From the NCBI RefSeq assembly GCF_000186865.1, contig NW_008705572.1:393384-457383 (forward strand): a stretch of 64,000 bases of DNA. Direction: 5' to 3'. Below the pieces are notes generated by a model. It had not been told where the DNA came from and did no database searches. It saw only the letters and a program-made list of their open reading frames with translations. Below, piece after piece: positions 1 through 64,000 of this stretch (its first letter is position 1; every line of letters starts with the position of its first letter). A program made the translations under genes and the position numbers. The DNA is from Aureococcus anophagefferens (lineage: Eukaryota; Sar; Pelagophyceae; Pelagomonadales; Pelagomonadaceae).

Positions 1-421
1 CCCACGCGTTCAGGAGCGCCTCGCGCGCGGAGACCGCGTGGTGCTTGTGGAAGACGTAGGTCGCCACGTCCCGCGCCGCGGCGCAGGCCGCCGACGCCGC
101 GTCGCCGCAACTGTAAAACGCGGAGCGCCGCGCGTGATGCAGCGACGCCGTCCAGTTCCGCGCGAGGAGCGGGTCGACGCGGTGGTTCAGCCGGAAGCCG
201 TGCGGCTTGTCCACGGCGAACTCCCAGCCCCGCACGACGGCGAGGTTGCGGTGCGCCGCCGCGAGCGCCTCGACCGACGACGACGCGTCGTCGACGACCG
301 CCTGCCACGTCGCCCAGGCGCGGCTCACGTTCCAGGCCGCGAACTCCGCGACGCCGCGCTCCACGAGCGCCGCGTCGCGCGCCGCGGAGGCAAACGACAG
401 CAGCAGCAGCAGCAGCAGCAT
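1..421 (-). CDS. Secreted protein of unknown function, 3' end off window
   Basis: Reading the minus strand from the ATG at 421 gives 140 codons without a stop to the window edge, so the gene is cut at its 3' end. The protein starts M-L7-S-F-A-S-A-A-R-D, a classic cleavable signal peptide whose hydrophobic core is a pure CTG run. The mature part is rich in Ala, His and Trp and has scattered Cys; no family was recognised. It is divergent from the PrimPol gene, with about 270 bp between the two starts. Seen: open frame and signal peptide. Inferred: secretion or plastid/ER entry. Confidence 0.6.
   Translation of the reverse strand, partial: MLLLLLLLSFASAARDAALVERGVAEFAAWNVSRAWATWQAVVDDASSSVEALAAAHRNLAVVRGWEFAVDKPHGFRLNHRVDPLLARNWTASLHHARRSAFYSCGDAASAACAAARDVATYVFHKHHAVSAREALLNAW
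397..421. repeat. CAG/CTG microsatellite encoding poly-Leu of a signal peptide
   Basis: A run of AGC/CAG triplets on the plus strand is read on the minus strand as seven consecutive CTG leucine codons right after the ATG of the partial gene at 1-421. Length change here would alter only the hydrophobic core of the signal peptide. Confidence 0.75.
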
Positions 422-660
422 CCTAGCTCATGTATGAATACTAAGCACCATCATAGCCGGGGGGCAGCGTGTGCAAGCTGGAGTGCTTGAGGCCAGCATT
501 GACTTTGTAAGAGAGGGCATGGCTCTAAACCCTCGATTCAAAACGCTGCGATGTTGAGCTGACGGCTGCCATGCAACGACTGCGTTTCGCAGCATAGCCA
601 GAGCGGCCGCGCGGCCATCGAGTTCGGCGATCTGCTCGTCGGCGTGAACCGAGCATAAAC

Positions 661-709
661 CAAAGCCAGCGGCGCGACGACAGCTACATGCAAAGCCAGC
701 GGCGCGACG
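661..709. repeat. 29-bp-period direct repeat across the PrimPol start codon
   Basis: The 20-mer starting CAAAGCCAGC occurs at 661-680 and again, identical, at 690-709. The second copy overlaps the G of the PrimPol ATG (688-690) and encodes its first residues. It looks like a recent tandem duplication of the 5' end of the gene. Confidence 0.8.
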
Positions 710-2609
710 AATCGTCGGACGACGACGAGGCCTGGCGCGTCGCGAAGCCCAAGATCAAGTCCGCAAAAAAGCGCACGCCCTTGCAGCGCGAGACCTTCTA
801 CGAGGGCGCGCACGGCGACGCGGCGCTCGCGGCCTGGCGCGAGGAGAGCGCGGCGCTCGAGGCGCGCGTCGAGGAGGCGCGCGCGGCCCGCGCGCTCGGC
901 TCCGCGACAATCTTCGCGAAGCAGGCCTGGGCGCTCGAGGTCGCGGACATCCTCGCCGGCCGCGGCGCGCCGGAGGCCTTCGCCGACGACCGCGAGGGCT
1001 TCGCGCGGCGGAGCGCCGCGCGCGCGGACTACGCGTTCTACGGCGTCGACGCCGGCAACCCCGTCCGCCTCTGGGCGGAAGAGATCGGCTCCGAGGGCCA
1101 GCGGCGCTACGTCGTCGCCCACGACCATGCGTTCCGCGACCTCTACGACAGGAGCGACGCGCGCCACTACTACGAGCTGATCCGCGAGGCGACGCCGTGC
1201 CGCGCGTATTTCGACCTGGAGTTCGCCGTGGCGGGCAACGAGGCGCTCGACGGCGACGACGCGACGCGCGCGTGGCTGGCGACGTTCGCCGACGCGGTGG
1301 AGAAGGCCTTCTACGCGCCGACGCAATTGTTCCGCGAGCACGCCGCCGCCGCGGACGCGCTGGGCTTCTACGACCTCTGCCCCGACCTTGACGTGCAGCT
1401 GCGCCTCGAGCTCGACGGGTCCCCGGACCTCGACGCCGCGATCCCGCGCTTCGAGGCCGCGGCGGCCGCGGCGGACGCGGACGAGGCGGCGCTCTACGAG
1501 CATCTGGCGGGCGTCTGCCGGCGGCGCCGCGGCGAGCCCTTCTCGGCCGTCGACCACGTCGACGGCGTGCTCCAGCTCGACGCGTCGACGGACAGCAAGT
1601 TCTCGCGCCACTGCACCTTCGCGCTGCCCGACGGCGCGCTCTTTGCCGACGCCGTGGCTCTGGGCGGCTTCGTCCGCGGCGTTTTAGCGGCCTCGCCGAA
1701 GCTCCGCGTCGTCCGGGGAAGCGACGGCGGCCTCGAGACGATCGTCGACGCGTCCGTCTACTCGCGGAATCGCCTCTTCCGCCTCTGCGGCTCGACGAAG
1801 CGCGGCAAGCAGCGGCCTCTCGTGGTTTTGCCCCGGGGCGCGCTCGCCGCGAACGCCGGCGACGACGTCCTGCCCGAGGCGTCGCTCGTCGTGCCGCTCG
1901 CGCCGGCGGCGCGGCTCCTCCTCGCGCGCGACGGCGAAGCGCCGCCGCCGGAGCCCGCCGACGCGCGGCGCCGCAGCGCGCCGCAGCCGCGGCCCCTGCC
2001 CCTGCGCGAGCGGCCGTCGGTGCTCGCCGAGGGCCGCCTGCCGAGCCGGTTCCCGGGCAGGACAAGAGAGCGAAATTCCCAACTTCAAAGGCTCCTATCT
2101 CGGCCGTTTTCCACTCGTTTCGGCTGATTTTTGGACGAGCGATCATCTCTCGGAACGGTCTCGAAGCGTGGATGCTTTTCCCGGAACGCGCGCGCGCGGA
2201 ACACTCACATTGAAGCGACGTTGAATCACTCTTGTGCTGCCCAGGCCGGTTCCCGGCCGTCGACGCGGCGGTGCTCGCGGCGCGGCCGGGCGCGCAGGTC
2301 CGCAAGTGGGAGCGGTCGCGCGGCGCGGCGGCGAACGAGGGCGTGCTGTCCTACCACCTGGCGAAGAACCGCTTCTGCGAGAACGTCGGCCGCGAGCACA
2401 GGTCGAACAACATCATGCTCTGCGTGGACCTCGCGACGTCGACGTGGCACCAGCGCTGCTTCGACGAGGGCTGCCGCGGCTTCCGCAGCGGCGAGCGGCC
2501 CCTGCCCGATGCCGCGGCGGGCGAGATCTACGACGTCCTCCTCGACGAGGCGACGCGCGACGCGGAGGTCGAGGACCGCGCGAAGCGGCGGCGGACCGCG
2601 CCGACGTAA
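688..2609 (+). CDS. PRIMPOL: PrimPol, archaeo-eukaryotic primase-polymerase
   Basis: Two exons, 688-2044 and 2245-2609, give 573 aa with an intact frame; the intron 2045-2244 is an introner (GC donor, AG acceptor). The catalytic core is visible: the DxE metal motif in YFDLEF (D176, E178), the S-x-H motif in FSRH (S306, H308) and the third acidic residue in IVDASVY (D354). The second exon carries the PrimPol zinc knuckle (FCENVGREHRSNNIM followed by HQRCFDEGC, a C-H-C-C pattern). In the known family this enzyme reprimes stalled forks and copies past lesions in nucleus and mitochondria. The 3' end converges on the next gene with 28 bp between stops. The start lies in a duplicated 20-mer, so the exact ATG is less sure than the family. 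Confidence 0.93.
2053..2244 (+). mobile_element. Introner element A1 (family A), spliced as intron of PrimPol
   Basis: The element is flanked by perfect 8-bp target duplications GCCGGTTC (2045-2052 and 2245-2252). Ends read CCGGGCAGGAC and CTGCCCAG, an imperfect terminal inverted repeat. The intron is first duplication plus element: GC donor from the duplication, AG acceptor from the element end; removal restores the reading frame exactly. Core GGCTGATTTTTGGACGA is in the sense orientation. Confidence 0.9.
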
Positions 2610-2637
2610 CTCTGTACAATGTGTGATTAGAGGGCGC

Positions 2638-3240
2638 CTACGTCGCCTTGGGACAGAAGGCGGCCTTGGACGGGGCCCCGGCGCGGCGGCGCCGCGCCGC
2701 AAGACATCGCCAGAGGAGGCCGTCGAGCTGCGAGAAGAGGACCGGCAGCACGACGAGGCGCACCAGGTACGCCTGGGCGCAGGTGCCGAACTCGCCCGGC
2801 GCGCGGACGTCGCAGATGGACCCCTGGTGGCCGAGGAAGACGGAGTGGATGCCGAAGCCCGCGCGCGTCGCGGCGACCTCCGCGACGACGACGAGCGGCC
2901 ACGCGCCGAAGCCGCGGCGGCCGAGCCAGACGCCGAGCATCGACGGGATCATGTCGAAGACGGAGTTGACGACGGAGTCGCCCATGTACTGGCCCGGCGC
3001 GTAGGTCGAGAAGGCGACCTCGACGACGTTCTCCCAGAACTCCCAGAGCACGAAGAGGAAGCCGATCTTCCACGCGGCGACGGACCGCGGCGCGTGCGTG
3101 ACCGCGCCGAGCGCGAAGCCCCAGATCGCGTGCGAGAAGTTCCACTGGTCGAAGACGTGCTGGTCCATGTGGATCGAGCCCTCCTCGTAGATGATGGGGG
3201 AGAAGGTGCAGCCGCACGAGCAGCCCCAAGAGTGCCACAT
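2638..3240 (-). CDS. Multi-pass membrane protein resembling DUF2585
   Basis: 200 aa, starting at the ATG at 3240. It opens with a Cys/His-rich stretch (WGCSCGC, HMDQH) and then has several hydrophobic helices. A central segment, LWEFWENVVEVAF followed by GDSVVNSVFDMIPSMLG, resembles the WE-x-x-EN and GDSxxNSxxD pattern I associate with the bacterial DUF2585 membrane family. The C-terminus is basic. No enzymatic motif can be assigned. Family placement is from memory of the motif and is tentative; membrane location is well supported. Confidence 0.6.
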   Translation of the reverse strand: MWHSWGCSCGCTFSPIIYEEGSIHMDQHVFDQWNFSHAIWGFALGAVTHAPRSVAAWKIGFLFVLWEFWENVVEVAFSTYAPGQYMGDSVVNSVFDMIPSMLGVWLGRRGFGAWPLVVVAEVAATRAGFGIHSVFLGHQGSICDVRAPGEFGTCAQAYLVRLVVLPVLFSQLDGLLWRCLAARRRRAGAPSKAAFCPKAT

Positions 3241-3565
3241 GCTATGCTGCGAAAACCGACGGATTCTTGTGCTGTGTTGGACGACGAGCGGCGCCGCGCT
3301 GGACCGAAGGTTAGCACGACTTCAGCAGCGATTGAAGGCAACGCGCGCCCGCACGACTTAGTAGCCAACGACCGTCGCAGCGGCTCAGGAATTCACGTCC
3401 ATTGCCTTGTCAGGCGCCGCTGCAATTTTTTTTTTTCGCCATGTTTTCGCCACAGGCGCGCGGGAGCGCCTCGCCTCGACAGACGCTCGCAGCTAGCGAC
3501 GCCTCACGCCTCGATAGACGCTCGCAGCTTGGCGACGACGCCTCGCGCCTGGACAGACGCTCGCT
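3241..3565. other. Intergenic region with degenerate tandem repeats
   Basis: No convincing gene. It holds the putative 5' leaders of the two divergent genes on either side, a 13-nt T-run near 3426 and, at its right end, degenerate repeats built on AGACGCTCGC. Confidence 0.6.
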
Positions 3566-3567
3566 AT
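3468..3567. repeat. Three imperfect ~35-bp tandem repeats ending in a start codon
   Basis: Three units of the type GCCTCRCGCCTSGAYAGACGCTCGC follow one another; the last contains the ATG of the next gene (3566). They may be promoter or leader repeats. Confidence 0.65.
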
Positions 3568-4276
3568 GCCTGTTTTGTCTGACAGCGACTCGGAATACGA
3601 AGCGTCGTCGTCGGAGGACGAGAGCAACCATCACAACGATGCCGAGGACGAGTCGGACTCGGAGGACGGGTACCAACCCCCAAGTAGAACCGTCGCAAAG
3701 GCCGAGAAAAAGAGGAGGGGAAAGGCCATGCTGATCTTCTCAGTCTTATTCATATTCAGCAAGCTCGCGTTTGAGCTCGGGCCCCGTCGGCACATCGGTT
3801 GGGCCGTCGTACGGTTTCTTCTCTTCGCCCTACAATTTCTCCTCGTGTCGGATTGCGTCCCCGACGGAAGTAAATGGGTGTCCCTCAGCTATATCGCTTG
3901 GCGCTTCAGAGCTTGGAAGATATTTACCTTACTTAAGCTCGACGCGCGGAGGTTAATTATGTTTTCGACGCGAGTTTGCGTCGCGGCAAAGCACTTGATT
4001 CGTTGCGAGATGATGATCAAGACGGAATGGTGGCTACCTGATATCCTCGCAAACTCTATGTGGCTGTTTTTCTTCGTCTTGTTCATGCATGCAACGATAA
4101 ATACTGCGATCATCTGCATCAAGGAGGCTCTCGATCATATCTTGAGGACGCTCCAAGACCCCGTGCGCCGCAACAGCATGGCCCGCCGCGTCATGCGCGC
4201 GCGCGGCCGCCTCCAAATGCGGTACGACAAGTTCGCCCCGACCCCCGGGGAGTTCGACTTCGATCCCTCTTCCTAA
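3566..4276 (+). CDS. Acidic-tailed membrane protein, AT-richer than its neighbours
   Basis: 236 aa. Residues 1-36 are Ser/Asp/Glu-rich with many casein-kinase-2-like S-D/E sites, followed by a basic stretch (about 45-53). Hydrophobic segments lie at about 54-70, 78-96 and 162-185, and a basic C-terminal domain ends DFDPSS. Base and codon use are clearly less GC-biased than in all surrounding genes (many A/T-ending codons, Lys/Ile/Phe/Met-rich). No family was recognised. The stop is one base from the convergent stop of the ankyrin gene, so it lies in normal genomic context. It could be a recently acquired or a relaxed lineage-specific gene. Confidence 0.65.
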   Translation: MPVLSDSDSEYEASSSEDESNHHNDAEDESDSEDGYQPPSRTVAKAEKKRRGKAMLIFSVLFIFSKLAFELGPRRHIGWAVVRFLLFALQFLLVSDCVPDGSKWVSLSYIAWRFRAWKIFTLLKLDARRLIMFSTRVCVAAKHLIRCEMMIKTEWWLPDILANSMWLFFFVLFMHATINTAIICIKEALDHILRTLQDPVRRNSMARRVMRARGRLQMRYDKFAPTPGEFDFDPSS

Positions 4277-4277
4277 T

Positions 4278-5411
4278 TTAGTTTCGGAACCTCGCCACGA
4301 CAACCACCGCGAGCGCGACTCCCGCCAAAACGAGCGCCGCCCCGCCCGGCCTCCGCAGCCGCCGCTCCGCGGGCTCGAGGACCGCCGCGGCGTCGTCGAA
4401 GCCCGCGGCGCGGGCGACCTGGGCCGGCGTGCGGCCCGAGGCGTCGGGCGCGAGCGCCGCGCGGAGGTCCGCGCGCGCCGCCGCGGCCTCGCGGAGGAGC
4501 CAGCCGAGCGCCTTCGCGCGGCCGCGCTGCGCGGCCTTGTGGAAGACCGTGTGGCCCTGGGCCTGGGCCCGCCCCAGGGCGTCGCGCCAGGCGGGCGCGC
4601 CGACGCGGCCCCTGAGCCACGCGAGCGCGGGCTCCGGGTCGTCGCCCATCGCCGCCCAGTGCGCGTCGTCGCAGCGCCAGTCGTTCGCGTCCTCGAGCAC
4701 GCGCGCGCCCGCGGCGTGCAATAACTCGCAGCAGTCGACGGCGCCCTTGTAGAGCGCGAGCATGAGCGGCGTCGTGCCGTCCGCGGACGGCTCAAAGTCC
4801 GCGTCGCCGCGTTCTAAGAGCAGCGCGACGTGGTCCGCGACGCCGTTGCGGCAGGCCCAGTGGAGCACGCTCCGCGAGCCGCGCTTGCCCTCGCGGCGCT
4901 CGCGGCGCGTCAGCGCGTCGACGTCGCGCGCGGGCACGACGTCGAGGAGCCACGCGAGCGCGCCGCCCGCGGTCCCGGCGGCCCAGTGATGCGCGCGGTA
5001 GCCGTGCGCGTCGCGGTGCGCGACGTCGACGCCCGTGAAGGCGCCCGACGCCCGGAGCGCGTCCAGCGTCGCGACGTCGCCGTCGCGCGCCGCCGCGCAC
5101 GCCGCGGGCACGCGCCGCTTCGCCGCGGCGGCCGCCGCCCAGCCCTCGGCGTCCGTCCGCGCGCCGGACCGCGCGCCCGCGGCGTCCGCGGCGACGACGG
5201 CCGCGGCTTTTTCGGCCGCCGTCGCGTCGCCGTGGGCCGCGTCGAGGTGCATCTGCAGGCCGCGGCCCCGCGCGAAGCGCTTCTGGCGCCGGGCGCTGCA
5301 GAGGGGGCACCGGACCCAGCCCGCCGTCGCGCCGCGGCCCATGACCGCGTTCGACTCCGTCGAGCCCGTCGCGCGCCGCGCCTCCATGGCCGCGAAGGCG
5401 TCCATTCTCAA
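4278..5411 (-). CDS. C2H2 zinc-finger / ankyrin-repeat protein with C-terminal membrane anchor
   Basis: 377 aa. A single C2H2 finger (C35, C38, H55, H60) is followed by at least four ankyrin-type repeats (for example SVLHWACRNGVADHVALLLE, GTTPLMLALYKGAVDCCELL, GHTVFHKAAQRGRAKALGWL). The last about 25 residues form one hydrophobic helix ending VARFRN, which suggests tail anchoring. It is probably an adaptor on an organelle membrane. The 3' end abuts the preceding gene (1-bp gap). Confidence 0.75.
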   Translation of the reverse strand: MRMDAFAAMEARRATGSTESNAVMGRGATAGWVRCPLCSARRQKRFARGRGLQMHLDAAHGDATAAEKAAAVVAADAAGARSGARTDAEGWAAAAAAKRRVPAACAAARDGDVATLDALRASGAFTGVDVAHRDAHGYRAHHWAAGTAGGALAWLLDVVPARDVDALTRRERREGKRGSRSVLHWACRNGVADHVALLLERGDADFEPSADGTTPLMLALYKGAVDCCELLHAAGARVLEDANDWRCDDAHWAAMGDDPEPALAWLRGRVGAPAWRDALGRAQAQGHTVFHKAAQRGRAKALGWLLREAAAARADLRAALAPDASGRTPAQVARAAGFDDAAAVLEPAERRLRRPGGAALVLAGVALAVVVVARFRN

Positions 5412-5724
5412 GTAGAGTATTTGCTACCGTGCCTTTGCAAAGACGCGCGCTGCGGCGCTGATCGATGCCAGGGCGCAAGCAATTGCGCAAGCCATCGCAA
5501 AAGGCAAGCAAAAGGCACTCTGGCTGCAATGAGGCACGTTGAACCTCCATGAGAGAGCCCGATGGCAACGACGGGCGAGCAACCGCACCGGCGGCCGAAA
5601 CAACCACCGGACAACTTTGCATCGGGGCTCTAGTCTCGGCGGCGCGCGAGACGGGGCGGCCGCGGGGTCGCGGCCGGGGGATGAGGGCCGCCCCCGACGG
5701 AGGCGGCGGCGGACCGCCGCCCGC
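5412..5724. other. Intergenic region, no gene seen
   Basis: This is the leader of the ankyrin gene and the 3' flank of the L15 gene. It is less GC-rich in its middle (about 5420-5560). No conserved coding frame, RNA gene or repeat was found. Confidence 0.5.
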
Positions 5725-6393
5725 CTAGGCGAGGACCTCGTTGGTCGTCTTCGAGAGGAGGACGCACTTGCCGCCGGCGGCCTCGATCTTCGACTGCGCG
5801 CTCTGCGTGAACGCGTGCGCCTTGACCGTGAGGCCCTCGGGCAGCGGCACGTCGTCGGAGGCGGAGCCGACGACCTTGAGGATGTCCTGCTTGGCCTTGG
5901 TCACGAGGCCCTTCTCCATCAAGGCCGCGTAGTCGACCTCGCTGTTGGGCTCGAGCGTCGAGAGCTGGCCGAGCTTGATGAGCGAGAAGACCTCGTTCGT
6001 GTGGCCGGGGCCCGTCGGGCGGCCGACGAGCTTGGGCAGGCGCCGGTAGAGGGGCGTCTGGCCGCCCTCGAAGCCCGCGCGCGTGGGCCGGCCGGACCGC
6101 GACTTCTGGCCGCGCATGCCGAAGCCGCACGTCGCGCCCTGCCCCGCGCTGATGCCGCGGCCCTTGCGCGTCTTCCGCTTCGTGGCCCCGGGCGCGCTCC
6201 GGATGTTGTCCACGCGGAACTCGAAGGCGTCGACGCCCGCCTCCTCGACGGACTCCCGCCGTTTCCAGTCGTAGAGCTTCATCGACAGCGCCGAGCCGCG
6301 CGTCGTCGCGACGCGCGCCGTGATCACGGGGCCCGCCTTGTGCACGAGGCCGCTGGCCACGGCGAGCACGCTCAGGAGCGCGAGACGGCACAT
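5725..6393 (-). CDS. rpl15: Plastid ribosomal protein L15, nucleus-encoded
   Basis: 222 aa from the ATG at 6393, where the reading frame opens with a hydrophobic signal ([20 protein letters not shown]) followed by a Ser/Thr/Arg transit-like stretch. This is the bipartite presequence expected for a plastid of secondary origin. The mature part carries the bacterial L15 hallmarks [23 protein letters not shown] and [15 protein letters not shown], and the C-terminal half with KVVGS and FTQSA. It is a component of the 50S subunit of the chloroplast ribosome; a mitochondrial copy is less likely given the presequence. The frame stays open further upstream, but that sequence looks non-coding. Confidence 0.88.
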
Positions 6394-6989
6394 GTTACAC
6401 CTGCGGGTGGGAGTCGGTGAGGGGGGCGGCGCGCTCGGCGAAAGGCGGCGCGCTCTCCCCGTCGGCGGCTCCGCGCGCGGCCCCCACGGAGCGGCGACGG
6501 GACGGTGCTTCCGCAGCAGCCCGGGCTTCGGCCACCGCCCGGAGCGGGTCCGAGGACCGTCGCTCCGCGCGGCCGTCGCGGCAGGCGAGCAGAATCGCGC
6601 CGCGGACAAAAACGTGGTCGCCGAAGCGCCGAAGGGGCTCTTTGGGCCGCGGTTTCGCCCGCGCACGCTGCGCCACGTCTTCCGCCGTCCATTCATGGGT
6701 CCCGTCACGCATCGTCGCCCCCGTGGCTCTCTCCTCCCCCCCCAAATGACGCCGCTTCATCACCTCTCGCCGCAACACGCACGGACGGCCTCTTCAACTT
6801 TCAGTCCGCGGGGCTCAGCGTTCGCGACCGAGGCTCGAACCGACCTGCGAACCGAGCGCGCACGGGTACGTAGCGGCCCGGTGCGCGCCAGCCGCTCGAG
6901 GCGTCTTTCGAGTCGCCCACAACTCGTCCGACGCCGTCCCCCAACTCCCAACCCAAATAACCACAATACCTTTCTTACACAGTCCACCC
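6394..6989. other. Intergenic region between two minus-strand genes
   Basis: About 600 bp. It should hold the L15 promoter/leader and the 3' end of the Myb gene. Composition drops toward A/C-rich between 6935 and 6985. Open frames here are shadows with arginine-rich translations. A short T-arm-like string near 6820-6835 has no tRNA body around it. Confidence 0.45.
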
Positions 6990-8396
6990 TCACGGCGGCG
7001 TCGGCACATAGGTCGACAGCATGTGGGCGACGCCGACGCCCTCGCCGCCGAGCAGCTCGTCGATGGCGTTCGCCGCGCGCGGCTCGGGCACGCGGAGGAC
7101 GGTCGTGTCGGCCGGCGTCGGCGCGGGCACGGGCGTCGGCATGGGCGCGACGGGCGCGAGGGCCGGAGCCGCGGCGAAGTCGTCCTCGGGCTCGACGATC
7201 GCGGGGTCGTCGGGCTCGACGACCGCGACGGGCGCGTCGGGCGGCACGACGGCGACGACGGACGCCGCCGCGGCGGCGGCGTCGGCCTCGCGCTGGGCGG
7301 CGAGCAGGTTCGCGTGGGGCGCGGCGGCGGCGGGGCCGACGTTGAGCCGCGGCGCGCCGAGGTCCGCGAGGTTCGCGTGCGGGTGCGGGAGCGGGCTCGC
7401 GGCCGCGACGACGGCGCCCGAGAGGCTCGGCACGAGGTCGATGGGCGCCGGCGGGGCCGCCCGGAGCTTGTCCGCCGGCGACCGCGCGGGCGGCCGCGCG
7501 TCCTCGCCCTCGACGCACCAGCCGAAGACGCCGAGCTGGTTGAGGCCGTTGATGAAGCAGTTCTGGCGGATGGACGCCTTGCCGACGACGGGCTCCAGGG
7601 CCTCGTTGCGGAACTTCTTCGACGCCTCCGTCTTCGGGTTCCGCAGGTCCTCGGCGAGGAGCGCGGGGTCCTCGCCGTCGTCGATGAGCGCCTGGACGTC
7701 CGGGAAGAAGGCCGGGTCCGACGCGAACTTGTCGCGCAGGGCGCCGACGTGGACCTTGCCCTTGTCGGCCCGCACGAGCTTGCCGCGGCACCAGCTCGCG
7801 GCCGCCTCGAGCCACTTGGGCGGGCCCCGCGGGCCGCCGTCGTCGCCCTCGCGCTTCCGCTTCGGCGGCCGCGCCTTCTTCTTGCGGCCGCCGCCCTTGA
7901 GGGCGTCGGCGCCGGTGATCTTGGGCCTGCCGTCCGCGCGGGGCACGCGCTGGAGGTTCCGCCACTTGTCTTTCAGGTTGACGCACGACCGGCCCTCGTC
8001 GCCCGTCGCCGGGTCGCCCTTGAAGCCGCACTGGTCGCGGATCTTCGCCCAGGACCCGGCGCCGTGCTGGAGCACGCCCTGGCGGAGCCGCTCCTCCTCG
8101 GGCTCCGACCAGGGCCGCCGCTTCTTCTTGTCCGACGGCGGCGCCGCGGGCACCGCGGACAGGTCCACGAGCGGCGGCGCCACCGCGGCGGCGGCGGGTC
8201 CGAGGGGCAGACCCGCGCCCAGCGGCGGCAGCACGGGCGGCGGCGCGACGGGCGGGTCGGGCTCGACGACGACGGGCGCGAGCGCCGCTTCGGGAAGCAC
8301 ATGGCCCGCGAGGATCGTCGAGTCCTCGACGAACCCGCCGACGAGCGCCGCGGCTTGGTAGAGGTCCTGTTGCATCAGGTGCCTCGTCACGAGCAC
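6990..8396 (-). CDS. Single-Myb telobox (telomere-repeat-binding-type) protein
   Basis: 468 aa. Residues 92-150 form one Myb/SANT repeat with the telobox signature VNLKDKWRNL (139-148), the recognition-helix motif of TRF-, TRB- and TRFL-type telomeric-repeat binders. It is followed by a strongly basic linker (KKKARPPKRKRE) and a second conserved-looking block (about 225-300, ending RQNCFINGLNQLGVFGWCVEG). The rest is Pro/Ala low-complexity. From the family it is expected to be nuclear and to bind TTAGGG- or TTTAGGG-type DNA as a telomere protein or transcription factor. No dimerisation (TRFH) domain is visible. Confidence 0.8.
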   Translation of the reverse strand: MLVTRHLMQQDLYQAAALVGGFVEDSTILAGHVLPEAALAPVVVEPDPPVAPPPVLPPLGAGLPLGPAAAAVAPPLVDLSAVPAAPPSDKKKRRPWSEPEEERLRQGVLQHGAGSWAKIRDQCGFKGDPATGDEGRSCVNLKDKWRNLQRVPRADGRPKITGADALKGGGRKKKARPPKRKREGDDGGPRGPPKWLEAAASWCRGKLVRADKGKVHVGALRDKFASDPAFFPDVQALIDDGEDPALLAEDLRNPKTEASKKFRNEALEPVVGKASIRQNCFINGLNQLGVFGWCVEGEDARPPARSPADKLRAAPPAPIDLVPSLSGAVVAAASPLPHPHANLADLGAPRLNVGPAAAAPHANLLAAQREADAAAAAASVVAVVPPDAPVAVVEPDDPAIVEPEDDFAAAPALAPVAPMPTPVPAPTPADTTVLRVPEPRAANAIDELLGGEGVGVAHMLSTYVPTPP

Positions 8397-8550
8397 GACG
8401 AATGTCGTTAGCTGGCAGGTCCGAAACTATTTCCAGTTGCGCCCGCCGACGACGCCGAGTCCGGCGGGTTAGCTTTATGTCGCCGAGGGGTTAGCCTCTC
8501 CTCAACATCCCCATCAACATCGACGCCGAGCCAGCGGGGCAGCGTTTCGG

Positions 8551-11253
8551 GTGCATTTTGAAGCGTCTCAGGGTGTGGGGGCTGGCGGCGGCGACGCGGC
8601 TCCGAACGCCGACGCCGCGGCCAAGGCAGTAGCCGACGCCGCCAAGGCCGAAATAGCGAAAAACCGCCACGACGAGGCAGCCATGGCCAGCAAGTACATC
8701 CACGAGCTCGATCTCCTGTTTTGCGCCGTCGAACCGGTCGACGACGTGCCGGTGCTGCCGCAGGACCCGCAGCTGCTCGTCAAGGTCGACGACCCCGCGG
8801 CGCGACCGTTGACGCCGCCGCAGCCGCGGCCGCCCGCGGGCTCGCGGCCGCCGAAGTCGCCGAGCCTCGTCGACATCGACGCGCCCGAGGACGGCGGCGC
8901 GCCGAGGCCAACAAGCTTGTTGCGGCCCGAGCGGAAGCGGTCCTTCAGCAAGTGGGCCGAGAAGCTGCCGGAGATCGACAGCGCGGGCGGGCCCGGCGAC
9001 CGGCCGCCCGCGCGGCGCGAGTCGCGCCTCGCGCGGCCGACGTCGCCGCCGAGGAAGGAGAGTGTGCAGTCCGCGCTGCTCATGGTCCTCTGCGCGAACA
9101 ACGACCCCCGCGACCCGCCCGCCGCGCCGCCGGCGGAGTTCGACCCCGTCGTCACGTCCTACAGCATCGACGCCTACGACGACGAGGTCGAGGCGCGCGC
9201 GTCGCCGACGCACGGGCAGACGGCCTTCGTGCAGACGCCGCCGGAGCGCGCGCCGTCGCCCATCGCCTTCGCGCTCGCCGACGACGACCCGGAGGCGCCG
9301 CGGCACCGCCGCGTGCGCCTCGAGGCGCTGCTGCGCGCCGGCGGCCGCGAAGCCGCCGCGCCGCCGCCGGACGAGAGCTGGACGGGCTTCTCCTGGGGCT
9401 ACGAGGACGAGCGGCCGCCGCCCGAGCCGGAGACGCCGCCCGTGGCCGTCGTCGCCGACGTAAACGGCGACGACCCGCGCTCTTTCCGCCTCTTCGACGC
9501 GAGCGGCGCGGTGGCGATCGACCGCGTCGAGACGCTCGCGGCGGCCTGGCGCTGCCGCGTCGACGGCGACGCCGCGTTCCTCGACGTCTGGGCGCGGGGC
9601 TGCCCGCGCGGCGCGGCGCCGTACCCCTGCTCGAGTCGCGCGTGCGTCGACGATCCGAAACACCGTAGGCGCCGCGACGACGACGGGTATCGCGGCGCGG
9701 GGCCCGACCGCGAGCGGCACCTCCGCGCGGACGCGCCGCCCTGCGACTGGAGCCTGGAGTGGCGGCCGCGGCGCGGCTTCTCCGACGGCGACGCGCGGCG
9801 GGCCATGCACGCGGTCGCCGCGGCGCTCGCGTTCGCGCGCGGCGCCGCGCGGCGGCTCGCGCGCGACGCCGCGGACCCGCGCGGCGCGTCCAAGGTCCGC
9901 GTCGCGGGCCACGTCGAGGACGACGACGCTCTGGCCGCGGCGCCGGCGCCGGCGCGGCCCGACGAGACGCCCTTCAAGGTGCAGCAGCTCCGCCGCGAGA
10001 GCCTGGCCCAGGTCTCGGGCGCGGACGCGGCGAGTTGGTCCGCGTCCTTCGCGCCCTACTCGTCCTGGAAGAGCCTCGAGGACCAGGCGTTGGGGCTCAT
10101 GCTCCGGCCCCTGCGGGCCACCTACGACGTCGGCGACCTGGGCCCCGCGCGCTTCGACTTCCTGGGCAAATCGATCGCGCGCCGCGACTTCGTCGTCGTC
10201 AACGGCCGGGGCCAGCGGCTCCGCGCGAGCCGCTGGGCCGCGGACGACGCGCCGCCGGCCGCGCCGACGGTGCTGTGCCTCCACGGGAACCAGAGCTCGC
10301 GCGTCGAGGGCCTCCACTACCTCGCGCTCGTCCTCGAGCTCGGCTGCGCTCTCGTGGCCGTCGACTGCGCGGGCAGCGGCAAATCCGACGGCGACAAAGT
10401 GAGCCTGGGCCTGCGCGAGGCGGCGGACGCGTCGGACGTCGTCGACGCGTTGTACGCGACGCACGGCACGCCGCCGGAGAAGATCGTCGTCTGGGGCCGG
10501 TCCATGGGCGCGTCCGCGGCGCTCCTGTGCGCCGCGGACCACCAGCCGGGCCTGGCGGGCCTCATTTTAGACTCGCCCTTCGCGTCGCTCGTCAAGCTCG
10601 TCAATGATCTCACGAAGCACGCCGCGCGGTCCAGGGCGAACCCGGACGGGAAGTCGACCTTCGCGTCGCTCGTCGACGGCGCCGCGGACGTCGCCGCGGA
10701 CGCGCTGATCCGCGTCGTCCGCGCGCGCCTCGTCCACGTCGCGGGCTTCGCCGTCGACGACGTCGTCCCCGAGGACCGCGCCGCCGCCGTCGACGCGCCG
10801 GGCGGCGTGTTGTTGATCGCGGGCGACCGGGACGCGATCGTGCCGCCGAAGCGCAACGCGGCGCCGATCCTCGCGGCGCTCGACGCGCGGCCGGGCCGCG
10901 CGGGCGACGCGACGCTCGTGCGCTGCGAGCGCGCGGGCCACGACGGCTGCCGGCCGCTCGCCGTCTACCGCGCGGCGCGGCGCCACCTCGCAAACGCGCT
11001 CGCGCTCGACGCGAGCGCCGCGGACCTCGCGGACCTCATCACCGTCGCGCCGGCGCCGGACGACGCGCCGCGCCACGTCTACCTCGCCGTGCCCTGGCAG
11101 ATCCACGCGGCCCTCGAGAAGAAGCGCCTCGCCCAGACCAGCCACGCGGCGCCGGGGCCCGTGCCGGACCGCCGCGAGTCCGCGGACCACCTCCTCGCGG
11201 AGATCTCGCGCATCCAGCGCGAGCTCGAGTCCATCCAGGGCGGCGAGGCCTAA
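8551..11253 (+). CDS. Large alpha/beta-hydrolase (BAAT/ABHD-type) with long disordered N-terminus
   Basis: 900 aa in one exon. The C-terminal third is an alpha/beta hydrolase: LCLHGNQSS (H578, oxyanion region), nucleophile elbow GRSMG (S651), acidic residue in GDRDAIVP (D761) and catalytic His in AGHDG (H797). The first about 500 residues are Pro/Ala/Asp-rich and unlike any domain I know, and a short basic/coiled tail ends the protein (LAEISRIQRELESIQ). It is likely a serine hydrolase (esterase/lipase/thioesterase-like) acting in the cytosol. A later in-frame Met (8683, MASKYIHEL) is an alternative start. Confidence 0.8.
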   Translation: MHFEASQGVGAGGGDAAPNADAAAKAVADAAKAEIAKNRHDEAAMASKYIHELDLLFCAVEPVDDVPVLPQDPQLLVKVDDPAARPLTPPQPRPPAGSRPPKSPSLVDIDAPEDGGAPRPTSLLRPERKRSFSKWAEKLPEIDSAGGPGDRPPARRESRLARPTSPPRKESVQSALLMVLCANNDPRDPPAAPPAEFDPVVTSYSIDAYDDEVEARASPTHGQTAFVQTPPERAPSPIAFALADDDPEAPRHRRVRLEALLRAGGREAAAPPPDESWTGFSWGYEDERPPPEPETPPVAVVADVNGDDPRSFRLFDASGAVAIDRVETLAAAWRCRVDGDAAFLDVWARGCPRGAAPYPCSSRACVDDPKHRRRRDDDGYRGAGPDRERHLRADAPPCDWSLEWRPRRGFSDGDARRAMHAVAAALAFARGAARRLARDAADPRGASKVRVAGHVEDDDALAAAPAPARPDETPFKVQQLRRESLAQVSGADAASWSASFAPYSSWKSLEDQALGLMLRPLRATYDVGDLGPARFDFLGKSIARRDFVVVNGRGQRLRASRWAADDAPPAAPTVLCLHGNQSSRVEGLHYLALVLELGCALVAVDCAGSGKSDGDKVSLGLREAADASDVVDALYATHGTPPEKIVVWGRSMGASAALLCAADHQPGLAGLILDSPFASLVKLVNDLTKHAARSRANPDGKSTFASLVDGAADVAADALIRVVRARLVHVAGFAVDDVVPEDRAAAVDAPGGVLLIAGDRDAIVPPKRNAAPILAALDARPGRAGDATLVRCERAGHDGCRPLAVYRAARRHLANALALDASAADLADLITVAPAPDDAPRHVYLAVPWQIHAALEKKRLAQTSHAAPGPVPDRRESADHLLAEISRIQRELESIQGGEA

Positions 11254-11291
11254 CCTTAGTTTTTTATGTCACGGGGCCCCACCTGCGAGTC

Positions 11292-12350
11292 TTAGTTCAC
11301 GAGCCGCAGGGCGCGGAGCAGCTTCGTGAGGACGTGCTCCGCCACGCCGAGGGACACGGCGATGCCCAGGGCCCAGAGGGACCCGAGCTTCGAGAGGGGC
11401 GGCCGCGGCATCGCCGACGCGATGGCGAAGGTCAGATAGTCGTGGGCCTTCTCGAGGGCCCGCTGGTAGGCGTAGCTCTCGTGGCTCAGGCGGCCGTAGT
11501 GCGTGAAGCCCGCGTTGTAGTCGCGCGCGTTCGCGTCGAGCGCCGCGACCGCCGCGAGGTCGGCCGCGTCGAGCTCGTAGGAGAGGAGGTCGAAGTTCTC
11601 CGCCGCGTGGTTCCGCGACATGGGGATGGGGAACACGCCCGTCTGGTGGCACCACTTGAGGGCGATCTGCGTCGGCGTCTTGCCGCGTTTCTCCGCGATC
11701 GCCGCGAGCGCCGGCGATTCGACGAGCTCGGGCCGCCGCTTGTGGAGCGGGTTGTAGGCGCTCAGCGCGATGCGCTCCCTCTGGCAATAGGCGACGAGGG
11801 CGCCCTGCTGGCAGCGGGGGTGGCGCTCGATCTGGTTGACGACGGGCCGGACGTCGCACGCGGCGAGCAGCACCTCGAGGTGCTTGACCTCGAAGTTGGA
11901 CACGCCGATGCTGCGGACCTTGCCCTCGGCCTGGAGCGCCTCGAGCGCGGCCCAGGCCGCGCGCAGGTCCAGCGCCAGGTCCGGCGCCGTCATGTAGTTG
12001 GGCATGAGGCCAAAGGGCATGTGGAGCAGGAGGCAGTCGAGGTAGTCCGTCCGCAGGTCCCGGAGGCACTCCTCGCAGGCCGCGCGCGGGTCGCGCATGT
12101 GGCGCGTCCAGATCTTCGTCGTGAGGAAGACGTCGGACCGCCCCAGGGACGCGTCGGCCTTGAAGCGCTCCTCGAAGAAGGCGCCGAGCAGGGCGTGGTT
12201 GCCGTAGAGCATGGCCAGGTCGAAGTGGCGGTAGCCGGCGTCGAGGGCGCCGCCGATGGCCTCCATGTCCCAGGTGTTCATGGTGCCGAAGCACTGCGTG
12301 GGCATGGCCACGCCCGCCGCCTCGATGCATGCTCCCAGGGGGGCAGCCAT
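11292..12350 (-). CDS. Aldo-keto reductase
   Basis: 352 aa. The catalytic tetrad is complete: D44 and Y49 (HFDLAMLYG), K79 (LTTKIW), H110 (LLLHMPFG). Family blocks IGVSNFEVKHLE, the N-Q-I-E-R-H-P strand and the NADPH-binding IPMSRNHAAENFD follow. It reduces carbonyls with NADPH as an (alpha/beta)8 barrel. Unusually, the C-terminus ends in an amphipathic/hydrophobic helix (about 320-348), suggesting membrane association. It is divergent from the FKBP gene, with start codons about 70 bp apart, so a shared promoter is likely. Confidence 0.9.
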   Translation of the reverse strand: MAAPLGACIEAAGVAMPTQCFGTMNTWDMEAIGGALDAGYRHFDLAMLYGNHALLGAFFEERFKADASLGRSDVFLTTKIWTRHMRDPRAACEECLRDLRTDYLDCLLLHMPFGLMPNYMTAPDLALDLRAAWAALEALQAEGKVRSIGVSNFEVKHLEVLLAACDVRPVVNQIERHPRCQQGALVAYCQRERIALSAYNPLHKRRPELVESPALAAIAEKRGKTPTQIALKWCHQTGVFPIPMSRNHAAENFDLLSYELDAADLAAVAALDANARDYNAGFTHYGRLSHESYAYQRALEKAHDYLTFAIASAMPRPPLSKLGSLWALGIAVSLGVAEHVLTKLLRALRLVN

Positions 12351-12418
12351 CAGCCACAGACAGAAAGGGCAGCACCTTCACCGTGTCGACGATGCCGAGG
12401 CAGCCCGCGACGACGACG

Positions 12419-12952
12419 ATGGTGTATCGGATCCTGGCGCTCGCGCTGCTGCCCGGCACCTTCGGCAAGGTCATCTCGAACTCGCTCTTCCTCGCGGAGA
12501 ACGCGCAGCTGCCCGGCTGGACGACGACGGCGTCGGGCCTCCAGTACAAGGTGCTGAAATCCGGGACCGGGCCCGCGGCGTCGCCGTCGGCGCGCGTCGT
12601 CGCGACCTACACGGCGCGCCTCCCGCACAACGGCCAGGAGCTCCCGCCGGGCACGCCCCTGCACCGGCGCGAAAAGCCGACGACGCCGGCCTACGGCGCG
12701 CCGGCGCTCGTGCCGAACCGCGTCATGAAGGGCCTCGCGGAGGCGCTCGGCCTCATGCGCGCGGGCGACGCGTGGGAGCTCGTCGTGCCGCCGAAGCTCG
12801 CCTACGGCGCCGCCGGGTCCGGCACGGCCGTGCCGCCGAACGCCATCCTGCTCTGGACCGTGGAGGTCGCCGAGGTCCGCGACGGGTCCGCCGCGGCCCG
12901 CGCGGTCGCCGTCGGCCTCGCGGCGCTCCTCGTCCTGCGGAGATACACCTAA
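12419..12952 (+). CDS. FKBP-type peptidyl-prolyl cis-trans isomerase, secretory
   Basis: 177 aa. I chose the ATG at 12419 because it begins a signal peptide (MVYRILALALLPGTFG); an ATG 90 bp upstream lies within the leader of the divergent gene. The FKBP fold is seen in GLQYKVLKSGTGP, the V-V-A-T-Y strand, the V-M-K-G-L-A-E-A-L helix, WELVVPPKLAYG and the final VPPNAILLWTVEVAEV strand. A C-terminal hydrophobic helix (AVAVGLAALLVL) would anchor it. It probably acts as a folding helper in the ER or plastid envelope pathway. Confidence 0.85.
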   Translation: MVYRILALALLPGTFGKVISNSLFLAENAQLPGWTTTASGLQYKVLKSGTGPAASPSARVVATYTARLPHNGQELPPGTPLHRREKPTTPAYGAPALVPNRVMKGLAEALGLMRAGDAWELVVPPKLAYGAAGSGTAVPPNAILLWTVEVAEVRDGSAAARAVAVGLAALLVLRRYT

Positions 12953-12962
12953 AAAGAGCGCT

Positions 12963-14663
12963 TTAGCACCAGCGGTCGTCCGTGGGCGCCTCGTCCGTCG
13001 TCGGCGCCGGGGCGGCGTAGGCCGGGTTCTCGGCCTTGCGGTCGAGGTAGAGGAGGTGGGCCTCGACGGCCTCGTACGCGCGCTGGACCGCGTGGAACTT
13101 GCCCGTCCACTTGCGCTGGTCGTCCTTGGGCAGGTCGTCGAAGTTGGGCGGCCGCTTGTCCGGGTGGTAATGGAGCACGAGGCGCCGCCAGTTCTGGCGG
13201 AGCACGTTCGCGTGCTCGCCGTCGGCCTCGAACTCGCCGAGGAGCGCGCCGTCGACCTCGAGCGTGGAGAACGCGTCCGCGAGGGGCACCTCCTTGGTCC
13301 AGGCGAAGTAGCGCGGGCCGTGCTCCTCGAAGGGGTCGTCGCCCGGCAGGGGGCCGTCCCGGAAGCGGTCGTGCGCGGGCTTGCCGTCGTCCTCGGACAC
13401 GAACGACGGCGCGGCCTTGTTCATCAGAAAGTGGCCGTCCATGAAGCCGTGGAGCAGCTCCGACGTGTGGATCGTCTTGCAGTAGTCCATGGCCATCATC
13501 ATCTCGCCGTTGCGAAGCATGGGGTCCGCGCCGAGCTCCTCGCAGAGCGCCTGCACGAGCTCGTAGTGCTCCGACGCCGCGGCCGCCATCAGCGGCGTCT
13601 TGTCCCAGCACCGCGCGTTGACGTCCGCGCCGTGGCGCACGAGGAGCTCCGCGGTCGACGGCGACCCCTGGGCGTCGTCGCAGCAGCAGAGCTGGAGCGC
13701 GGACATGCAGTAGTAGTTGCGCTCGTTGAGGTGCTGGGGCCGCACGCACGGCGCCTTCAAAATCTCCTTCAACACGAGCGTCCGCCCCGCGATGGCCGCC
13801 TCCATGATCGGCGTCGTGTACTCGGCGTCCAGCGCGAGGACCATGGCGCCGTCGCCGATGGCCGCGAGCTGGGCGCAGAGCCGCGAGTCGCCGCGGCTCA
13901 CGGCGTTGTGGAGCAGCGTGCGGCCCTTGTCGTCGACGCACGCGAGCGCGTTCGTGACGCTGTCGACGGTGTTGAGCCACCGCGTCGCCGCGGCGCGCAC
14001 CTCGAGGTAGGGCGCCTCGGGCGTCTTCAGCAGCTCGTGGACGCGGTCGCCGAGCGTCGCCAGCGCCGCGTTCGTGCACGGCGGCGGCGGCGCGTAGCGG
14101 TCCTTGGCGATGAGGCCCGTCTCCTCGCTCAGGCCCCGGGGCATCGGCGGGCTCGCGACGATCTCGCCGCCGGACCCGAACAAAGCCGGATTCTCCGGCG
14201 CGTCCTTCAAAGCCGGGTCCGGGGGCTTGCCCTCGAGGAGGGGCGTCACCTCCTCGCGCCACCACTTGCCCGACGTGTAGTGGACGCCCGCGACGAAGAG
14301 CTCCGCGATCTTATCCGCGCGCTTCTTCGACAGGTGCAGGATGACGCGGCCGACCTTCTCGTTGCCCTCGATGCGCGCGCCGTCGACGGCGCAGCAGCGC
14401 ATCATGAAGGGGTCGATGGGCCGGTCGTACTTGTCCTTGCCCTTCTTCTTGTTGTACGCGTCCACGAACGGGCCGATGAGCGCCTCGCGCACGTGGCGCC
14501 CGAACCACTTCGGGTTCACCGTGATCTTCAGCGTGAGGTGCATGGCCTCGTCGTGGTGGTCCTTGAAGTGGACGAGGCACGCGATGCCGCGCGTCAGCGC
14601 CGTCGACTTGGGCGCGTCGGCCGCGGCGCCGGCGTCGGGCTTCTTGTCCGCGTCCGCCGCCAT
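12963..14663 (-). CDS. Ankyrin-repeat protein with C-terminal J domain
   Basis: 566 aa from the ATG at 14663 (MAADADKK); an in-frame Met 42 bp upstream is possible. The N-terminal about 170 residues form a globular domain I do not recognise. Ankyrin repeats follow (KGRTLLHNAVSRGD, YTTPIMEAAIAGRTLVLKEI, WDKTPLMAAAASEHYELVQA). Near the C-terminus is a J domain with the diagnostic HPD (RRLVLHYHPDKRPPNFDD), which would recruit and stimulate an Hsp70. The combination suggests a substrate-specific co-chaperone. It converges with the FKBP gene, 10 bp between stops. Confidence 0.85.
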   Translation of the reverse strand: MAADADKKPDAGAAADAPKSTALTRGIACLVHFKDHHDEAMHLTLKITVNPKWFGRHVREALIGPFVDAYNKKKGKDKYDRPIDPFMMRCCAVDGARIEGNEKVGRVILHLSKKRADKIAELFVAGVHYTSGKWWREEVTPLLEGKPPDPALKDAPENPALFGSGGEIVASPPMPRGLSEETGLIAKDRYAPPPPCTNAALATLGDRVHELLKTPEAPYLEVRAAATRWLNTVDSVTNALACVDDKGRTLLHNAVSRGDSRLCAQLAAIGDGAMVLALDAEYTTPIMEAAIAGRTLVLKEILKAPCVRPQHLNERNYYCMSALQLCCCDDAQGSPSTAELLVRHGADVNARCWDKTPLMAAAASEHYELVQALCEELGADPMLRNGEMMMAMDYCKTIHTSELLHGFMDGHFLMNKAAPSFVSEDDGKPAHDRFRDGPLPGDDPFEEHGPRYFAWTKEVPLADAFSTLEVDGALLGEFEADGEHANVLRQNWRRLVLHYHPDKRPPNFDDLPKDDQRKWTGKFHAVQRAYEAVEAHLLYLDRKAENPAYAAPAPTTDEAPTDDRWC

Positions 14664-14874
14664 CGCTGCGCGTTTCCTGCCGTGCGAGACTCGTCCGCGA
14701 TGCACGTCTCGCCCGGCGCCCCGGCCTAGAGCACGTTTCCGCGCGAGAAAACGTCGCGACCTCGCGGCTGCCGAAGCGCGACGCTGGCCACAGCTCTTGT
14801 GGAGACAGCAGCATCACCAGCACCATCCAGGACAACATGAGCTATTAGGGCCGCCGCTCGCGGGCTGCCCGACG

Positions 14875-16662
14875 ATGGCGCGCAAGCGAAGCAAAAAGGC
14901 CCCGGAGCCGAAGGCCGGCGGCGCGTCCCCGGCCCCCCTGCGGCTCCTCTTCGTCGCCGGCGTCGCCGCGCTCGCCTTCGCGGCCCAGCTCTACTTGAAG
15001 ACCGCGGCCGTCGAGGTGCGCGCCGCGGCGGCGGACCGGGAGCTCATGGCGCGCGTCGCGGCGCCGGCGTCGGCGCCGGGCCAGTTCGACCGGGCCATCG
15101 CGTGGTGCAGCCAGCACTGGGACACGACGGCGAGCAAGATCGCGGAGCTGCAGCTCGAGAATCTGAAGCGCGACGCCGGCGACGGCGGCGCGGCGGCGAC
15201 GGTCGCGAACCTCATGATCCGGGCCACGGAGCAGGACATGCGGTCGTCGAACTGGTCCGCGACGTCGGCCATCGCCGCGCCGTCGGCCCTGGCGACCAAG
15301 TACCGCGACGTGCTCAGCAGCGCGGCCGCGCTCCTCCGGACGGCCGCGATTCCCGACAACGAGACGCTCCCGGGCCACCACGGCGCCCACTACTCCCTCG
15401 CCCTCGTCTACAAGCTCTACCCGTCCCTCGCCGCCCACGGCGCGGACCCCGGCGCCGTCGCCGACGCCGGCGCGGCCCACCTCTGCGCCGCGCAGCGCGC
15501 CACCGTCGCGACGATCGCCGCGGAGCACCGGCCGGCCGCGGGCATCCCCCTGGCGAAGCGCGTCCGCGACGCCTGCGCGCGCGTGGACCTCGTGCGCGAC
15601 TGGCACGCGGCGCCGCGCGTGTCTCTGGAGCCGACGGCGGCCGACGACCGCGTCTTCGTCGCGACGATCGTCGCGCCTCCGAACGGGTCGCTCGCGGTCC
15701 AGGGCCTCGACGCGCTGCTCCACGACCTGCCCATCGGCGACCCGGGGCCCGACGAGTTCGAGGACGACTTCCAACCCCGGGACTGCGCCATCTACGCCGG
15801 GCCGAGCCGCTGCTACCCCGCGCTCTTCCGCCAGTTCGACAACAGGCACGTCGAGGCGCGGCCGCGGACCCTGGAACTCGACGCGTTCGCCTACGTCGAC
15901 GGCTTCAGCGGGAGCTCCTACTACCACTGGCTCGTGGAGACGCTGCCGAAGCTGCTCCTGCTCGGCGACGAGCTCGACGCGCGGGGGCTGCGGAACGTGC
16001 CGCTCCTGCTGCCGTCGGGCGGCCCGTTCATCGAGGCGACGATGCAGCTCGCGGGCCGCGACGCCTTCCGGCCCTTCGGCACGCTCCACAAGCGCGACGC
16101 GGCCCTCGTGGTGACGGGCACGCAGGCGACGACGGTGACCTGGGACCCGGCGCCGGGCGTCCACGGCGGCGCGGGCGCGGTGCTCCGGCCGCTGCCGAGC
16201 CTGCTGCGCCGCGCGCGCGCCGCGCTCCTCCCCGCGGACCCGGCGCGGCGGGCGACGCGCGTCGTCCTCGTCGGCCGGGGGCCGGCGGAGTCGCGCGCCT
16301 TCGGCAACCAGGAGGCGCTCATGGCCGCGCTCGCGCACGTCGCGTCGCAGCGGAATTTGGACTTCACGCTCTTCGAGGGCGCGGCCACGCCCATGCGCGA
16401 CACCGTGGACCTCTTCGCGTCGGCGGCGCTCGTCGTCGGCGTCCACGGCGCGGGCCTCGCGAACTGCCTCTTCATGGCGCCGGGCGCGGCCGTCCTCGAG
16501 CTCGCGCTCCCGGAGTCGGAGTTCGGCGAGTACGGCGCCATGGCCGCGGCGCTGGGCCTCGCCTACGCCGCGTCGCCCCTGCCCCACTCGAACTTCGAGG
16601 CGCGCGCCTGGCCCCGGCCGTCGAACGTCGCCGCCGCGGCCGCGACGCTCCTCGACGCGTAG
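14875..16662 (+). CDS. GT61-like (DUF563) glycosyltransferase, type II membrane protein
   Basis: 595 aa. A basic cytosolic tail (MARKRSKK) is followed by a single signal anchor at about 22-40, then a lumenal domain. GT61 hallmarks are YYHWLVETLPKLLLLGDEL, the PLLLPSGGPFIEATM block, the FGNQEALMAAL segment and the C-terminal GVHGAGLANCLFMAPGA strand with GxHGAGL. The family transfers xylose or GlcNAc to glycans in Golgi/ER. The ATG at 14875 is preferred over an upstream in-frame Met because the anchor would otherwise be internal. It diverges from the ankyrin/J gene with 211 bp between. Confidence 0.85.
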   Translation: MARKRSKKAPEPKAGGASPAPLRLLFVAGVAALAFAAQLYLKTAAVEVRAAAADRELMARVAAPASAPGQFDRAIAWCSQHWDTTASKIAELQLENLKRDAGDGGAAATVANLMIRATEQDMRSSNWSATSAIAAPSALATKYRDVLSSAAALLRTAAIPDNETLPGHHGAHYSLALVYKLYPSLAAHGADPGAVADAGAAHLCAAQRATVATIAAEHRPAAGIPLAKRVRDACARVDLVRDWHAAPRVSLEPTAADDRVFVATIVAPPNGSLAVQGLDALLHDLPIGDPGPDEFEDDFQPRDCAIYAGPSRCYPALFRQFDNRHVEARPRTLELDAFAYVDGFSGSSYYHWLVETLPKLLLLGDELDARGLRNVPLLLPSGGPFIEATMQLAGRDAFRPFGTLHKRDAALVVTGTQATTVTWDPAPGVHGGAGAVLRPLPSLLRRARAALLPADPARRATRVVLVGRGPAESRAFGNQEALMAALAHVASQRNLDFTLFEGAATPMRDTVDLFASAALVVGVHGAGLANCLFMAPGAAVLELALPESEFGEYGAMAAALGLAYAASPLPHSNFEARAWPRPSNVAAAAATLLDA

Positions 16663-16671
16663 GGCGGCCCG

Positions 16672-17743
16672 TTACCGCGCGGGGGCCGCGACGAGCGCCA
16701 GGGTCGCGGGGGGGTCGCCGCCGGCGACGAAGTGGCGCAGCGCGGCCGCGGTCAGCTCGGGCTGCTCGTAGGGCAGGCACGCGCGCGCGCCGGGGACCAC
16801 GAACGAGTCCGCGGGGCGCGGCAGCCGCGCGAGCGCCGCCGCCGTGCGGTTCGCCGGGTCGAAGGCTCCGGGGAAGTCGCCGCGGATGATCTGCGTCGGC
16901 GCGTCGAGCGCGTCGAGGACGGCGCCGCGGTCGTCGCGCCACGCGCCGCCGCCGGGGATCGTGCCGCAGAGGTAGGCGAGCGTCGCGAAGCGGCCCCGCG
17001 AGTCCCGGGCCGCCGCGACACTGGTCGACCCAGGCGTCGTCGCACTCGCCCGCGAAGAGGTTCTTGTCCGTGAAGGCGCGGATGCGCGCGCCGCGCTTCC
17101 CTCGCAATCGGCGAAAGAAGAGATTGCCCACGGGCGAAGAAGAGATTGCCCAGGCGATCCGCTGGATCCGCCGCGACGCGCGCGGCGTCGGCGGTCCCGG
17201 CGGCGGCGCGCCCGCCTTCTTGGCCATCCACGGCTCGTCGGCGTCGTCGCAGACGAAGCGCAGCGGCGGCGGCGACAGGAGCGACACGCCCGCGATCGTG
17301 TCCCGGCCGCCGAGGCGCCACATCTCGAGCGCGCAGGGCAGGAGGCCGCCCTGGACGACGAGCGTGCACGGCCGGCCGACCTCGTCGCGCACGTACGCGT
17401 CGAGCTGCCGCGCCCAGACCTCGGGGCCGTAGAACTTGCGCGGCTTCGGCGCCGCGGTCCCCGTGCCGAGGAGGTCCGGCGCGTGCGTCGCCGCGCCGCC
17501 GTCCCAGACCCGCTGGAACTTAATCCAGAAGGCGCGGTCGATGCCCACGCCGACCGGCGGGATGAGCACGAGCGGCGGCAGCGACGCGTCGCCGTCGGTG
17601 ATGGTCGTGTCGTAGCGCTGCTTCTCGAACGTCACCGTGCGCGTCGTGCCGACGGACAGCGCGTGCGCCGCGGTCAGGAGCGGCAGCAAGCGTAGCATGC
17701 CAGTGGACATTTGCGCTAGCCCGAGCAGCAATAGAGAGCTCAT
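16672..17743 (-). CDS. Plastid-type alpha/beta-hydrolase homologue, frame broken once
   Basis: A signal-like N-terminus (M at 17743, 17710 or 17698; MLRLLPLLTAAHALS) leads into an alpha/beta-hydrolase (PPLVLIPPVGVGIDRAFW, ATHAPDLLGTGTA, TLVVQGGLLPCALEM). The elbow where a G-x-S-x-G nucleophile is expected reads VQGGLLP, with no serine. The frame is intact to about 17021 (DDAWVDQC) and then continues one base out of register (AARDSRGRFATLAYLCGTIP...) to the stop at 16672; deleting one base restores about 355 codons. I read this as an assembly error or a young lesion. A 22-bp near-duplicate (GGGCAATCTCTTCTT) sits inside the coding part near 17105-17150. Confidence 0.65.
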
Positions 17744-17839
17744 AGCTCGGAGAGTATTGTAACAGCCAGCAACTGCCGTGCACCGTCGGCCTCGGGCAGG
17801 CTTCCCCTGCTCGTGCTCGCTCTGTCTTCTGTGCTCACG

Positions 17840-18579
17840 ATGATCCGCCATTTGCTGCTCCTCGTCGCCGGCGCGTCGGCGGCCGACAAGGTCAACGTGA
17901 CCGCGTACTGCTCGAGCCTGTGAGGGCACTGCCGGGAGTCGGCTCTGGCTCTCGGCGAACACGTCTTTAGTGTGGAGGGGCTGCCCGACGTCGTCGATTA
18001 CACGACCCACTTCATGGGCGACTGGACCGGCGCCGGCGCGTGCACGTCCCACCCAGCGTCCTGTGGCCGTGAAAAATCGTTACCGTCATGCTTGGTAGGT
18101 CCCACCACGGCTCGCAGTGCTGCTACGCCGACGCGGCCAACCTCGCCGCGGCCCACGTCGTGGACTCGGGCAAGTCGTGGGCCTTCACGCGCTGCATGTT
18201 CGCGAGCCAAAAGGCCCTCTGCCCGAAGACCTGGGACGACGGCAAGCAGGAGTGCGGCACGGAGGCCTACGACGCCGCGAGCTTTCGCAACGTGTCGGCG
18301 GCGTGCGCGGCGGCCGCGGGCTTCGCGGACGCCGAGGTCGCCAAGCTGGTGGACGCGGTCGGCGCGCTGGCGCCGGGCGACTGGGTCCACGACGCGCTCG
18401 TCGCGGACTACGCCTATACGACATCCCACAACCCGGGCAGCCCGCACCCGGGCTGGGTCGTCGTCGACGGCGAGTTCGTCGACTCCGGCAAGTACGACCC
18501 GGACGGAGAGGACTGGGCCAAGGCCGTCGTCGCCAAGGTCTGCGCGAGCTACGGCGGCGCGGCGCCCGCGGGCTGCTAG
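17840..18579 (+). CDS. Selenocysteine-containing GILT-like thiol reductase
   Basis: Two exons, 17840-18045 and 18099-18579, give 228 aa if the TGA at 17921-17923 (codon 28) is read as selenocysteine. A signal peptide (MIRHLLLLVAGASA) precedes VNVTAYCSSL-U-GHC: the U-x-x-C sits where GILT (gamma-interferon-inducible lysosomal thiol reductase) family members have the catalytic C-x-x-C after a V-x-x-Y-x-x-x-L strand. The second exon supplies the HHGSQCC...N block matching the GILT H-G-x-x-E-C-x-x-N signature and paired cysteines. A good SECIS hairpin lies 41 bp past the stop. Without recoding the gene would encode only 27 residues, yet coding quality continues. The start is 96 bp from the divergent hydrolase start. 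Expected: disulfide reduction in a lysosome/vacuole or secretory compartment. Confidence 0.85.
18046..18106 (+). mobile_element. 53-bp intron with 8-bp flanking duplication (introner-like)
   Basis: Intron 18046-18098 starts with GTCCCACC and is followed by an identical GTCCCACC (18099-18106), so donor and first exon base relate exactly as in the introner insertions here. The 45-bp insert (18054-18098, ends CAGCG...TTGGTAG) has no clear terminal inverted repeat and no family core. Splicing GT-AG keeps the frame (A-C-T-S-H-H-G-S). Confidence 0.7.
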
Positions 18580-18620
18580 GGACCGCCATCGAGCACGCCG
18601 CCGCCCCGGCCGGCGAGGCA

Positions 18621-18682
18621 GAGCGCCCGGATGACGGCCGCGCGGGGAACTCCGCCTCGCGCGGCCCGACCGAGGGCGCGCC
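18621..18682 (+). promoter_or_regulatory. SECIS element in 3' UTR of the GILT-like selenoprotein
   Basis: Stem I pairs GCGCCC (18623-18628) with GGGCGC (18674-18679). The non-canonical quartet is ATGA (18631-18634) facing GA (18668-18669). Stem II pairs GGCCGCGCG (18636-18644) with CGCGCGGCC (18658-18666), nine perfect pairs. The apical loop carries the unpaired AA (18648-18649), 13 nt after the ATGA. This matches eukaryotic SECIS architecture, which recruits SBP2 and eEFSec to insert selenocysteine at UGA. Confidence 0.85.
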
Positions 18683-18805
18683 CGCCGTTCCGGGGCGGTC
18701 ACGTCTAAGCGAACTTCCTGGATGGTCGGTTATTGGGGTGGGGCGAGAGGCCGAGAAGCTCCCCGGAGCCGGGGCCCGCGACGCGGTCCTCGCGGGTCGC
18801 GGCGC

Positions 18806-19901
18806 TCAGACGTCGCCGACCTGGCCGCCGCCCTCGGCGTTGCTCGCCTCGACGTCGACGGCGTTGTCGGACGTCCAGAGCGTGAGGTTGTCGCGGAGGA
18901 GCTGCATGATGAGCGTCGAGTCCTTGTAGGACTCCTCGGAGAGCGTGTCGAGCTCGGCGATCGCGTCGTCGAAGGCCTGCTTCGCGATGTGGCACGCGCG
19001 GTCCGGCGAGTTGAGGATCTCGTAGTAGAAGACGGAGAAGTTGAGGGCGAGGCCGAGGCGGATGGGGTGCGTCGGGGGCAGGTCCTTGTTCGCGATGCGC
19101 GACGCCTCCTGGTACGCGTCGAGCGCGTCGGACGACGACTTGTTCCGGACCTCGCTGGCCTGGAACTCGGCGAGGTAGCGGTGGTAGTCGCCCTTCATCT
19201 TGTAGTAGAAGACCTTGCCCTCGTCGCCGACGGAGTTGGGGATGAGCTGCGTCGCGATGATCTTGAGGATGTCCGCGCCTGCGGGTTTCGTCGCGTTTCG
19301 TTTTTTATGGGGGGGGTTCCGTTCGGGGGCGCCGCGGCGCGCAGATGGTCTCGAGCTCCGTCTCGATCTTCTTCTTGTAGGACGTGATCATCGCGGTCTT
19401 CTCCGAGTCGCTCTTCGCCTCGATAGAAGAGATCACGCGCCACGACGCGCGGCGGGAGCCGATGACGTTCTTGTACGCGACCGAGAGCAGGTTCCGCTCC
19501 TCGACGGAGAGCTCCTCCGAGTAGCCCGCGACGGTCTTCATGTGCTCGACCTACACGCATTTCGAGGGTTCTTGTCTTTGTTTTGTTTTTCGCGAGTTCG
19601 TCCCCGCCCCGGTTTTTTCGCGCGCGTCGTCGCGGCGCGCGGCGGCTCGGGCTCGGGCTTCGCCGGGGCGGGCTCGGACCCGCCGTGACGGGCTCGGGCC
19701 CGGCCCGCGAAACCCCCCCGCCGTCGACGAACGCGCACTCCTCGAGCGCGCGCCATCGGGGCCGTCGGGGGCGCCGTCGGCGCCCGCGTCTCGCGCCCCC
19801 GCCCCCCTCCCCCCCGGACGCGCACTCACCATCTCGTCGAAGCGCTCGGCCTGCTCCGCGAGCTTGGCCAGGTAGACGAGGTCATCGCGCTCCTTAACCA
19901 T
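18806..19901 (-). CDS. 14-3-3 protein
   Basis: Three exons: 19830-19901, 19343-19550 and 18806-19278, giving 250 aa, the normal family length. Introns are 19551-19829 (GT-AG, donor GTGAGT) and 19279-19342 (GC-AG). Motifs: the opening [59 protein letters not shown] and the R-D-N-L-T-L-W helix before an acidic tail. It binds phosphoserine/threonine partners as a dimer in the cytosol and nucleus. Confidence 0.96.
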
Positions 19902-20029
19902 CGTGTTCGAGTCGGCTTGCGAGGCGGTGAGACGGCGCGCTGTCGAGCGCTCGAGCGAGGCGCGCGAAGCCGTCCAAGCCAGCCGCCGCCAGCCCGCGCC
20001 CGCACCGCTTCGCGCCGTACGCTTCCGCG

Positions 20030-21133
20030 ATGGTGTCGCGCCGGTCCCTGCTCCTCGGCGCGGCGGCGCTCGCGACGGCCGCGGCGAAGGGCGAGGAGTC
20101 GCGGAGCGCCGACGGCGAGGTGCTCGAGGACCTGACGGGCAACCTGCTCGTGAACGGCGGCCCCGAGGTGGCGTCCATGGAGGGCTGGGACAACGTCGTC
20201 AACGGCGGCGACGGCTGGGCGGCCTACGTCGGGAACCTGACGACGTGCGAGACGGACGAGGACCCGGAATCGTGCGACGCGAATTTCAAGACGAGCTACC
20301 AGGCGTGCACGCGGTCGCAGATCGTGGCCCTGGAGGTGCCCGGCGTCGTCGACGCGGCGATGCTCGACTCGGGCACCGTCGCCGTCGTCGTCAGCGAGGA
20401 GGTGCGCGAGTTCTACGAGGTCGACAAGTTCTACATCAAGGCGGCGCTCTGCAGCGACGCGGCGTGCAAGCACAAGGTGGCGGTCTGGGACCCGTGCAAG
20501 GGCGTGTCCAAGGTGCCCACGGAGGAGAAGGCGCGCTGGTGCGAGACGCGCGGCGGCGTCGTCGACGGCTGGCACTCCCACGGCCACGCGTTCGGCGGCG
20601 AGGACGTCGCGCGGGGCGCGCGCTACGCGGAGTTCGCCGACGGCGGCGTCGACAGCGAGTACTGGACGGGCTACTGGGGGCCCTGGTTCCGCAACGCCCA
20701 CGTCGCCGTCCACGCGTCGAACCACACCTTCGCGCCGACGGCGACGCCCTACCCGACCGCGCTCGCCGTGCCGTCGCCCGAGCCGACCGCGCCGCCGTCG
20801 ACGGCCTACTGGAGCCACGACAACGACTACACCTACGGCGCCGGCGACTACGCCTACGCGACCTTCCCCACGCCCGCGCCCAAACCCCGCCACCACCGCA
20901 CGCCCGCGCCGGTCGCCGCCGCCGCCGCGCCCGCGCCCGCGCCGCCGCCGGCCAAGTCGAAGACGAGCTCCTTCGTCTTCGCCTTCGGCGCCTTCGCCAT
21001 CGTCGCCGGCTTCGGCCTCGGCTACGTCGCCCGCTGTCGGAAGCAGGACGAGCCCGCGCAGGGCCACGAGTACGCCATCGCCGGCACGACGCTCGAGGAC
21101 GACGGCGTCGAGATGCACGGCCGCATGGTCTAG
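20030..21133 (+). CDS. Type I membrane protein with F-box-associated-like (FBA) ectodomain
   Basis: 367 aa. A signal peptide (about 1-20) precedes a domain starting NLLVNGGPEVASMEGWDNVVNGGDGW. This resembles the N-L-L-x-N-x-x-x-E-G-x-x-G-W...N-G-G-D-G-W motif of the FBA/NCCRP1 beta-sandwich, with further Trp-rich strands to about residue 235. A Pro/Thr/Ala stalk leads to one transmembrane helix (about 315-337) and a short acidic tail. The FBA fold binds glycans in other proteins; here it would face outward. The domain call rests on motif resemblance. Confidence 0.65.
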   Translation: MVSRRSLLLGAAALATAAAKGEESRSADGEVLEDLTGNLLVNGGPEVASMEGWDNVVNGGDGWAAYVGNLTTCETDEDPESCDANFKTSYQACTRSQIVALEVPGVVDAAMLDSGTVAVVVSEEVREFYEVDKFYIKAALCSDAACKHKVAVWDPCKGVSKVPTEEKARWCETRGGVVDGWHSHGHAFGGEDVARGARYAEFADGGVDSEYWTGYWGPWFRNAHVAVHASNHTFAPTATPYPTALAVPSPEPTAPPSTAYWSHDNDYTYGAGDYAYATFPTPAPKPRHHRTPAPVAAAAAPAPAPPPAKSKTSSFVFAFGAFAIVAGFGLGYVARCRKQDEPAQGHEYAIAGTTLEDDGVEMHGRMV

Positions 21134-21435
21134 GGGGGACGGGTCCTGTGCGTAACTCGTCGAAGCGGAAGCGTTTGTTTTTCGGCCGCGGGCACTCGCG
21201 AGTCGCCGCGACCGCGACTCGCGAGACGCGCGCGCGTTGCTCGACCGCGAGACGACGCGCGCGCGTTGCTCGACCGCGAGACGCGCGCGTCGCCTACGGC
21301 GGAGCCGCCACTGACCGTGTTGCGGCGCTTGCGCCTCGATTTAGACGGCGTCGGAGCTCCCCTTTTGTGCAGCTCGGTGACCTTGCCAGCGTTTCGTTAT
21401 ATTAAGATCGCTGACCGGGAATTTCAATATCGCGG
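21134..21435. other. Intergenic region with short tandem repeats
   Basis: No gene seen. The block 21221-21290 holds two close copies of a unit around GCGTTGCTCGACCGCGAGACG. The right half (21340-21440) is AT-richer and probably contains the kinase promoter and leader. Confidence 0.5.
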
Positions 21436-22827
21436 ATGGTCTTCGCGGATGGTCTTGTGAAAGAGCAATTGACGGTCTTCACGCGTGGACGCGCGGGTAA
21501 CTCGACCGCGATACGACAAAAAGCGATGGCCGGCGGCGCCGGCTCGCCGGCGGGCGCGACTTCAAGGTCGATCACGATCGACGGCGGCGATGGCTCGCCG
21601 GCGACGCCACGTATCTCGCTCCAGCCGTCGCTAAGCTCGTCGCCGTCGAACGGGTCCTTCTTCTGCGCGTCGAAGACGGAGCTCCGGGCGACGTGGAGCG
21701 GGCGCGCCATGACCGTGAAGGCGGGCATGACGCCGCCCGTCGGCGGCGGCGCGCTCGCCGCGAGCCCGGGGCTCCTCCCCGGCGGGCTCCTCGCGTCCCC
21801 GCGCGCGCCGTCGCCGGCGCCCCAGGACGTGCGGAAGACGACGCACGAGATGCCCGACTCGCTCCTCAACGACGGCTTCGTCATCGAGTCCTTCGACTAC
21901 GCGGAGCTCGCGGACGTGAGCGTTCGGCCCGTCGGCGAGGGCGACCAGGCCGCGGTCCACTCGTGCGTCGTGCCCTTCGGCAAGTACGCGGGCCAGACCA
22001 TGGCGCTCAAGGTGCTGCGGCCGGAGCTCGCGGCCAAAGAGGACGAGGTCCAGGCCTTCGTGCGCGAGGCGAACTTCCTCGCGCGGATCTCGCACCCGCA
22101 CGTGCTCGGCATGCTCGGCTGCGGCACGACGGACGAGCGCCGGCCCTGCCTCGTCATCGACTGGGTCGAGAGCGACGTCGCGCGCGAGCTCAAGCTCGAC
22201 CTCGTCGACTTCGACGCGGGCGCGCGCTGGGCCGTGCGCCGCGACTGGCCGTCGGCGGCGCGCGTCGCGCTCCTCCGGGACCTCGCGGCGACGCTCGCGT
22301 TCCTCCACGGCGGCGAGGCCATCCCGGGCACGGTCGTGCTCCACCGCGACCTCAAGCCTGCGAACCTCGGCCTCACGGCGGACCGGCGACTGAAGCTCCT
22401 CGACTTCGGCCTCGCCGTCGCGCTCGAGCGCACGGCCGCGAAGACGGCCGAGACCTACGAGCTCACGGGCGGCGCGGGCACGCGGCGCTACATGGCGCCC
22501 GAGGTCTGGCGCTCCGAGCCCTACGGCACGGCCGCCGACGTCTACGGCTTCGCGCTCGTCGCCTACGAGATCTGCAGCCTCTACGGCAAGCCCTACGCGG
22601 CCTACGACCCCAAGACCATGTACCGCAAGGTCATCGAGCACGGCAAGCGGCCCAAGCTGCCGCTGGACTGGCACTCCTGGCTCCTCGACCTGCTCCCCCG
22701 GGCCTGGGCGCCGGACCAGAAAGACCGCTGCGGCGCGGACCACGCGGCCAAGGTCCTCGCTCAGGTCCTCGGCGCCTGCGACGACCCCCTCGGCCAGGAC
22801 CCGACAAGTAATCCCCGGCCATATTAA
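21436..22827 (+). CDS. Protein kinase, TKL/MAPKKK-like
   Basis: 463 aa; a start at 21526 (MAGGAG) is an alternative. After a Ser/Pro-rich N-terminus (about 1-155) comes a full kinase domain: glycine loop VGEGDQAAV, VAIK-type K192 (MALKVLRPEL), catalytic loop HRDLKPANLGL (D305), DFG at D323, YMAPEVW and a regulatory-spine D-V-Y-G-F-A. The APE and subdomain IX spacing are of the TKL type. The last codons overlap a 31-bp inverted repeat, so the true C-terminus may have been changed by insertion. Confidence 0.85.
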   Translation: MVFADGLVKEQLTVFTRGRAGNSTAIRQKAMAGGAGSPAGATSRSITIDGGDGSPATPRISLQPSLSSSPSNGSFFCASKTELRATWSGRAMTVKAGMTPPVGGGALAASPGLLPGGLLASPRAPSPAPQDVRKTTHEMPDSLLNDGFVIESFDYAELADVSVRPVGEGDQAAVHSCVVPFGKYAGQTMALKVLRPELAAKEDEVQAFVREANFLARISHPHVLGMLGCGTTDERRPCLVIDWVESDVARELKLDLVDFDAGARWAVRRDWPSAARVALLRDLAATLAFLHGGEAIPGTVVLHRDLKPANLGLTADRRLKLLDFGLAVALERTAAKTAETYELTGGAGTRRYMAPEVWRSEPYGTAADVYGFALVAYEICSLYGKPYAAYDPKTMYRKVIEHGKRPKLPLDWHSWLLDLLPRAWAPDQKDRCGADHAAKVLAQVLGACDDPLGQDPTSNPRPY

Positions 22828-22835
22828 TAAAACGA
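22805..22835. repeat. Left copy of a 31-bp inverted repeat
   Basis: This begins CAAGTAATCCCCGGCC, identical over 16 bp to the reverse complement of 25853-25883, and matches 28 of 31 positions overall. It encodes the last residues and stop of the kinase gene. Confidence 0.8.
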
Positions 22836-22926
22836 TTTTATTAATTGGAGAACGGGATGCAGAGCCGGGATGCCTCGGGATATCCGGTGCATCCCGCGTT
22901 GGCCGATGCGCTGAGACGCGCGCAGG

Positions 22927-23707
22927 ATGCAGCGTGAGTCGACGGGTTCGTGGTCTTTGGGCGGCATCAGCCAGTTCGACAGCGACGACGGCACCGAGCA
23001 TGATGACTTCGAGGAGCTCGATGACTTCGAGGAGGCGGGCCTGGACGCCGGCGGCGCCGACCGGGATCGGGACGACGACATCGGTGGCGATGGCGACGGC
23101 GAGGGGTGGGCGCCTCTCGAGATCTGGCCCGCCGGCTTCGGCGAGGACGAGGAAGGCGCGGGCCCCGGATCCGCCGACGGCCAGGACGCTGCCGCGGCCG
23201 CGGCGGCGCCACCGGCGAAGCGCGGCCGCGGCCGGCCGCCTGGCAGCGGCGGGGAGTCCGACGCGCAGGCGTGGGCGCGGCGCTCCTCGCCGGCGCAGAT
23301 CGCCGTGGCATCGCCGCGGGCTGCGCGCAGGGCTGCGGCTGCATCGCCCGCATGGCGGGCGACGCCTGCTTCAACCTCCTGCTCGACNNNNNNNNNNNNN
23401 NNNNNNNNNNNNNNNNNNNNNNNNNNNNNNNNNNNNNACGCCGCGTAGGTCACAAGCGCTCGGCCCGCGTCCATGGCGCCTGCCCTCGCCGCTGGTCGAC
23501 GACGATTGCGTGGAGTCCGGGGGCGGCTTCTACCGGCTCCCCGGCACGGAAGACGAGCGGCACGAGGAGACGACCGAGCAATTGGAGACCCTGACGACGG
23601 GGGTGATTTTGACGAAAGAAGGGAAGATCAGCCGCGCGGGCGGCGACGGCAACTTGAAATTTTTCCAGCAGGCGCTCAAGAAACGCGTCGCCGACGCCAG
23701 CGGCTGA
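22927..23707 (+). CDS. Fragmented gene across an assembly gap, AT-hook protein
   Basis: Coding-like sequence surrounds a run of Ns and cannot be joined. Before the gap one frame reads an acidic stretch and an AT-hook (KRGRGRPPGSG). A second frame close to the gap reads IAAGCAQGCGCIARMAGDAC, suggesting an intron or frame change. After the gap a third frame (about 23510-23707) gives YRLPGTEDERHEETTEQLET and ends KKRVADASG with a stop. No family was recognised. The inverted repeats around the region make a mobile-element gene plausible but unproven. Confidence 0.35.
23388..23437. other. Assembly gap (50 Ns)
   Basis: Fifty unresolved bases; a round number suggests a scaffold gap of unknown true length. 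Confidence 0.97.
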
Positions 23708-23870
23708 TCTGCCGGCGGATCGCGCCGGGCCCCGGGGGACGCGCGCGCGATCCGCAACTAAGCAGACGGAACAAGCCGTTACGTGACGGGGACGGGGCAG
23801 CGGCGCTCGCCGGCAATCGCGCGGAAGCCTCGGAGCTCCACGCGACGGGGGGGGGTTCGCGGGGCGAGGT

Positions 23871-25811
23871 TCAGGAGTAGTAGTGGGCGGGCGGCGGCGG
23901 CGGCCCGTGGCCCGGCGGCGGCCCGTGGCCCGGCGGCGGCCCGTGGCCCGGCGGCGGCCCGTGGCCCGGGCGCCGGTCGTAGCGGTCGTACTGGGCCGAG
24001 CCGTGGTCGTAGGGCGACGCCATGCGGCCGCTGGGCTGGAGCGGGTGCGTCGACGGGCCCAGGGGCTGCCGGCCGGAGCCCTGGTAGTCGCCGGGCAGGC
24101 TCCGGCGGGGCTCGGCGTCCGGCGCGCCCTGGTAGCCCGGCTGGCCCGTGTTGAACGTCGCGCCGTCGTACATGCCCCGGCAGGCCGCGTGGTACTCGAA
24201 CTTGATCGGCGCCCCGCTCGACGCGAGGCTCTTGAAGAGCGCGCCGAGGTCGCCGCTCAGCGGCGGCGCGGCGGCCGCGGCGTCCGGGCCCGCGCCGTGG
24301 ACGATCATGGCGCCCTGGTCGTAGCCGCAGCTGTCGCGGCTGTGCGGCGGCGGGCCGTAGCTGCCGCGGTCGTCGTCGTTGCGGTCCCGGCCCCGGGGCA
24401 CGGGGCCGCGCGAGTAGCTGTCCCGGCCGCTGTCGCGATCCCGGCGGTCGTCGCGGCCGTAGCCGCCGTGGGCGCCGCTGCCCCGGCCGTCGCCGCCGCG
24501 GCGGTCGCCGTCGCCGTCGTAGCTGCTGCGGTCGCGGCCGTAGCTGCTGCGGTCGCGGCCGTAGCCGCCGTCGGCGCCGCTGCCCCGGCCGTCGCCGCCG
24601 CGGCGGTCCTGGCGGCCCGGGGAGAGCTGGTCCCGGAACGGCCGCGAGCCGGAGCCGCCGCGCGGCGCGGAGCCGCTCCGCGGCGGCTTCTCGGACCCGG
24701 CGGCGGGGCCCTTGGGCGCCAGGTTCGTGGGCTGGGACTTCTTCTGGCCGCCGATGGCCTCGAAGAGGAGCCGCTTCATCTCCGGGAGGCTCACGTTCGT
24801 CGGCACGTCCCACGCGACGCAGGCCGCGCGGACCTCCTCGGCCTTGAGCTTGTCCCGGACGTGCGTCCAGGACGGCGCCGGCGCCAGCTCCTTCTTCCAG
24901 TTCTTGGCCGCCGACTCCGACGCCGGCTTGGCCGCGCGCGCGCGCGCCGGCCGCGCGGCCTTCGCCTCGGGCGCCGCCGGGGGGTCCGGCGGCTCGACGC
25001 GCTTCCGCGCGCGCGGGATGAGGCCCTTCTTCCACGTCTCGTACGCCGAGAAGAACTCGTCCGCCTCCGGCGACCCCGGCTGGCCCGTGGGCTCGAGGCG
25101 CTCGACCTTGCCGTCGAACTTGCAGAGGTCGGCCCCGGCGCACATCATCGTGCCCTTGGTTTTGGCGCACAACAAAACCTTCATCCACCCCACCTTGCCC
25201 TGCTTCGACACGGCCTCGCCGCCCTCGAAGACGCCGAAGAAGCGCGCCGTGATCATCTTCCCGCCCCGCAGCAGCCGCAGCTTGTCGCCCCGCGTGAACA
25301 CGACGGGCGGCGGCTTGAGCTCGAGCATGGGTTTTGGCTGGAAGGCGGCGGTCTTGTACACGACGCCCAGCCCCGCCGTCGAGGCGCACGCCGGCTCCTT
25401 GTCGTAGAGGATCAAGTTCTTCGTCGTCCGGCCGAAGCAGGCCTCGCGCGCGTCTCCGGGCTCGAACACCGGCCGGACGACGGGCTTCGGCAGCCGCCAC
25501 GCCTGCTCCGCGACGGACAGGCCCCGCAGCTCCTCGCACTGCTGCACGCCGGCCGTGCGATCCACCACCGCCACGTTCTCGCGCGCCTCGGCCGCCGGCG
25601 CCGCCGGCGCCGCCGGCGCCGCCGCCGGCGCGTCCGCCGGCGCCGGCACCGGCGGCGGCTCCTGCACGCCGTCGCCGCCCTCGGCGGCGCTCACCACCGC
25701 GCCCACGGGCGACTCGCCGCCCATAGCGACCTTGGCGGCCTCGCTCGTCGTCGGAGTGTCGCCGCGGTTGCTCTCCGCCGGCGCCAAGGGGGACTTTGCA
25801 GGGCTACCCAT
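23871..25811 (-). CDS. RGG/GHGPPP-rich RNA-binding-like protein with SAP-like motif
   Basis: 646 aa. N-terminal Ala/Pro-rich linker; a central domain (about 105-245) contains FTRGDKLRLLRGGKMITARF and could be a small beta-barrel of chromatin/Tudor type (not confirmed). An SAP-like helix pair reads KLKAEEVRAACVAWDVPTNV then LPEMKRLLFEAI. The C-terminal third is disordered: RGGDGRGSG, GYGRDRSSYGRD and four perfect GHGPPP units, ending AHYYS. Such tails bind RNA and drive condensates. The gene starts 41 bp from the right inverted repeat. Confidence 0.65.
   Translation of the reverse strand: MGSPAKSPLAPAESNRGDTPTTSEAAKVAMGGESPVGAVVSAAEGGDGVQEPPPVPAPADAPAAAPAAPAAPAAEARENVAVVDRTAGVQQCEELRGLSVAEQAWRLPKPVVRPVFEPGDAREACFGRTTKNLILYDKEPACASTAGLGVVYKTAAFQPKPMLELKPPPVVFTRGDKLRLLRGGKMITARFFGVFEGGEAVSKQGKVGWMKVLLCAKTKGTMMCAGADLCKFDGKVERLEPTGQPGSPEADEFFSAYETWKKGLIPRARKRVEPPDPPAAPEAKAARPARARAAKPASESAAKNWKKELAPAPSWTHVRDKLKAEEVRAACVAWDVPTNVSLPEMKRLLFEAIGGQKKSQPTNLAPKGPAAGSEKPPRSGSAPRGGSGSRPFRDQLSPGRQDRRGGDGRGSGADGGYGRDRSSYGRDRSSYDGDGDRRGGDGRGSGAHGGYGRDDRRDRDSGRDSYSRGPVPRGRDRNDDDRGSYGPPPHSRDSCGYDQGAMIVHGAGPDAAAAAPPLSGDLGALFKSLASSGAPIKFEYHAACRGMYDGATFNTGQPGYQGAPDAEPRRSLPGDYQGSGRQPLGPSTHPLQPSGRMASPYDHGSAQYDRYDRRPGHGPPPGHGPPPGHGPPPGHGPPPPPAHYYS
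23901..23972. repeat. Four 18-bp tandem repeats encoding GHGPPP
   Basis: Near-identical 18-bp units (plus-strand GGCCCGTGGCCCGGCGGC) at the 3' end of the RGG-type gene; length polymorphism is likely. Confidence 0.8.
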
Positions 25812-25852
25812 CTCAAACCCGGGCGTCTCCCGAAGAATTTATTAATGTGAAC

Positions 25853-25883
25853 TCATTTTATTATTTTGGCCGGGGATTACTTG
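25853..25883. repeat. Right copy of the 31-bp inverted repeat
   Basis: Reverse complement of 22805-22835 with three mismatches. The pair encloses 3.08 kb holding the gapped AT-hook gene and the RGG-type gene. I see no clear target-site duplication outside the repeats. Confidence 0.8.
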
Positions 25884-26018
25884 ACGCCCTGCTGCGTCCT
25901 CATGTAGCCGCCCCCCGATCCGCTGGTAAGTGGCTCGGCGAGACCGAGCCACGCGCCAGTTTTTCGGGAGGCGCGAAGTAACGAATCGTATGTGTCTTAC
26001 GCCCCCGGGGCTTTCATT

Positions 26019-26783
26019 TCAGAAGAAGAGGATCGGCGTGGCCGGCGGCGGCGGCGCGGGCGCGTAGAGGGCCCGGGCCTGGTCCACGCCCAGGTCCTGG
26101 CGCCACTTGAGCCCGTCCTTGACGCCCTCGCGGTAGCCGCGGCGGTACTGGCCGCCGCCGGCGACGGCGCGGGCGACGATCGCGGCGCCGACGACGGCGA
26201 GCGCGGCCGCCGGCGCGTGTTTGGCCGGGTCGCGGAGGGCCGCGGCCGCGGCCGCGGCGAAGGCCTCGACCGCGGCGGCCGCGAGGCGGCGCGACCGCGC
26301 GGCGAGGCCGCGGAGTCGGCTCCCCGCGAGCGGCGGCGGCGCGGCGACCGGCGGCCGCGGCGCGTCGGCCGGCGCGTCGTCGACGCAGGCCGCGTAGTGG
26401 CGCCGCTCCGGCGACCGCGCGGCCGGCTGGGGCCGGACGTCGAGGAGCGCGAGGTCCTGGGCGCTCACGCCGGCGTACATCGGGCTCCGCAGGGGCTTGG
26501 GGAGCAGGTCCGGCGAGATGGGCGGCGCGGGCGGCGGCGGCGCGGACGACGACCGCTTCTTCCTCCGCGCGAGCTTCTTCTTCGCGGCGGCCTTGTCCGC
26601 GCGCCACTTCGAGACGATGGCGTCGACGGACGGCGGCGCGACGTTCTCCTTGTCGTCATGGTAATAGCCGCCCGCCGCGTTCGCCTTCGTCGACGTCTTG
26701 ACAAAGTGCTCGGCGTTGTGTTTCGTCTGGAGCACGGCGTTGTGGTTCTGAATGTTCTGGAGCGACAGGGGGCCCGGCGCCAT
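26019..26783 (-). CDS. Unknown protein with one C-terminal membrane helix
   Basis: 254 aa. The N-terminus is polar (HNAVLQTKHNAEHFVKT, DDKENVAP), followed by a basic KKKLARRKKRSSS patch that may be a nuclear signal. A Pro-rich centre precedes an Ala-rich helix and a hydrophobic segment (AAALAVVGAAIVARAVAGGG), then a short conserved-looking tail (YRRGYREGVKDGLKWRQDLG). No family was recognised. Confidence 0.55.
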   Translation of the reverse strand: MAPGPLSLQNIQNHNAVLQTKHNAEHFVKTSTKANAAGGYYHDDKENVAPPSVDAIVSKWRADKAAAKKKLARRKKRSSSAPPPPAPPISPDLLPKPLRSPMYAGVSAQDLALLDVRPQPAARSPERRHYAACVDDAPADAPRPPVAAPPPLAGSRLRGLAARSRRLAAAAVEAFAAAAAAALRDPAKHAPAAALAVVGAAIVARAVAGGGQYRRGYREGVKDGLKWRQDLGVDQARALYAPAPPPPATPILFF

Positions 26784-27110
26784 GATCGATAGTATTCAAT
26801 TCGTTGCGGCGGGCGGCGAGGGGAGCCAGGGGAGCAGTTCGCGTTGCGGCGGGCGGCCAGGGGAGCAGTTCGCGCGTGCAACGGCTCGTGGTGATTATGG
26901 TTTGAGCTGCTCTGAATTTCACAGAGTCTTCACAGCGAGAACGGCCGCCGACGCCTCCCGCGGCATAAGCCTGGCATACCAGTACGTCGGACGCCTCGTC
27001 GGAGTCGTCCGAAGAAACGTCCTCCTCCTAGCTCGGAGGCTTCCTCGAGACCATCCCAGGTCGCCGAAGGAGGGGAGCAGACTAACTGGAGGGGAGCACA
27101 GGCCCGGCGA
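26784..27110. other. Intergenic region with a direct repeat
   Basis: It lies between two minus-strand genes. 26802-26874 holds two overlapping copies of a unit TTGCGGCGGGCGGC...AGGGGAGCAGTTCGCG. AT-richer sequence follows to about 27000. No gene seen. Confidence 0.5.
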
Positions 27111-28799
27111 CTAGAGCGGCGAGTCCGCGGCCGTTTCGAGGGCCGCGGCCGCGGGCGTCGCGTGCCGCGCGAGCGCGCGGTCGAAGGCGCGCTCGAAGGC
27201 GAGCGCGCCGCGGCGCGCGGCCGCGGCGACGTCCGCCGGGTCGCGGCCCCGCGCGCGGCCGGCGAGGAGCGACGCGACCTGCGCGCGCGCGGTCGTCGCG
27301 CCCCGCGGCGGCGTGGAAAAAAAAAGGGACGCGGGGCGACGCGCGGCGGCCTCGATCTTGCCCGCGAAGGGCGACGGCGCCGCGGCGTCGAGGTCGTCGT
27401 CGAGGGCCGCGCGGTGGCGCTCCGCGGGGCTCTCCGCGGCGACGCTGCCGCCCGACGCGGAGCCGTCGGAGACCGCGCGGCCGGCCGGCGGCGCGATGCG
27501 GTCGTAGGCCGACGACGCGACGGCCATGAGCGTGAGGAGGTCCGGCGCGCCGCCGCCCGGCGCGGGCGCCGCGTCGCCGGCCGCGTCGTCCGCGCCGTCG
27601 TCGCCGCCGCCGCCGTCGCCGCGCGCGGGCGGCGCCGGCACGACGGCCGCGCCGAGCACGGCGGCGGCCGCGGGCGCGGACAGCGTCGTCTTCGGCTGGC
27701 GCCGGGGCGGCGCGTTGTCGCCCGCGCGCGCCGCGTTGTGCGCGTCGACGAGCGCGGCGACGCGCTTCGCCTGGGAAAAAGGTGATTCAACGTCGCCTCA
27801 ACGTGAGCGTTCCGCGCGCGCGCGTTCCAGAAAAAAACATCCACGCTTCGAGACCGTTCCGAGAGATGATCGCTCGTCCAAAAATCAGCCGAAACGAGTG
27901 GAAAACGGTCGAGATAGGAGCCTTCGAAGTCGGGAATGTCGCGCCCTTTTCCTGCTCCGCGCGTCGCCGTCGCCGCGTCGAGCGAGGCGAAGCCCTCGAT
28001 GTCGTCGACGGACGTGATGGTCTTCGACTTCTTGCACGTGCGCTTGAAGGACGCGAAGCAGCAGTCGATGTGGTACCACTTGGTCTTCGGGCTGTGGCCC
28101 CAGCGCACCGACGGCGGCCGCTTGCCGATGCGCGGCTCGCCGGGCCGCAGGTACTCGCGGCACAGGATCGACTGGCACTTGCTCCGGCCGTCGTCCGCGG
28201 CGCCGACGACGAAGCGGTTCTCGCCGATGTGGCCCGCGAGCTTGCCGCCGATGCGGCCGAGGCCCTGCTGCGACGCCTCGAGGCCGAGCTGCGCGCACAG
28301 GTTCGCCGCCGGCCGCGCGCGGCGCTGCTTCACCTGGGAGGGGCGCGGGCGTGAGATCGGATCTTTGCTTCCGCGCGCGGAGCCTCCCTCGACGCGCGGC
28401 GGCGTTCGGGGAGAGCCGCGTCCTCGGAGCGCGCGCGTCGGAACGTTCGTCGGCCCCGGGCGTCGCGGGGCGGTCGTCCTTGTCCTCGAGGAGCGTCTTG
28501 ATCGCCCCCTCCGTCAGCAGCTCCGACTGGTGCTCGAGCTTGCGCTTCTTCGCGTCCGCGGGCGGCGCCGCCGCCGCGCGCGCGGGCGGCGCGGCGCGCG
28601 GCGCCGCGGCGGGAGGCGGCGGCGCGCGCGCCGGCAGGAGCTCGCAGGCGACGCAGAGGCCGGGCCGCGCCGCCGCGAGGCCGCAGCGGTCGCAGGGATG
28701 CTGGACGAGGCGGCCGCTCGTCGTGAAGCAGGGGGCGCGCCCGTCCGGCCCCAGGGGCGACTCCGCGGCCGGGTGCGGCGCGGGCGGCGCGTCCATCAC
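27111..28799 (-). CDS. PARP-type zinc-finger protein without catalytic domain
   Basis: Exon 28799 to about 28455, exon 28333-27968 and exon 27770-27111 give about 456 aa. The last intron (27771-27967) is introner A2; the first (about 28334-28454) is inferred from frame, and its donor is uncertain. Exon 1 has a small C-x2-C...C-x2-C knuckle (HPCDRCG, CVAC) and an acidic/basic linker. Exon 2 encodes a PARP-like zinc finger: KCQSILCREYLRPGEPRIG, then KTKWYHIDCCFASFKR and DDIEGFASL. These fingers bind DNA breaks in PARP1 and DNA ligase III. No ADP-ribosyltransferase, BRCT or WGR domain follows; the C-terminus is Ala-rich. A DNA-damage sensor or chromatin protein is the best guess. Confidence 0.7.
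27771..27959 (-). mobile_element. Introner element A2 (family A)
   Basis: Flanked by CGCTTCGC (27763-27770) and CGCGTCGC (27960-27967), an 8-bp duplication with one mismatch. The host intron on the minus strand is 27771-27967, GC donor from the duplication, CCCAG acceptor. Core in sense orientation; frame restored as DAAT-AKRV. Confidence 0.85.
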
Positions 28800-28980
28800 T
28801 TCGGCCCGTCGGGCGCCGACGCCGAGTTCCGCGAGCGGCGCGCAGGGGGGTGCGCGCGAAGAACTACACCGCCAGGGGGCGACTGGGTACTCTCCTCAAA
28901 AGGCGCCAGGGCAGCATACACCATCGGATACGGGCCGTTGAGCTAAGTTTCCGTCAACATTACCCCAGGCTCTCGCCGCG

Positions 28981-30192
28981 ATGAGCTCTCTCTTAGAGGC
29001 CTCAGCTCCAGCAGCTCCGCCGGAGGGCGCTCCGCCGGAGGACGCGGCGCCCGTCGACGTGCACGCCCTCTTAACCCAGGGCGAGGCGCTCCTCCTGAAG
29101 CTCGAGGACTGCGCCGCGGCGCCCGAGGACGCGCCCAAGTGCGTCGAGCTCCTGGACAAGGCCTGGGCCGGCGTCGGTCGGCTGGGCATCTTCGCGGCGC
29201 GCACGGTCCTGGACGACGTCGCGACGGCGGACCTGCGCTGCGCCCTCGTCCCCGCGCTCCGCGCGCGGGCCCTGGGCCGGCTCCGCGTCGACATGGCCGC
29301 GCGGCTCGGCCTCGTGAGGACCGTCGCCGCGGTCCGCCTCGAGTTCCTGCGGCTCGCGCTGCGCCTGGGCGTCTGCGCCCCGGACGCGGCCATGCGGCGG
29401 CTCCTGGGCCACGGCGACGACCCCGACGAGGCGCGCGCGCCGACGGCGGCCGAGGCGCGCGCGGCGACGCTCGGGCGCTTCGAGGCCGCCAAGGCCGCCG
29501 AGGACGCGCTCGCCGCCGCGCGCCAGACCCTCAAGACCCGCGCGGCGGCCAAGGCCTCGGCGGACGAGCTCGACGAGCTGCGGCGCGACGTCGTCGTCGC
29601 CGAGCTCGCCGCCGCGACGCAGGCGGCGCGCGACGACGCCATCGGCGACGAGCGCGAGCTCGAGATGCTCGAGGCCATGGCGAAACGGGCCGGCGGCGGG
29701 CCCGCGGCGCGGCCGGACGCCGGCGGCGCCGCGGCGGACAAACGCGTGCGGCCCCGCGCGGCGCCGGCCGACGCCGACGGCGCCTGGCTCCTCGGCGGCG
29801 GCGGCGGCGGCGGCGAGCCCGGCGGCGGCATCCGCGTGCTCCGCGTGGGCCCGGGCGCGGCGCCGGGCGCGCCCCTCGCCGTGAAGCGCGAGCAGGTCCG
29901 CGCCGGCGTCTTCCGGCCGGGCCACAACCTGCCGACGATGACTTTGGACGAGCTCGCGGACCTCGAGATCGCCGGCGCCCAGGAGCGCGCGCGAAAGGCC
30001 GCGGAGGCCGAGGCGCGCGTGCCCGCCGTCGACGAGGACACGCGCCGCCGCGACGAGCTCGCGGCGGCCGACCAGGAGGACGACACGGACCGCTGGGACG
30101 CGGACAACGTCCGCCGCGCGGACGAGTCCTGGGCCCGCTGGAAGGAGGACGTCAAGCCCGGCAGCGGCAACAAGGGCAGCTCCCAGTTCTAA
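28981..30192 (+). CDS. TAP42: TAP42/IGBP1-like regulator of PP2A-type phosphatases
   Basis: 403 aa, single exon. The N-terminal two-thirds is helical like the TAP42 TPR-like fold (for example RVDMAARLGLVRTVAAVRLE). The C-terminus has the family landmarks TMTLDELADLEIAGAQERAR, the D-E-D-T acidic switch and RRADESWARWKEDVKPGSGN near the end. The family binds PP2A/PP4/PP6 catalytic subunits downstream of TOR. A Gly-rich insert (about 275-290) is lineage-specific. Converges with the ceramidase gene, 8 bp between stops. Confidence 0.82.
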   Translation: MSSLLEASAPAAPPEGAPPEDAAPVDVHALLTQGEALLLKLEDCAAAPEDAPKCVELLDKAWAGVGRLGIFAARTVLDDVATADLRCALVPALRARALGRLRVDMAARLGLVRTVAAVRLEFLRLALRLGVCAPDAAMRRLLGHGDDPDEARAPTAAEARAATLGRFEAAKAAEDALAAARQTLKTRAAAKASADELDELRRDVVVAELAAATQAARDDAIGDERELEMLEAMAKRAGGGPAARPDAGGAAADKRVRPRAAPADADGAWLLGGGGGGGEPGGGIRVLRVGPGAAPGAPLAVKREQVRAGVFRPGHNLPTMTLDELADLEIAGAQERARKAAEAEARVPAVDEDTRRRDELAAADQEDDTDRWDADNVRRADESWARWKEDVKPGSGNKGSSQF

Positions 30193-30200
30193 AACTGCGC

Positions 30201-30878
30201 CTAGCGCCGCTTCGCCTTGGCGAGGGCGAGGTCCCCGTGGAAGCGCATGGCCGCGCGGTGCGCCGCCGCGCTGAGCACGTGCCAGAGCGCGTGGAGCCAG
30301 AAGAGCGGGTTCGCGGCGCTCGCGGGGCACGCGCCGCGCCGCCACAGTTCGCGCTCGAGCTCCCAGGCCACCTTGCCCCCGAGGATGAGCGCGAGGAAGG
30401 CGTACCAGGTCCCGCGGCGCACGCCGAGCGCCGGCGCGGACGCGAACGCGATCAACGCGGGCGCTAAAACCTGCACCGTGAAGAGGAGCGAGAAGAACGC
30501 GTGGTCCCGGTGCCGGAGGTAGTGGGCGAGGCCCGCCGCCGCGCCGCCGCCGCCGCAGACCATCGCCGGCGCGGCCCAGCGCGGCGGCAGCAGGCCGATG
30601 ACGGTCCAGAGGTAGACGACGGCGAGGCCGAGCATCGGCACCTCGTCGAGGAGCTCGCCGAGCCACGTCTTCGTGCCGTGGAAGAGCACGGACCCGACGG
30701 CGACGACGCAGAGCGACAGCTCGGCGGCGACGAAGGGCCGCGGCAGCCGCCGCGAGCGGCAGTCGCGCAGCCCGGCGACGGCGACGGCGACGAAGGCGAC
30801 GTTGCTCGCCGTGTTCGCGTACTCGTGCGCGCGCACCTCGGCCTCGCACCAGCGGATGGCGACGTCGTGGTGCGCCAT
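30201..30878 (-). CDS. Alkaline ceramidase / phytoceramidase
   Basis: 225 aa with about seven hydrophobic helices. Signature blocks: RWCEAEVRAHEYANTASN (Ca-site region, E12), VGSVLFHGTKTWLGELLDEV (zinc ligand H67) and the C-terminal FWLHALWHVLSAAAH (two further His ligands). The family cleaves ceramides to sphingoid base and fatty acid in ER/Golgi membranes. Length is slightly under typical (about 260), lost mainly at the C-terminus. Confidence 0.88.
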   Translation of the reverse strand: MAHHDVAIRWCEAEVRAHEYANTASNVAFVAVAVAGLRDCRSRRLPRPFVAAELSLCVVAVGSVLFHGTKTWLGELLDEVPMLGLAVVYLWTVIGLLPPRWAAPAMVCGGGGAAAGLAHYLRHRDHAFFSLLFTVQVLAPALIAFASAPALGVRRGTWYAFLALILGGKVAWELERELWRRGACPASAANPLFWLHALWHVLSAAAHRAAMRFHGDLALAKAKRR

Positions 30879-30882
30879 GCGT

Positions 30883-30961
30883 TGCCCGCAGCTCTCACGA
30901 ATGCGCAGTCGGGCCGCCCGCAGCTCCTACGCGTTGGCGGGCTGCCCGCAGCTCTCACGAA
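30883..30961. repeat. 60-bp-period direct repeat
   Basis: TGCCCGCAGCTCTCACGAA occurs at 30883-30901 and 30943-30961, with a partial copy between. It lies in the leader region between the divergent ceramidase and methyltransferase genes. Confidence 0.75.
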
Positions 30962-31053
30962 AGCGAGCCTATTTGCCAAGCTTTTGTGAAGGGCAACATC
31001 GCGAGTGCTTGAAGTTTCACGGGGCAGCATGGCAAGCGGATTGTGACACGACC

Positions 31054-31868
31054 ATGGGCCGCGGCGGCTACGGCACGGTGGACTTTTGGGTGCGTTGCTC
31101 GTGCTTTGATCTTTGAAACGGCGGTCGTGCTCGTAGGACGAGTGGTACGTCGAGGAGGACCACGTGGCGCCCTACGACTGGCTCTGCTCCTTCGAGGACG
31201 TGGGCCCGGCGGTCCTGGCGCTCCTGCCCGGCCCCGAGGCCCGGGTCCTCGTCGTCGGCTGCGGCAACTCGCCCTTCTCGAGCGAGCTCTTCGCGCGCGG
31301 CTACCGGCGGCTGACGAACGTCGACAACTGCGCGTCCGTCGTCGCCGCGCAGCGCGACCGCTACCCGATGCTCGAGTGGGTCGTCGGCGACTGCCGGGCG
31401 CTGCCCTTCGGCGACGGCGCCTTCGACGCCGTCCTGGACAAGGGCCTCCTCGACAACCTCTACTGCTACGCGGACGCGGACGCGGCGGTCGCGGAGTTCC
31501 GCGCCGAGGCCGCGCGCGTGCTCGCGCCCGCGGGCCGCCTCGTCGCGCTGAGCTGCCACGACCGCGCGGCGACGCTGGCGGCCCTCGACGACGCACGCCT
31601 CTGGGCCTGCGCCGTCGCGGCCCTGGCGAACCCGCGCTACCCGCGCATCGACATCCCCGAGTACCAGGTCGCCGTCTGCCGCCGCGGCGGCGGCGACGCG
31701 GCCGCGCTCCTCGCCGACGCGCTCGCCGCCCTCGACGCGGGCACCGCCGCGCCGACGCCCGGGCGCCTCGCCCACCTCGACCGCCGCGCGTCCGGCCGCC
31801 GCCACTCCGCGATCGTCGCCGGCGGCGAGTTCGAACGCGGCGGCGACGCGGAGTCCCCAAGGGGTTAG
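31054..31868 (+). CDS. METTL13/EEF1AKMT4-type class I methyltransferase
   Basis: Exons 31054-31089 and 31137-31868 give 255 aa; the 47-bp intron 31090-31136 is GT-AG. The N-terminus reads GYGTVDFWDEWY then DWLCSFEDV, the Y-G-x-x-x-F-W-D...Y...D-W family start. SAM motif I is VLVVGCGNSPFSSEL, post-motif I NVDNCASVV, motif II FDAVLDKGLLDNLYC. Relatives methylate lysines of elongation factor 1A. The stop overlaps the convergent acetyltransferase stop by 4 bp. Confidence 0.85.
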
Positions 31869-32494
31869 ACGGTCCCCTGGACCCGGGCGTGCGTGTCCTG
31901 GCGGTTCTCGCACCGCGACTTGCGCGCGGGCCCGCCGTCGGCGCCGAAGTAGGAGTCGAAGACGACGAAGTTGTTCGGCTGCTCGACGAAGGCGCCGAGG
32001 CCGTAGTGCTTCCGCAGGAAGGGCAGCATCTTCGGCGACGGCCGGTCGTAGGCGAAGGCGCACGCGCCGCCCGCGCCCTCGGCCTCGAGCATGGCCTCGA
32101 AGAGCCGCCGGCCCGCGCCGCGGCGCTGCGCGGCGGCCGCGACGTAGAAATCCAAAACGCACGGCGGGTCGAGCTCGACGGTGCCGCCGCCCTTGCGCCA
32201 GTAGTAGAGGTGCTTCGGCCCGACCTTGAGCAGGCCCAGGGCCGCCGACCCCTCGCGGAGCACGTAGAGCCGCTGCGCCGGCGCGTCGCGCAGCTTCGCC
32301 AGCGTCGTCAGCGGGCCCTTGAGCGCCTGGGCGACGCCGGACTCGGCGCCGAGCGCGTCGACGATCGCCTCCAGCGCCTCGGCGTCGTCGGCGTCGAGGG
32401 ACGCGACCTGCTCGCCGGTGAGGCACGTCACGCCGTCCCGCAGGATGGGGCAATTCTTTGCGTTCATAACGATGCGGGCAGCCTCTGAAGTCAA
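31865..32494 (-). CDS. ATAT1: Alpha-tubulin N-acetyltransferase (MEC-17/ATAT1)
   Basis: 209 aa; a start at 32467 (MNAKNCPIL) is also possible. GNAT domain with the family-specific VLDFYVAAAAQRRGAGRRLF (acetyl-CoA loop, catalytic Asp in LDFYV), AYDRPSPKMLPFLRKHYGL and EQPNNFVVFDSYF. This enzyme acetylates lysine 40 of alpha-tubulin inside microtubules and is strongly tied to cilia and flagella. The short basic tail after the domain is not conserved. Confidence 0.92.
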   Translation of the reverse strand: MTSEAARIVMNAKNCPILRDGVTCLTGEQVASLDADDAEALEAIVDALGAESGVAQALKGPLTTLAKLRDAPAQRLYVLREGSAALGLLKVGPKHLYYWRKGGGTVELDPPCVLDFYVAAAAQRRGAGRRLFEAMLEAEGAGGACAFAYDRPSPKMLPFLRKHYGLGAFVEQPNNFVVFDSYFGADGGPARKSRCENRQDTHARVQGTV

Positions 32495-32615
32495 CGAGAG
32501 CTAAAGCTCAACATCGCCTCTCTCGATCAACATCGTCGTGCTCGCCGTCGCCTCCGCGCGCTCGACCTCGTCGCGCCGGCGCCCTGCGCACCGCAAAGAC
32601 GCTCGTCGCGCCCCG

Positions 32616-32703
32616 GCGCCACTAGACGCACCCGCCTCGCCCGGCGCCGCGCGCCGTCCGCGGTCCGCCGCCGCCGCGCGCCGCGCCACTAGACGCACCC
32701 GCC
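32616..32703. repeat. Direct repeat in the SF3A2 leader
   Basis: GCGCCACTAGACGCACCCGCC occurs at about 32616-32636 and 32683-32703, upstream of the SF3A2 start. Both copies contain an in-frame-independent TAG, so they are untranslated. Confidence 0.7.
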
Positions 32704-32744
32704 GCCGCCGCCGCGCCGTTCCGCGCCGCGCCCGCGCCAGCGCC

Positions 32745-33461
32745 ATGTTCGACCAGGACCGCGTGAACTCGCGCCATGGCGGCGGCGGCGTGCAGAGCAG
32801 CGAGCAGGCGAACGTCGACCGCCGCGAGCGCCTGCGCAAGCTCGCGCTCGAGACGGTGGACCTCAACAAGGACCCGTACTTCATGCGGAACCACCTCGGC
32901 ACCTACGAGTGCAAGCTCTGCCTGACGCTCCACAACACGGAGGGCAACTACCTCGCGCACACGCAGGGCAAGCGGCACCAGCAGAACCTCGCGCGGCGCG
33001 CGTTCAAGGAGGCGCGCGACGCGCCCATAGCGCCCGCGGCGACGCGCTACGTCGAGAAGCGGCACACGATCAAGATCGGCCGGCCGGGCTACAAGGTCAC
33101 GAAGAGCCGCGACGCGGCGACGTCGCAGCGCTGCCTGCTCTTCGAGGTCGACTACCCCGAGGCCGACGACGCGAGCCAGCCGCGGCACCGCTTCATGTCC
33201 GCCTACGAGCAGCGCGTCGAGCCGCCGGACAAGGCGTACCAGTACCTCCTCTTCGCCTGCGAGCCCTACGAGACCATCGGCTTCAAGATCCCCAACCACG
33301 ACGTCGACAAGGACCAGGGCCGCTTCTTCACGAACTGGGACGTCGTCGGCAAGAAGTTCACGCTCTCCCTCCAGTTCGACGACGACGCGAAACCGGCGCC
33401 GGCCCAGGCCGCGTCCGCCGGCCGCCACCGCGCGGACCTCACCTACGAGGCGCGCTACTAG
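32745..33461 (+). CDS. SF3A2: Splicing factor 3A subunit 2 (Prp11)
   Basis: 238 aa from MFDQDRVNSRHGGGGVQ, the universally conserved N-terminus of SF3A2. A matrin-type zinc finger, YECKLCLTLHNTEGNYLAHT, has C56, C59, H72, H78. The family blocks KIGRPGYKVTK, QRCLLFEVDYPE, KAYQYLLFACEPYETIGFKI and FFTNWDVVGKKFTL follow. It lacks the Pro-rich C-terminal tail of animals, as in yeast. It is part of the U2 snRNP that recognises branch points. Confidence 0.96.
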   Translation: MFDQDRVNSRHGGGGVQSSEQANVDRRERLRKLALETVDLNKDPYFMRNHLGTYECKLCLTLHNTEGNYLAHTQGKRHQQNLARRAFKEARDAPIAPAATRYVEKRHTIKIGRPGYKVTKSRDAATSQRCLLFEVDYPEADDASQPRHRFMSAYEQRVEPPDKAYQYLLFACEPYETIGFKIPNHDVDKDQGRFFTNWDVVGKKFTLSLQFDDDAKPAPAQAASAGRHRADLTYEARY

Positions 33462-33565
33462 AGGCGCGTCTCGAGACCGTAAAAAAATGCCCCGGCCGCG
33501 CCACGTGCCGCGCCCGCGGCCGTATCGGCCCTGCGCATCCAACTCCCCAGAGCGCTGCGGGGACG

Positions 33566-35464
33566 ATGGGCCGGGGGCGCGGGGCCCGGGAGGGGTCCTC
33601 GGTGCTCCAGCAGCAGAGCGTGTCCATGCCGTCGCTCGTGACGCCCGGCGCCACCGTCGCGTCGCCGGGTCCGGAGCCGGGCGTCGAGGCCTTGGTGTCG
33701 ACGACGGGGGGGCTGCCCGTGATCCTGCCCCTGGGGAAGCGCGTCGCCGCGCCGCACCCCGGGGCGCCGCCGGGCCTGCCCGGCGTCGACGCCCACATCC
33801 CGCGCGAGGAGCTGACCTACGACTTCCTGCGGAACGTCGTGCGCCACCAGCGGTGGCACGTGCGCGAAGTCGTCGAGGAGGCGGCCGAGGAGGAGGAGCG
33901 CGTCGACTACGACGACGAGAGCGCGGCGAGCAACCAGAGCCACGGCATCAGCCTGGGCCAGATCCACCGCTGCTGCAAGTTCATCGACGTGACCTTCGGC
34001 GACGGCGACGGCGAGGTGTCCATGGTCGAGCTCGAGAACGCGTTCCGCCGCATGCGGCGCGAGCGCGCGGCCGTGCGCCTCCGGGAGCGGGGCCGGGCGC
34101 TGACGCGGCGCCTCGTCATCCTCATCCGGCGCCGCGACATGGACGTGGAGCGCTTCATGCACGCCATCGACCTGAGCCAGGGCGGCCAGGGCGACGGCAA
34201 GCTCACGCCCGTCGAGCTCGAGCGCGGCATCAAGAAGTTCGTCGACAGCGAGCAGCGGCTCGTGTCCATGGAGAGCATCGGGTCCGTCAACGACCCCGAC
34301 GGGCCCGGGTCCAACTCGCGCCACACGGTCCAGGCGCTCCACCACCGCGAGATGAAGGAGCGCGCGAAGAAGGACATCGAGGCGCTGATAGAGGCGGAGC
34401 AGCACGCGATTTTGGACGACACCTTCGGCATCAGCGACGCGACGTCGGCGAACCTGCGGGGCGAGCTCAAGTTCGGCAACCAGGACATCACGGACCTGAT
34501 TCGGTTTTTGGACCCGAACGCGGACGGCGACGTGACGGTCACGGAGCTCGACGCGGGCGTGCGGACGGCCTTCGACCCGCCCGTCGACGCGTCCTTCGTC
34601 GACGACGCCTTCGTGTTGATGTCCAAGTTCGAGGACTCGATGAAGAAGAAGTCGCAGCGCGTCGTCGACCTCTTCCACGACATCGACAAGGACCGGTCGG
34701 GGTCGCTCACGATCCGCGAGCTCGAGGTCGCGCTCAACGATTTGTGCGGCCCGTCGGCGCGCGCGCGCGCCATGGCGAAGATGGCGGCGAAGCGCGAGGC
34801 CCAGGCGGCGGCCCAGGCGAAGAAGCTCGACAAGGCGGCCAAGGAGGCGGACGTCCGCCGCGCCAAGGCCGAGGCCGCGGGCGCGCCGCGCGTGCTCACG
34901 CGCATCGACCGCCTCCTCAAGCAGAAGGACTTCCGCGTCATCGACCTCATGTCCTCGGCGGGCTTCGACACGTCGGGCGACGGCTGCCTCGACGCCGCGG
35001 AGCTCCAGTCCGCGCTCCGGTCCGTCGGCCTCAAGCTCACGCGCAAGGAGTCGCAGACGCTCATCGACTTCCTCGACACGTCGGGCGACGGCCAGCTCGA
35101 CGCCAAGGAGCTCGAGGACGCCCTGCGCCGCCACCGCCGCGACTTCAACTCCGAGGGCGGCGCGAACAACGGCGGCCGCTACACGGTCATCCGGCCGCGG
35201 CCGTCGCAGGTCGGCCGCGCGTCCTTCATCGCCAAGCAGGCCGAGCTCGCCAAGGCCGCGGCCTCCGGCAAGGAGGAGAAGGAGAAGAAGACCTACGGCT
35301 ACGACCCCGTCGCCCTCTGCTTCGACCACTCCTGGCTCAAGTCCCTCGACACGTTCCTCCTCCGCCACACGGGGCCCCAGGACGAGCACGCCAAGCACGC
35401 GCGCATCCGCCAGCTCTCCCAGATGTCCCGCAACCAGACCCCGGGCAAGCCGCCCATCATCTAA
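33566..35464 (+). CDS. Protein with about six EF-hand-like motifs
   Basis: 632 aa from the ATG at 33566. Calcium-loop candidates: DVTFGDGDGEVSMVELE, DLSQGGQGDGKLTPVELE, LDPNADGDVTVTELD, DIDKDRSGSLTIREL, FDTSGDGCLDAAEL and LDTSGDGQLDAKEL. The last four are near-canonical DxDxDG loops. An Ala/Lys-rich coiled linker splits hands four and five. The C-terminus has FDHSWLKSLDTFLLRH. It is a calcium sensor or scaffold, without an enzymatic domain. Confidence 0.8.
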   Translation: MGRGRGAREGSSVLQQQSVSMPSLVTPGATVASPGPEPGVEALVSTTGGLPVILPLGKRVAAPHPGAPPGLPGVDAHIPREELTYDFLRNVVRHQRWHVREVVEEAAEEEERVDYDDESAASNQSHGISLGQIHRCCKFIDVTFGDGDGEVSMVELENAFRRMRRERAAVRLRERGRALTRRLVILIRRRDMDVERFMHAIDLSQGGQGDGKLTPVELERGIKKFVDSEQRLVSMESIGSVNDPDGPGSNSRHTVQALHHREMKERAKKDIEALIEAEQHAILDDTFGISDATSANLRGELKFGNQDITDLIRFLDPNADGDVTVTELDAGVRTAFDPPVDASFVDDAFVLMSKFEDSMKKKSQRVVDLFHDIDKDRSGSLTIRELEVALNDLCGPSARARAMAKMAAKREAQAAAQAKKLDKAAKEADVRRAKAEAAGAPRVLTRIDRLLKQKDFRVIDLMSSAGFDTSGDGCLDAAELQSALRSVGLKLTRKESQTLIDFLDTSGDGQLDAKELEDALRRHRRDFNSEGGANNGGRYTVIRPRPSQVGRASFIAKQAELAKAAASGKEEKEKKTYGYDPVALCFDHSWLKSLDTFLLRHTGPQDEHAKHARIRQLSQMSRNQTPGKPPII

Positions 35465-35546
35465 CACGCGTCCATCGGCACCGGGGCGGCATCTTGTTCA
35501 GTTCAGGACTCGCCGAAACTCGAAACTCCACAAGCCAGAAGCAAAC

Positions 35547-37066
35547 ATGGCCGCCCTCACCGCCGGCTGCCGCCAGTTCCCGCGCATCAAGGAGGTGCGC
35601 GCCTACGTCGTCGAGGGCAAGGAGGGCGACCAGGGCGCGGACTGCCACGACGTCGCCGACGAGCACTGGATCAACGGCAACGACCCGTCGACGGGGCGCA
35701 CGCCCATCGCGAACCCCATGAGCGGCTACGCCCAGTACGCCGGCGCGCGCAAGAGCTGGGGCATCAACGCCATGGGCGGCCTCGTCGTCGAGGTCGAGGC
35801 CGACGACGGCACGACGGGCTGCGGCGTGACCATCGGCGGCGAGGCGGGCTGCATCATCGTCGAGAAGCACCTGAGCCGCTTCGTCGAGGGCCGGGACCCG
35901 CGCGACGTCGAGTCCATGTGGGACATGATGTGGCGCGCGACGATCAACTACGGCCGCAAGGGCCTGCCCATCCAGTGCATCTCCGCCGTCGACCTCGCGC
36001 TCTGGGACCTGCTGGGGAAGCTGCGGAACGAGCCCGTCTACGCGCTCCTCGGCGGCAAGACGAAGGCGCGGCTGCCCGTCTACTGCACGACGGCGCGGCC
36101 CGACGTCGCCAAGGACCTCGGATTCGTCGGCGCGAAGATCCCCTGCCCCTACGGCCCGTCGGCCGGCGACGCGGGCTTCCGGAAGAACGTCGCGTTCTTC
36201 GCGAAGTGGCGCGCCGCGGTCGGCCCGGACTTCCCGCTGAGCCTCGACTGCTACATGGCGCTGACCGTGCCCTACGCCATCAAGCTCGGCAACGCGCTCA
36301 AGGACCACGGCATCAAGTGGATGGAGGAGTTCCTGCCGCCCGACGACTACGAGGGCTACAAGGAGGTGAAGCGCGCGCTCGCGGGCTCCGGCGTGCTCCT
36401 GAGCACCGCGGAGCACGAGTACACGCGCTACGGCTTCCGCAAGCTCATCGAGGACCGGTCCGTCGACATCCTCCAGCCCGACATCACCTGGCTCGGCGGC
36501 CTCACGGAGGCGCGGCGCGTCGTCGCGATCAGGGCAGGACGAGAGAGCGAAATTCCCAACTTCAAAGGCTCCTCTCTCGGCCGTTTTCCACTCGTTTCGG
36601 CTGATTTTTGGACGAGCGATCATCTCTCGGAACGGTCTCGAAGCGTGGATGCTTTTCTCGGAACGCGCGCGCGCGGAACGCTCACGTTGAAGCGACGTTG
36701 CATCTCTCTTGTCCTGCCCAGGTCGCGATGGCGTCCGCGTACGACGTCCTCGTCGTGCCCCACGGGTCGAGCGTCTACTCCTACCACCTCCAGTACGCCT
36801 TCGCCAACTGCCCCGTCGCCGAGCTCATCAACCTCTCGCCCAAGGGCGACCACATGGTGCCCTACTTCGGGGGCCTCTTCCCCGACGAGCCCATGCCCGA
36901 GGGCGGCTACATCGACCTCCCGGACCGGCCCGGCTTCGGCGTCACGCTCGACCGCGCGGGCCTCCGGCGGCCCCACGCGCGGCCCGCCGCCGTCGTCCGG
37001 GCCAACTACGACGCGAACGTCGCCGAGGCCGCGCGCGACGTCGGCCCGCCCCACATGCCCTTCTGA
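35547..37066 (+). CDS. rhmD: L-rhamnonate dehydratase-like enolase-superfamily enzyme
   Basis: Exons 35547-36521 and 36722-37066 (439 aa); the intron is introner A3. The N-terminal capping domain and barrel match the mandelate racemase subgroup: SWGINAMGGLVVEVEADDG, VTIGGEAGCIIVEKHL, metal ligands D234 (SLDCYMA), E260 (WMEEFLPPDDYEGY), E289 (STAEHEY) and catalytic His339 (VVPHGSSVYSYH). This enzyme dehydrates L-rhamnonate to 2-keto-3-deoxy-L-rhamnonate. In an alga it may act on rhamnose-rich polysaccharides. A close sugar-acid dehydratase specificity cannot be excluded. Confidence 0.88.
36530..36721 (+). mobile_element. Introner element A3 (family A), clearest example
   Basis: Perfect 8-bp duplications GTCGCGAT at 36522-36529 and 36722-36729; ends CAGGGCAGGAC and GTCCTGCCCAG form an 11-bp inverted repeat with one mismatch. 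The intron is exactly duplication plus element (36522-36721, 200 bp) with GT supplied by the target and AG by the element. Confidence 0.93.
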
Positions 37067-37083
37067 GCGGCCCGCGCGCGCGG

Positions 37084-38484
37084 TCACGCGCGGCGCACGG
37101 CGATCTTCGACCGGCGCGGCCGCGGCGGCGCGGCGCCGTCGAGCCACGCCGTGTACTTGCGCAGGAGGCCGCCCTCGACGTCGAAGCCGCCGTGGCTCGA
37201 CTTGACGAACATGGTCTCGACGGGGTTGAGGCGGTCGCCGTCGTAGTCGAGCTGGACGTCGTCCATGGGGAACGCGCCCGTGGTCTCGGCGACCTGGAAG
37301 CCGTAGAACTCGAAGCCCGCGTCCGCGATGACCTCGGACATGCGGATCTCGTGCATGAAGACGTAGGCCGTCTTCTCGCGCTGGTCGCCGGGCACGACGA
37401 GGCCGTCGCGGAGCGCGCCGCAGGACGCGACGAGCCGCGCGCCGTCGGGCTCCGGCGCGAAGATCCGCGCGGCGCGGAGCAGCGCGACGGCCGGCGCGTC
37501 GCAGGCGAAGGCCATGGACTGGACGTGGGGCCGCCGGAAGCGAGGCGCCCAGCGGACCATGGAGTTGACGGACGCGCCGACGAGCTTCACGGAGCCCGAG
37601 AGCCGCGCGCAGAAGAGCGCCGGCCACCCGCGGGGCTCCTCGACGTAGCGCGGCAGGAAGGGCCCGCGGACCGTGTCGTTGAGGAAGACGCAGGCCTCGC
37701 GGCCGCCGCCCCAGCAGGCGTCGAGGCCCGCGCCCCAGGCGGCGAAGTCGCCGCCGGCGTTCGCCTGTGCCGGAAACACCCAGTGGAATGGACCGGTCCA
37801 GCGAAACTTCAAACCTCTCGAGCTCGGTCGAATCGCGGTCGTTTTGGCTGGTTTTTGGACGGATCGGTTGCTCGCGGCGAGTTCTTTTCAGACAGTGGGA
37901 AAAGCACGTCGAAACCGTGCGAAAAATTGAAGTCCTTGGTTTCCTGCCCGGGCGTTCGCGCGCTCGACGAGCCGCGGCGGCGGCTCGAGCGCCGCGAGCG
38001 CCGCGCGGAGGCCCGGCGACGCGCCGCCGTTGGCGACGACGCAGACGTCGAAGTGCGCGCCGTAGCCGGGCGCGCCCGCGACGCCGTGGCGCAGGAAGAA
38101 GCGCACGTTCGCGTCGACGACGGCCGCGCCTCTTTCGCAGACCGCGAGCAGCACGAGGACCGGCGGCGGCGGCCGCGCGGCGGCGACGACGTCGACGACC
38201 GCGCCGGGCCCGAGGCCCAGGGCGCCGACGGCGCCGTCGAGCGGCGCGGCGCGGCCGTCCGCCAGCCGCAGGCCCAGCGCGCCGGGGTCCAGCGCCGCGC
38301 CGCGCGACGCGCCGAACTTGCAAAAGGCCGCGACGAGCGTCCGCGCGGGCTTCGCCACCTGGCGCGGCCGCAGGCGGCAGCGCAGCGACGCGCCGTCGAG
38401 GACGCCGGCGCCGCGCAGGATCACGTCGAGGCCCTCGGGCTCATCGTCCACGGCCGGGCTCTCCATATGCTGCTGGGGCTGCAC
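37084..38484 (-). CDS. Putative glycosyltransferase with NxGxD and NDTVRGPFLP motifs
   Basis: Exons 38484-37960 and 37764-37084 give 401 aa (Met at 38466 also possible); the intron is introner C. The N-terminal half opens with unassigned sequence, followed by a Rossmann-like region (HFDVCVVANGGASPGLRAAL). At the splice junction it reads VERANAGGDFAAWGAGL, then CVFLNDTVRGPFLP, SGSVKLVGASVNSMV, HVQSMAFACDAPAVALL and VAETTGAFPMDDVQLDYDG. I associate these with a GT-A-type family found in algae and bacteria; donor and acceptor are unknown. There is no signal peptide. Confidence 0.65.
37765..37951 (-). mobile_element. Introner element C1, hybrid ends
   Basis: Perfect 8-bp duplication GCGTTCGC on the plus strand (37757-37764 and 37952-37959). 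On the gene strand it begins CCGGGCAGGAAACC (family A-like) and ends GGTGTTTCCGGCACAG (unlike A or B). The shared core GGCTGGTTTTTGGACG is antisense to the host gene. GC donor, CAG acceptor, frame restored (VERANAGG). Confidence 0.85.
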
Positions 38485-38589
38485 CGTGGGTGCAGCATCT
38501 GTGCAGCGTCAATGTCCCCGCTCCAGTCCGTGCTCCCACACAGGTGCGACGAGGTGCGACGCACTGAGCTCCAGCCGACAGCCAGTGCA

Positions 38590-38706
38590 AGGGCTCCGCA
38601 GCGCTCGCCGCAGACCTCGAGAGCTCAGCCAGCGCTCCGCAGCGCTCGACGCAGACCTCGTAAGCCAGCCAGCGCAACGCAAGGGCTCGCCGCAGACCTC
38701 GAGCTC
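38590..38706. repeat. Degenerate tandem repeats upstream of the lumen-protein gene
   Basis: Three copies related to CAGCGCTCGNCGCAGACCTCG, spaced about 45-50 bp, in the leader between two divergent genes. Confidence 0.65.
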
Positions 38707-38747
38707 AAGTTGACGGCCATCGTCCCTCTGCGCACCACCGCGCCGGC

Positions 38748-39425
38748 ATGGCGCAAAAGCTCGCGGTGCTGTGCGCGATCCTCGTCGGCGCCCGTGCGAT
38801 GCGGCTCCCGACGCGGCGCCGCGTCGTCCTCGGCGGCGGCGCCGCGGCCGCCGCCGCCGCCGCGGCGGTCCCCGCGCGCGCCGCGGAGCTCCCGACGGGA
38901 GGCAGGGACCTCTTCAACCTCGTCGCGGCGGCGCGGCGGCAGCTCGACGACGTGCCCGCGCTCATCGAGGCCGGCAAGTGGGACTCGGTGCGCGCGATCC
39001 TCATCCAGCCGCCCATCGCCGACGTCTGGGGCAAGAACGCGAAGCCGCTGCTCAAGCGGTACGCGGAGGCCGTCGGGAACGCCGACGGCGACGAGCTCGC
39101 CGTGCTCGAGGCGCGACGCGCGGCGTCTCGCCGCGCCGCGTGAGCGGAGCGCGGAACCCGCGCAGGCGCGCGAGGACGCCGTCTCCCACCTGCAGTACCT
39201 CGACATGGCGCGCGCGCGGCGCCCGCGCTCCCGAGAGTCCGCGCGTCGAGCCGCCCCGCGCAGGCCGTCTACAACAACGTCTTCTCGCCCGTCGGCGGCG
39301 ACATGAAGGTCAACGCCAAGCCCGAGCTCGTCAAGCAGTACTACGAGATGCCCATGCAGGAGTTCCGCGCGTCGGCGAAGGCCCTCGACGCGCTCGTCAA
39401 GCTGGGGAGCGGGCTGAAGTACTAA
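38748..39425 (+). CDS. Thylakoid-lumen-targeted protein, PsbQ-like candidate
   Basis: Exons 38748-39110, 39166-39207 and 39264-39425 give 188 aa; both introns (55 and 56 bp) use GC donors. The N-terminus is tripartite: signal peptide, short transit, then a twin-arginine-type lumen signal (RRRVVLGG followed by an Ala run and PARA-A). The mature domain of about 140 residues is helical (GGRDLFNLVAAARRQLDDVP, DVWGKNAKPLLKRYAEAVGN, SAKALDALVKLGSGLKY), like PsbQ-type oxygen-evolving-complex subunits. Assignment to PsbQ is by helix pattern only. The lumen address is the stronger claim. Confidence 0.72.
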
Positions 39426-39692
39426 GGTTCAAAGGTGGAGCGGCACGCTGCTTACGGCCATGTTCGCCCGTTAGCCGCGGCACGAGGAGGAATCGAAGGT
39501 AGGGGGGCGGCGAAGACAGGCGTAGGAAGAGCCACGGGAAGACACGACTAGGGCGGAGGCGTACAGGAGCACCGCGACGGAGACGGCACGACGACAAAGA
39601 GAGCCTCGCGCGTTTTGCCTTGACGCGTCTCTAAACGTAGGGGGGGCGGGAGGAACCGCGGAGGCCTCCGCGGTGACGGCAAGCCTACCGTG

Positions 39693-39740
39693 ACGGCCAC
39701 GCCCTCCGACGCGCCCACGGCCACGCCCTCCGACGCGCCC
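39693..39740. repeat. Two perfect 24-bp tandem repeats
   Basis: Unit ACGGCCACGCCCTCCGACGC+GCCC at 39693-39716 and 39717-39740; in the minus-strand frame it encodes GASEGVAV twice. Confidence 0.85.
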
Positions 39741-39877
39741 ACGACGGCCAGCGTCATGTCGCCGTCGATGGTGTGGTCGCCGGGGTAGGTCGGGGGCGGC
39801 GCCTGGCGGCGCGGCTCGTTGCGCGCGGACGATCGCGTGCCTTCGCGTTCGCGGGCGGACCGCCGCGCGCCACACCC

Positions 39878-39900
39878 AAGCAAGCAAGCAAGCAAGCAGG
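39878..39900. repeat. (AAGC)n microsatellite
   Basis: Five tandem AAGC units in non-coding sequence. Confidence 0.85.
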
Positions 39901-39971
39901 CCGACCCGGCAACATATCCCCCCCACTCATCCCCACCGGGTCCCGACTTCGACTCGAAGTCCGCGTAAGCC

Positions 39972-41181
39972 TTAGCGCCCCCCCGGGCGGTCCGCGGCGG
40001 CGGCGCGGAGCTGGCCGAGGCGCTCCCGGAGGGGCACGCGCGCGCCGCGGGCCTTCTTCGGCGGCGGGTGGCGGCAGGCCAGGAGCGCGAGCTCGTCGGC
40101 CTTGGCGAGCGTGCCCCGGGCCGCGAGCGCGCGCGCGAACGCGGCGCGGTCCGCGCCCGGCGCGAGGGCCCGGAGAGCGGTCCGCGTCGCGTCGCGATCC
40201 GCGGCCACGAGCTTCGCCTGTGTGGATGGAGAGTTCTGAAGTTTGGTCCACGGGGACCCCCCAAACCAGTGGTTGATTTCCACACAGAGCTTCGCGAGCG
40301 CCTCGACGGGGAACGCGCCTGTGTGGATTCCAAATCTTCAACCCGACTTCAATGTGCGCGTAATCGAACGATTTAGACCAGACTCTTTCGCTGTGCTTCG
40401 AGAACTCGACGAGAGCAATCGATTCGTCCAAAAATCAGCCGAATCGACTCCGATGTGACCGAGATAGAGAGTTCTGAAGTTTGGTGGGGACCCCCCAAAC
40501 CAGTGGTTGGAATCCACACTGGAACGCGCCGCCGAGGTCGCCCGCGGCGACGGCGCAGCGCGCCGCGGACCGCGCGACGAGCGCGCGCGCGGCGCCGCTC
40601 CTCGAGGCCGCGTGCTCGAGGACCGCGGCGAAGACGCGCGCGTCGCCGCGGACGCAGAGCTCGTGGAGCGCGCGCCTCGCGGCGCTCGCGAGGAAGCGCA
40701 GCTCGTGCACGCCGCGCTTGACGAGCGCCGACACGACGAGGCCGACGTCGTCGTCGGACGCGACCGCGGCGGCGCCGCCGCCCGCCGCGAAGACGTCGCC
40801 CAAACACAACAACGCCTCCCGACTCGACCGGGACCGCAGCGCCGCGGCCTCGCGCGCGAGGAACGCGAAGAGCCCCGCCGGGAGCCCGCCCGCGACCGCG
40901 GCCGCCCCGCCGGCGCCGGCGACCGCCCGCCGCGCGGCCGCGACGGCCTCGAAGCGATCCTCCCACGCATCACTCCCCATGAGCGCCGCGACGTCCGCCC
41001 AGGGCGCCGACGCCTCGCGCTCGACGGCGGCAACGGCGGCGACGCCCGCGACGTCCGCCCAGGGCGCCGACGCCTCGCGTTCGACGGCGGCAACGGCGGC
41101 GACGCCCGCGACGCCCGCGACGACGTCGTTCTCGTCGTCGCTCGCCGACGTCTTGTCCACCTTTTTGTCTTCGCTCGCCAT
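39972..41181 (-). CDS. TOG/CLASP-N-like HEAT-repeat protein with 23-nt microexon
   Basis: Exons 41181-40530, 40318-40296 (23 nt) and 40217-39972 give 306 aa; both introns are introners (B2, B1). After an acidic start, a 20-residue unit is tandemly duplicated. A helical-repeat domain follows: WEDRFEAVAAARRAV, SRSSREALLCLGDVFAAGG, VSALVKRGVHELRFLASAAR and LHELC. This resembles the CLASP-N/TOG fold of ciliary TOGARAM and Crescerin proteins that bind tubulin. The last exons add helices and a basic PPPKKARGAR tail. A Met at 41289 is an alternative start. Confidence 0.7.
40218..40287 (-). mobile_element. Introner element B1, 70-bp deletion derivative
   Basis: Perfect 8-bp duplications AGCTTCGC at 40210-40217 and 40288-40295; ends CTGTGTGGA and TTCCACACAG. 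It keeps only one end of the family-B body (GTTCTGAAGTTTGGT and GGGACCCCCCAAACCAGTGG) and lacks the core. Spliced intron 40218-40295, 78 bp, GC-AG. Confidence 0.9.
40319..40521 (-). mobile_element. Introner element B2 (family B), sense orientation
   Basis: Perfect 8-bp duplications GAACGCGC at 40311-40318 and 40522-40529; ends CTGTGTGGATTCC and GGAATCCACACTG form a 13-bp inverted repeat with one mismatch. Intron 40319-40529, 211 bp, GC-AG. The core lies on the host coding strand. Confidence 0.9.
40990..41109. repeat. Two 60-bp tandem repeats coding 20 residues
   Basis: Lines 40990-41049 and 41050-41109 differ at one base and encode VAAVEREASAPWADVAGVAA-type units in the TOG-domain protein. 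Confidence 0.9.
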
Positions 41182-41390
41182 GGCGGCGGCGGCGAGGTTG
41201 AGGGAATTCAAATTTGATATTATGGGGTCCATCTCTTTGCACGCGCCGCCCGTCGAGGACGAGGTCGAGGCAAGGCCCGACGACGGCAAACGTGAAAACT
41301 GCGCAAGCCCAGCGCGGAGCGATTCTCAGGGTTACCGCCCAGCCCCGACGACGTCGTCGGCGAGAAGCGGCAGCAGGCGTTACGCCCGCG

Positions 41391-44300
41391 CTAGGAGAAG
41401 GTGCAGTTCGTGGCCCTGGCGTCGTCGGGCGGCGTCTCGACGTTCTCCCAGAAGAGGCCCTCGAACCTGCCCGGCGCGAGGGGCGGGAGCCAGAGCGCGA
41501 CGTCGTGGGCGCCGCCGGCCGCGAGCGGCGACGCGTCGTAGTAGAAGCCGAGGAAGCACGCGGCGCGCGGGAGGCCGCGCGAGTTGTAGGCCCGCGTGAG
41601 GTTCGCCGGCGCGCCGTCGACCCAGAGCGCCACGTCGAGCGCGTCGTCCGGGTCCGCGATCGCCGGGTACAGGAGGAGGCGCGCGGGCGCGAGCCTGGGC
41701 GGGGACCGAGCGCTCGACGAGCGCGGGCGACGCGTCCGAACATCGCCGACGCGACCGAAGACCCGACGTCGCGCGGGCGGCTCCCGCGCGGGCGCGGGCC
41801 ACGCCGCGCGGAGCTCGCCGGGCCGCCAGGCGACGTCGTAGGCCGCCGCGCGGGCCGCGAGCTGGGCCGCGACGGCGGCGGGCACGGCGACGGTCGCGTT
41901 GAACCAGCCGCCGGCGAAGGCCGGCGGCGCGACGGCGCCGGGCGCGACGGGCATCGCGCGCTGCGCGCGCGACGCGGGCGCCGCGTAGCGCGCGGCGACG
42001 ACGCCGGCCCGCGGCGCCGGCGCGACGGCGCAGGCGACGCCGTCGACGGCGACGGCCGCGACGGCCGCGTCGACGGGCACGGGCGCGCGGACGGCCGCGA
42101 GCGCGAGCGCCTCGACGGGCTCCGCGAGCGCCTCGAGCCGGAGCACGCGCGCGGCCGCGCCGCCGACGGCCAGCGCCCGCGCCGCGCCCGCGCGCCACGT
42201 GCCCAGGGACGCGCGGCCCGGGTGGAGCTCGTCGACGCGGAAGAGCGCGGCCGTGCCGTTCGCGACGCCGAGCGACTCGTCGAGCGCGAGGCCCGCGCTT
42301 CGCGGCGCGAAGCCCGGGTTGAAGAGGAAGACGAAGCCGACGCCGCGGGCCGCGTCGAAGCAGGCCCAGCCGTCGACGGCGCCGACGGCCGGCGGCCCGA
42401 GCGTCGCGACGGGCAGCGCGCGCGCGAGGCACGCGGCCTCGTCGTCCGTCCACGCGAGCCAGCCTCGGATCCAGGCCTTGTCGCCGTCCGGGAGCGCGGC
42501 CCACTCGGCGGCGTCGCGGCCGGGCAGGAAGGCGACGACGTTGTTGAGCCCCGCGGAGCCCACGGACGCGAGGAGGCTGTACTTGTAGCCCACGTAGTCG
42601 AAGTCGCGCGCGTTGACGTCGTAGCACCTACCGGACGATTCGCCGCCGCCCCGGTCGCAACGTCGCGCGAACGGGGCCGCGGCCGGACGCCGCGTCGCGC
42701 CAGGGCACGCCGCCGAAGCAGGCGTCCGTGCCGTTGTCGTCCGTGCGCTCGGCCTGGTGGAAGATGAAGCCCGGCACGCGGCTCGGCGGCAGGAGCTGCG
42801 CCGCGGCGTAGGCGTAGTTCACGCGCCGGAGGTTGTCCGCGGCGACGTGGTCCGCGTGGAGGTTCGCGATGGGCACGCCGTAGGTCTCCGGGTTCTCGTC
42901 GCCGGCGAGGGGCTCGGCGTAGGACCCCGCGAGCTGGTACCAGGGCCCCCAGACGTGGTTCGTCTGCCGGTGGTCCATGACCGCGTCGGGCTTCGCGGCG
43001 CGGATCGCCCTCAGGATCGCCATCCAGGACCGCCACTGGCCGTAGCGGAGCTCCGGCGCGCCGGCGAAGATGTCCTGGTCCCAGGCGAAGCCCGCGGCGC
43101 CGCTCTTGGCGAGGAACGCGAGGAGCTGGTCTTTGAGCCAGTCGCGCGCGGCGGGCGCGGCGAGGTCCGTGCGGTCGCCGGCGTGGTGGGGCGCCGTCCC
43201 GTTGAAGCCGAGCTGCGGGTAGACGTAGGCGAGGAGGCCGAGGCCCATGGCCCGCGCCCGGTCGACCTGCGCTAAAATGTCCGCGGGCACGGCGTCACGC
43301 GTCGCGTCGAAGGCCCCCGTGCGCACGGCCTCGCCGAGGCCTGGGCGGGAAAAGAGAGATTCAACGTCTCGCTTCAACGTGAGTGTTCCGCGCGCGCGCG
43401 TTCCGGAAAAAGCACCCACGCTTCGAGACCGTTCCAAGAGATGATCGCTCGTCCAAAAGTCAGCCGAAACGAGTGGAAAACGGCCGAGAGAGGAGCCTTT
43501 GAAGTTGGGAATGTCGCTCTCTTTTCCTGCCCTGGCCGAGGCTGAACCAGAGGCCGGCCTCCCAGCCCCAGTTGTCCGTCGTTTTGAAGCGGCTCGCGTG
43601 GGCGCTGTTCTGGGGCTCGTAGACGACGTGCGTGATGCCGAGCGCCGCGTTGCTTGCGAAGATGCGGTCGTACTCGGCGCGGCCCTCCGCCGTCGCGACG
43701 TCGAGCTGGTAGTCGCTCTCGTCCCAGGCGACGTTGACCTTGACCGTCGCGTTTTTGCGCATGGCCCCGTCGAGGAGGTAGGCCTCGACGCACGCGACGA
43801 AGGCCGCGCGCTCCCCGAGGTTGACGGGCCCGTACGCGTACCGTTGCAGCCGCGTGGCGCCGAGGACCGCGGGCTCCGCGGCGTAGGCGCCGCCCTCGAC
43901 GGCGCAGGACCCGAAGGTGTCGTAGCGGAGCGTGAGCCCGAACGACGCGTCGACGTCGACGTTGAAGAAGGGGTTCGCGACGCTCGCGAAGAAGCCGGAC
44001 CGGCCGCCGACGCGGCCGAACGCGGCGATCGCCGCGCCGCCCGTCGCGTAGCGGTGCGTGCGGTTGTAGGGGTTCTCGGCGACGTGGACGTCCTCGGTGC
44101 CCGCGACCCGCAGACCCGCGAGGGGCGCCACGGCGCCGACGGCCGACACGTTGATCGCGGCGACCGTCTTCTCGACGTGCGCGGCGACGACGGCGTACGT
44201 CGCCTCCAGGGCCGCCCCGCCGCCGCAGGCCCAGCGGACGACGACGGACGCGGGCGACGCCGCGACGCCGGCGACGGCGCAGGTCGCCGGCGTCAGCGTC

Positions 44301-44506
44301 GCGTTGGCGCCGGCCGCGGTGACCTCGACGAGGAAGCCGTCCGCCTCGACGGCGACCCGCGCCAGCGCCGTCCCGTAGCCGTCCTCGTCCGTGATGCTCG
44401 TCAGGAAGCCGGCGTCGGAGACGTCCGCGGCGACGCGGCCGTTCGTGATGCGGTGGGCCCGGGCGGCGGCCCAGAGGAGCAGTAGCGTCTTCCCGAAGCA
44501 GCCCAT
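41391..44506 (-). CDS. Large secreted protein, glycoside-hydrolase-like barrel
   Basis: Exons 44506-43543, 43340-42689 and 42627-41391 give 950 aa. Introns: introner A4 (43341-43542, GC-AG) and a 61-bp GT-AG intron (42628-42688). The start at 44506 opens a signal peptide (MGCFGKTLLLLWAAARAH). A beta-rich N-terminal domain leads to a barrel-like centre: GITHVVYEPQNSAHASRF, DRARAMGLGLLAYVYPQLGF, GFAWDQDIFAGAPEL (possible catalytic acids), KPDAVMDHRQTNHVWGPWY and VPGFIFHQAERTDDN. The C-terminal beta-rich part resembles the accessory sheet of GH36/GH97-type enzymes. Many N-x-T sites. Family call uncertain. Confidence 0.7.
43341..43534 (-). mobile_element. Introner element A4 (family A)
   Basis: Perfect 8-bp duplications GCCGAGGC at 43333-43340 and 43535-43542. 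On the gene strand it starts CAGGGCAGGAAAAG and ends CCCGCCCAG; core in sense. Intron 43341-43542, GC donor; junction FSLGEAV is in frame. Confidence 0.9.
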
Positions 44507-44512
44507 GTCTTC

Positions 44513-45770
44513 TTGCTTGTTCGAGGTGTTGATGATGAACATGTTTCCGTTCGAGAATCATGCCGTGATGGGCTGCTATTTTTTGGGCTGGTCCTCTTCG
44601 CGCACGAGGCGCGGGGCGAGACCTGCGACCCGTGCGGCGACAACAGTACGTATGAAGAAGAGCTGAAGTGGCAGGGCGGCTATCGGAAGCGCATCATCAC
44701 GGCGAGCGGCTGTCCGAATCACTACTCGTACGTGAGCGGCGTCCGCGGCCGCCGCGACGGAAGCAGTGCGCACCCCGTCGTGCCTCCTCGACCAGGCGGG
44801 CAAGCGCGCGCGGGGCGAGCATCATCGGTCGACGACGAACGTGAGCCATAGCCCCCAGATCGGCTGGGCCCTGGACGGCTTTCCGGTCTACGGCCCGCGC
44901 GGTCCCAACGGCACGAAGATGAAGCACGCGGCGAGCGGCTGCGTCGGGTCGCACTGCCTCGACGACTGCAGCGGCCGCGAGGAGGCGCTCCCGGGCGTCG
45001 ACGAGTTCCTGTATAGATACTACGTGACCGGTCCGACGTCCGATTTATACAGCCTGCCGAGCTCGCCGAAGCCCGCGGAGTCCGACTATCCTTTCACCTT
45101 CAAGTGCTACGCGGGCTGCGAGTGGAGCGACCTCGTCGGCGAGGCGAACCGCTGCTCCGGCGGCACGCCGGGCGTCACGGACGCCTACGCCGCGCGCGCG
45201 ACGGAGGGCTTCACGGAGCGGTACGTCTCCGCGGAGGCGACGGCCTACTGGTACGCGCAGAACGGCGACGACGCGATGGCGCCGCTCTGCGCGTCCGAGC
45301 CGACGGCCGCGCCGACGTCGGAGACCTGGCCGCCGACGACCGCGCTGGAGCTGCGGACGTGCAAAACGCAGAACGAGAACCAAAATTCCAAGTGCGCCGA
45401 CGCGGGCGGCGCGTGCTACGCGTCCGAGGTCCTCTGCGTCGGCGACGGCGGCGACTACCAGGAGAACCGCTGCGGCGACGGCTGCGGCTGCTGCGTCAAC
45501 GCCCCGACCGCCGCGCCCGCGCCCGCGCCGACGGCGGCGCCGACGTCGGCGCCGGTCACCTCCTTCCCCACGGAGCCGTGGCGCTGCGGGTCGCAGAGCG
45601 ACCTCCAGGACGACCGGTGCGAGAGCCGGCGCGGCGGCGAGTGCCACGCCAACGCGTCGACCTGCCTCGCGCGGCGCGGCGTCTTCCTCGAGAACCTCTG
45701 CGGCCACGGCGAGACCTGCGGGTGCTGCGTCAAAGCCCCGAGCGCGGCCCCGACCTGGGCGAAGCCGACG

Positions 45771-45809
<39 letters not shown>

Positions 45810-46103
45810 GCAACGGCATCGATCACGGGCATCGTTGTCGCGGTGCTCATCGTGCTCGTGTTCGCCTCGGCTTGCTTCTTCGCGGGCTACGCCGGCGCGC
45901 GCGTGAAGGAGCCGCTCCCGTCGAAGGAGGAGCGCGTCGGGCTGACGTCCCAGGACATCTTCGAGCTCGCGCCGCTGGAGGTGGACCCCGGCCCCGCGCC
46001 CGGCCGCGCCGAGGCCGCGTCCTTCTCCGCGGACCCGGAGGCGTACCGCGTCGAGGAGCCCGACGACGAGCCCTGCGTCGCCTGCACGGGGCTCGACTTT
46101 TAA
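44513..46103 (+). CDS. YHYH-domain membrane protein with Cys-rich repeats
   Basis: Exons 44513-44731 and 44796-46103 (508 aa as drawn); intron 44732-44795, GTGAG donor, CAG acceptor. The ectodomain has SGCPNHYSY and SPQIGWALDGFPVYGP, the core of the YHYH family. Two homologous Cys-rich modules follow (KCADAGGACYASEVLC...CGDGCGCCVNAP and RCESRRGGECHANAS...CGCCVKAP) separated by PT-rich stalks. A 12-Asp run, one transmembrane helix (about residue 445) and an acidic tail end it. The 5' end is doubtful: the ATG at 44513 sits 7 bp from the divergent start. The ATG at 44568 would give a perfect signal peptide only if the six-T run at 44579 had one more T. Confidence 0.7.
45772..45807. repeat. (GAC)12 microsatellite coding poly-Asp
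   Basis: Twelve tandem GAC codons just before the transmembrane helix of the YHYH protein. Confidence 0.9.
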
Positions 46104-46154
46104 GGAACGGAGGCGCACCGGCAGTTTACCGTGAACGACGACACACGAACCCCC

Positions 46155-47379
46155 TCAGGGCGCGTACTTCTCCTTGGAGCGGCGCGCGAGGATCTCGCCG
46201 AGCTCCTCGAGGCTGACTTCGACGCCCGCGGAGTGGTTGTCCTTCTGCCTGCTGAGGAGCGACGTGATCTGCTCCTGGCGGCTCTTCTCGCCCGCCGGGT
46301 CCTTGGGCGACTCCTTCTTCGCCGGCGGCGGCGGCGGGCCCGGCGCGGCCGGGAGGTCCGCGTCGCCGCCGGCGCCGTCGGGGCGGCCGGCGGCCGGCGG
46401 CTCCATGGCGGAGATGGCCGCGCCCCAGTGGAGGGCCGGCGCGTCGGGCGCGTCGCCGGGCGCGGCGTGGGACGCGCGGAAGGTGATGGACGCGGACTGG
46501 TCCACGGGGAGGCGGTCGATGGACGCGCCCGCGGTCTGGAGCCGCGGCGCGCGCGTGTCGCCCGCGCCGGCCTGCTGGTTGCCCCAGGTCGGGCTCTTGG
46601 ACTGGTCCGCGCCGAGGCGGTCGATGGTCGCGCCCCGCGTCTGCATGGGCACCGCGCCGACGGACGCGCGGCGGAGCTGGTCGTCCGTGAACCTGTGTGG
46701 AAATCAACCGCTGGTTTGGGACGTCCCGACCAAACTTTGAAATTCTCTAGCTCGGCCAAATCGAAGTCGATTCGGCTGACTTTTGGACGAATCGATCGCT
46801 CTCGTCGAGTTCTCGAAGCGGAGCGAAATAGTCTGGTCCAAATCCTTCAATTACGCGCATATTGAAGTCGGGTTGAAGATTTGATTTCCACACAGCCGCG
46901 AACTGGCGCCGGTTCGCCGTCGCGAGGCGCGGGCCGAGCTTCGGCAGGTCCTCGCGGCTCAGCTGCACCGTGCGCCCGAGCGCGTGGATCGTCTGGACGA
47001 CGGCGACGATGTCCTTGCCCTCGAAGAGGTCGATCGTGTCGAAGCAGTCGTGCTCGGGCACGCCGAGCTTCTTGCACGCCGCGGAGAACGCCGCGATGTT
47101 GTCCATCTGCTTGTAGGGCAGGGGCGAGTCGCTGATGCGCTTCACGATGCCCGGCGAGATGGCGCAGGCGAGCTCGCAGAGCACGACGCCGTTGCGCAGC
47201 TCGTCGCCGAGCCTGTCCGGATCCACGACCGTGCCCGTGAGGGCCTCGATCCAGTCCTGCGCGGGGCGCGCGGCTGGCGGCGGCGCGCACACCGGGGGAG
47301 GGGGGGAAGGACGCGCCGCGGCCTGGATGTTCGCATCGCTGTCCCTCGCGCGGTAGCCCGAGGTCACGGCGCGGGGCAT
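46155..47379 (-). CDS. Calponin/transgelin-like actin-binding protein (CH domain)
   Basis: Exons 47379-46904 and 46692-46155 give 337 aa; the intron is introner B3. One calponin-homology domain (DWIEALTG, LRNGVVLCELACAISPG, FSAACKKLGVPEHDCFDTID, DIVAVVQTIHALGR) is followed by three calponin-like repeats around GATIDRLGADQSKSPTWGNQQAG. The tail is coiled/basic (QITSLLSRQKDNHSAGVEV). CH plus calponin repeats bind and stabilise F-actin. A Met 45 bp upstream (47424) is possible. Confidence 0.87.
46693..46895 (+). mobile_element. Introner element B3, antisense to host gene
   Basis: Duplications CCGTGAAC (46685-46692) and CCGCGAAC (46896-46903), one mismatch; ends CTGTGTGGAAATC and GATTTCCACACAG are a perfect 13-bp inverted repeat. 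The core is on the plus strand while the host is on minus, yet the GT-AG intron (46693-46903) restores the frame (RRQFTDDQ). Confidence 0.9.
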
Positions 47380-47523
47380 AATATCGACTGGCAGCCCCGA
47401 ATAAAAACCCGGGGCATCTTGCACATTCTAACATGCGCCTGCACGATGCAGTGGAAATTTAACCTCCTCCACTCGCCGGCCCAGGGCTGCCCGCACCCGC
47501 TGGCATGAGGTGACGCTCGGGGG

Positions 47524-50355
47524 GTGGCGTTTTCTCGGCCCGCGACCGCGACCATGGCGTCCGTGGAGCTGACGCCCGGAGGCGTCGCGCTCGACGACGG
47601 CGGCGAGTCGAAGGCGGGCCTGCTCGTCGTCGAGGAGCCGCCGTCGACGCCGGTCCGCGACCGGTCGCGGGACGGCGTGGGCCCCATCGCGGCGCCGGAG
47701 GGCGTCCAGTCCCACATGCCCGAGGGCGTCCAGGAGGACCTCTACGACGCCTTCAAGCGCATGGACGTCGACGGGGACGGCGTGCTGACGCAGGCGGAGC
47801 TCTACGAGTCGCTCGAGGAGAGCGGCATCCCGCGCGGCATGGCGCACCGGCTGCTGCGCATCGCCGACGTCAACGGCGACGGCGCCATCAACTTCGACGA
47901 GTGGTGCGCGGCCGTCGAGCGCACGTCGTCCCAGAACCGGCGCCAGATCCTCCGCGTCGCGAACCGGATCTGCAAGCGGACGGAGTCGTCGCGCCACATG
48001 CCCATGCCGAGCCCGCGCATGGGCGTGCGCCACGTCTCCGTGCCCAGCGGCGGCGGCGCGGCGCTCGCCGCGTCCCTCGCGGCGTCGCCGCGGGGGCCCT
48101 GGGGCCCCGGGGCGAACCGCGGCGCGCGGGAGCCCGAGGCGGGCGCGTACTGCCCCGGGTGGCGCGTGCCCCTCGAGCCGACGTCGCCCGCGCGCATCTG
48201 CTGGGACCTGACCATGGCCGTGCTCCTCTTCTGGCTCGCCGTGAGCCTGCCCTTCGAGCTCGCCTTCGTCCGGGACCGCGGGCCGGGCTGCTACGTCGGC
48301 GGGTGGCCCGCGAAGCTCGACGTCTTCCTCGACGCCTGCTTCTTCTTCGACATCGCCATGAACTTCGCGACGGGCGTGGCCCTCGACGACGACACGGTGA
48401 CGCTGGACCCGGGCAAGGTCTGGCTCAACTACGTCCTCGGCTGGTTCGCGCTCGACCTCGTGTCGTCGATACCCTTCGACTGCATCACGGGCTCCGTGCT
48501 GCCGTCCATGCAGCCCGCGAAGCTCCTCAAGGTCGCCAAGGTCGCCAAGGTCTTCAAGTTGTTGCGCCTGAGCAAGGCCATGAAGATCTTCAAGGAGGGC
48601 AGCCCCATGGCGGACTACGCGGACGACGTCCTGTTCCACTCGTCGACGCAGACGGTCATCAAGGTCATCTCCATCCTCGTGTCCGCGTCCCTGCTCTGCC
48701 ACTGGCTCGCGTGCCTCATGGCGCTCAGCGGCGACGGCTTCCTCGACAACTACAGCAACGACGAGGACGACTGGCTGTCCCTGCTCCGGGACGGCGGCAA
48801 CCCGATCGACGACTGGGAGGGCAAGAGCGCGAACGACTGGGACACGCTGAGCCGCTACAACGCGGCCATCTACTGGGCCATGACGACGATGACGACCGTG
48901 GGCTACGGCGACATCCTGCCCCACAGCGACGCGGAGCGCACGGCGACGTGCGTCGCGATGGTCGTCGGCGGGTCGTTCTACGGCTTCGTCATCGCGCAGA
49001 TCGGCACGATCATCGGGTCGACGGACCTGAAGACGAAGCGCTTCTACGAGCGCATGGACCTCGTCGCCGCCTGGCTCGAGCACCACGAGTTCCCGGGCGA
49101 CCTGTGCCGCCGCGTCCGCAAGTACCTCCGCGTCTACCTGAACCAGCGGACCGCGCTCGACGAGCAGAGCATTTTGAACGACCTCAACCCCCAGCTCCGC
49201 AACGACATCGCCCACTACCTCATCCACGACGACGTGGGCTTCCACCCGCTCTTCGACCTCCTGCCCACGGGCACGCTCGCGCGCATCGCGTCCATCATCC
49301 AATTGGTCCGCGTCGCGGGCGGCGAGGTCGTCGTCCACGCGGGCGACCCGGGCCACGCCATGTTCGTCATCAAGAAGGGGACCATGGTGCGCGTCGAGGC
49401 CGACGTCGCCCTCGCCGCGGACGACGCCGCGGAGCCGCCGCCGGCGACGCCCAAGGCGGACCGCGCGTCCGTCGTCGCGCCCGCGGCGGGCCGCCGCGCG
49501 GCGCTGGGCGTCGGCGACTCCTTCGGGGAGCTCGTGCTGCTGGGCATGAAGAAGACCTACACCTTCACGGTGGAGACGACGGAGTCGAGCGAGCTCCACG
49601 TCATCCCGACGGAGGACTTCTTGGAGCGGTTCCAGGGCATGCCCGACATCCTCTACCGCCTCAAGGCGTCGCTCGCCGCCGACGAGAACCTCGACATGAC
49701 GAAGCTCGACGGCGAGGACAAGGACGCCATCGTCGAGGAGATGGCCGCGCGGGACCACGGCGAGGCGGAGACGCAGGCCGCGCTCCAGCGGCTGCTGCTC
49801 ATGGAGCAGAAGCTCGACAACCACGTCATGCGCATGGAGTCGGCCCTGAACGACCGCCTGAGCGCCGTCGAGGCCCGCGTCCACGGCGACGCCTTCGCGC
49901 CCCGCGTCGTCGACGACGAGCCGGCGCCCGCGCGGCCGCGGCTCGCGACGTCCGGCGCGCCGCCGCTCCGGCAGCCGCGCCGCGGCGCGCCGGGCGCCGC
50001 GAAGCGCCGCCTCAAGCTCCGCGACGCGCTCGCGCCGGCGACGGAGCGCCGCGCCGTCGCCGCCGCGGCGCCGCCCTTCGCGCTCGTCGACGCGACGCCG
50101 GCCTTCTCGCGCGCGGCGGCCGCCGCGCCGCGGCAGCCCCTCCCCGCGCTCCTCGCCGCGCCGGACGTCGAGGACGCCCTCGAGCGCTGCGCGCGGGGCC
50201 AGCACGCCAACGTCCTCGTCCGCACGGCCGACGACGGCCTCCACCTCGCGCGGCTCGCGCCGGTCCACGACGACGACGGCGTCAACGTCGCCTTCGTCCT
50301 CGTCGTCCTCGTCGACGTCGCCTGCGCCCTCGACACCCAGGTCGCCGACGACTGA
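47524..50355 (+). CDS. EF-hand, cNMP-binding-domain voltage-gated K+ channel
   Basis: 943 aa, one exon. Two canonical EF-hands at residues 81-92 (DVDGDGVLTQAE) and 115-126 (DVNGDGAINFDE) precede an EAG/HCN-like six-helix channel. The S4-like stretch is KLLKVAKVAKVFKLLRLSKAMK, the selectivity filter TVGYGD is at 458-463, and a C-linker leads to a cyclic-nucleotide-binding fold (GHAMFVIKKGTMVRVE, GDSFGELVLLG). A coiled segment and a disordered Ala/Arg tail end it. Usual members have the EF-hands absent or C-terminal; the N-terminal pair suggests direct calcium gating. The S4 is Lys/Arg-spaced less regularly than in animal channels. Confidence 0.88.
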   Translation: MAFSRPATATMASVELTPGGVALDDGGESKAGLLVVEEPPSTPVRDRSRDGVGPIAAPEGVQSHMPEGVQEDLYDAFKRMDVDGDGVLTQAELYESLEESGIPRGMAHRLLRIADVNGDGAINFDEWCAAVERTSSQNRRQILRVANRICKRTESSRHMPMPSPRMGVRHVSVPSGGGAALAASLAASPRGPWGPGANRGAREPEAGAYCPGWRVPLEPTSPARICWDLTMAVLLFWLAVSLPFELAFVRDRGPGCYVGGWPAKLDVFLDACFFFDIAMNFATGVALDDDTVTLDPGKVWLNYVLGWFALDLVSSIPFDCITGSVLPSMQPAKLLKVAKVAKVFKLLRLSKAMKIFKEGSPMADYADDVLFHSSTQTVIKVISILVSASLLCHWLACLMALSGDGFLDNYSNDEDDWLSLLRDGGNPIDDWEGKSANDWDTLSRYNAAIYWAMTTMTTVGYGDILPHSDAERTATCVAMVVGGSFYGFVIAQIGTIIGSTDLKTKRFYERMDLVAAWLEHHEFPGDLCRRVRKYLRVYLNQRTALDEQSILNDLNPQLRNDIAHYLIHDDVGFHPLFDLLPTGTLARIASIIQLVRVAGGEVVVHAGDPGHAMFVIKKGTMVRVEADVALAADDAAEPPPATPKADRASVVAPAAGRRAALGVGDSFGELVLLGMKKTYTFTVETTESSELHVIPTEDFLERFQGMPDILYRLKASLAADENLDMTKLDGEDKDAIVEEMAARDHGEAETQAALQRLLLMEQKLDNHVMRMESALNDRLSAVEARVHGDAFAPRVVDDEPAPARPRLATSGAPPLRQPRRGAPGAAKRRLKLRDALAPATERRAVAAAAPPFALVDATPAFSRAAAAAPRQPLPALLAAPDVEDALERCARGQHANVLVRTADDGLHLARLAPVHDDDGVNVAFVLVVLVDVACALDTQVADD

Positions 50356-50400
50356 GAGAGTCGCGCGGGGGGCGGTAAGTCTAGCGGAGAGGGAGGTGTG

Positions 50401-51885
50401 TTACGGGCGCCAGACGTAGGACTCGATGATGGCGCGGACGACGTCCGGGACTCGGCCCAGCACGCCATCCAGCGCGGCGACGCACAGCGCGGCCTCGCGC
50501 TTGGCGTGATCGCCCGCATCGCGCACGACCGACAGCTCGACGAGCGCACACCGACCGTCGACGAGCGCACGACCGACGGTCACGCGGCCGCGCCGCGCGA
50601 GCTCGACGAGCGCCCCAGGGCCGACGGCCATCCCGATCGCGACCGCGTTGGCGACGTTGTTGAGCGCGAGGTTCTCGAGGGAAGTAGCGACGACCGGTCT
50701 GACCTCCGCGCTCCACCGATAGTATCCTCCGGTCCGACTCCCGTCGCGCAGGAGATCGAGAACAGGGCCACACAAGGGCGAGGGGCCGACCCGAGAACCC
50801 GCGAAACCCTCGGGAGGGTAAGGGTGAGGGGCCGCCAAATTCCCAGAACCCTTGGCTCGGGTACGGGTGCGGGTACCGACGAAAAGCCACGGGTGCGAGG
50901 GACGCCCCTTACCCTCGAGGGTGTCCCGCGCCTGGCCGACCTCCTGATTTCCGTTCGAGGGCGTGTAATGCAGCTGCCAGGTTGTCGGGTCGATCCAAAA
51001 GCAGCTTAATTTGCGCGTCCGAATCCAAATTCGGCGGTTTCCATATATTTTTTTTTTAAATTAGAGGATTTTGGTAGGGTGCCACCCGCGGGTAAGGGTA
51101 AGGGTGCCCAAATTCCCAGGACCCGTGATAACGGGTGCGGGTAAGGGTTTCGGACCGGAGGGTGAGGGTAAAGGTGCGGGGCTCCGTCGGCCAAGAACCC
51201 TGACCCGCACCCGTCGGCCCCTTGTGTGGCCCTGATCGAGAAGCACCGGGATGCCACCGGCCGCGGCAATCCGGACCCGGTTGTCGTCGCGGCACGCGAG
51301 GTTGCCCAGGGATCTCGCGGCCTCACATTTGGCGCGCGACTCGGAGGTCACGCCGCCGCGCAGGATATCGACGAGCGGCGGGATGGCGCCGGCCTCGGCG
51401 AGCAGGGCCGCGCAGGCGTCGTTGCGGAAAGCGAGGGTCCTCATCGTCGCAGCGGCCGCTGTGGCGACAAAGCTCGCGGCGTCCTGAGCCTTGACGAGCG
51501 CCTGATGGGCCTCGACAAACAGTTCCTTGATGGCGCCGTCCTCCATTACGCAACTGTCCAGCGCCCGCGCGGCAAGTGTGGCGTCCGCGCCCCCGTCGCG
51601 CAGGAGGTCGATGAGCGCCGCGCGGGCCTCGACAATTAGCAGCCTGTTGGCGACGCGTGCGCGCGCGAGGTTGGCCAGCACGAACATGGCATGTGTTTTG
51701 ACCAGCTTGGACACGCTCTCATCGCGCAGGAGGTCGATGAGCACCGGGATGCCGCCGGCGTCGGCGATCAGGTCCTGATCAGGTCGTTCGAACGAGAGCT
51801 CGCACAGCGCCCGCGCCGCCTCTTCGCGGACGTGCCGCTGCGGCTCTCGCAGAGCGCGGACGTGCCGCGCAATGATCTCCGCCAT
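50401..51885 (-). CDS. Armadillo-repeat protein interrupted by a 472-bp element
   Basis: The upstream part (51885 to about 51243) encodes armadillo repeats (REEAARALCELSFERPDQ, GIPVLIDLLRDES, EAARSLGNLACRDDNRVRIA, AGGIPVLLD). The downstream part (about 50754-50401) continues LLRDGSRTGGYYRW through TSLENLALNNVANAVAIGM to ESYVWRP. Precise removal of the element plus one 8-bp copy (480 bp, a multiple of three) rejoins the frame as GIPVLLDLLRDG. Within the element the frame meets a stop at 51061, and I find no GT/GC-AG pair at the duplication, so the allele may be spliced elsewhere or be disrupted. Arm folds are protein-interaction scaffolds. Confidence 0.7.
50763..51234. mobile_element. 472-bp terminal-inverted-repeat element (D1) with 8-bp duplication
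   Basis: Perfect 15-bp inverted repeats, CAGGGCCACACAAGG at 50763-50777 and its complement at 51220-51234, are flanked by perfect duplications ATCGAGAA (50755-50762 and 51235-51242). The interior has direct repeats (AAATTCCCAG-R-ACCC) and GGGTAAGGG-rich strings, a poly-T tract and no transposase. It is a non-autonomous DNA transposon. Confidence 0.9.
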
Positions 51886-52022
51886 GCTGTCCCTTGACTC
51901 GAGGCTCGCTTGCTGGCGCGGCGCTCTAATGACTCGGGGCTGCTAATGATGCAGCGGCATTGAGGCCTCGTTGCACTGGCGATTGGACGATAGAAGCTCG
52001 GCCCGAAGCGCATTAGCACACG

Positions 52023-53510
52023 ATGGGCAAGTCGAAGAAGTTCGTCGGCAAGAAGAGCGGCACTCCCGAGAAGAAGGCGTCGCGCGAGATGACCGTCGCC
52101 GAGGCCGCGGAGCTCGTGAGCTGCGACGAGTCGGGCTACGACGCCCAGCTCGCCGCCAAGGTCGCGCGCGTGCGGGCCCTGCTCGGCGAGGTCGCGGAGC
52201 TGCCCGAAACGACGACGGTCGTGCCGAGCCCGAAGAGCCACTTCCGCCAGCGGTCCAACTTCCGCGTCTGGCACGAGCCCGAGGCGACGGGGCTCGGCGT
52301 GAGCTTCATCATGTACAGCCCGTCGTCGAGCGACAAGGAGCCGCTCCGCGTGGGCGACTTCGCCCGCGGCGACGCGAAGACGAACGCGCTCATGGGCCCC
52401 GTGCTCGCGGCGCTCAAGACCACGCCCGTGCTCCGCGACAAGGTCATCGAGTGCCGGTTCCACTCGACGCTCCGCGGCGGCGCGATGGTCCTCTTCGCCT
52501 ACAACCGCCCCATCGACGCCGACGCGGCCTGGAAGGCCGCGGCGGAGGCCCTCGCGGCGCAGCTCGGGCCCGACGTCGTCGTCATCGGCCGGTCGCGGCG
52601 CGTGCAGATCGCCGTCGGCGGCGCGTGCCCGGGCCGCGCGCAGGTCGAGGAGACGCTCGAGATCCCCTGCGAGCCGCCCCTGCGCCTCGAGCTCGTGCAG
52701 CTCGAGGGCGAGTTCTCCCAGCCCAACGGCGCGGTCTGCGAGCGCATGCTCGCCTGGGCCATGGCCGCGACGAAGCCCGCGGAGGGCGCGGCGCCGCGGG
52801 ATCTGCTCGAGCTCTACTGCGGCAACGGCAACTTCACGATCCCCCTGAGCCGCCACTTCCGCAAGGTCCTGGCGACGGAGCTCACGAAGCCCAACGCCGC
52901 CGTGGCCCGCGAGAACGCGGCGAAGAACGGCCGGTCGAACGTCGTCGTCGCGCGGTTGTCCGCGGCCGAAGTAGCGGAGGCGCTGCGCCGGGACCGCGAG
53001 TTCGCGCGGCTCAAGGAGCTCGGCGTGGATTTGGACGCCTACGACCTGGGCACGCTCTTCGTCGACCCGCCGCGCTGCGGCCTCGACGCGCCCACGCTGA
53101 AGCTCGCGCACGGCTTCGAGACCGTGGTCTACATGTCGTGCGGCCCGGACACGCTCGCGGAGAACCTGCACGCGCTCAACGCGACGCACGTCGTCGCCGA
53201 CTTCGCCGTCTTCGACCAGTTCCCCTACACGGACCACTGCGAGGTGGGGGTCGTGCTGAAGCGCCGCGCGGACGCGGACGCCGCCGTCGTCCCCGAGCCC
53301 CGGCCCAAGGACCGGGCCGTGTCGAAGCGCTACGCGAAGAAGCACGCCGCCCGCGACAAGAAGGCGGGCGGCGGCAAGCACAAGGGCGGCGGCGGCGGCG
53401 GCAAGAAGCGGCCCGCGCCCGACGGCGCGCGCGACGGCGCCGGCAAGAAGAAGCCCAAGGCGCCCGAGCCCAAGAAGGGCGGCGCCATGGGCAACTGCGC
53501 GATCATGTAA
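52023..53510 (+). CDS. TrmA/TRMT2-type RNA (uracil-C5) methyltransferase with CaaX tail
   Basis: 495 aa. Family motifs: the N-terminal HFRQRSNFRVWHE, SAM site LLELYCGNGNFTIPLSRHF, VDPPRCGLD and YMSCGPDTLAENL with the nucleophile C373. The family makes m5U54 in the tRNA T-loop. The C-terminal about 60 residues are an added Lys/Gly tail ending GNCAIM. C492-A-I-M is a textbook CaaX box behind a polybasic stretch, as in K-Ras, so farnesylation and membrane attachment are predicted. That is unexpected for this enzyme. Confidence 0.88.
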   Translation: MGKSKKFVGKKSGTPEKKASREMTVAEAAELVSCDESGYDAQLAAKVARVRALLGEVAELPETTTVVPSPKSHFRQRSNFRVWHEPEATGLGVSFIMYSPSSSDKEPLRVGDFARGDAKTNALMGPVLAALKTTPVLRDKVIECRFHSTLRGGAMVLFAYNRPIDADAAWKAAAEALAAQLGPDVVVIGRSRRVQIAVGGACPGRAQVEETLEIPCEPPLRLELVQLEGEFSQPNGAVCERMLAWAMAATKPAEGAAPRDLLELYCGNGNFTIPLSRHFRKVLATELTKPNAAVARENAAKNGRSNVVVARLSAAEVAEALRRDREFARLKELGVDLDAYDLGTLFVDPPRCGLDAPTLKLAHGFETVVYMSCGPDTLAENLHALNATHVVADFAVFDQFPYTDHCEVGVVLKRRADADAAVVPEPRPKDRAVSKRYAKKHAARDKKAGGGKHKGGGGGGKKRPAPDGARDGAGKKKPKAPEPKKGGAMGNCAIM

Positions 53511-53663
53511 GGGCGATGGCCTGGGATTCTCGGGGGTCTACGGTGCGCTTGGGATGTCGTCGCCGACGGCTCAGTGGCGCGGTGCCGAGGCCGGCCTGCT
53601 GGCCGGGGGTCGGCTGCGCGGGGCCGGCTGGGGTCGAGATCCCAGCCGAGCCAACTCTGCAAG

Positions 53664-54340
53664 ATGTACTCTCTCCTGCTCCTCGCGACCGGCTGTGCGG
53701 CTCTGATTGCGCCCCAGCCCGTCAAACGTGTCTCGAAGGTCAGCGCGACGCTTGGCGACATCCCCGGTGCTTCGATCGAGTGTTCGCGGCCCGCGTCCCA
53801 TCAAAGCCGCACGCACCTGCCAAGTTGGCTCGATTTTGCGCGCGCGAGCGCCCGCCGCGGTCAGACATCTCACCCGCGACCCTCGCAGGCGGCGACGAGA
53901 TCTGGGACCCGCTCGAGCTCGCGCAGTGGCGCGACGTCGAGGAGCTGCGCGCGACGGAGCTCGCGAACGGCCGCGCGGCCATGCTCGCCTTCGTCGGCTG
54001 GATCTGGCCCCAGGTCTTCGGCCTCTGGAAGGGCGGCCCCGTGACGTCGTCGGACCCCATCGCCGCGCTCACGGAGGTGCCGACCGTCGCGTGGGTCCAG
54101 TTCATCGTCTTCTGCGGCGCGATCGAGGCGAACCGGCTCAACTACGACCGCGGCCTCGAGCGCGACACGTCCAAGGTCTTCTTCGACCCCCTCGGCCTCT
54201 ACCCGGAGGACGCCGAGGGCCAGGCCCGCATGCAGCTCGCGGAGCTCAAGAACGCGCGCACGGCGATGATCGGCTTCGCCGCCGTCTTCGTCCACCACTT
54301 CATGCCGGCGGCCGTGCCGGGCCTCGGCGGCCTCCACTAG
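53664..54340 (+). CDS. Light-harvesting complex (LHC/FCP-type) protein
   Basis: Exons 53664-53781 and 53889-54340 give 189 aa; the 107-bp intron 53782-53888 is GT-AG. A signal peptide with an A-x-I-A-P-type plastid motif (MYSLLLLATGCAALIAPQP) leads to the mature start. The two related chlorophyll-binding helices read ELRATELANGRAAMLAFVGW and MQLAELKNARTAMIGFAAVF, with the E-x-x-N/H-x-R ligands. FFDPLGLYPED is the usual loop before helix three. It binds chlorophyll a/c and carotenoid in the thylakoid membrane. Confidence 0.93.
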
Positions 54341-54472
54341 GCCGCTCCGGCGAGGGGCGCGCGCGGGGCGAGACGCGCGGCCGTAAACACACGATCCTGC
54401 TACGTGCGGTCATCTCCGGGAGTCGCCTGCGTCCACATGCTGTGCACTTCGCGGCCTCAAACATGGCACTCT

Positions 54473-57400
54473 TTACTCGCTGACGAGCGCGGCGATGCGG
54501 TCCCGGAGCGTCGCGAAGGCGGCGCCGTGGTCCGGGAGGCCCGCGAGGAGGTCCTCGGCGGCGGCCGCGGCGCCCGCGCGGAGCCAGCCCGCGTGCGTCT
54601 CGAGGAACGCCGCCGGCGTCGGCGAGAGGATCGCCTCCCAGTCGAGCTGGCGGCCCCGGGGCATGCGCGGCGGCGGCGCCGCGAGGCCCCCGGCGACGAG
54701 CAGCCCCGCGAGCACGACGTAGCCGCAGGCCGCGGACCCGCGCGAGAGCGGGCCGAACGAGACCCAGTAGTAGAACAGCGTCGCCGCGGCGTCGACGAGC
54801 GCGGCCGCGTCGCCGGCGCTCCGGCTCGCGCGGACCCTCGCGCCCGCGTCGACGGCCGCGCCCCAGGCGCGGGCCATCTCCGCGTCGTAGAGGCCCCAGC
54901 GCGCGGGCGTGCCCGGCCTGGCAGGAAAAGAGAGCGAAATTCCCAACTTTGGAGACTGATATCTCGGTCAGTTTCCGCTCGTTTCGGCTGATTTTTGGAC
55001 GAGCGATCATCTCTCGGAGCGCTCTCGAAGCGTGGGTGCTGTTTCCGAAACGCGCGCGCGCGGAACACTCACGTTGAAGCGACGTTGAATCACACTTTTC
55101 CTGCCCTGTGCCCGGCGTGCGGATCGTGAAGTCGAAGCCGCCGGGCGGCGACCGCTGGAGCGTCACGCGCGTGCCCTCGAGGGCCTCGCCGGCGGCGATC
55201 GACGAGCCGCAGGGCGCGACGACCCAGAAGTCGCGGCCGCCGCAGAGGCCGTAGACGTCCTCGAGCGTCTCCGCGCGGTCGAGCTTCCGCCGCCAGTCGG
55301 CCATCGCCGCGTCCGCTTTCACGATCTCGCCGTCGACGGCCGCGGCGAGCGCCGCGGGCGGCGGCCGCGCCCGCGGCCTCCGCCGGCCGTCCTTGTAGGC
55401 CTCGAGCTCGCGCTCGGCGCTGTCCGTGCGGAGCTCGAGCTCCGACTTGACGACCGCGAACGCCATGGGAAAGTAGGGGTGGTAGCGGACGACCTCGAGC
55501 TGGCCCGCGACGAGGGGCGTCTGGAGGCCGAAGCCCTCGCGGAAGGCGCGGTCCGGCAGCCGGTCGATCCACCAGACCGCGTCGCCGGGCTCGGACTCGC
55601 GGCGCCACCGCGCCGCGGCCTCGTAGAGCCCGCGCCACGCGACGGGCGCGGTCCCGTCGAACGCGCCGCGCGCGAGCGCGGCGACCTCGAGGGCCGCGAG
55701 GCCGCACATGCGGTGCTGCCGCGCGTTCGGCAGGAAGCCCGCGCAGTCGAGCTGGATCCAGGGCTCGAGGCGCCGGCCCGCGTCGAGCCACGCGCGCGTC
55801 TCCGGCCGGAGGTCGCCGCCGCGGACGCGCCGCGGCGGCGGCCCCCGGCGCGGGCACCGGCGGCTCGGCGCCGCGCCGGCGACGAGGGCCGGCGCGAAGC
55901 GCTTGCAGTGGCCCTCCTTGAAGTCCGGCGCCAGCTCGACGTCGCCGTCGGAGTCGGCCGCGGGCGCGTCGAGGCGCGACCGCTGGTACGCCGCGAGCTC
56001 CCGGTGGTACCAGGCGACGTGCTCCGGCTCCCGCACCAGCGCCCGGTCGAAGCGCGCCGCCGCGTCGCCGTGGTCGCCCAGCGCGAGGGCGCAGAGGCCG
56101 CCGTAGTGCAGCGACGACGTGACGACGTCCGCGTCCTCCGGGCCGTCGCCGCGGGCCGCGTCCGCGGCCGGGCCGCCCGCCGCGGCCACGCAGGCGTCGA
56201 AGGACGCCTGCGCCGCTGGAAAGTCGCCGAGGCCGTAGAGCAGCAAGCCGAGCGCGTGGTGCGCCTGGTCGAAGGCGCCGTCGACCCGGAGGCACGCGTC
56301 GAACGCGCGCCTCGCCGAGTCGCCGTCGCCCGCGTCGCGGTGCGCCTGGCCGAGGTTCAGCCAGGCCTCCTTGAAGCCCGGGTCGATCTGCAGGCACTTG
56401 CCGAAGGCCGCCGTCGCCGCGGCGCAGGCGCCGAGCTGCGACTCGCAGAGGCCCCGGAAGTTCCACGACGCCGCGGTCTCTGCGCGCGTCCGGCCGTCGC
56501 GCGCGGACCGGCCCGCCGCGTGGGGGCCGAGGCCGACGTCGCAGTCGACGGCGGCGCCAAAGTCCGCGGCCGCGCCGCGGAAGTCGCGGAGCCGGTGGCG
56601 CACGACGCCGCGCTGCTGGTAGAGGTCCGCGTCGAACGGCGCGCCGTCGGACCGGCTCGCGAGCGCGACGGCCGCGTCGAGGTCCGCGAGCGCCGCCCGC
56701 GACTCGCCGAGGGCCGCGCGCGCCTGGCCCCGGCGCTTCCAGGCGTCGGCGACGTCCGGGGCGACGGCGACGGCCTCGTCGAACTCCGCGACGGCCTCCC
56801 TCAGCGCGCCGCGGAGCGCGCACGCGGAGCCGCGGCCGAGGCGCGCCGCGAGGGCCCGGGGCTTCTTGGCCAGCACCTCGTCGAAGACGGCGCAGGCCTC
56901 GTCGTGGCGGCCCGTGTTCACGAGCAGGTAGCCGACGGCGATCGCGTCGTCGACGCTCGCGGTCCCCGTCGCGTGGCTCATGCTGCCCCGGACCTTGCCG
57001 AGCACGTCCGGCGGGATGGCGCCGCTCGCGGCCCAGGCCTCGACCTCCGCGGACGGCTCGCCGCCGCGCTGATGCGGCGACGCGCGGAGGAGGCCCTCCG
57101 GCGCTGCGCGCGGGGCCTCCGGCTTCGGCTTCGCGGGCGCCGGTGCCGGCTTCGGCGGCGGCGGCGGCGGCGGCGCGGCCGGTTGCGGTTTCGGCGGCGG
57201 CGGCGCGGCCGGTGCTGGCGGCGGCTTCGGCGCGCCGTCGGCCGCGAGGAGCATCTGGAGCTCCGAAACGGCCGCGACGTCGCTCGCGTCCGTCGCCGCC
57301 GCGAGGCCGCAGCGCCAGGCCGCCGCCGCCTTGCTTTGCTTGCCGATGGACGCGAGCGCCAGGCCCTTGAGCACGTACGCGCGCAGGTGGCCGCCGCACG

Positions 57401-57581
57401 CGGCGATGGCGCCGTCGCACTGCTTGACCGTGGCCCTGTAGAGGCCCAGCTCCATCTTGCAGCTCGCGGCGTTGGTCAGGTGCGTCGCCATGTCGCCTGC
57501 TGCAGACGTTTTGGCCAGCGCCTCCCAGCGCTCCGCCGCCTCTGCGAAGTTGCCCGCGCGGAAGAGCGCGAGAGCCTCCAT
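54473..57581 (-). CDS. TTC13: TTC13-like tetratricopeptide-repeat protein
   Basis: Exons 57581-55117 and 54917-54473 give 969 aa; the intron is introner A5. N-terminal TPRs (MEALALFRAGNFAEAAERWE) are followed by a long Pro/Lys-rich linker. A string of about eight TPRs comes next (DDAIAVGYLLVNTGRHDEAC, ADAWKRRGQARAALGESRAA, FKEAWLNLGQAHRDAGDGDS). The C-terminal domain reads FLPNARQHRMCGLAALEVAA, VVRYHPYFPMAFAVVKSELE and GTRVTLQRSPPGGFDFTIRT; this matches what I recall of the conserved end of TTC13. Function of TTC13 is poorly known. Confidence 0.8.
54917..55107 (+). mobile_element. Introner element A5, antisense to host gene
   Basis: Duplications GTGCCCGG at 54909-54916 and 55108-55115 (9 bp shared if the next C is counted). 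The family core is on the plus strand while the host is on minus. On the host strand the intron is 54918-55116, GC donor GCCGGGCAC and acceptor CTGCCAG, restoring TIRTPGTPARW. Confidence 0.9.
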
Positions 57582-57746
57582 CGTGGCGAGGCTATTATAC
57601 AAAAAGGTAATTGCACAAATTGTTGAACCTCCAAAAATTCTCCAAAACCTTCGGCCGCGGCGCCAGCGCATGGGCGGGGCTACCTCAGAGGTCCAGGCAA
57701 TCCTGTAGCCCGGCCCAGATCTCCAGGCGACCAACCCATCCACACC

Positions 57747-58841
57747 ATGGACCTCCTGAGCGACGACCTGCTCTACTGCTGCCTCGCGCGCGTGCCCTTT
57801 GCCAGCTACGACGCTTTGCGCCTCGTCTCGCGGCGCCTGCGCGGCGCCTGCGGCTCCGAGGGCTACGCGCGCGAGCGCGACCGGTTCCGCGAGTCGCTCG
57901 TTGTCGTCTGCGGCGGCAGCGACTGGGGCTACCGGCGCGAGGCCTGGCTCCTGACGCCGGACCGCACGTGGCTCGCGCGGCCCGCGCTGCCCTTCGGCCG
58001 CGACGCGTTCTGTCTGACGGCCGCGCGGCCCTTCGGCGACGAGCTCTACGCGACGGGCGGGCGGCTCCGGGGCTACGAGGCGTCGGCGGCCGTGTCCGCC
58101 TTCGACGCGCGCGCGGGGACGTGGCGCGAGTGCGCGCCGATGCTCCAGGCGCGCTTCGGCCACGGCGCGGCCGCGCTCCGGCCGAAGCCCAAGCTCGCGC
58201 TCGTCGCCGTCGCGCCGCGGCGGCGGCGGCCCGCGGAGCAGCGGCGCATCAGCGTGACGCAGAAGCCGCTTCTCGTCGTCGCGGGCGGCTACCGCGACGA
58301 CGCGGAGCTCGCGTCCGCGGAGGCCTTGGACCTCGTCACGGGCCGGTGGCGCGCGATCGCGCCGCTGCCCTTCGCCACGTGCTACGCCGCCGCGGCCGTC
58401 GTCGACGGCCGCTTCTACGTCGCCGGCGGCGCGGGCCCCGGCGACGGTCGGCTCCAGATGTGGGACCCGGCGACGGGCGAGTGGGCGCGCCGCGCGGACC
58501 TCCCGCAATCGCGGCAGTCGGCCGCGGCCGTCGTCGTCGCGGGCCGGCTCTCCCTCATCGGCGGGCTGCTCGACCTCGGCGAGACGGCGAGCGTCATCCG
58601 CTACTGCCCGACGTCGGACGCGTGGCAATGGGGAGAGGACGCGCGCGCGATCCCGTGGCTCCCGAAGCCGCGGTCGGGCGCCACGGCGGCGCTCCTCGCG
58701 GACGGCTCCGTGCTCCTCGTCGGCGGCGGCTCGCCCCTCGTCTGCCGCCGCGACGGCGACGGCTACCGCGCCTGGGAGGACGTCGCCGACCTCCCGACCG
58801 GCTGGGTGCGCTGGCCCGGCGCGGCGACGGTGGAGCTGTAA
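57747..58841 (+). CDS. F-box / kelch-repeat protein
   Basis: 364 aa. The N-terminus DLLSDDLLYCCLARVPFASY followed by LRLVSRRLRGAC is an F-box. Four or more kelch blades follow (ELYATGGRLRGYEASAAVSA, LLVVAGGYRDDAELASAEAL, RFYVAGGAGPGDGRLQMWDP, RLSLIGGLLDLGETASVIRY) with paired Gly and W/Y signatures. It is a likely substrate adaptor of an SCF ubiquitin ligase. It diverges from the TTC13-like gene with 165 bp between starts. Confidence 0.88.
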   Translation: MDLLSDDLLYCCLARVPFASYDALRLVSRRLRGACGSEGYARERDRFRESLVVVCGGSDWGYRREAWLLTPDRTWLARPALPFGRDAFCLTAARPFGDELYATGGRLRGYEASAAVSAFDARAGTWRECAPMLQARFGHGAAALRPKPKLALVAVAPRRRRPAEQRRISVTQKPLLVVAGGYRDDAELASAEALDLVTGRWRAIAPLPFATCYAAAAVVDGRFYVAGGAGPGDGRLQMWDPATGEWARRADLPQSRQSAAAVVVAGRLSLIGGLLDLGETASVIRYCPTSDAWQWGEDARAIPWLPKPRSGATAALLADGSVLLVGGGSPLVCRRDGDGYRAWEDVADLPTGWVRWPGAATVEL

Positions 58842-58930
58842 AGTGTGTGCATATTGAATTCAATGTGCTGTGTTGAATTTGAGGTACAGGGTGGCTCCTC
58901 TCCCCGCGGCTGTGCTTCCAGCCATACGCA

Positions 58931-59605
58931 ATGCGCGTCGCGGCGATCAGAGCGTTCGCGCTGCTGCGAGCGGCGGCGGCGCTCCAGCCACCGGCACCGA
59001 GGCGGTCGTCGTCGCTCCTGCGCGCCGCGCCCGCGCCGGACGCCTGGAACGCCTACGAGCTCGGCGCCGCGCGCGCGCTGGCGGCGAGCGCGCCGGCCAA
59101 GGCCGCGGCCGCGTTCTTCAGCGCCACGGGCCCGCTGCCGCTGAACGCGGCGCTCGCGCTGCCCTTGGCGGCGAAGCTCGACTGGTCGCGGCCGTGGCGG
59201 CCGCGGCCGACGGGCGACCGGTCGCGCGCGGGCCTCCTCTACGGCGTCGCGCTCGTCGCCTGGGCGGCGCGGCAGGCGCCCTACGCGTCGCGCGCGGCGT
59301 TCGCGGCGGCGGCCTTGCGGCTCGCCGTCGGCGCGCGCGCCGCGGCGCTCGGGCCCGTCGTCGCGCTCGTCGCGGACGCGAAGCGGTCGGCCGCCGCCGA
59401 GGCCGCGGGCCGCGCGGCCGCGGCCGCGGTCGTCGTCGCGGCGAAAAGCTCGGCGGCCCAGATCGAGGCCGCCGTCGCGCGCGCGGCCGTCTACGTCGAA
59501 GCGCGGCCCCTGCTCGGCACGGCCGTCGAGGCCGGGCTCATCCTGACGCTCTTCGCCATCTTCCGGAAGCTCTCGACGACCATCGACCGCTTCGACGACA
59601 AGTAG
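58931..59605 (+). CDS. Unknown Ala-rich membrane protein, possibly plastid-targeted
   Basis: 224 aa. The N-terminus (MRVAAIRAFALLRAAAALQP then Arg/Ser-rich) fits a signal plus transit presequence. Several Ala-rich helices follow, one near 95-130 (LLYGVALVAWAARQAPYAS) and one near the end (LLGTAVEAGLILTLFAIFRK), finishing in a polar tail. No family was recognised. Confidence 0.55.
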   Translation: MRVAAIRAFALLRAAAALQPPAPRRSSSLLRAAPAPDAWNAYELGAARALAASAPAKAAAAFFSATGPLPLNAALALPLAAKLDWSRPWRPRPTGDRSRAGLLYGVALVAWAARQAPYASRAAFAAAALRLAVGARAAALGPVVALVADAKRSAAAEAAGRAAAAAVVVAAKSSAAQIEAAVARAAVYVEARPLLGTAVEAGLILTLFAIFRKLSTTIDRFDDK

Positions 59606-59628
59606 CATTTTTATAGCGACGGATGCTG

Positions 59629-60354
59629 CTACTTCTTTTTCCCTTTCTTCTTGCCGGGCTTCTTCGTCTTCTTGCCCTTCTTCGCGAGGGCGATGCGCTC
59701 CTGTCGCCCTCGCAGCGCCGCGGCCAAGCGCGTCGCGGCGACCATGGCCGCGATCATGATTTCTCGCGCCGTGTCCATCTTCTTGGCGCGCTCGACCTCG
59801 TCCGTGAGCGCGTCGCCGCCCATGACGATGTCGTAGACGTCGAGCTTGTACGCGAGCGGCGGCGGCGGCGCGGCGGCGTCGGGCGCGGCGGCCGCGGCGG
59901 CGTCCGTCGCGATGCTGGCCGCTCGGCCCGCGTCGGCCAGCTCCTTGAGCAGGGCCGACTTCTCTTTGATCGTAATGCTCGTATAGTAGGGCTCGGCGCG
60001 CGGCGCGACCTTGACCGGCTCGACGGGCTCCGCGGGCCGCGGCGACTCGACCTTCGGAGCCGCCTCCGCGAAGAGCGACGTGGACGGCTTCTTGATCGGG
60101 TCTGGTTTCACGGGCTCCGACTCGAGGCGCACCTCGAAGGCCTTCGTGATCGCGGCGTCGAATACCTGCGACTTGCGCTGGTTCGCCTTGAGCTTGGCTG
60201 CCTCCTCCTCGGCAGCTTTCGCGGCCTTTTGCTCCTCCGTGAGCTCGGGCGGCGCTGCCGCACCGTCCGCCGGCGCTGCACCATCCGTCGCGACCGCGCC
60301 GTTCTCCGCTGCAGCCGCGGCGACAGGATCGCCCACGGAGCCGGCCGCGCCCAT
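59629..60354 (-). CDS. Unknown protein with predicted N-myristoylation site and Lys-rich tail
   Basis: 241 aa. It starts MGAAGS, a good N-myristoylation signal. The first 60 residues are Ala/Glu-rich and coiled (ELTEEQKAAKAAEEEAAKLK), then a moderately conserved-looking section (KSQVFDAAITKAFEVRLESE, AEPYYTSITIKEKSALLKEL, YKLDVYDIVMGGDALTDEVE). The C-terminus is almost pure Lys/Gly. Dual lipid/polybasic membrane attachment is plausible. Function unknown. Confidence 0.6.
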   Translation of the reverse strand: MGAAGSVGDPVAAAAAENGAVATDGAAPADGAAAPPELTEEQKAAKAAEEEAAKLKANQRKSQVFDAAITKAFEVRLESEPVKPDPIKKPSTSLFAEAAPKVESPRPAEPVEPVKVAPRAEPYYTSITIKEKSALLKELADAGRAASIATDAAAAAAPDAAAPPPPLAYKLDVYDIVMGGDALTDEVERAKKMDTAREIMIAAMVAATRLAAALRGRQERIALAKKGKKTKKPGKKKGKKK

Positions 60355-60426
60355 GCCGTCGAGTGGTTACAGATCGCACACGCAAAAATTCACCATCGGT
60401 AAGTTGCCGTTCAACCTGCGAATTGG

Positions 60427-63400
60427 TTACGTCGCCCGCCCCAGGAAGTGGGCCTCCCACTTCTCGGCGACGTGCTTCCAGAGGAAGCGGTCGCGGGCGT
60501 AGCGCTTCATGGCCGCGCGGTGGCCGTCGAGCTCGCCGCGCGCCGCGCGCTCCGCCGCGTCCGCGGCCGCGGCGGCGAAGTCGGCCTGCCAGGCGACGTC
60601 CGCGGCGTCGACGGCCGGCTTGAGGTCGTCGAGCAGGATCGACGCCTCGGCGTCGGCGCGGCGCGGCGTCGCCGGGCCGAGGTCGAAGTCCACCGTGAGC
60701 TCGGGGACCACGGAGCCCGCGAAGCGGCTCGTGATCGGGATCGCGCCGAGCGCCATGGCCTTCATGACGGAGACGCAGCCCGTCTCCGGGTAGGTCGTCG
60801 GGTAGAGCACAAAGCCCGCCCGGGCGTAGCCCCGGGCGAGCTCGTCGTGGCCGACCATGCCCCGGTAGTCGACGCCCGGCCTGTGTGCAAATCAACCAGT
60901 GGAACGCCCTGTCCAGCAAAAACTTCAAACCTCTCTATCTCGATCAAATCGAAGTCGATTTGGCTGATTTTTGGACGAATCGATTGCTCTCGTCGAGTTT
61001 TCGAAGCACAGCGAAAGAGTCTGGTCCAAACCGTTCGATTACGCGCACATTGAAGTCGGGTTGAAGATTTGATTTGCACACAGCGCCCGGCTGCCGGAGG
61101 AGCCGCTCGACCTCCGCGCGCCACGCGTCGAACGCGGGGATGTGGCGCGCGCCCCAGGTGACGAAGGCCGGCGAGAAGCCGTAGTAGACGACCAGGGTCG
61201 CGTTCGGCACGCGGCCCCGCACGGCGGGCCAGCCCTTGAGCACCTCGTAGAGGCCGCGGTTCGGCGCGGACCCGTACGCGAAGACCGTCGCCGCGTTGTC
61301 GCCGTCGACGAGGAACGACGGGTCGATGCCGTTGGGCGTCTCGTAGGCCTTGGGCCGCGCGGCGGGCGGCAGCGTCGCCGTGTGGAACTTGGACAGCGTG
61401 AAGATCCCCGCGAGGCCGTCGACGAACGGCGCCGTCCACGACCCGTAGCCGGGCACCTGCGCGGGAACAGGGTGCTTCAACATCGCTTCAATAGGAGTGG
61501 TCCGCGCGTTCCATAAAAAAGCATCCACGCTCCGAGACCGATGATCGCTCGTCCAAGCATCAGCCGAAACGAGTGGGAAACGGCCGAGCGAGGCGCCTTT
61601 GGGAAGTTCGCGCGCTCGTCCCGCGCCGCCGGGCGCGTCCTGGAGCCACGCGTAGACTTTCCCGTGCGTCGCCGGGTCCGCGACGGCCGTGGACACGTGG
61701 TAGCGCCAGGCGACGAAGACGTCGGGCGGGCGCGACGCGTCGTAGGTCGCGTGGCGCAGCCACGCGACGCCGAAACGGTCGTCGCCGAGGTCGCGGTCCG
61801 CGCACTCGTTGTAGACCTCGACGGCGTGGCCCCGCTTCGCGAGCTCGCGGGCGACGAAGACGACGGCCTCCTCGGAGCCGCCGAGGCCGCCCGTCTCGAG
61901 CGACGACGGCCCCCAGTCGGGCCACCACGTCTGGCCGTACTCGTCGCAGTAGATCGCGACGACGAGGTTCCCCGCGCGCCGCGCGGCGGCGCGCTTCGCC
62001 AGCGCCGCGTCGCGCGCGTCGAGGCGCGCGCGTCCCCGTTCGTCGGCCCGCTGCGCGGCGTGCCGGAGCCGCACGGCCTTGAACCACTCCTCGAGCGCCG
62101 CGGCGCCCGCGCCCGCGTCGTCGAGCGCCGCGCCGACGCCGAGCCGGAGCCCCGCGTCCGACGGGCTCAGCGCCGACGACGCGAAGAGCGCGCCGAGCAG
62201 GCGCGCGTCGTCGGGGCGCCGCGGCCCGCAGCGCCTCGTTCAGGTTGCCCGCGACGTCGCCGTCGTCGCGGACCCGGAGGCCGGACAGGTACGCCGCGGC
62301 CGCGCCGGCCGCGTCGCCGGCCCTGCGCCGCACGTGGCCCAGGTTGTACCAGAAGTGGGACGACCAGGGCGCGCGGTCCACGGCGTGGCGCAGCTCCGCC
62401 GCGGCCGCCGCGTCGTCGCCGGCGAAGTGGCAGTCGAGGCCCCGGAACGACCGCGCGTTCGCGTCCTCGGGATACGCGGCCGCGAAGCGCGCGACGGACG
62501 ACCGGCGCCGCGCGGCGCCGTCGACGGGCGGGAGCGAAGACGCCGCCCGCTCGTCGGCGTCCGGGTCGTCGCCGCCGAAGCAGGGCGGCCCCGCGGCGCC
62601 GCCGAGGTCCGCGGCCGCGCGGCGGTAGCGGCAGTCCTTGAGGCCCGCGCGGTCGCGCGGCGCCGCGGGGTCGACGACGACGTGCCAGGTCCGCTTCCCC
62701 GCGCGGAAGGCCTCGTAGGCGGCCTCGTAGGCGGCCTCGGCGGACGCGACGGACCGCGCGGCGTCGAAGAGGGGCTCGGCGCTCGTCCGCGCGACCGTCG
62801 CGTTCCGGAGCCGCTCGAAGGGGAGGGCGCCCGCGACGGCCTCGAAGTCCTTGACGGAGTCCACCAACGTCAAATTCTCGAGGGCCGCGGCCGCGAGCAG
62901 GGACGCGCCGACGCGGCTCGCGAAGCGGCCGACGCCGTCGCCGCCGCCGCCGCCGAAGCCGCGGATCGCGAGGAGCGGCACGGCGGCCCAGAGGCTGTCG
63001 GCGCCCGTCGTGTGCGCGCCGTAGACGAGGTTGTCCAGGAAGAGGTCGCAGGTCTCGGCCATGCGCGTGAGGTGCGCCTGGCGCGGCACGCGGCCGAGCC
63101 AGACGAGGCGCGCGGGGTGCACGCCGCGCGCCGCGGCCTCGGCCGCGAGGTTCGCGACGACGACGGCGCCGAGGGGCTCCTTGGGCCGCAGGAGCGCGAG
63201 CGTCGCCCCCGGCGACCGCCGGAGCGCGCCCATCCAGAGCGTGAAGGACTCGGGCTCGTACTTGTCGATCTGGTTGAAGTTGCAGTAGCGCGGCGGCCCC
63301 GGCGCGCGCCGCGCGCCGAGGTCCGCGGGCGGCCAGTGCGCGCCGTAGTCGTTGGCCTGGTAGGAGAAGGGCAGGTAGATGAGCGGCTCCGCCGCCGTCG

Positions 63401-64000
63401 CCGCGGCGTGGTCCGGCGGCAACACTTTCGCGTCGGCCATCGTGTAGTCGAAGTGGCCGCCGCCCGCGACGCCCGGGTAGCCGAGGTAGGAGATGAGCAG
63501 CGCGCCCGGCGGCGCGACGGACTCGCTCGCGAGCTCGAGGCGCGCGCCCCGCGTGTGCGTCATGAGGTCGACGACGACGTCGAGGTCGAGGGCGTCCATG
63601 CCCCGCTTCGCCGCGGCGACGTCGACGTCGAAGAGCTCGAGGAACCCGCCTTCGGGCCGCCGCTCCGCGCGCGTCCGGAGCACGGACGCGTCGTTCTCGC
63701 CGTAGCTCAAGACGAAGGTCTCGACGACGGCCGGGTCGTGGTCGCTCACGAGGCGCCGCGTGAGGTAGCCCATGGGGTGCTCGCGGAAGTCGAAGCTCAG
63801 GTACCCGACGCGGAGGCGGCTCCGCCGCGCCCTCCGCGGCGGCGGCGGCGCCGCGTGGCCGAAGCGCTGGAAGACCTGGGCCGACGTCAGGCGCCGCAGC
63901 ACGTCGTTGGGGAAGTGCTGCAGGAGCGTCGCGTCGTAGGGCATGACCGCGAGGTCGACGTCGCGGCGCCCGACGCCCGCGCCGCGGCGCCGCCGGCCCT
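60427..64000 (-). CDS. OGT-like (GT41) + TPR + GT4-like glycosyltransferase fusion, 5' end off window
   Basis: The frame is open to the right edge. The N-terminal part is an O-GlcNAc-transferase C-terminal domain: LRVGYLSFDFREHPMGYL, RYCNFNQIDKYEPESFTLWM, ARLVWLGRVPRQAHLTRM and GAHTTGADSLWAAVPLLAIR. A short TPR block follows (WSSHFWYNLGHVRRRAGDAA). Then comes a second transferase domain: VVAIYCDEYGQTWWPDWGPS, ETGGLGGSEEAVVFVARELA and, later, AMALGAIPITSRFAGSVVPE, typical of GT4. Between TPR and GT4 the frame shifts at about 62217-62222 (a CCCC run; one C fewer restores LRAAAPDDARLLG). Introns: introner A6 (61457-61636) and B4 (60881-61091); both restore the frame. Confidence 0.82.
60881..61083 (+). 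mobile_element. Introner element B4, antisense to host gene
   Basis: Perfect 8-bp duplications CGCCCGGC at 60873-60880 and 61084-61091; ends CTGTGTGCAAATC and GATTTGCACACAG are a perfect 13-bp inverted repeat. Intron on the minus strand 60881-61091 (211 bp), GC-AG, junction LRQPGVDYRG. Confidence 0.92.
61457..61628 (-). mobile_element. Introner element A6, diverged family A
   Basis: Duplications CCGGGCAC (61449-61456) and CCGGGCGC (61629-61636), one mismatch. Ends are eroded (GCGGGACGAG for GCAGGACGAG); the core reads GCTGATGCTTGGACGAGCG. Intron 61457-61636 (180 bp), GC-AG, junction WLQDVPGYG. It looks older than A1 and A3. Confidence 0.85.

Follow-up and report, generated by a model that had tools for sequence, protein, structure and literature searches.

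Does an in-frame TGA end this gene, or does it specify the catalytic residue of a selenoprotein? The question is raised by a locus in a 64,000-nucleotide stretch of Aureococcus anophagefferens DNA (hereafter the window), where translation from the ATG at 17840 on the plus strand reads MIRHLLLLVAGASAADKVNVTAYCSSL-TGA-GHC. The TGA (17921..17923) is codon 28. As the initial annotation had pointed out, it falls on the first position of a CxxC motif, in the context AYCSSLUGHCRES, and read as selenocysteine (Sec, U) it gives the active site U28-G-H-C31 (SSLUGHC). In our assessment the gene very probably encodes a selenoprotein of the GILT superfamily, with UGA 28 decoded as Sec through a SECIS element in the 3' UTR.

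Reading frame and intron of the gene

The gene runs on the plus strand from the ATG to a TAG stop codon (17840-18579). A GC content near 0.73, a genome of 49 Mb, the introner described below and the large number of Sec genes would suit Aureococcus or a closely related alga, most likely a pelagophyte. The homologous reading in the frame of the first exon stops at about 18045, and the remainder lies in another frame that continues to the TAG at 18577-18579, so that the frame is broken unless 18046-18098 is removed as an intron. Exon 1 (17840..18045, plus strand) then carries the hydrophobic N-terminus, the UxxC motif and residues 1-68, together with the first two bases of codon 69, while exon 2 (18099..18579, plus strand) closes with the stop codon. 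The spliced protein has 228 residues, and its start, MIRHLLLLVAGASAA, is hydrophobic and resembles a signal peptide, as judged from the translation alone. The initial annotation had coding continue past the TGA into the cysteine motifs. These motifs are reached, but only after the 53-nt intron and not straight in frame. That intron had been overlooked within the span 17840-18682; given the intron and the end of the coding sequence at 18579, the span is to be read as the gene plus its 3' UTR, the latter being the portion after 18579 up to 18682. Two further genes lie nearby. On the minus strand, a convergent gene extends from 18806 to about 19541; it may encode a 14-3-3 protein, which its translation resembles, and it seems to contain a short intron near 19280-19340. 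On the plus strand, 20030-21133 holds an open reading frame of 367 residues; all ten relatives found carry PF04300, and one of them (P0022) is 99% identical.

Three GT..AG pairs, starting at 18040, 18046 or 18058 and all ending at 18098, reach SHHGSQCC in frame. The choice of 18046-18098 joins ...GAGACT to SHHGSQCCYADAANLAAAHVV... and yields ACTSHHGSQCC, a junction that is identical in the public relatives P0002, P0003 and P0004 when the proteins are compared. The body of this intron matches at least eight other places in the genome. A 16-base core is intact in six of the eight other loci (L008, L011-L015), and at four of these six core-bearing copies the same seven or more bases could be seen by eye to flank both sides of the element. 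In the window, the 8-bp sequence GTCCCACC sits on both sides, its first copy containing the GT splice site; the element itself reads CAGCGTCCTG...TTGGTAG and is internally shorter than the six core-bearing copies. Being repeated, flanked by a target duplication and bounded by GT..AG, the predicted 53-nt intron (18046..18098, plus strand) is a shortened introner with an 8-bp target duplication, and its splicing is predicted from the junction of the relatives. A frameshift caused by a sequencing error was rejected, because the insertion is a repeat that is bounded by GT..AG and flanked by a target duplication. For Aureococcus, the available text of PMC9860276 describes introners that make 8-bp target duplications; according to that text both splice sites lie within the element and 12 bp are added to the transcript, and the window intron differs from this arrangement.

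Family assignment, paralogues and public relatives

We searched the genome with the Pfam GILT family (PF03227), with both halves of the window protein and with a plant GILT. Three other GILT genes were found, namely C10 (L003/L005, SSLUGNC), C1 (L006, MAQUGPC) and C6 (L001, EALUPGC), and TGA occupies the first CxxC position in all four GILT genes. There was no Cys-form GILT among the genome matches, in a search that an intron-split gene could escape. The window protein is 49% identical to C10 over residues 1-71 and 46% identical to it over exon 2; of the residues through the TGA 8 of 15 agree, and of those beyond it 20 of 40. The C10 gene is taken to stop at TGA, where homology ceases.

With U written as C, the window protein scored 23.6 bits against PF03227, which is marginal at a cut-off of 22.4. 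C6 scored 56.3 bits; C10 (22.2) and C1 (19.7) both remained below the cut-off. GILT was the only Pfam family matched by the window protein, C10 and C6. Among solved structures, 6nwx, which we take to be mouse GILT, ranked first for C6 (E 1.1e-9) as well as for C10 (E 0.0015), and for both it was the sole solved chain below E 0.01. The segment SLUGNCR of C10 aligned on SLCGACR of 6nwx, and via C10 the UxxC of the window protein was placed on CGAC. A profile of the window protein, C10, P0003 and P0004 matched 6nwx at E 0.004, with no single stretch passing alone, and a profile of the window protein, C10, C1, C6 and the plant GILT matched it at 2.5e-24. The GILT signature is CQHGxxECxxNxxxxC. At the corresponding position the window protein reads SHHGSQCCYADAANLA, in which HG and the second Cys are kept and the first Cys, the E, the N and the last Cys are not. 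The GILT-type cysteine motifs claimed at the outset are kept in part, CQHGxxECxxN reading SHHGSQCCYAD.

These motif losses, the marginal score of the window protein and the two paralogues below the cut-off would also be expected of a selenoprotein from a different thioredoxin-like family, for example a DsbA-like one, and the top Pfam match of C1 is indeed DSBA (20.8 bits, E 0.00037, below the cut-off of 25.6), with GILT second (E 0.0011). We regard such an origin as unlikely, given that GILT is the sole Pfam family for the other three proteins, that C6 matches it so clearly and that no other solved chain reached E 0.01 for C6 and C10. The same results bear out the GILT-like identity proposed initially, and they support filing the predicted window protein as a divergent GILT.

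The public relatives of the window protein are P0002, with 96% identity, P0003 and P0004, with 65-66%, and two more. All five start after the UGA position, in a comparison of proteins taken without their DNA. Among the relatives of the C6 paralogue, of which 8 of 15 were compared, seven of the eight have no UxxC segment; the plant GILT P0017 has the segment, with Cys. Judging from the protein sequences, the UGA may well be the cause of these short starts. This agrees with the expectation that ordinary gene callers would truncate the gene, and it is a likely example of automatic gene finding losing the catalytic end of a protein. Homologues with Cys or a Sec codon at the position of codon 28 exist: TGA stands there in the three paralogues, and Cys in P0017 and, via C10, in 6nwx. 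A search for relatives in viral contigs found none.

The downstream hairpin and its counterparts in the genome

The 3' UTR contains a hairpin of the form ATGA-C-12 bp-AACTCCG-12 bp-C-GA at 18631-18669 on the plus strand, 52 nt past the stop, with a folding energy of -26.2 kcal/mol. The region 18580-18720 has a fold z-score of -3.90, and none of 200 shuffles was equally stable. The candidate SECIS core (ATGA, 12-bp helix, apical AA and GA; 18631..18669) comes from pattern scans and the fold; a longer outline with the lower helix (18620..18683, plus strand) comes from a weak, non-significant covariance-model match. We used three patterns. The strict pattern consisted of RTGA, 10-13 nt, AA, a gapless stem of at least 9 pairs with at most one mismatch, and NGA; the intermediate pattern admitted AA, CC, AC, CA or CT in the loop and two mismatches; and the flexible pattern, defined after viewing the candidate loci, did without AA or any other loop motif. 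In all three scans 18631-18669 was the sole match in the window on both strands, so the ATGA/AA/GA hairpin originally reported after the stop is present. By pattern and fold it has the form of a eukaryotic SECIS in a 3' UTR (RTGA, stem, apical AA or CC, GA).

How rare each form is by chance was gauged on shuffled versions of the window. The strict scan gave 4 matches in total in 150 dinucleotide shuffles, the intermediate scan 327 matches in 150 dinucleotide shuffles, and the flexible scan 384 matches in 100 shuffles (3.84 per window), including 66 with an energy of -26 or lower. Therefore only the strict form is rare on its own, and for the intermediate and flexible forms the weight rests on the location, 52 nt beyond the stop codon, and on the paralogues. 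A chance hairpin was rejected for these two reasons, the position past the stop and the hairpins of the paralogues.

Model-based searches gave a negative outcome. Neither the window nor the 3' UTR gave a SECIS when scanned with Rfam, and Rfam SECIS_1 had no match in the whole genome up to E 10; because the genome has many Sec-gene candidates, we judged that SECIS_1 carries no information at such a base composition. Our own covariance model, trained on five other SECIS candidates of the genome aligned with MAFFT, ranked the window hairpin 50th among 263 window matches (15.4 bits, E 0.56), not separated from the GC-rich background. When the model was run on 14 other loci, L021 scored highest, a locus whose hairpin is also that of a training sequence; for L025 and L027, the downstream hairpins scored only among the background. 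Misaligned stems are the probable reason, yet the outcome counts as a failed test.

The patterns were then applied to the flanks of other loci. The strict scan matched none of the three GILT paralogue loci, and the intermediate scan found a downstream hairpin in all three and at two of eight control loci. The flexible scan gave exactly one downstream match on the sense strand at each of 11 other TGA-bearing loci, that is, the three GILT paralogues and eight selenoprotein-family matches with a single internal TGA (GPx 3, Rdx 3, Sep15/SelM 2). All four GILT genes thus share an RTGAC-stem-CGA hairpin on the sense strand, with RTGA 24-52 nt past the stop (24-49 nt in the paralogues). As controls for the flexible scan, the antisense strand of the downstream flanks gave 0 of 18, the upstream flanks gave 0 of 18 on the antisense strand and 3 of 18 on the sense strand (L025, L026, L023), and the family matches that show no internal TGA gave a downstream hairpin in two of seven (L028, L032). 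L021 was omitted from these control groups, being another match within the gene of L024 (C60).

Some of the control hairpins have features of their own. Those at L028 and L032 lie 125 nt and 270 nt, respectively, after matches to Rdx and Sep15/SelM; as the two matches start at profile positions 11 and 16, an earlier exon may hold a Sec codon. The upstream sense hairpins at L025, L026 and L023 may lie in the 3' UTR of an adjacent gene for a selenoprotein, or may be due to chance.

Together with the window hairpin at 18631-18669, there are 12 SECIS candidates, the others being at L001, L003, L006, L018, L020, L024-L027, L030 and L031. All 12 start with RTGAC and finish with CGA, with 11-17 predicted stem pairs that are mostly G-C. 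AA occurs 9-14 nt after RTGA in only two of the 12; L025 is a third, with AA further along the predicted loop. When the arms were exchanged among the 12 elements, pairing over ten positions was 94% for an element's own arms and had a mean of 56% and a maximum of 70% for swapped arms (770 swaps), a contrast that is partly circular and gives no independent support because the scan selects paired stems. One may speculate, though we would sooner bet against it than for it, that GILT is wholly of the Sec form here and that the SECIS elements of this alga are of a lineage-specific, GC-rich RTGAC/CGA type that can mostly do without the apical AA. Four Sec-GILT genes and a series of GC-rich SECIS candidates, mostly without apical AA, would in any case make a compact natural set for tests of SECIS features.

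Proposed decoding of the UGA codon and comparison with known systems

Part of the Sec machinery, tRNA-Sec and SepSecS, is present in the genome. The Rfam tRNA-Sec model reached 73.9 bits, where the gathering score is 47, with the qualification that it also matched all 14 control genomes and was over the cut-off in five of them, and ARAGORN called a tRNA-SeC with the anticodon tca. SepSecS was found as two adjoining matches; among the 14 control genomes it was over the cut-off in three. With TGA at the same codon and a hairpin in four GILT genes, these components strengthen the original proposal of a selenoprotein with a catalytic Sec.

Could the TGA nevertheless be a true stop, in a decaying pseudogene or ahead of a downstream ATG that starts a GILT-like protein without its active site? 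The frame that is broken without the intron at 18046-18098 and the five public relatives that all start past the TGA position would fit such a gene. Yet nothing interrupts exon 2, the protein shares 96% identity with P0002, P0002-P0004 have the same spliced junction, and the residues upstream of the TGA are conserved with the C10 paralogue. Moreover, the codon in question is TGA, never TAA or TAG, in all four paralogues, each of which has a hairpin. We therefore consider a true stop very improbable. Still less credible is that UGA stands for Cys, Trp or some other residue, genome-wide or by SECIS-independent readthrough: Cys at this place would likewise give an active GILT, but SECIS-like hairpins lie behind all eight of the other TGA-bearing selenoprotein-family matches tested, tRNA-Sec and SepSecS are in the genome, and TGA is taken as the stop codon of the C10 paralogue.

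For the selenoprotein that we favour, the following course can be proposed. The 53-nt introner would be removed from the transcript of this nuclear gene, leaving an mRNA for a 228-residue protein with a signal-peptide-like start. At codon 28, tRNA-Sec(UCA) would decode UGA under the direction of the SECIS hairpin in the 3' UTR. As the nucleophile, Sec28 would attack the disulfides of substrates, and Cys31 would serve as the resolving thiol. The protein may also enter the secretory path and act as a reductase of disulfides there or in a vacuole.

The source papers for the Aureococcus selenoproteome are Gobler 2011 and 2013. A GILT selenoprotein of this kind has been reported before, both in 2008 and for Aureococcus, according to the available parts of the papers cited below; the selenoprotein reading of the initial annotation was supported, although these prior reports were left unmentioned in it. 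PMC2398784 (2008), in the text available, describes a family of eukaryotic GILT selenoproteins recovered in Global Ocean Sampling reads, with three GILT sequences from unknown organisms and a SECIS found for one. The window gene resembles that family in being a GILT with Sec, a eukaryotic 3'-UTR SECIS and an origin in a marine microbial eukaryote. It differs from the reads in that a complete gene with an intron, a genome context and three paralogues can be given, and the anonymous ocean-read family now has a full gene to go with it, whose exons, SECIS and paralogues are laid out above. In the accessible portion of PMC7539508 ('The algal selenoproteomes'), GILT is named as one of the Sec families with the narrowest distribution. 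In PMC5917014, a 'GILT superfamily protein' appears in the legend of Figure 6 as one of 35 virus-responsive Aureococcus anophagefferens selenoproteins; the family is the same, and as the identities of the genes are not given there, the link holds at the level of the family. GILT is not mentioned in the available part of PMC6627142, and no further Sec-GILT report was recognised in the literature searched, judged from the listings.

The cysteine GILT proteins of animals and plants provide the other comparison. The window protein shares with 6nwx and with Gypsophila vaccaria vseg_013276 (P0017) the CxxC region and the C-terminal W-V-V-V ... C-x-x-Y-x-G-x-x-P-x-x-C; its identity to P0017 is 22%, and P0017 has Cys at the place aligned with U28. 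Unlike these proteins, the window protein would have Sec in place of the first catalytic Cys, and its CQHGxxECxxN motif is partly lost.
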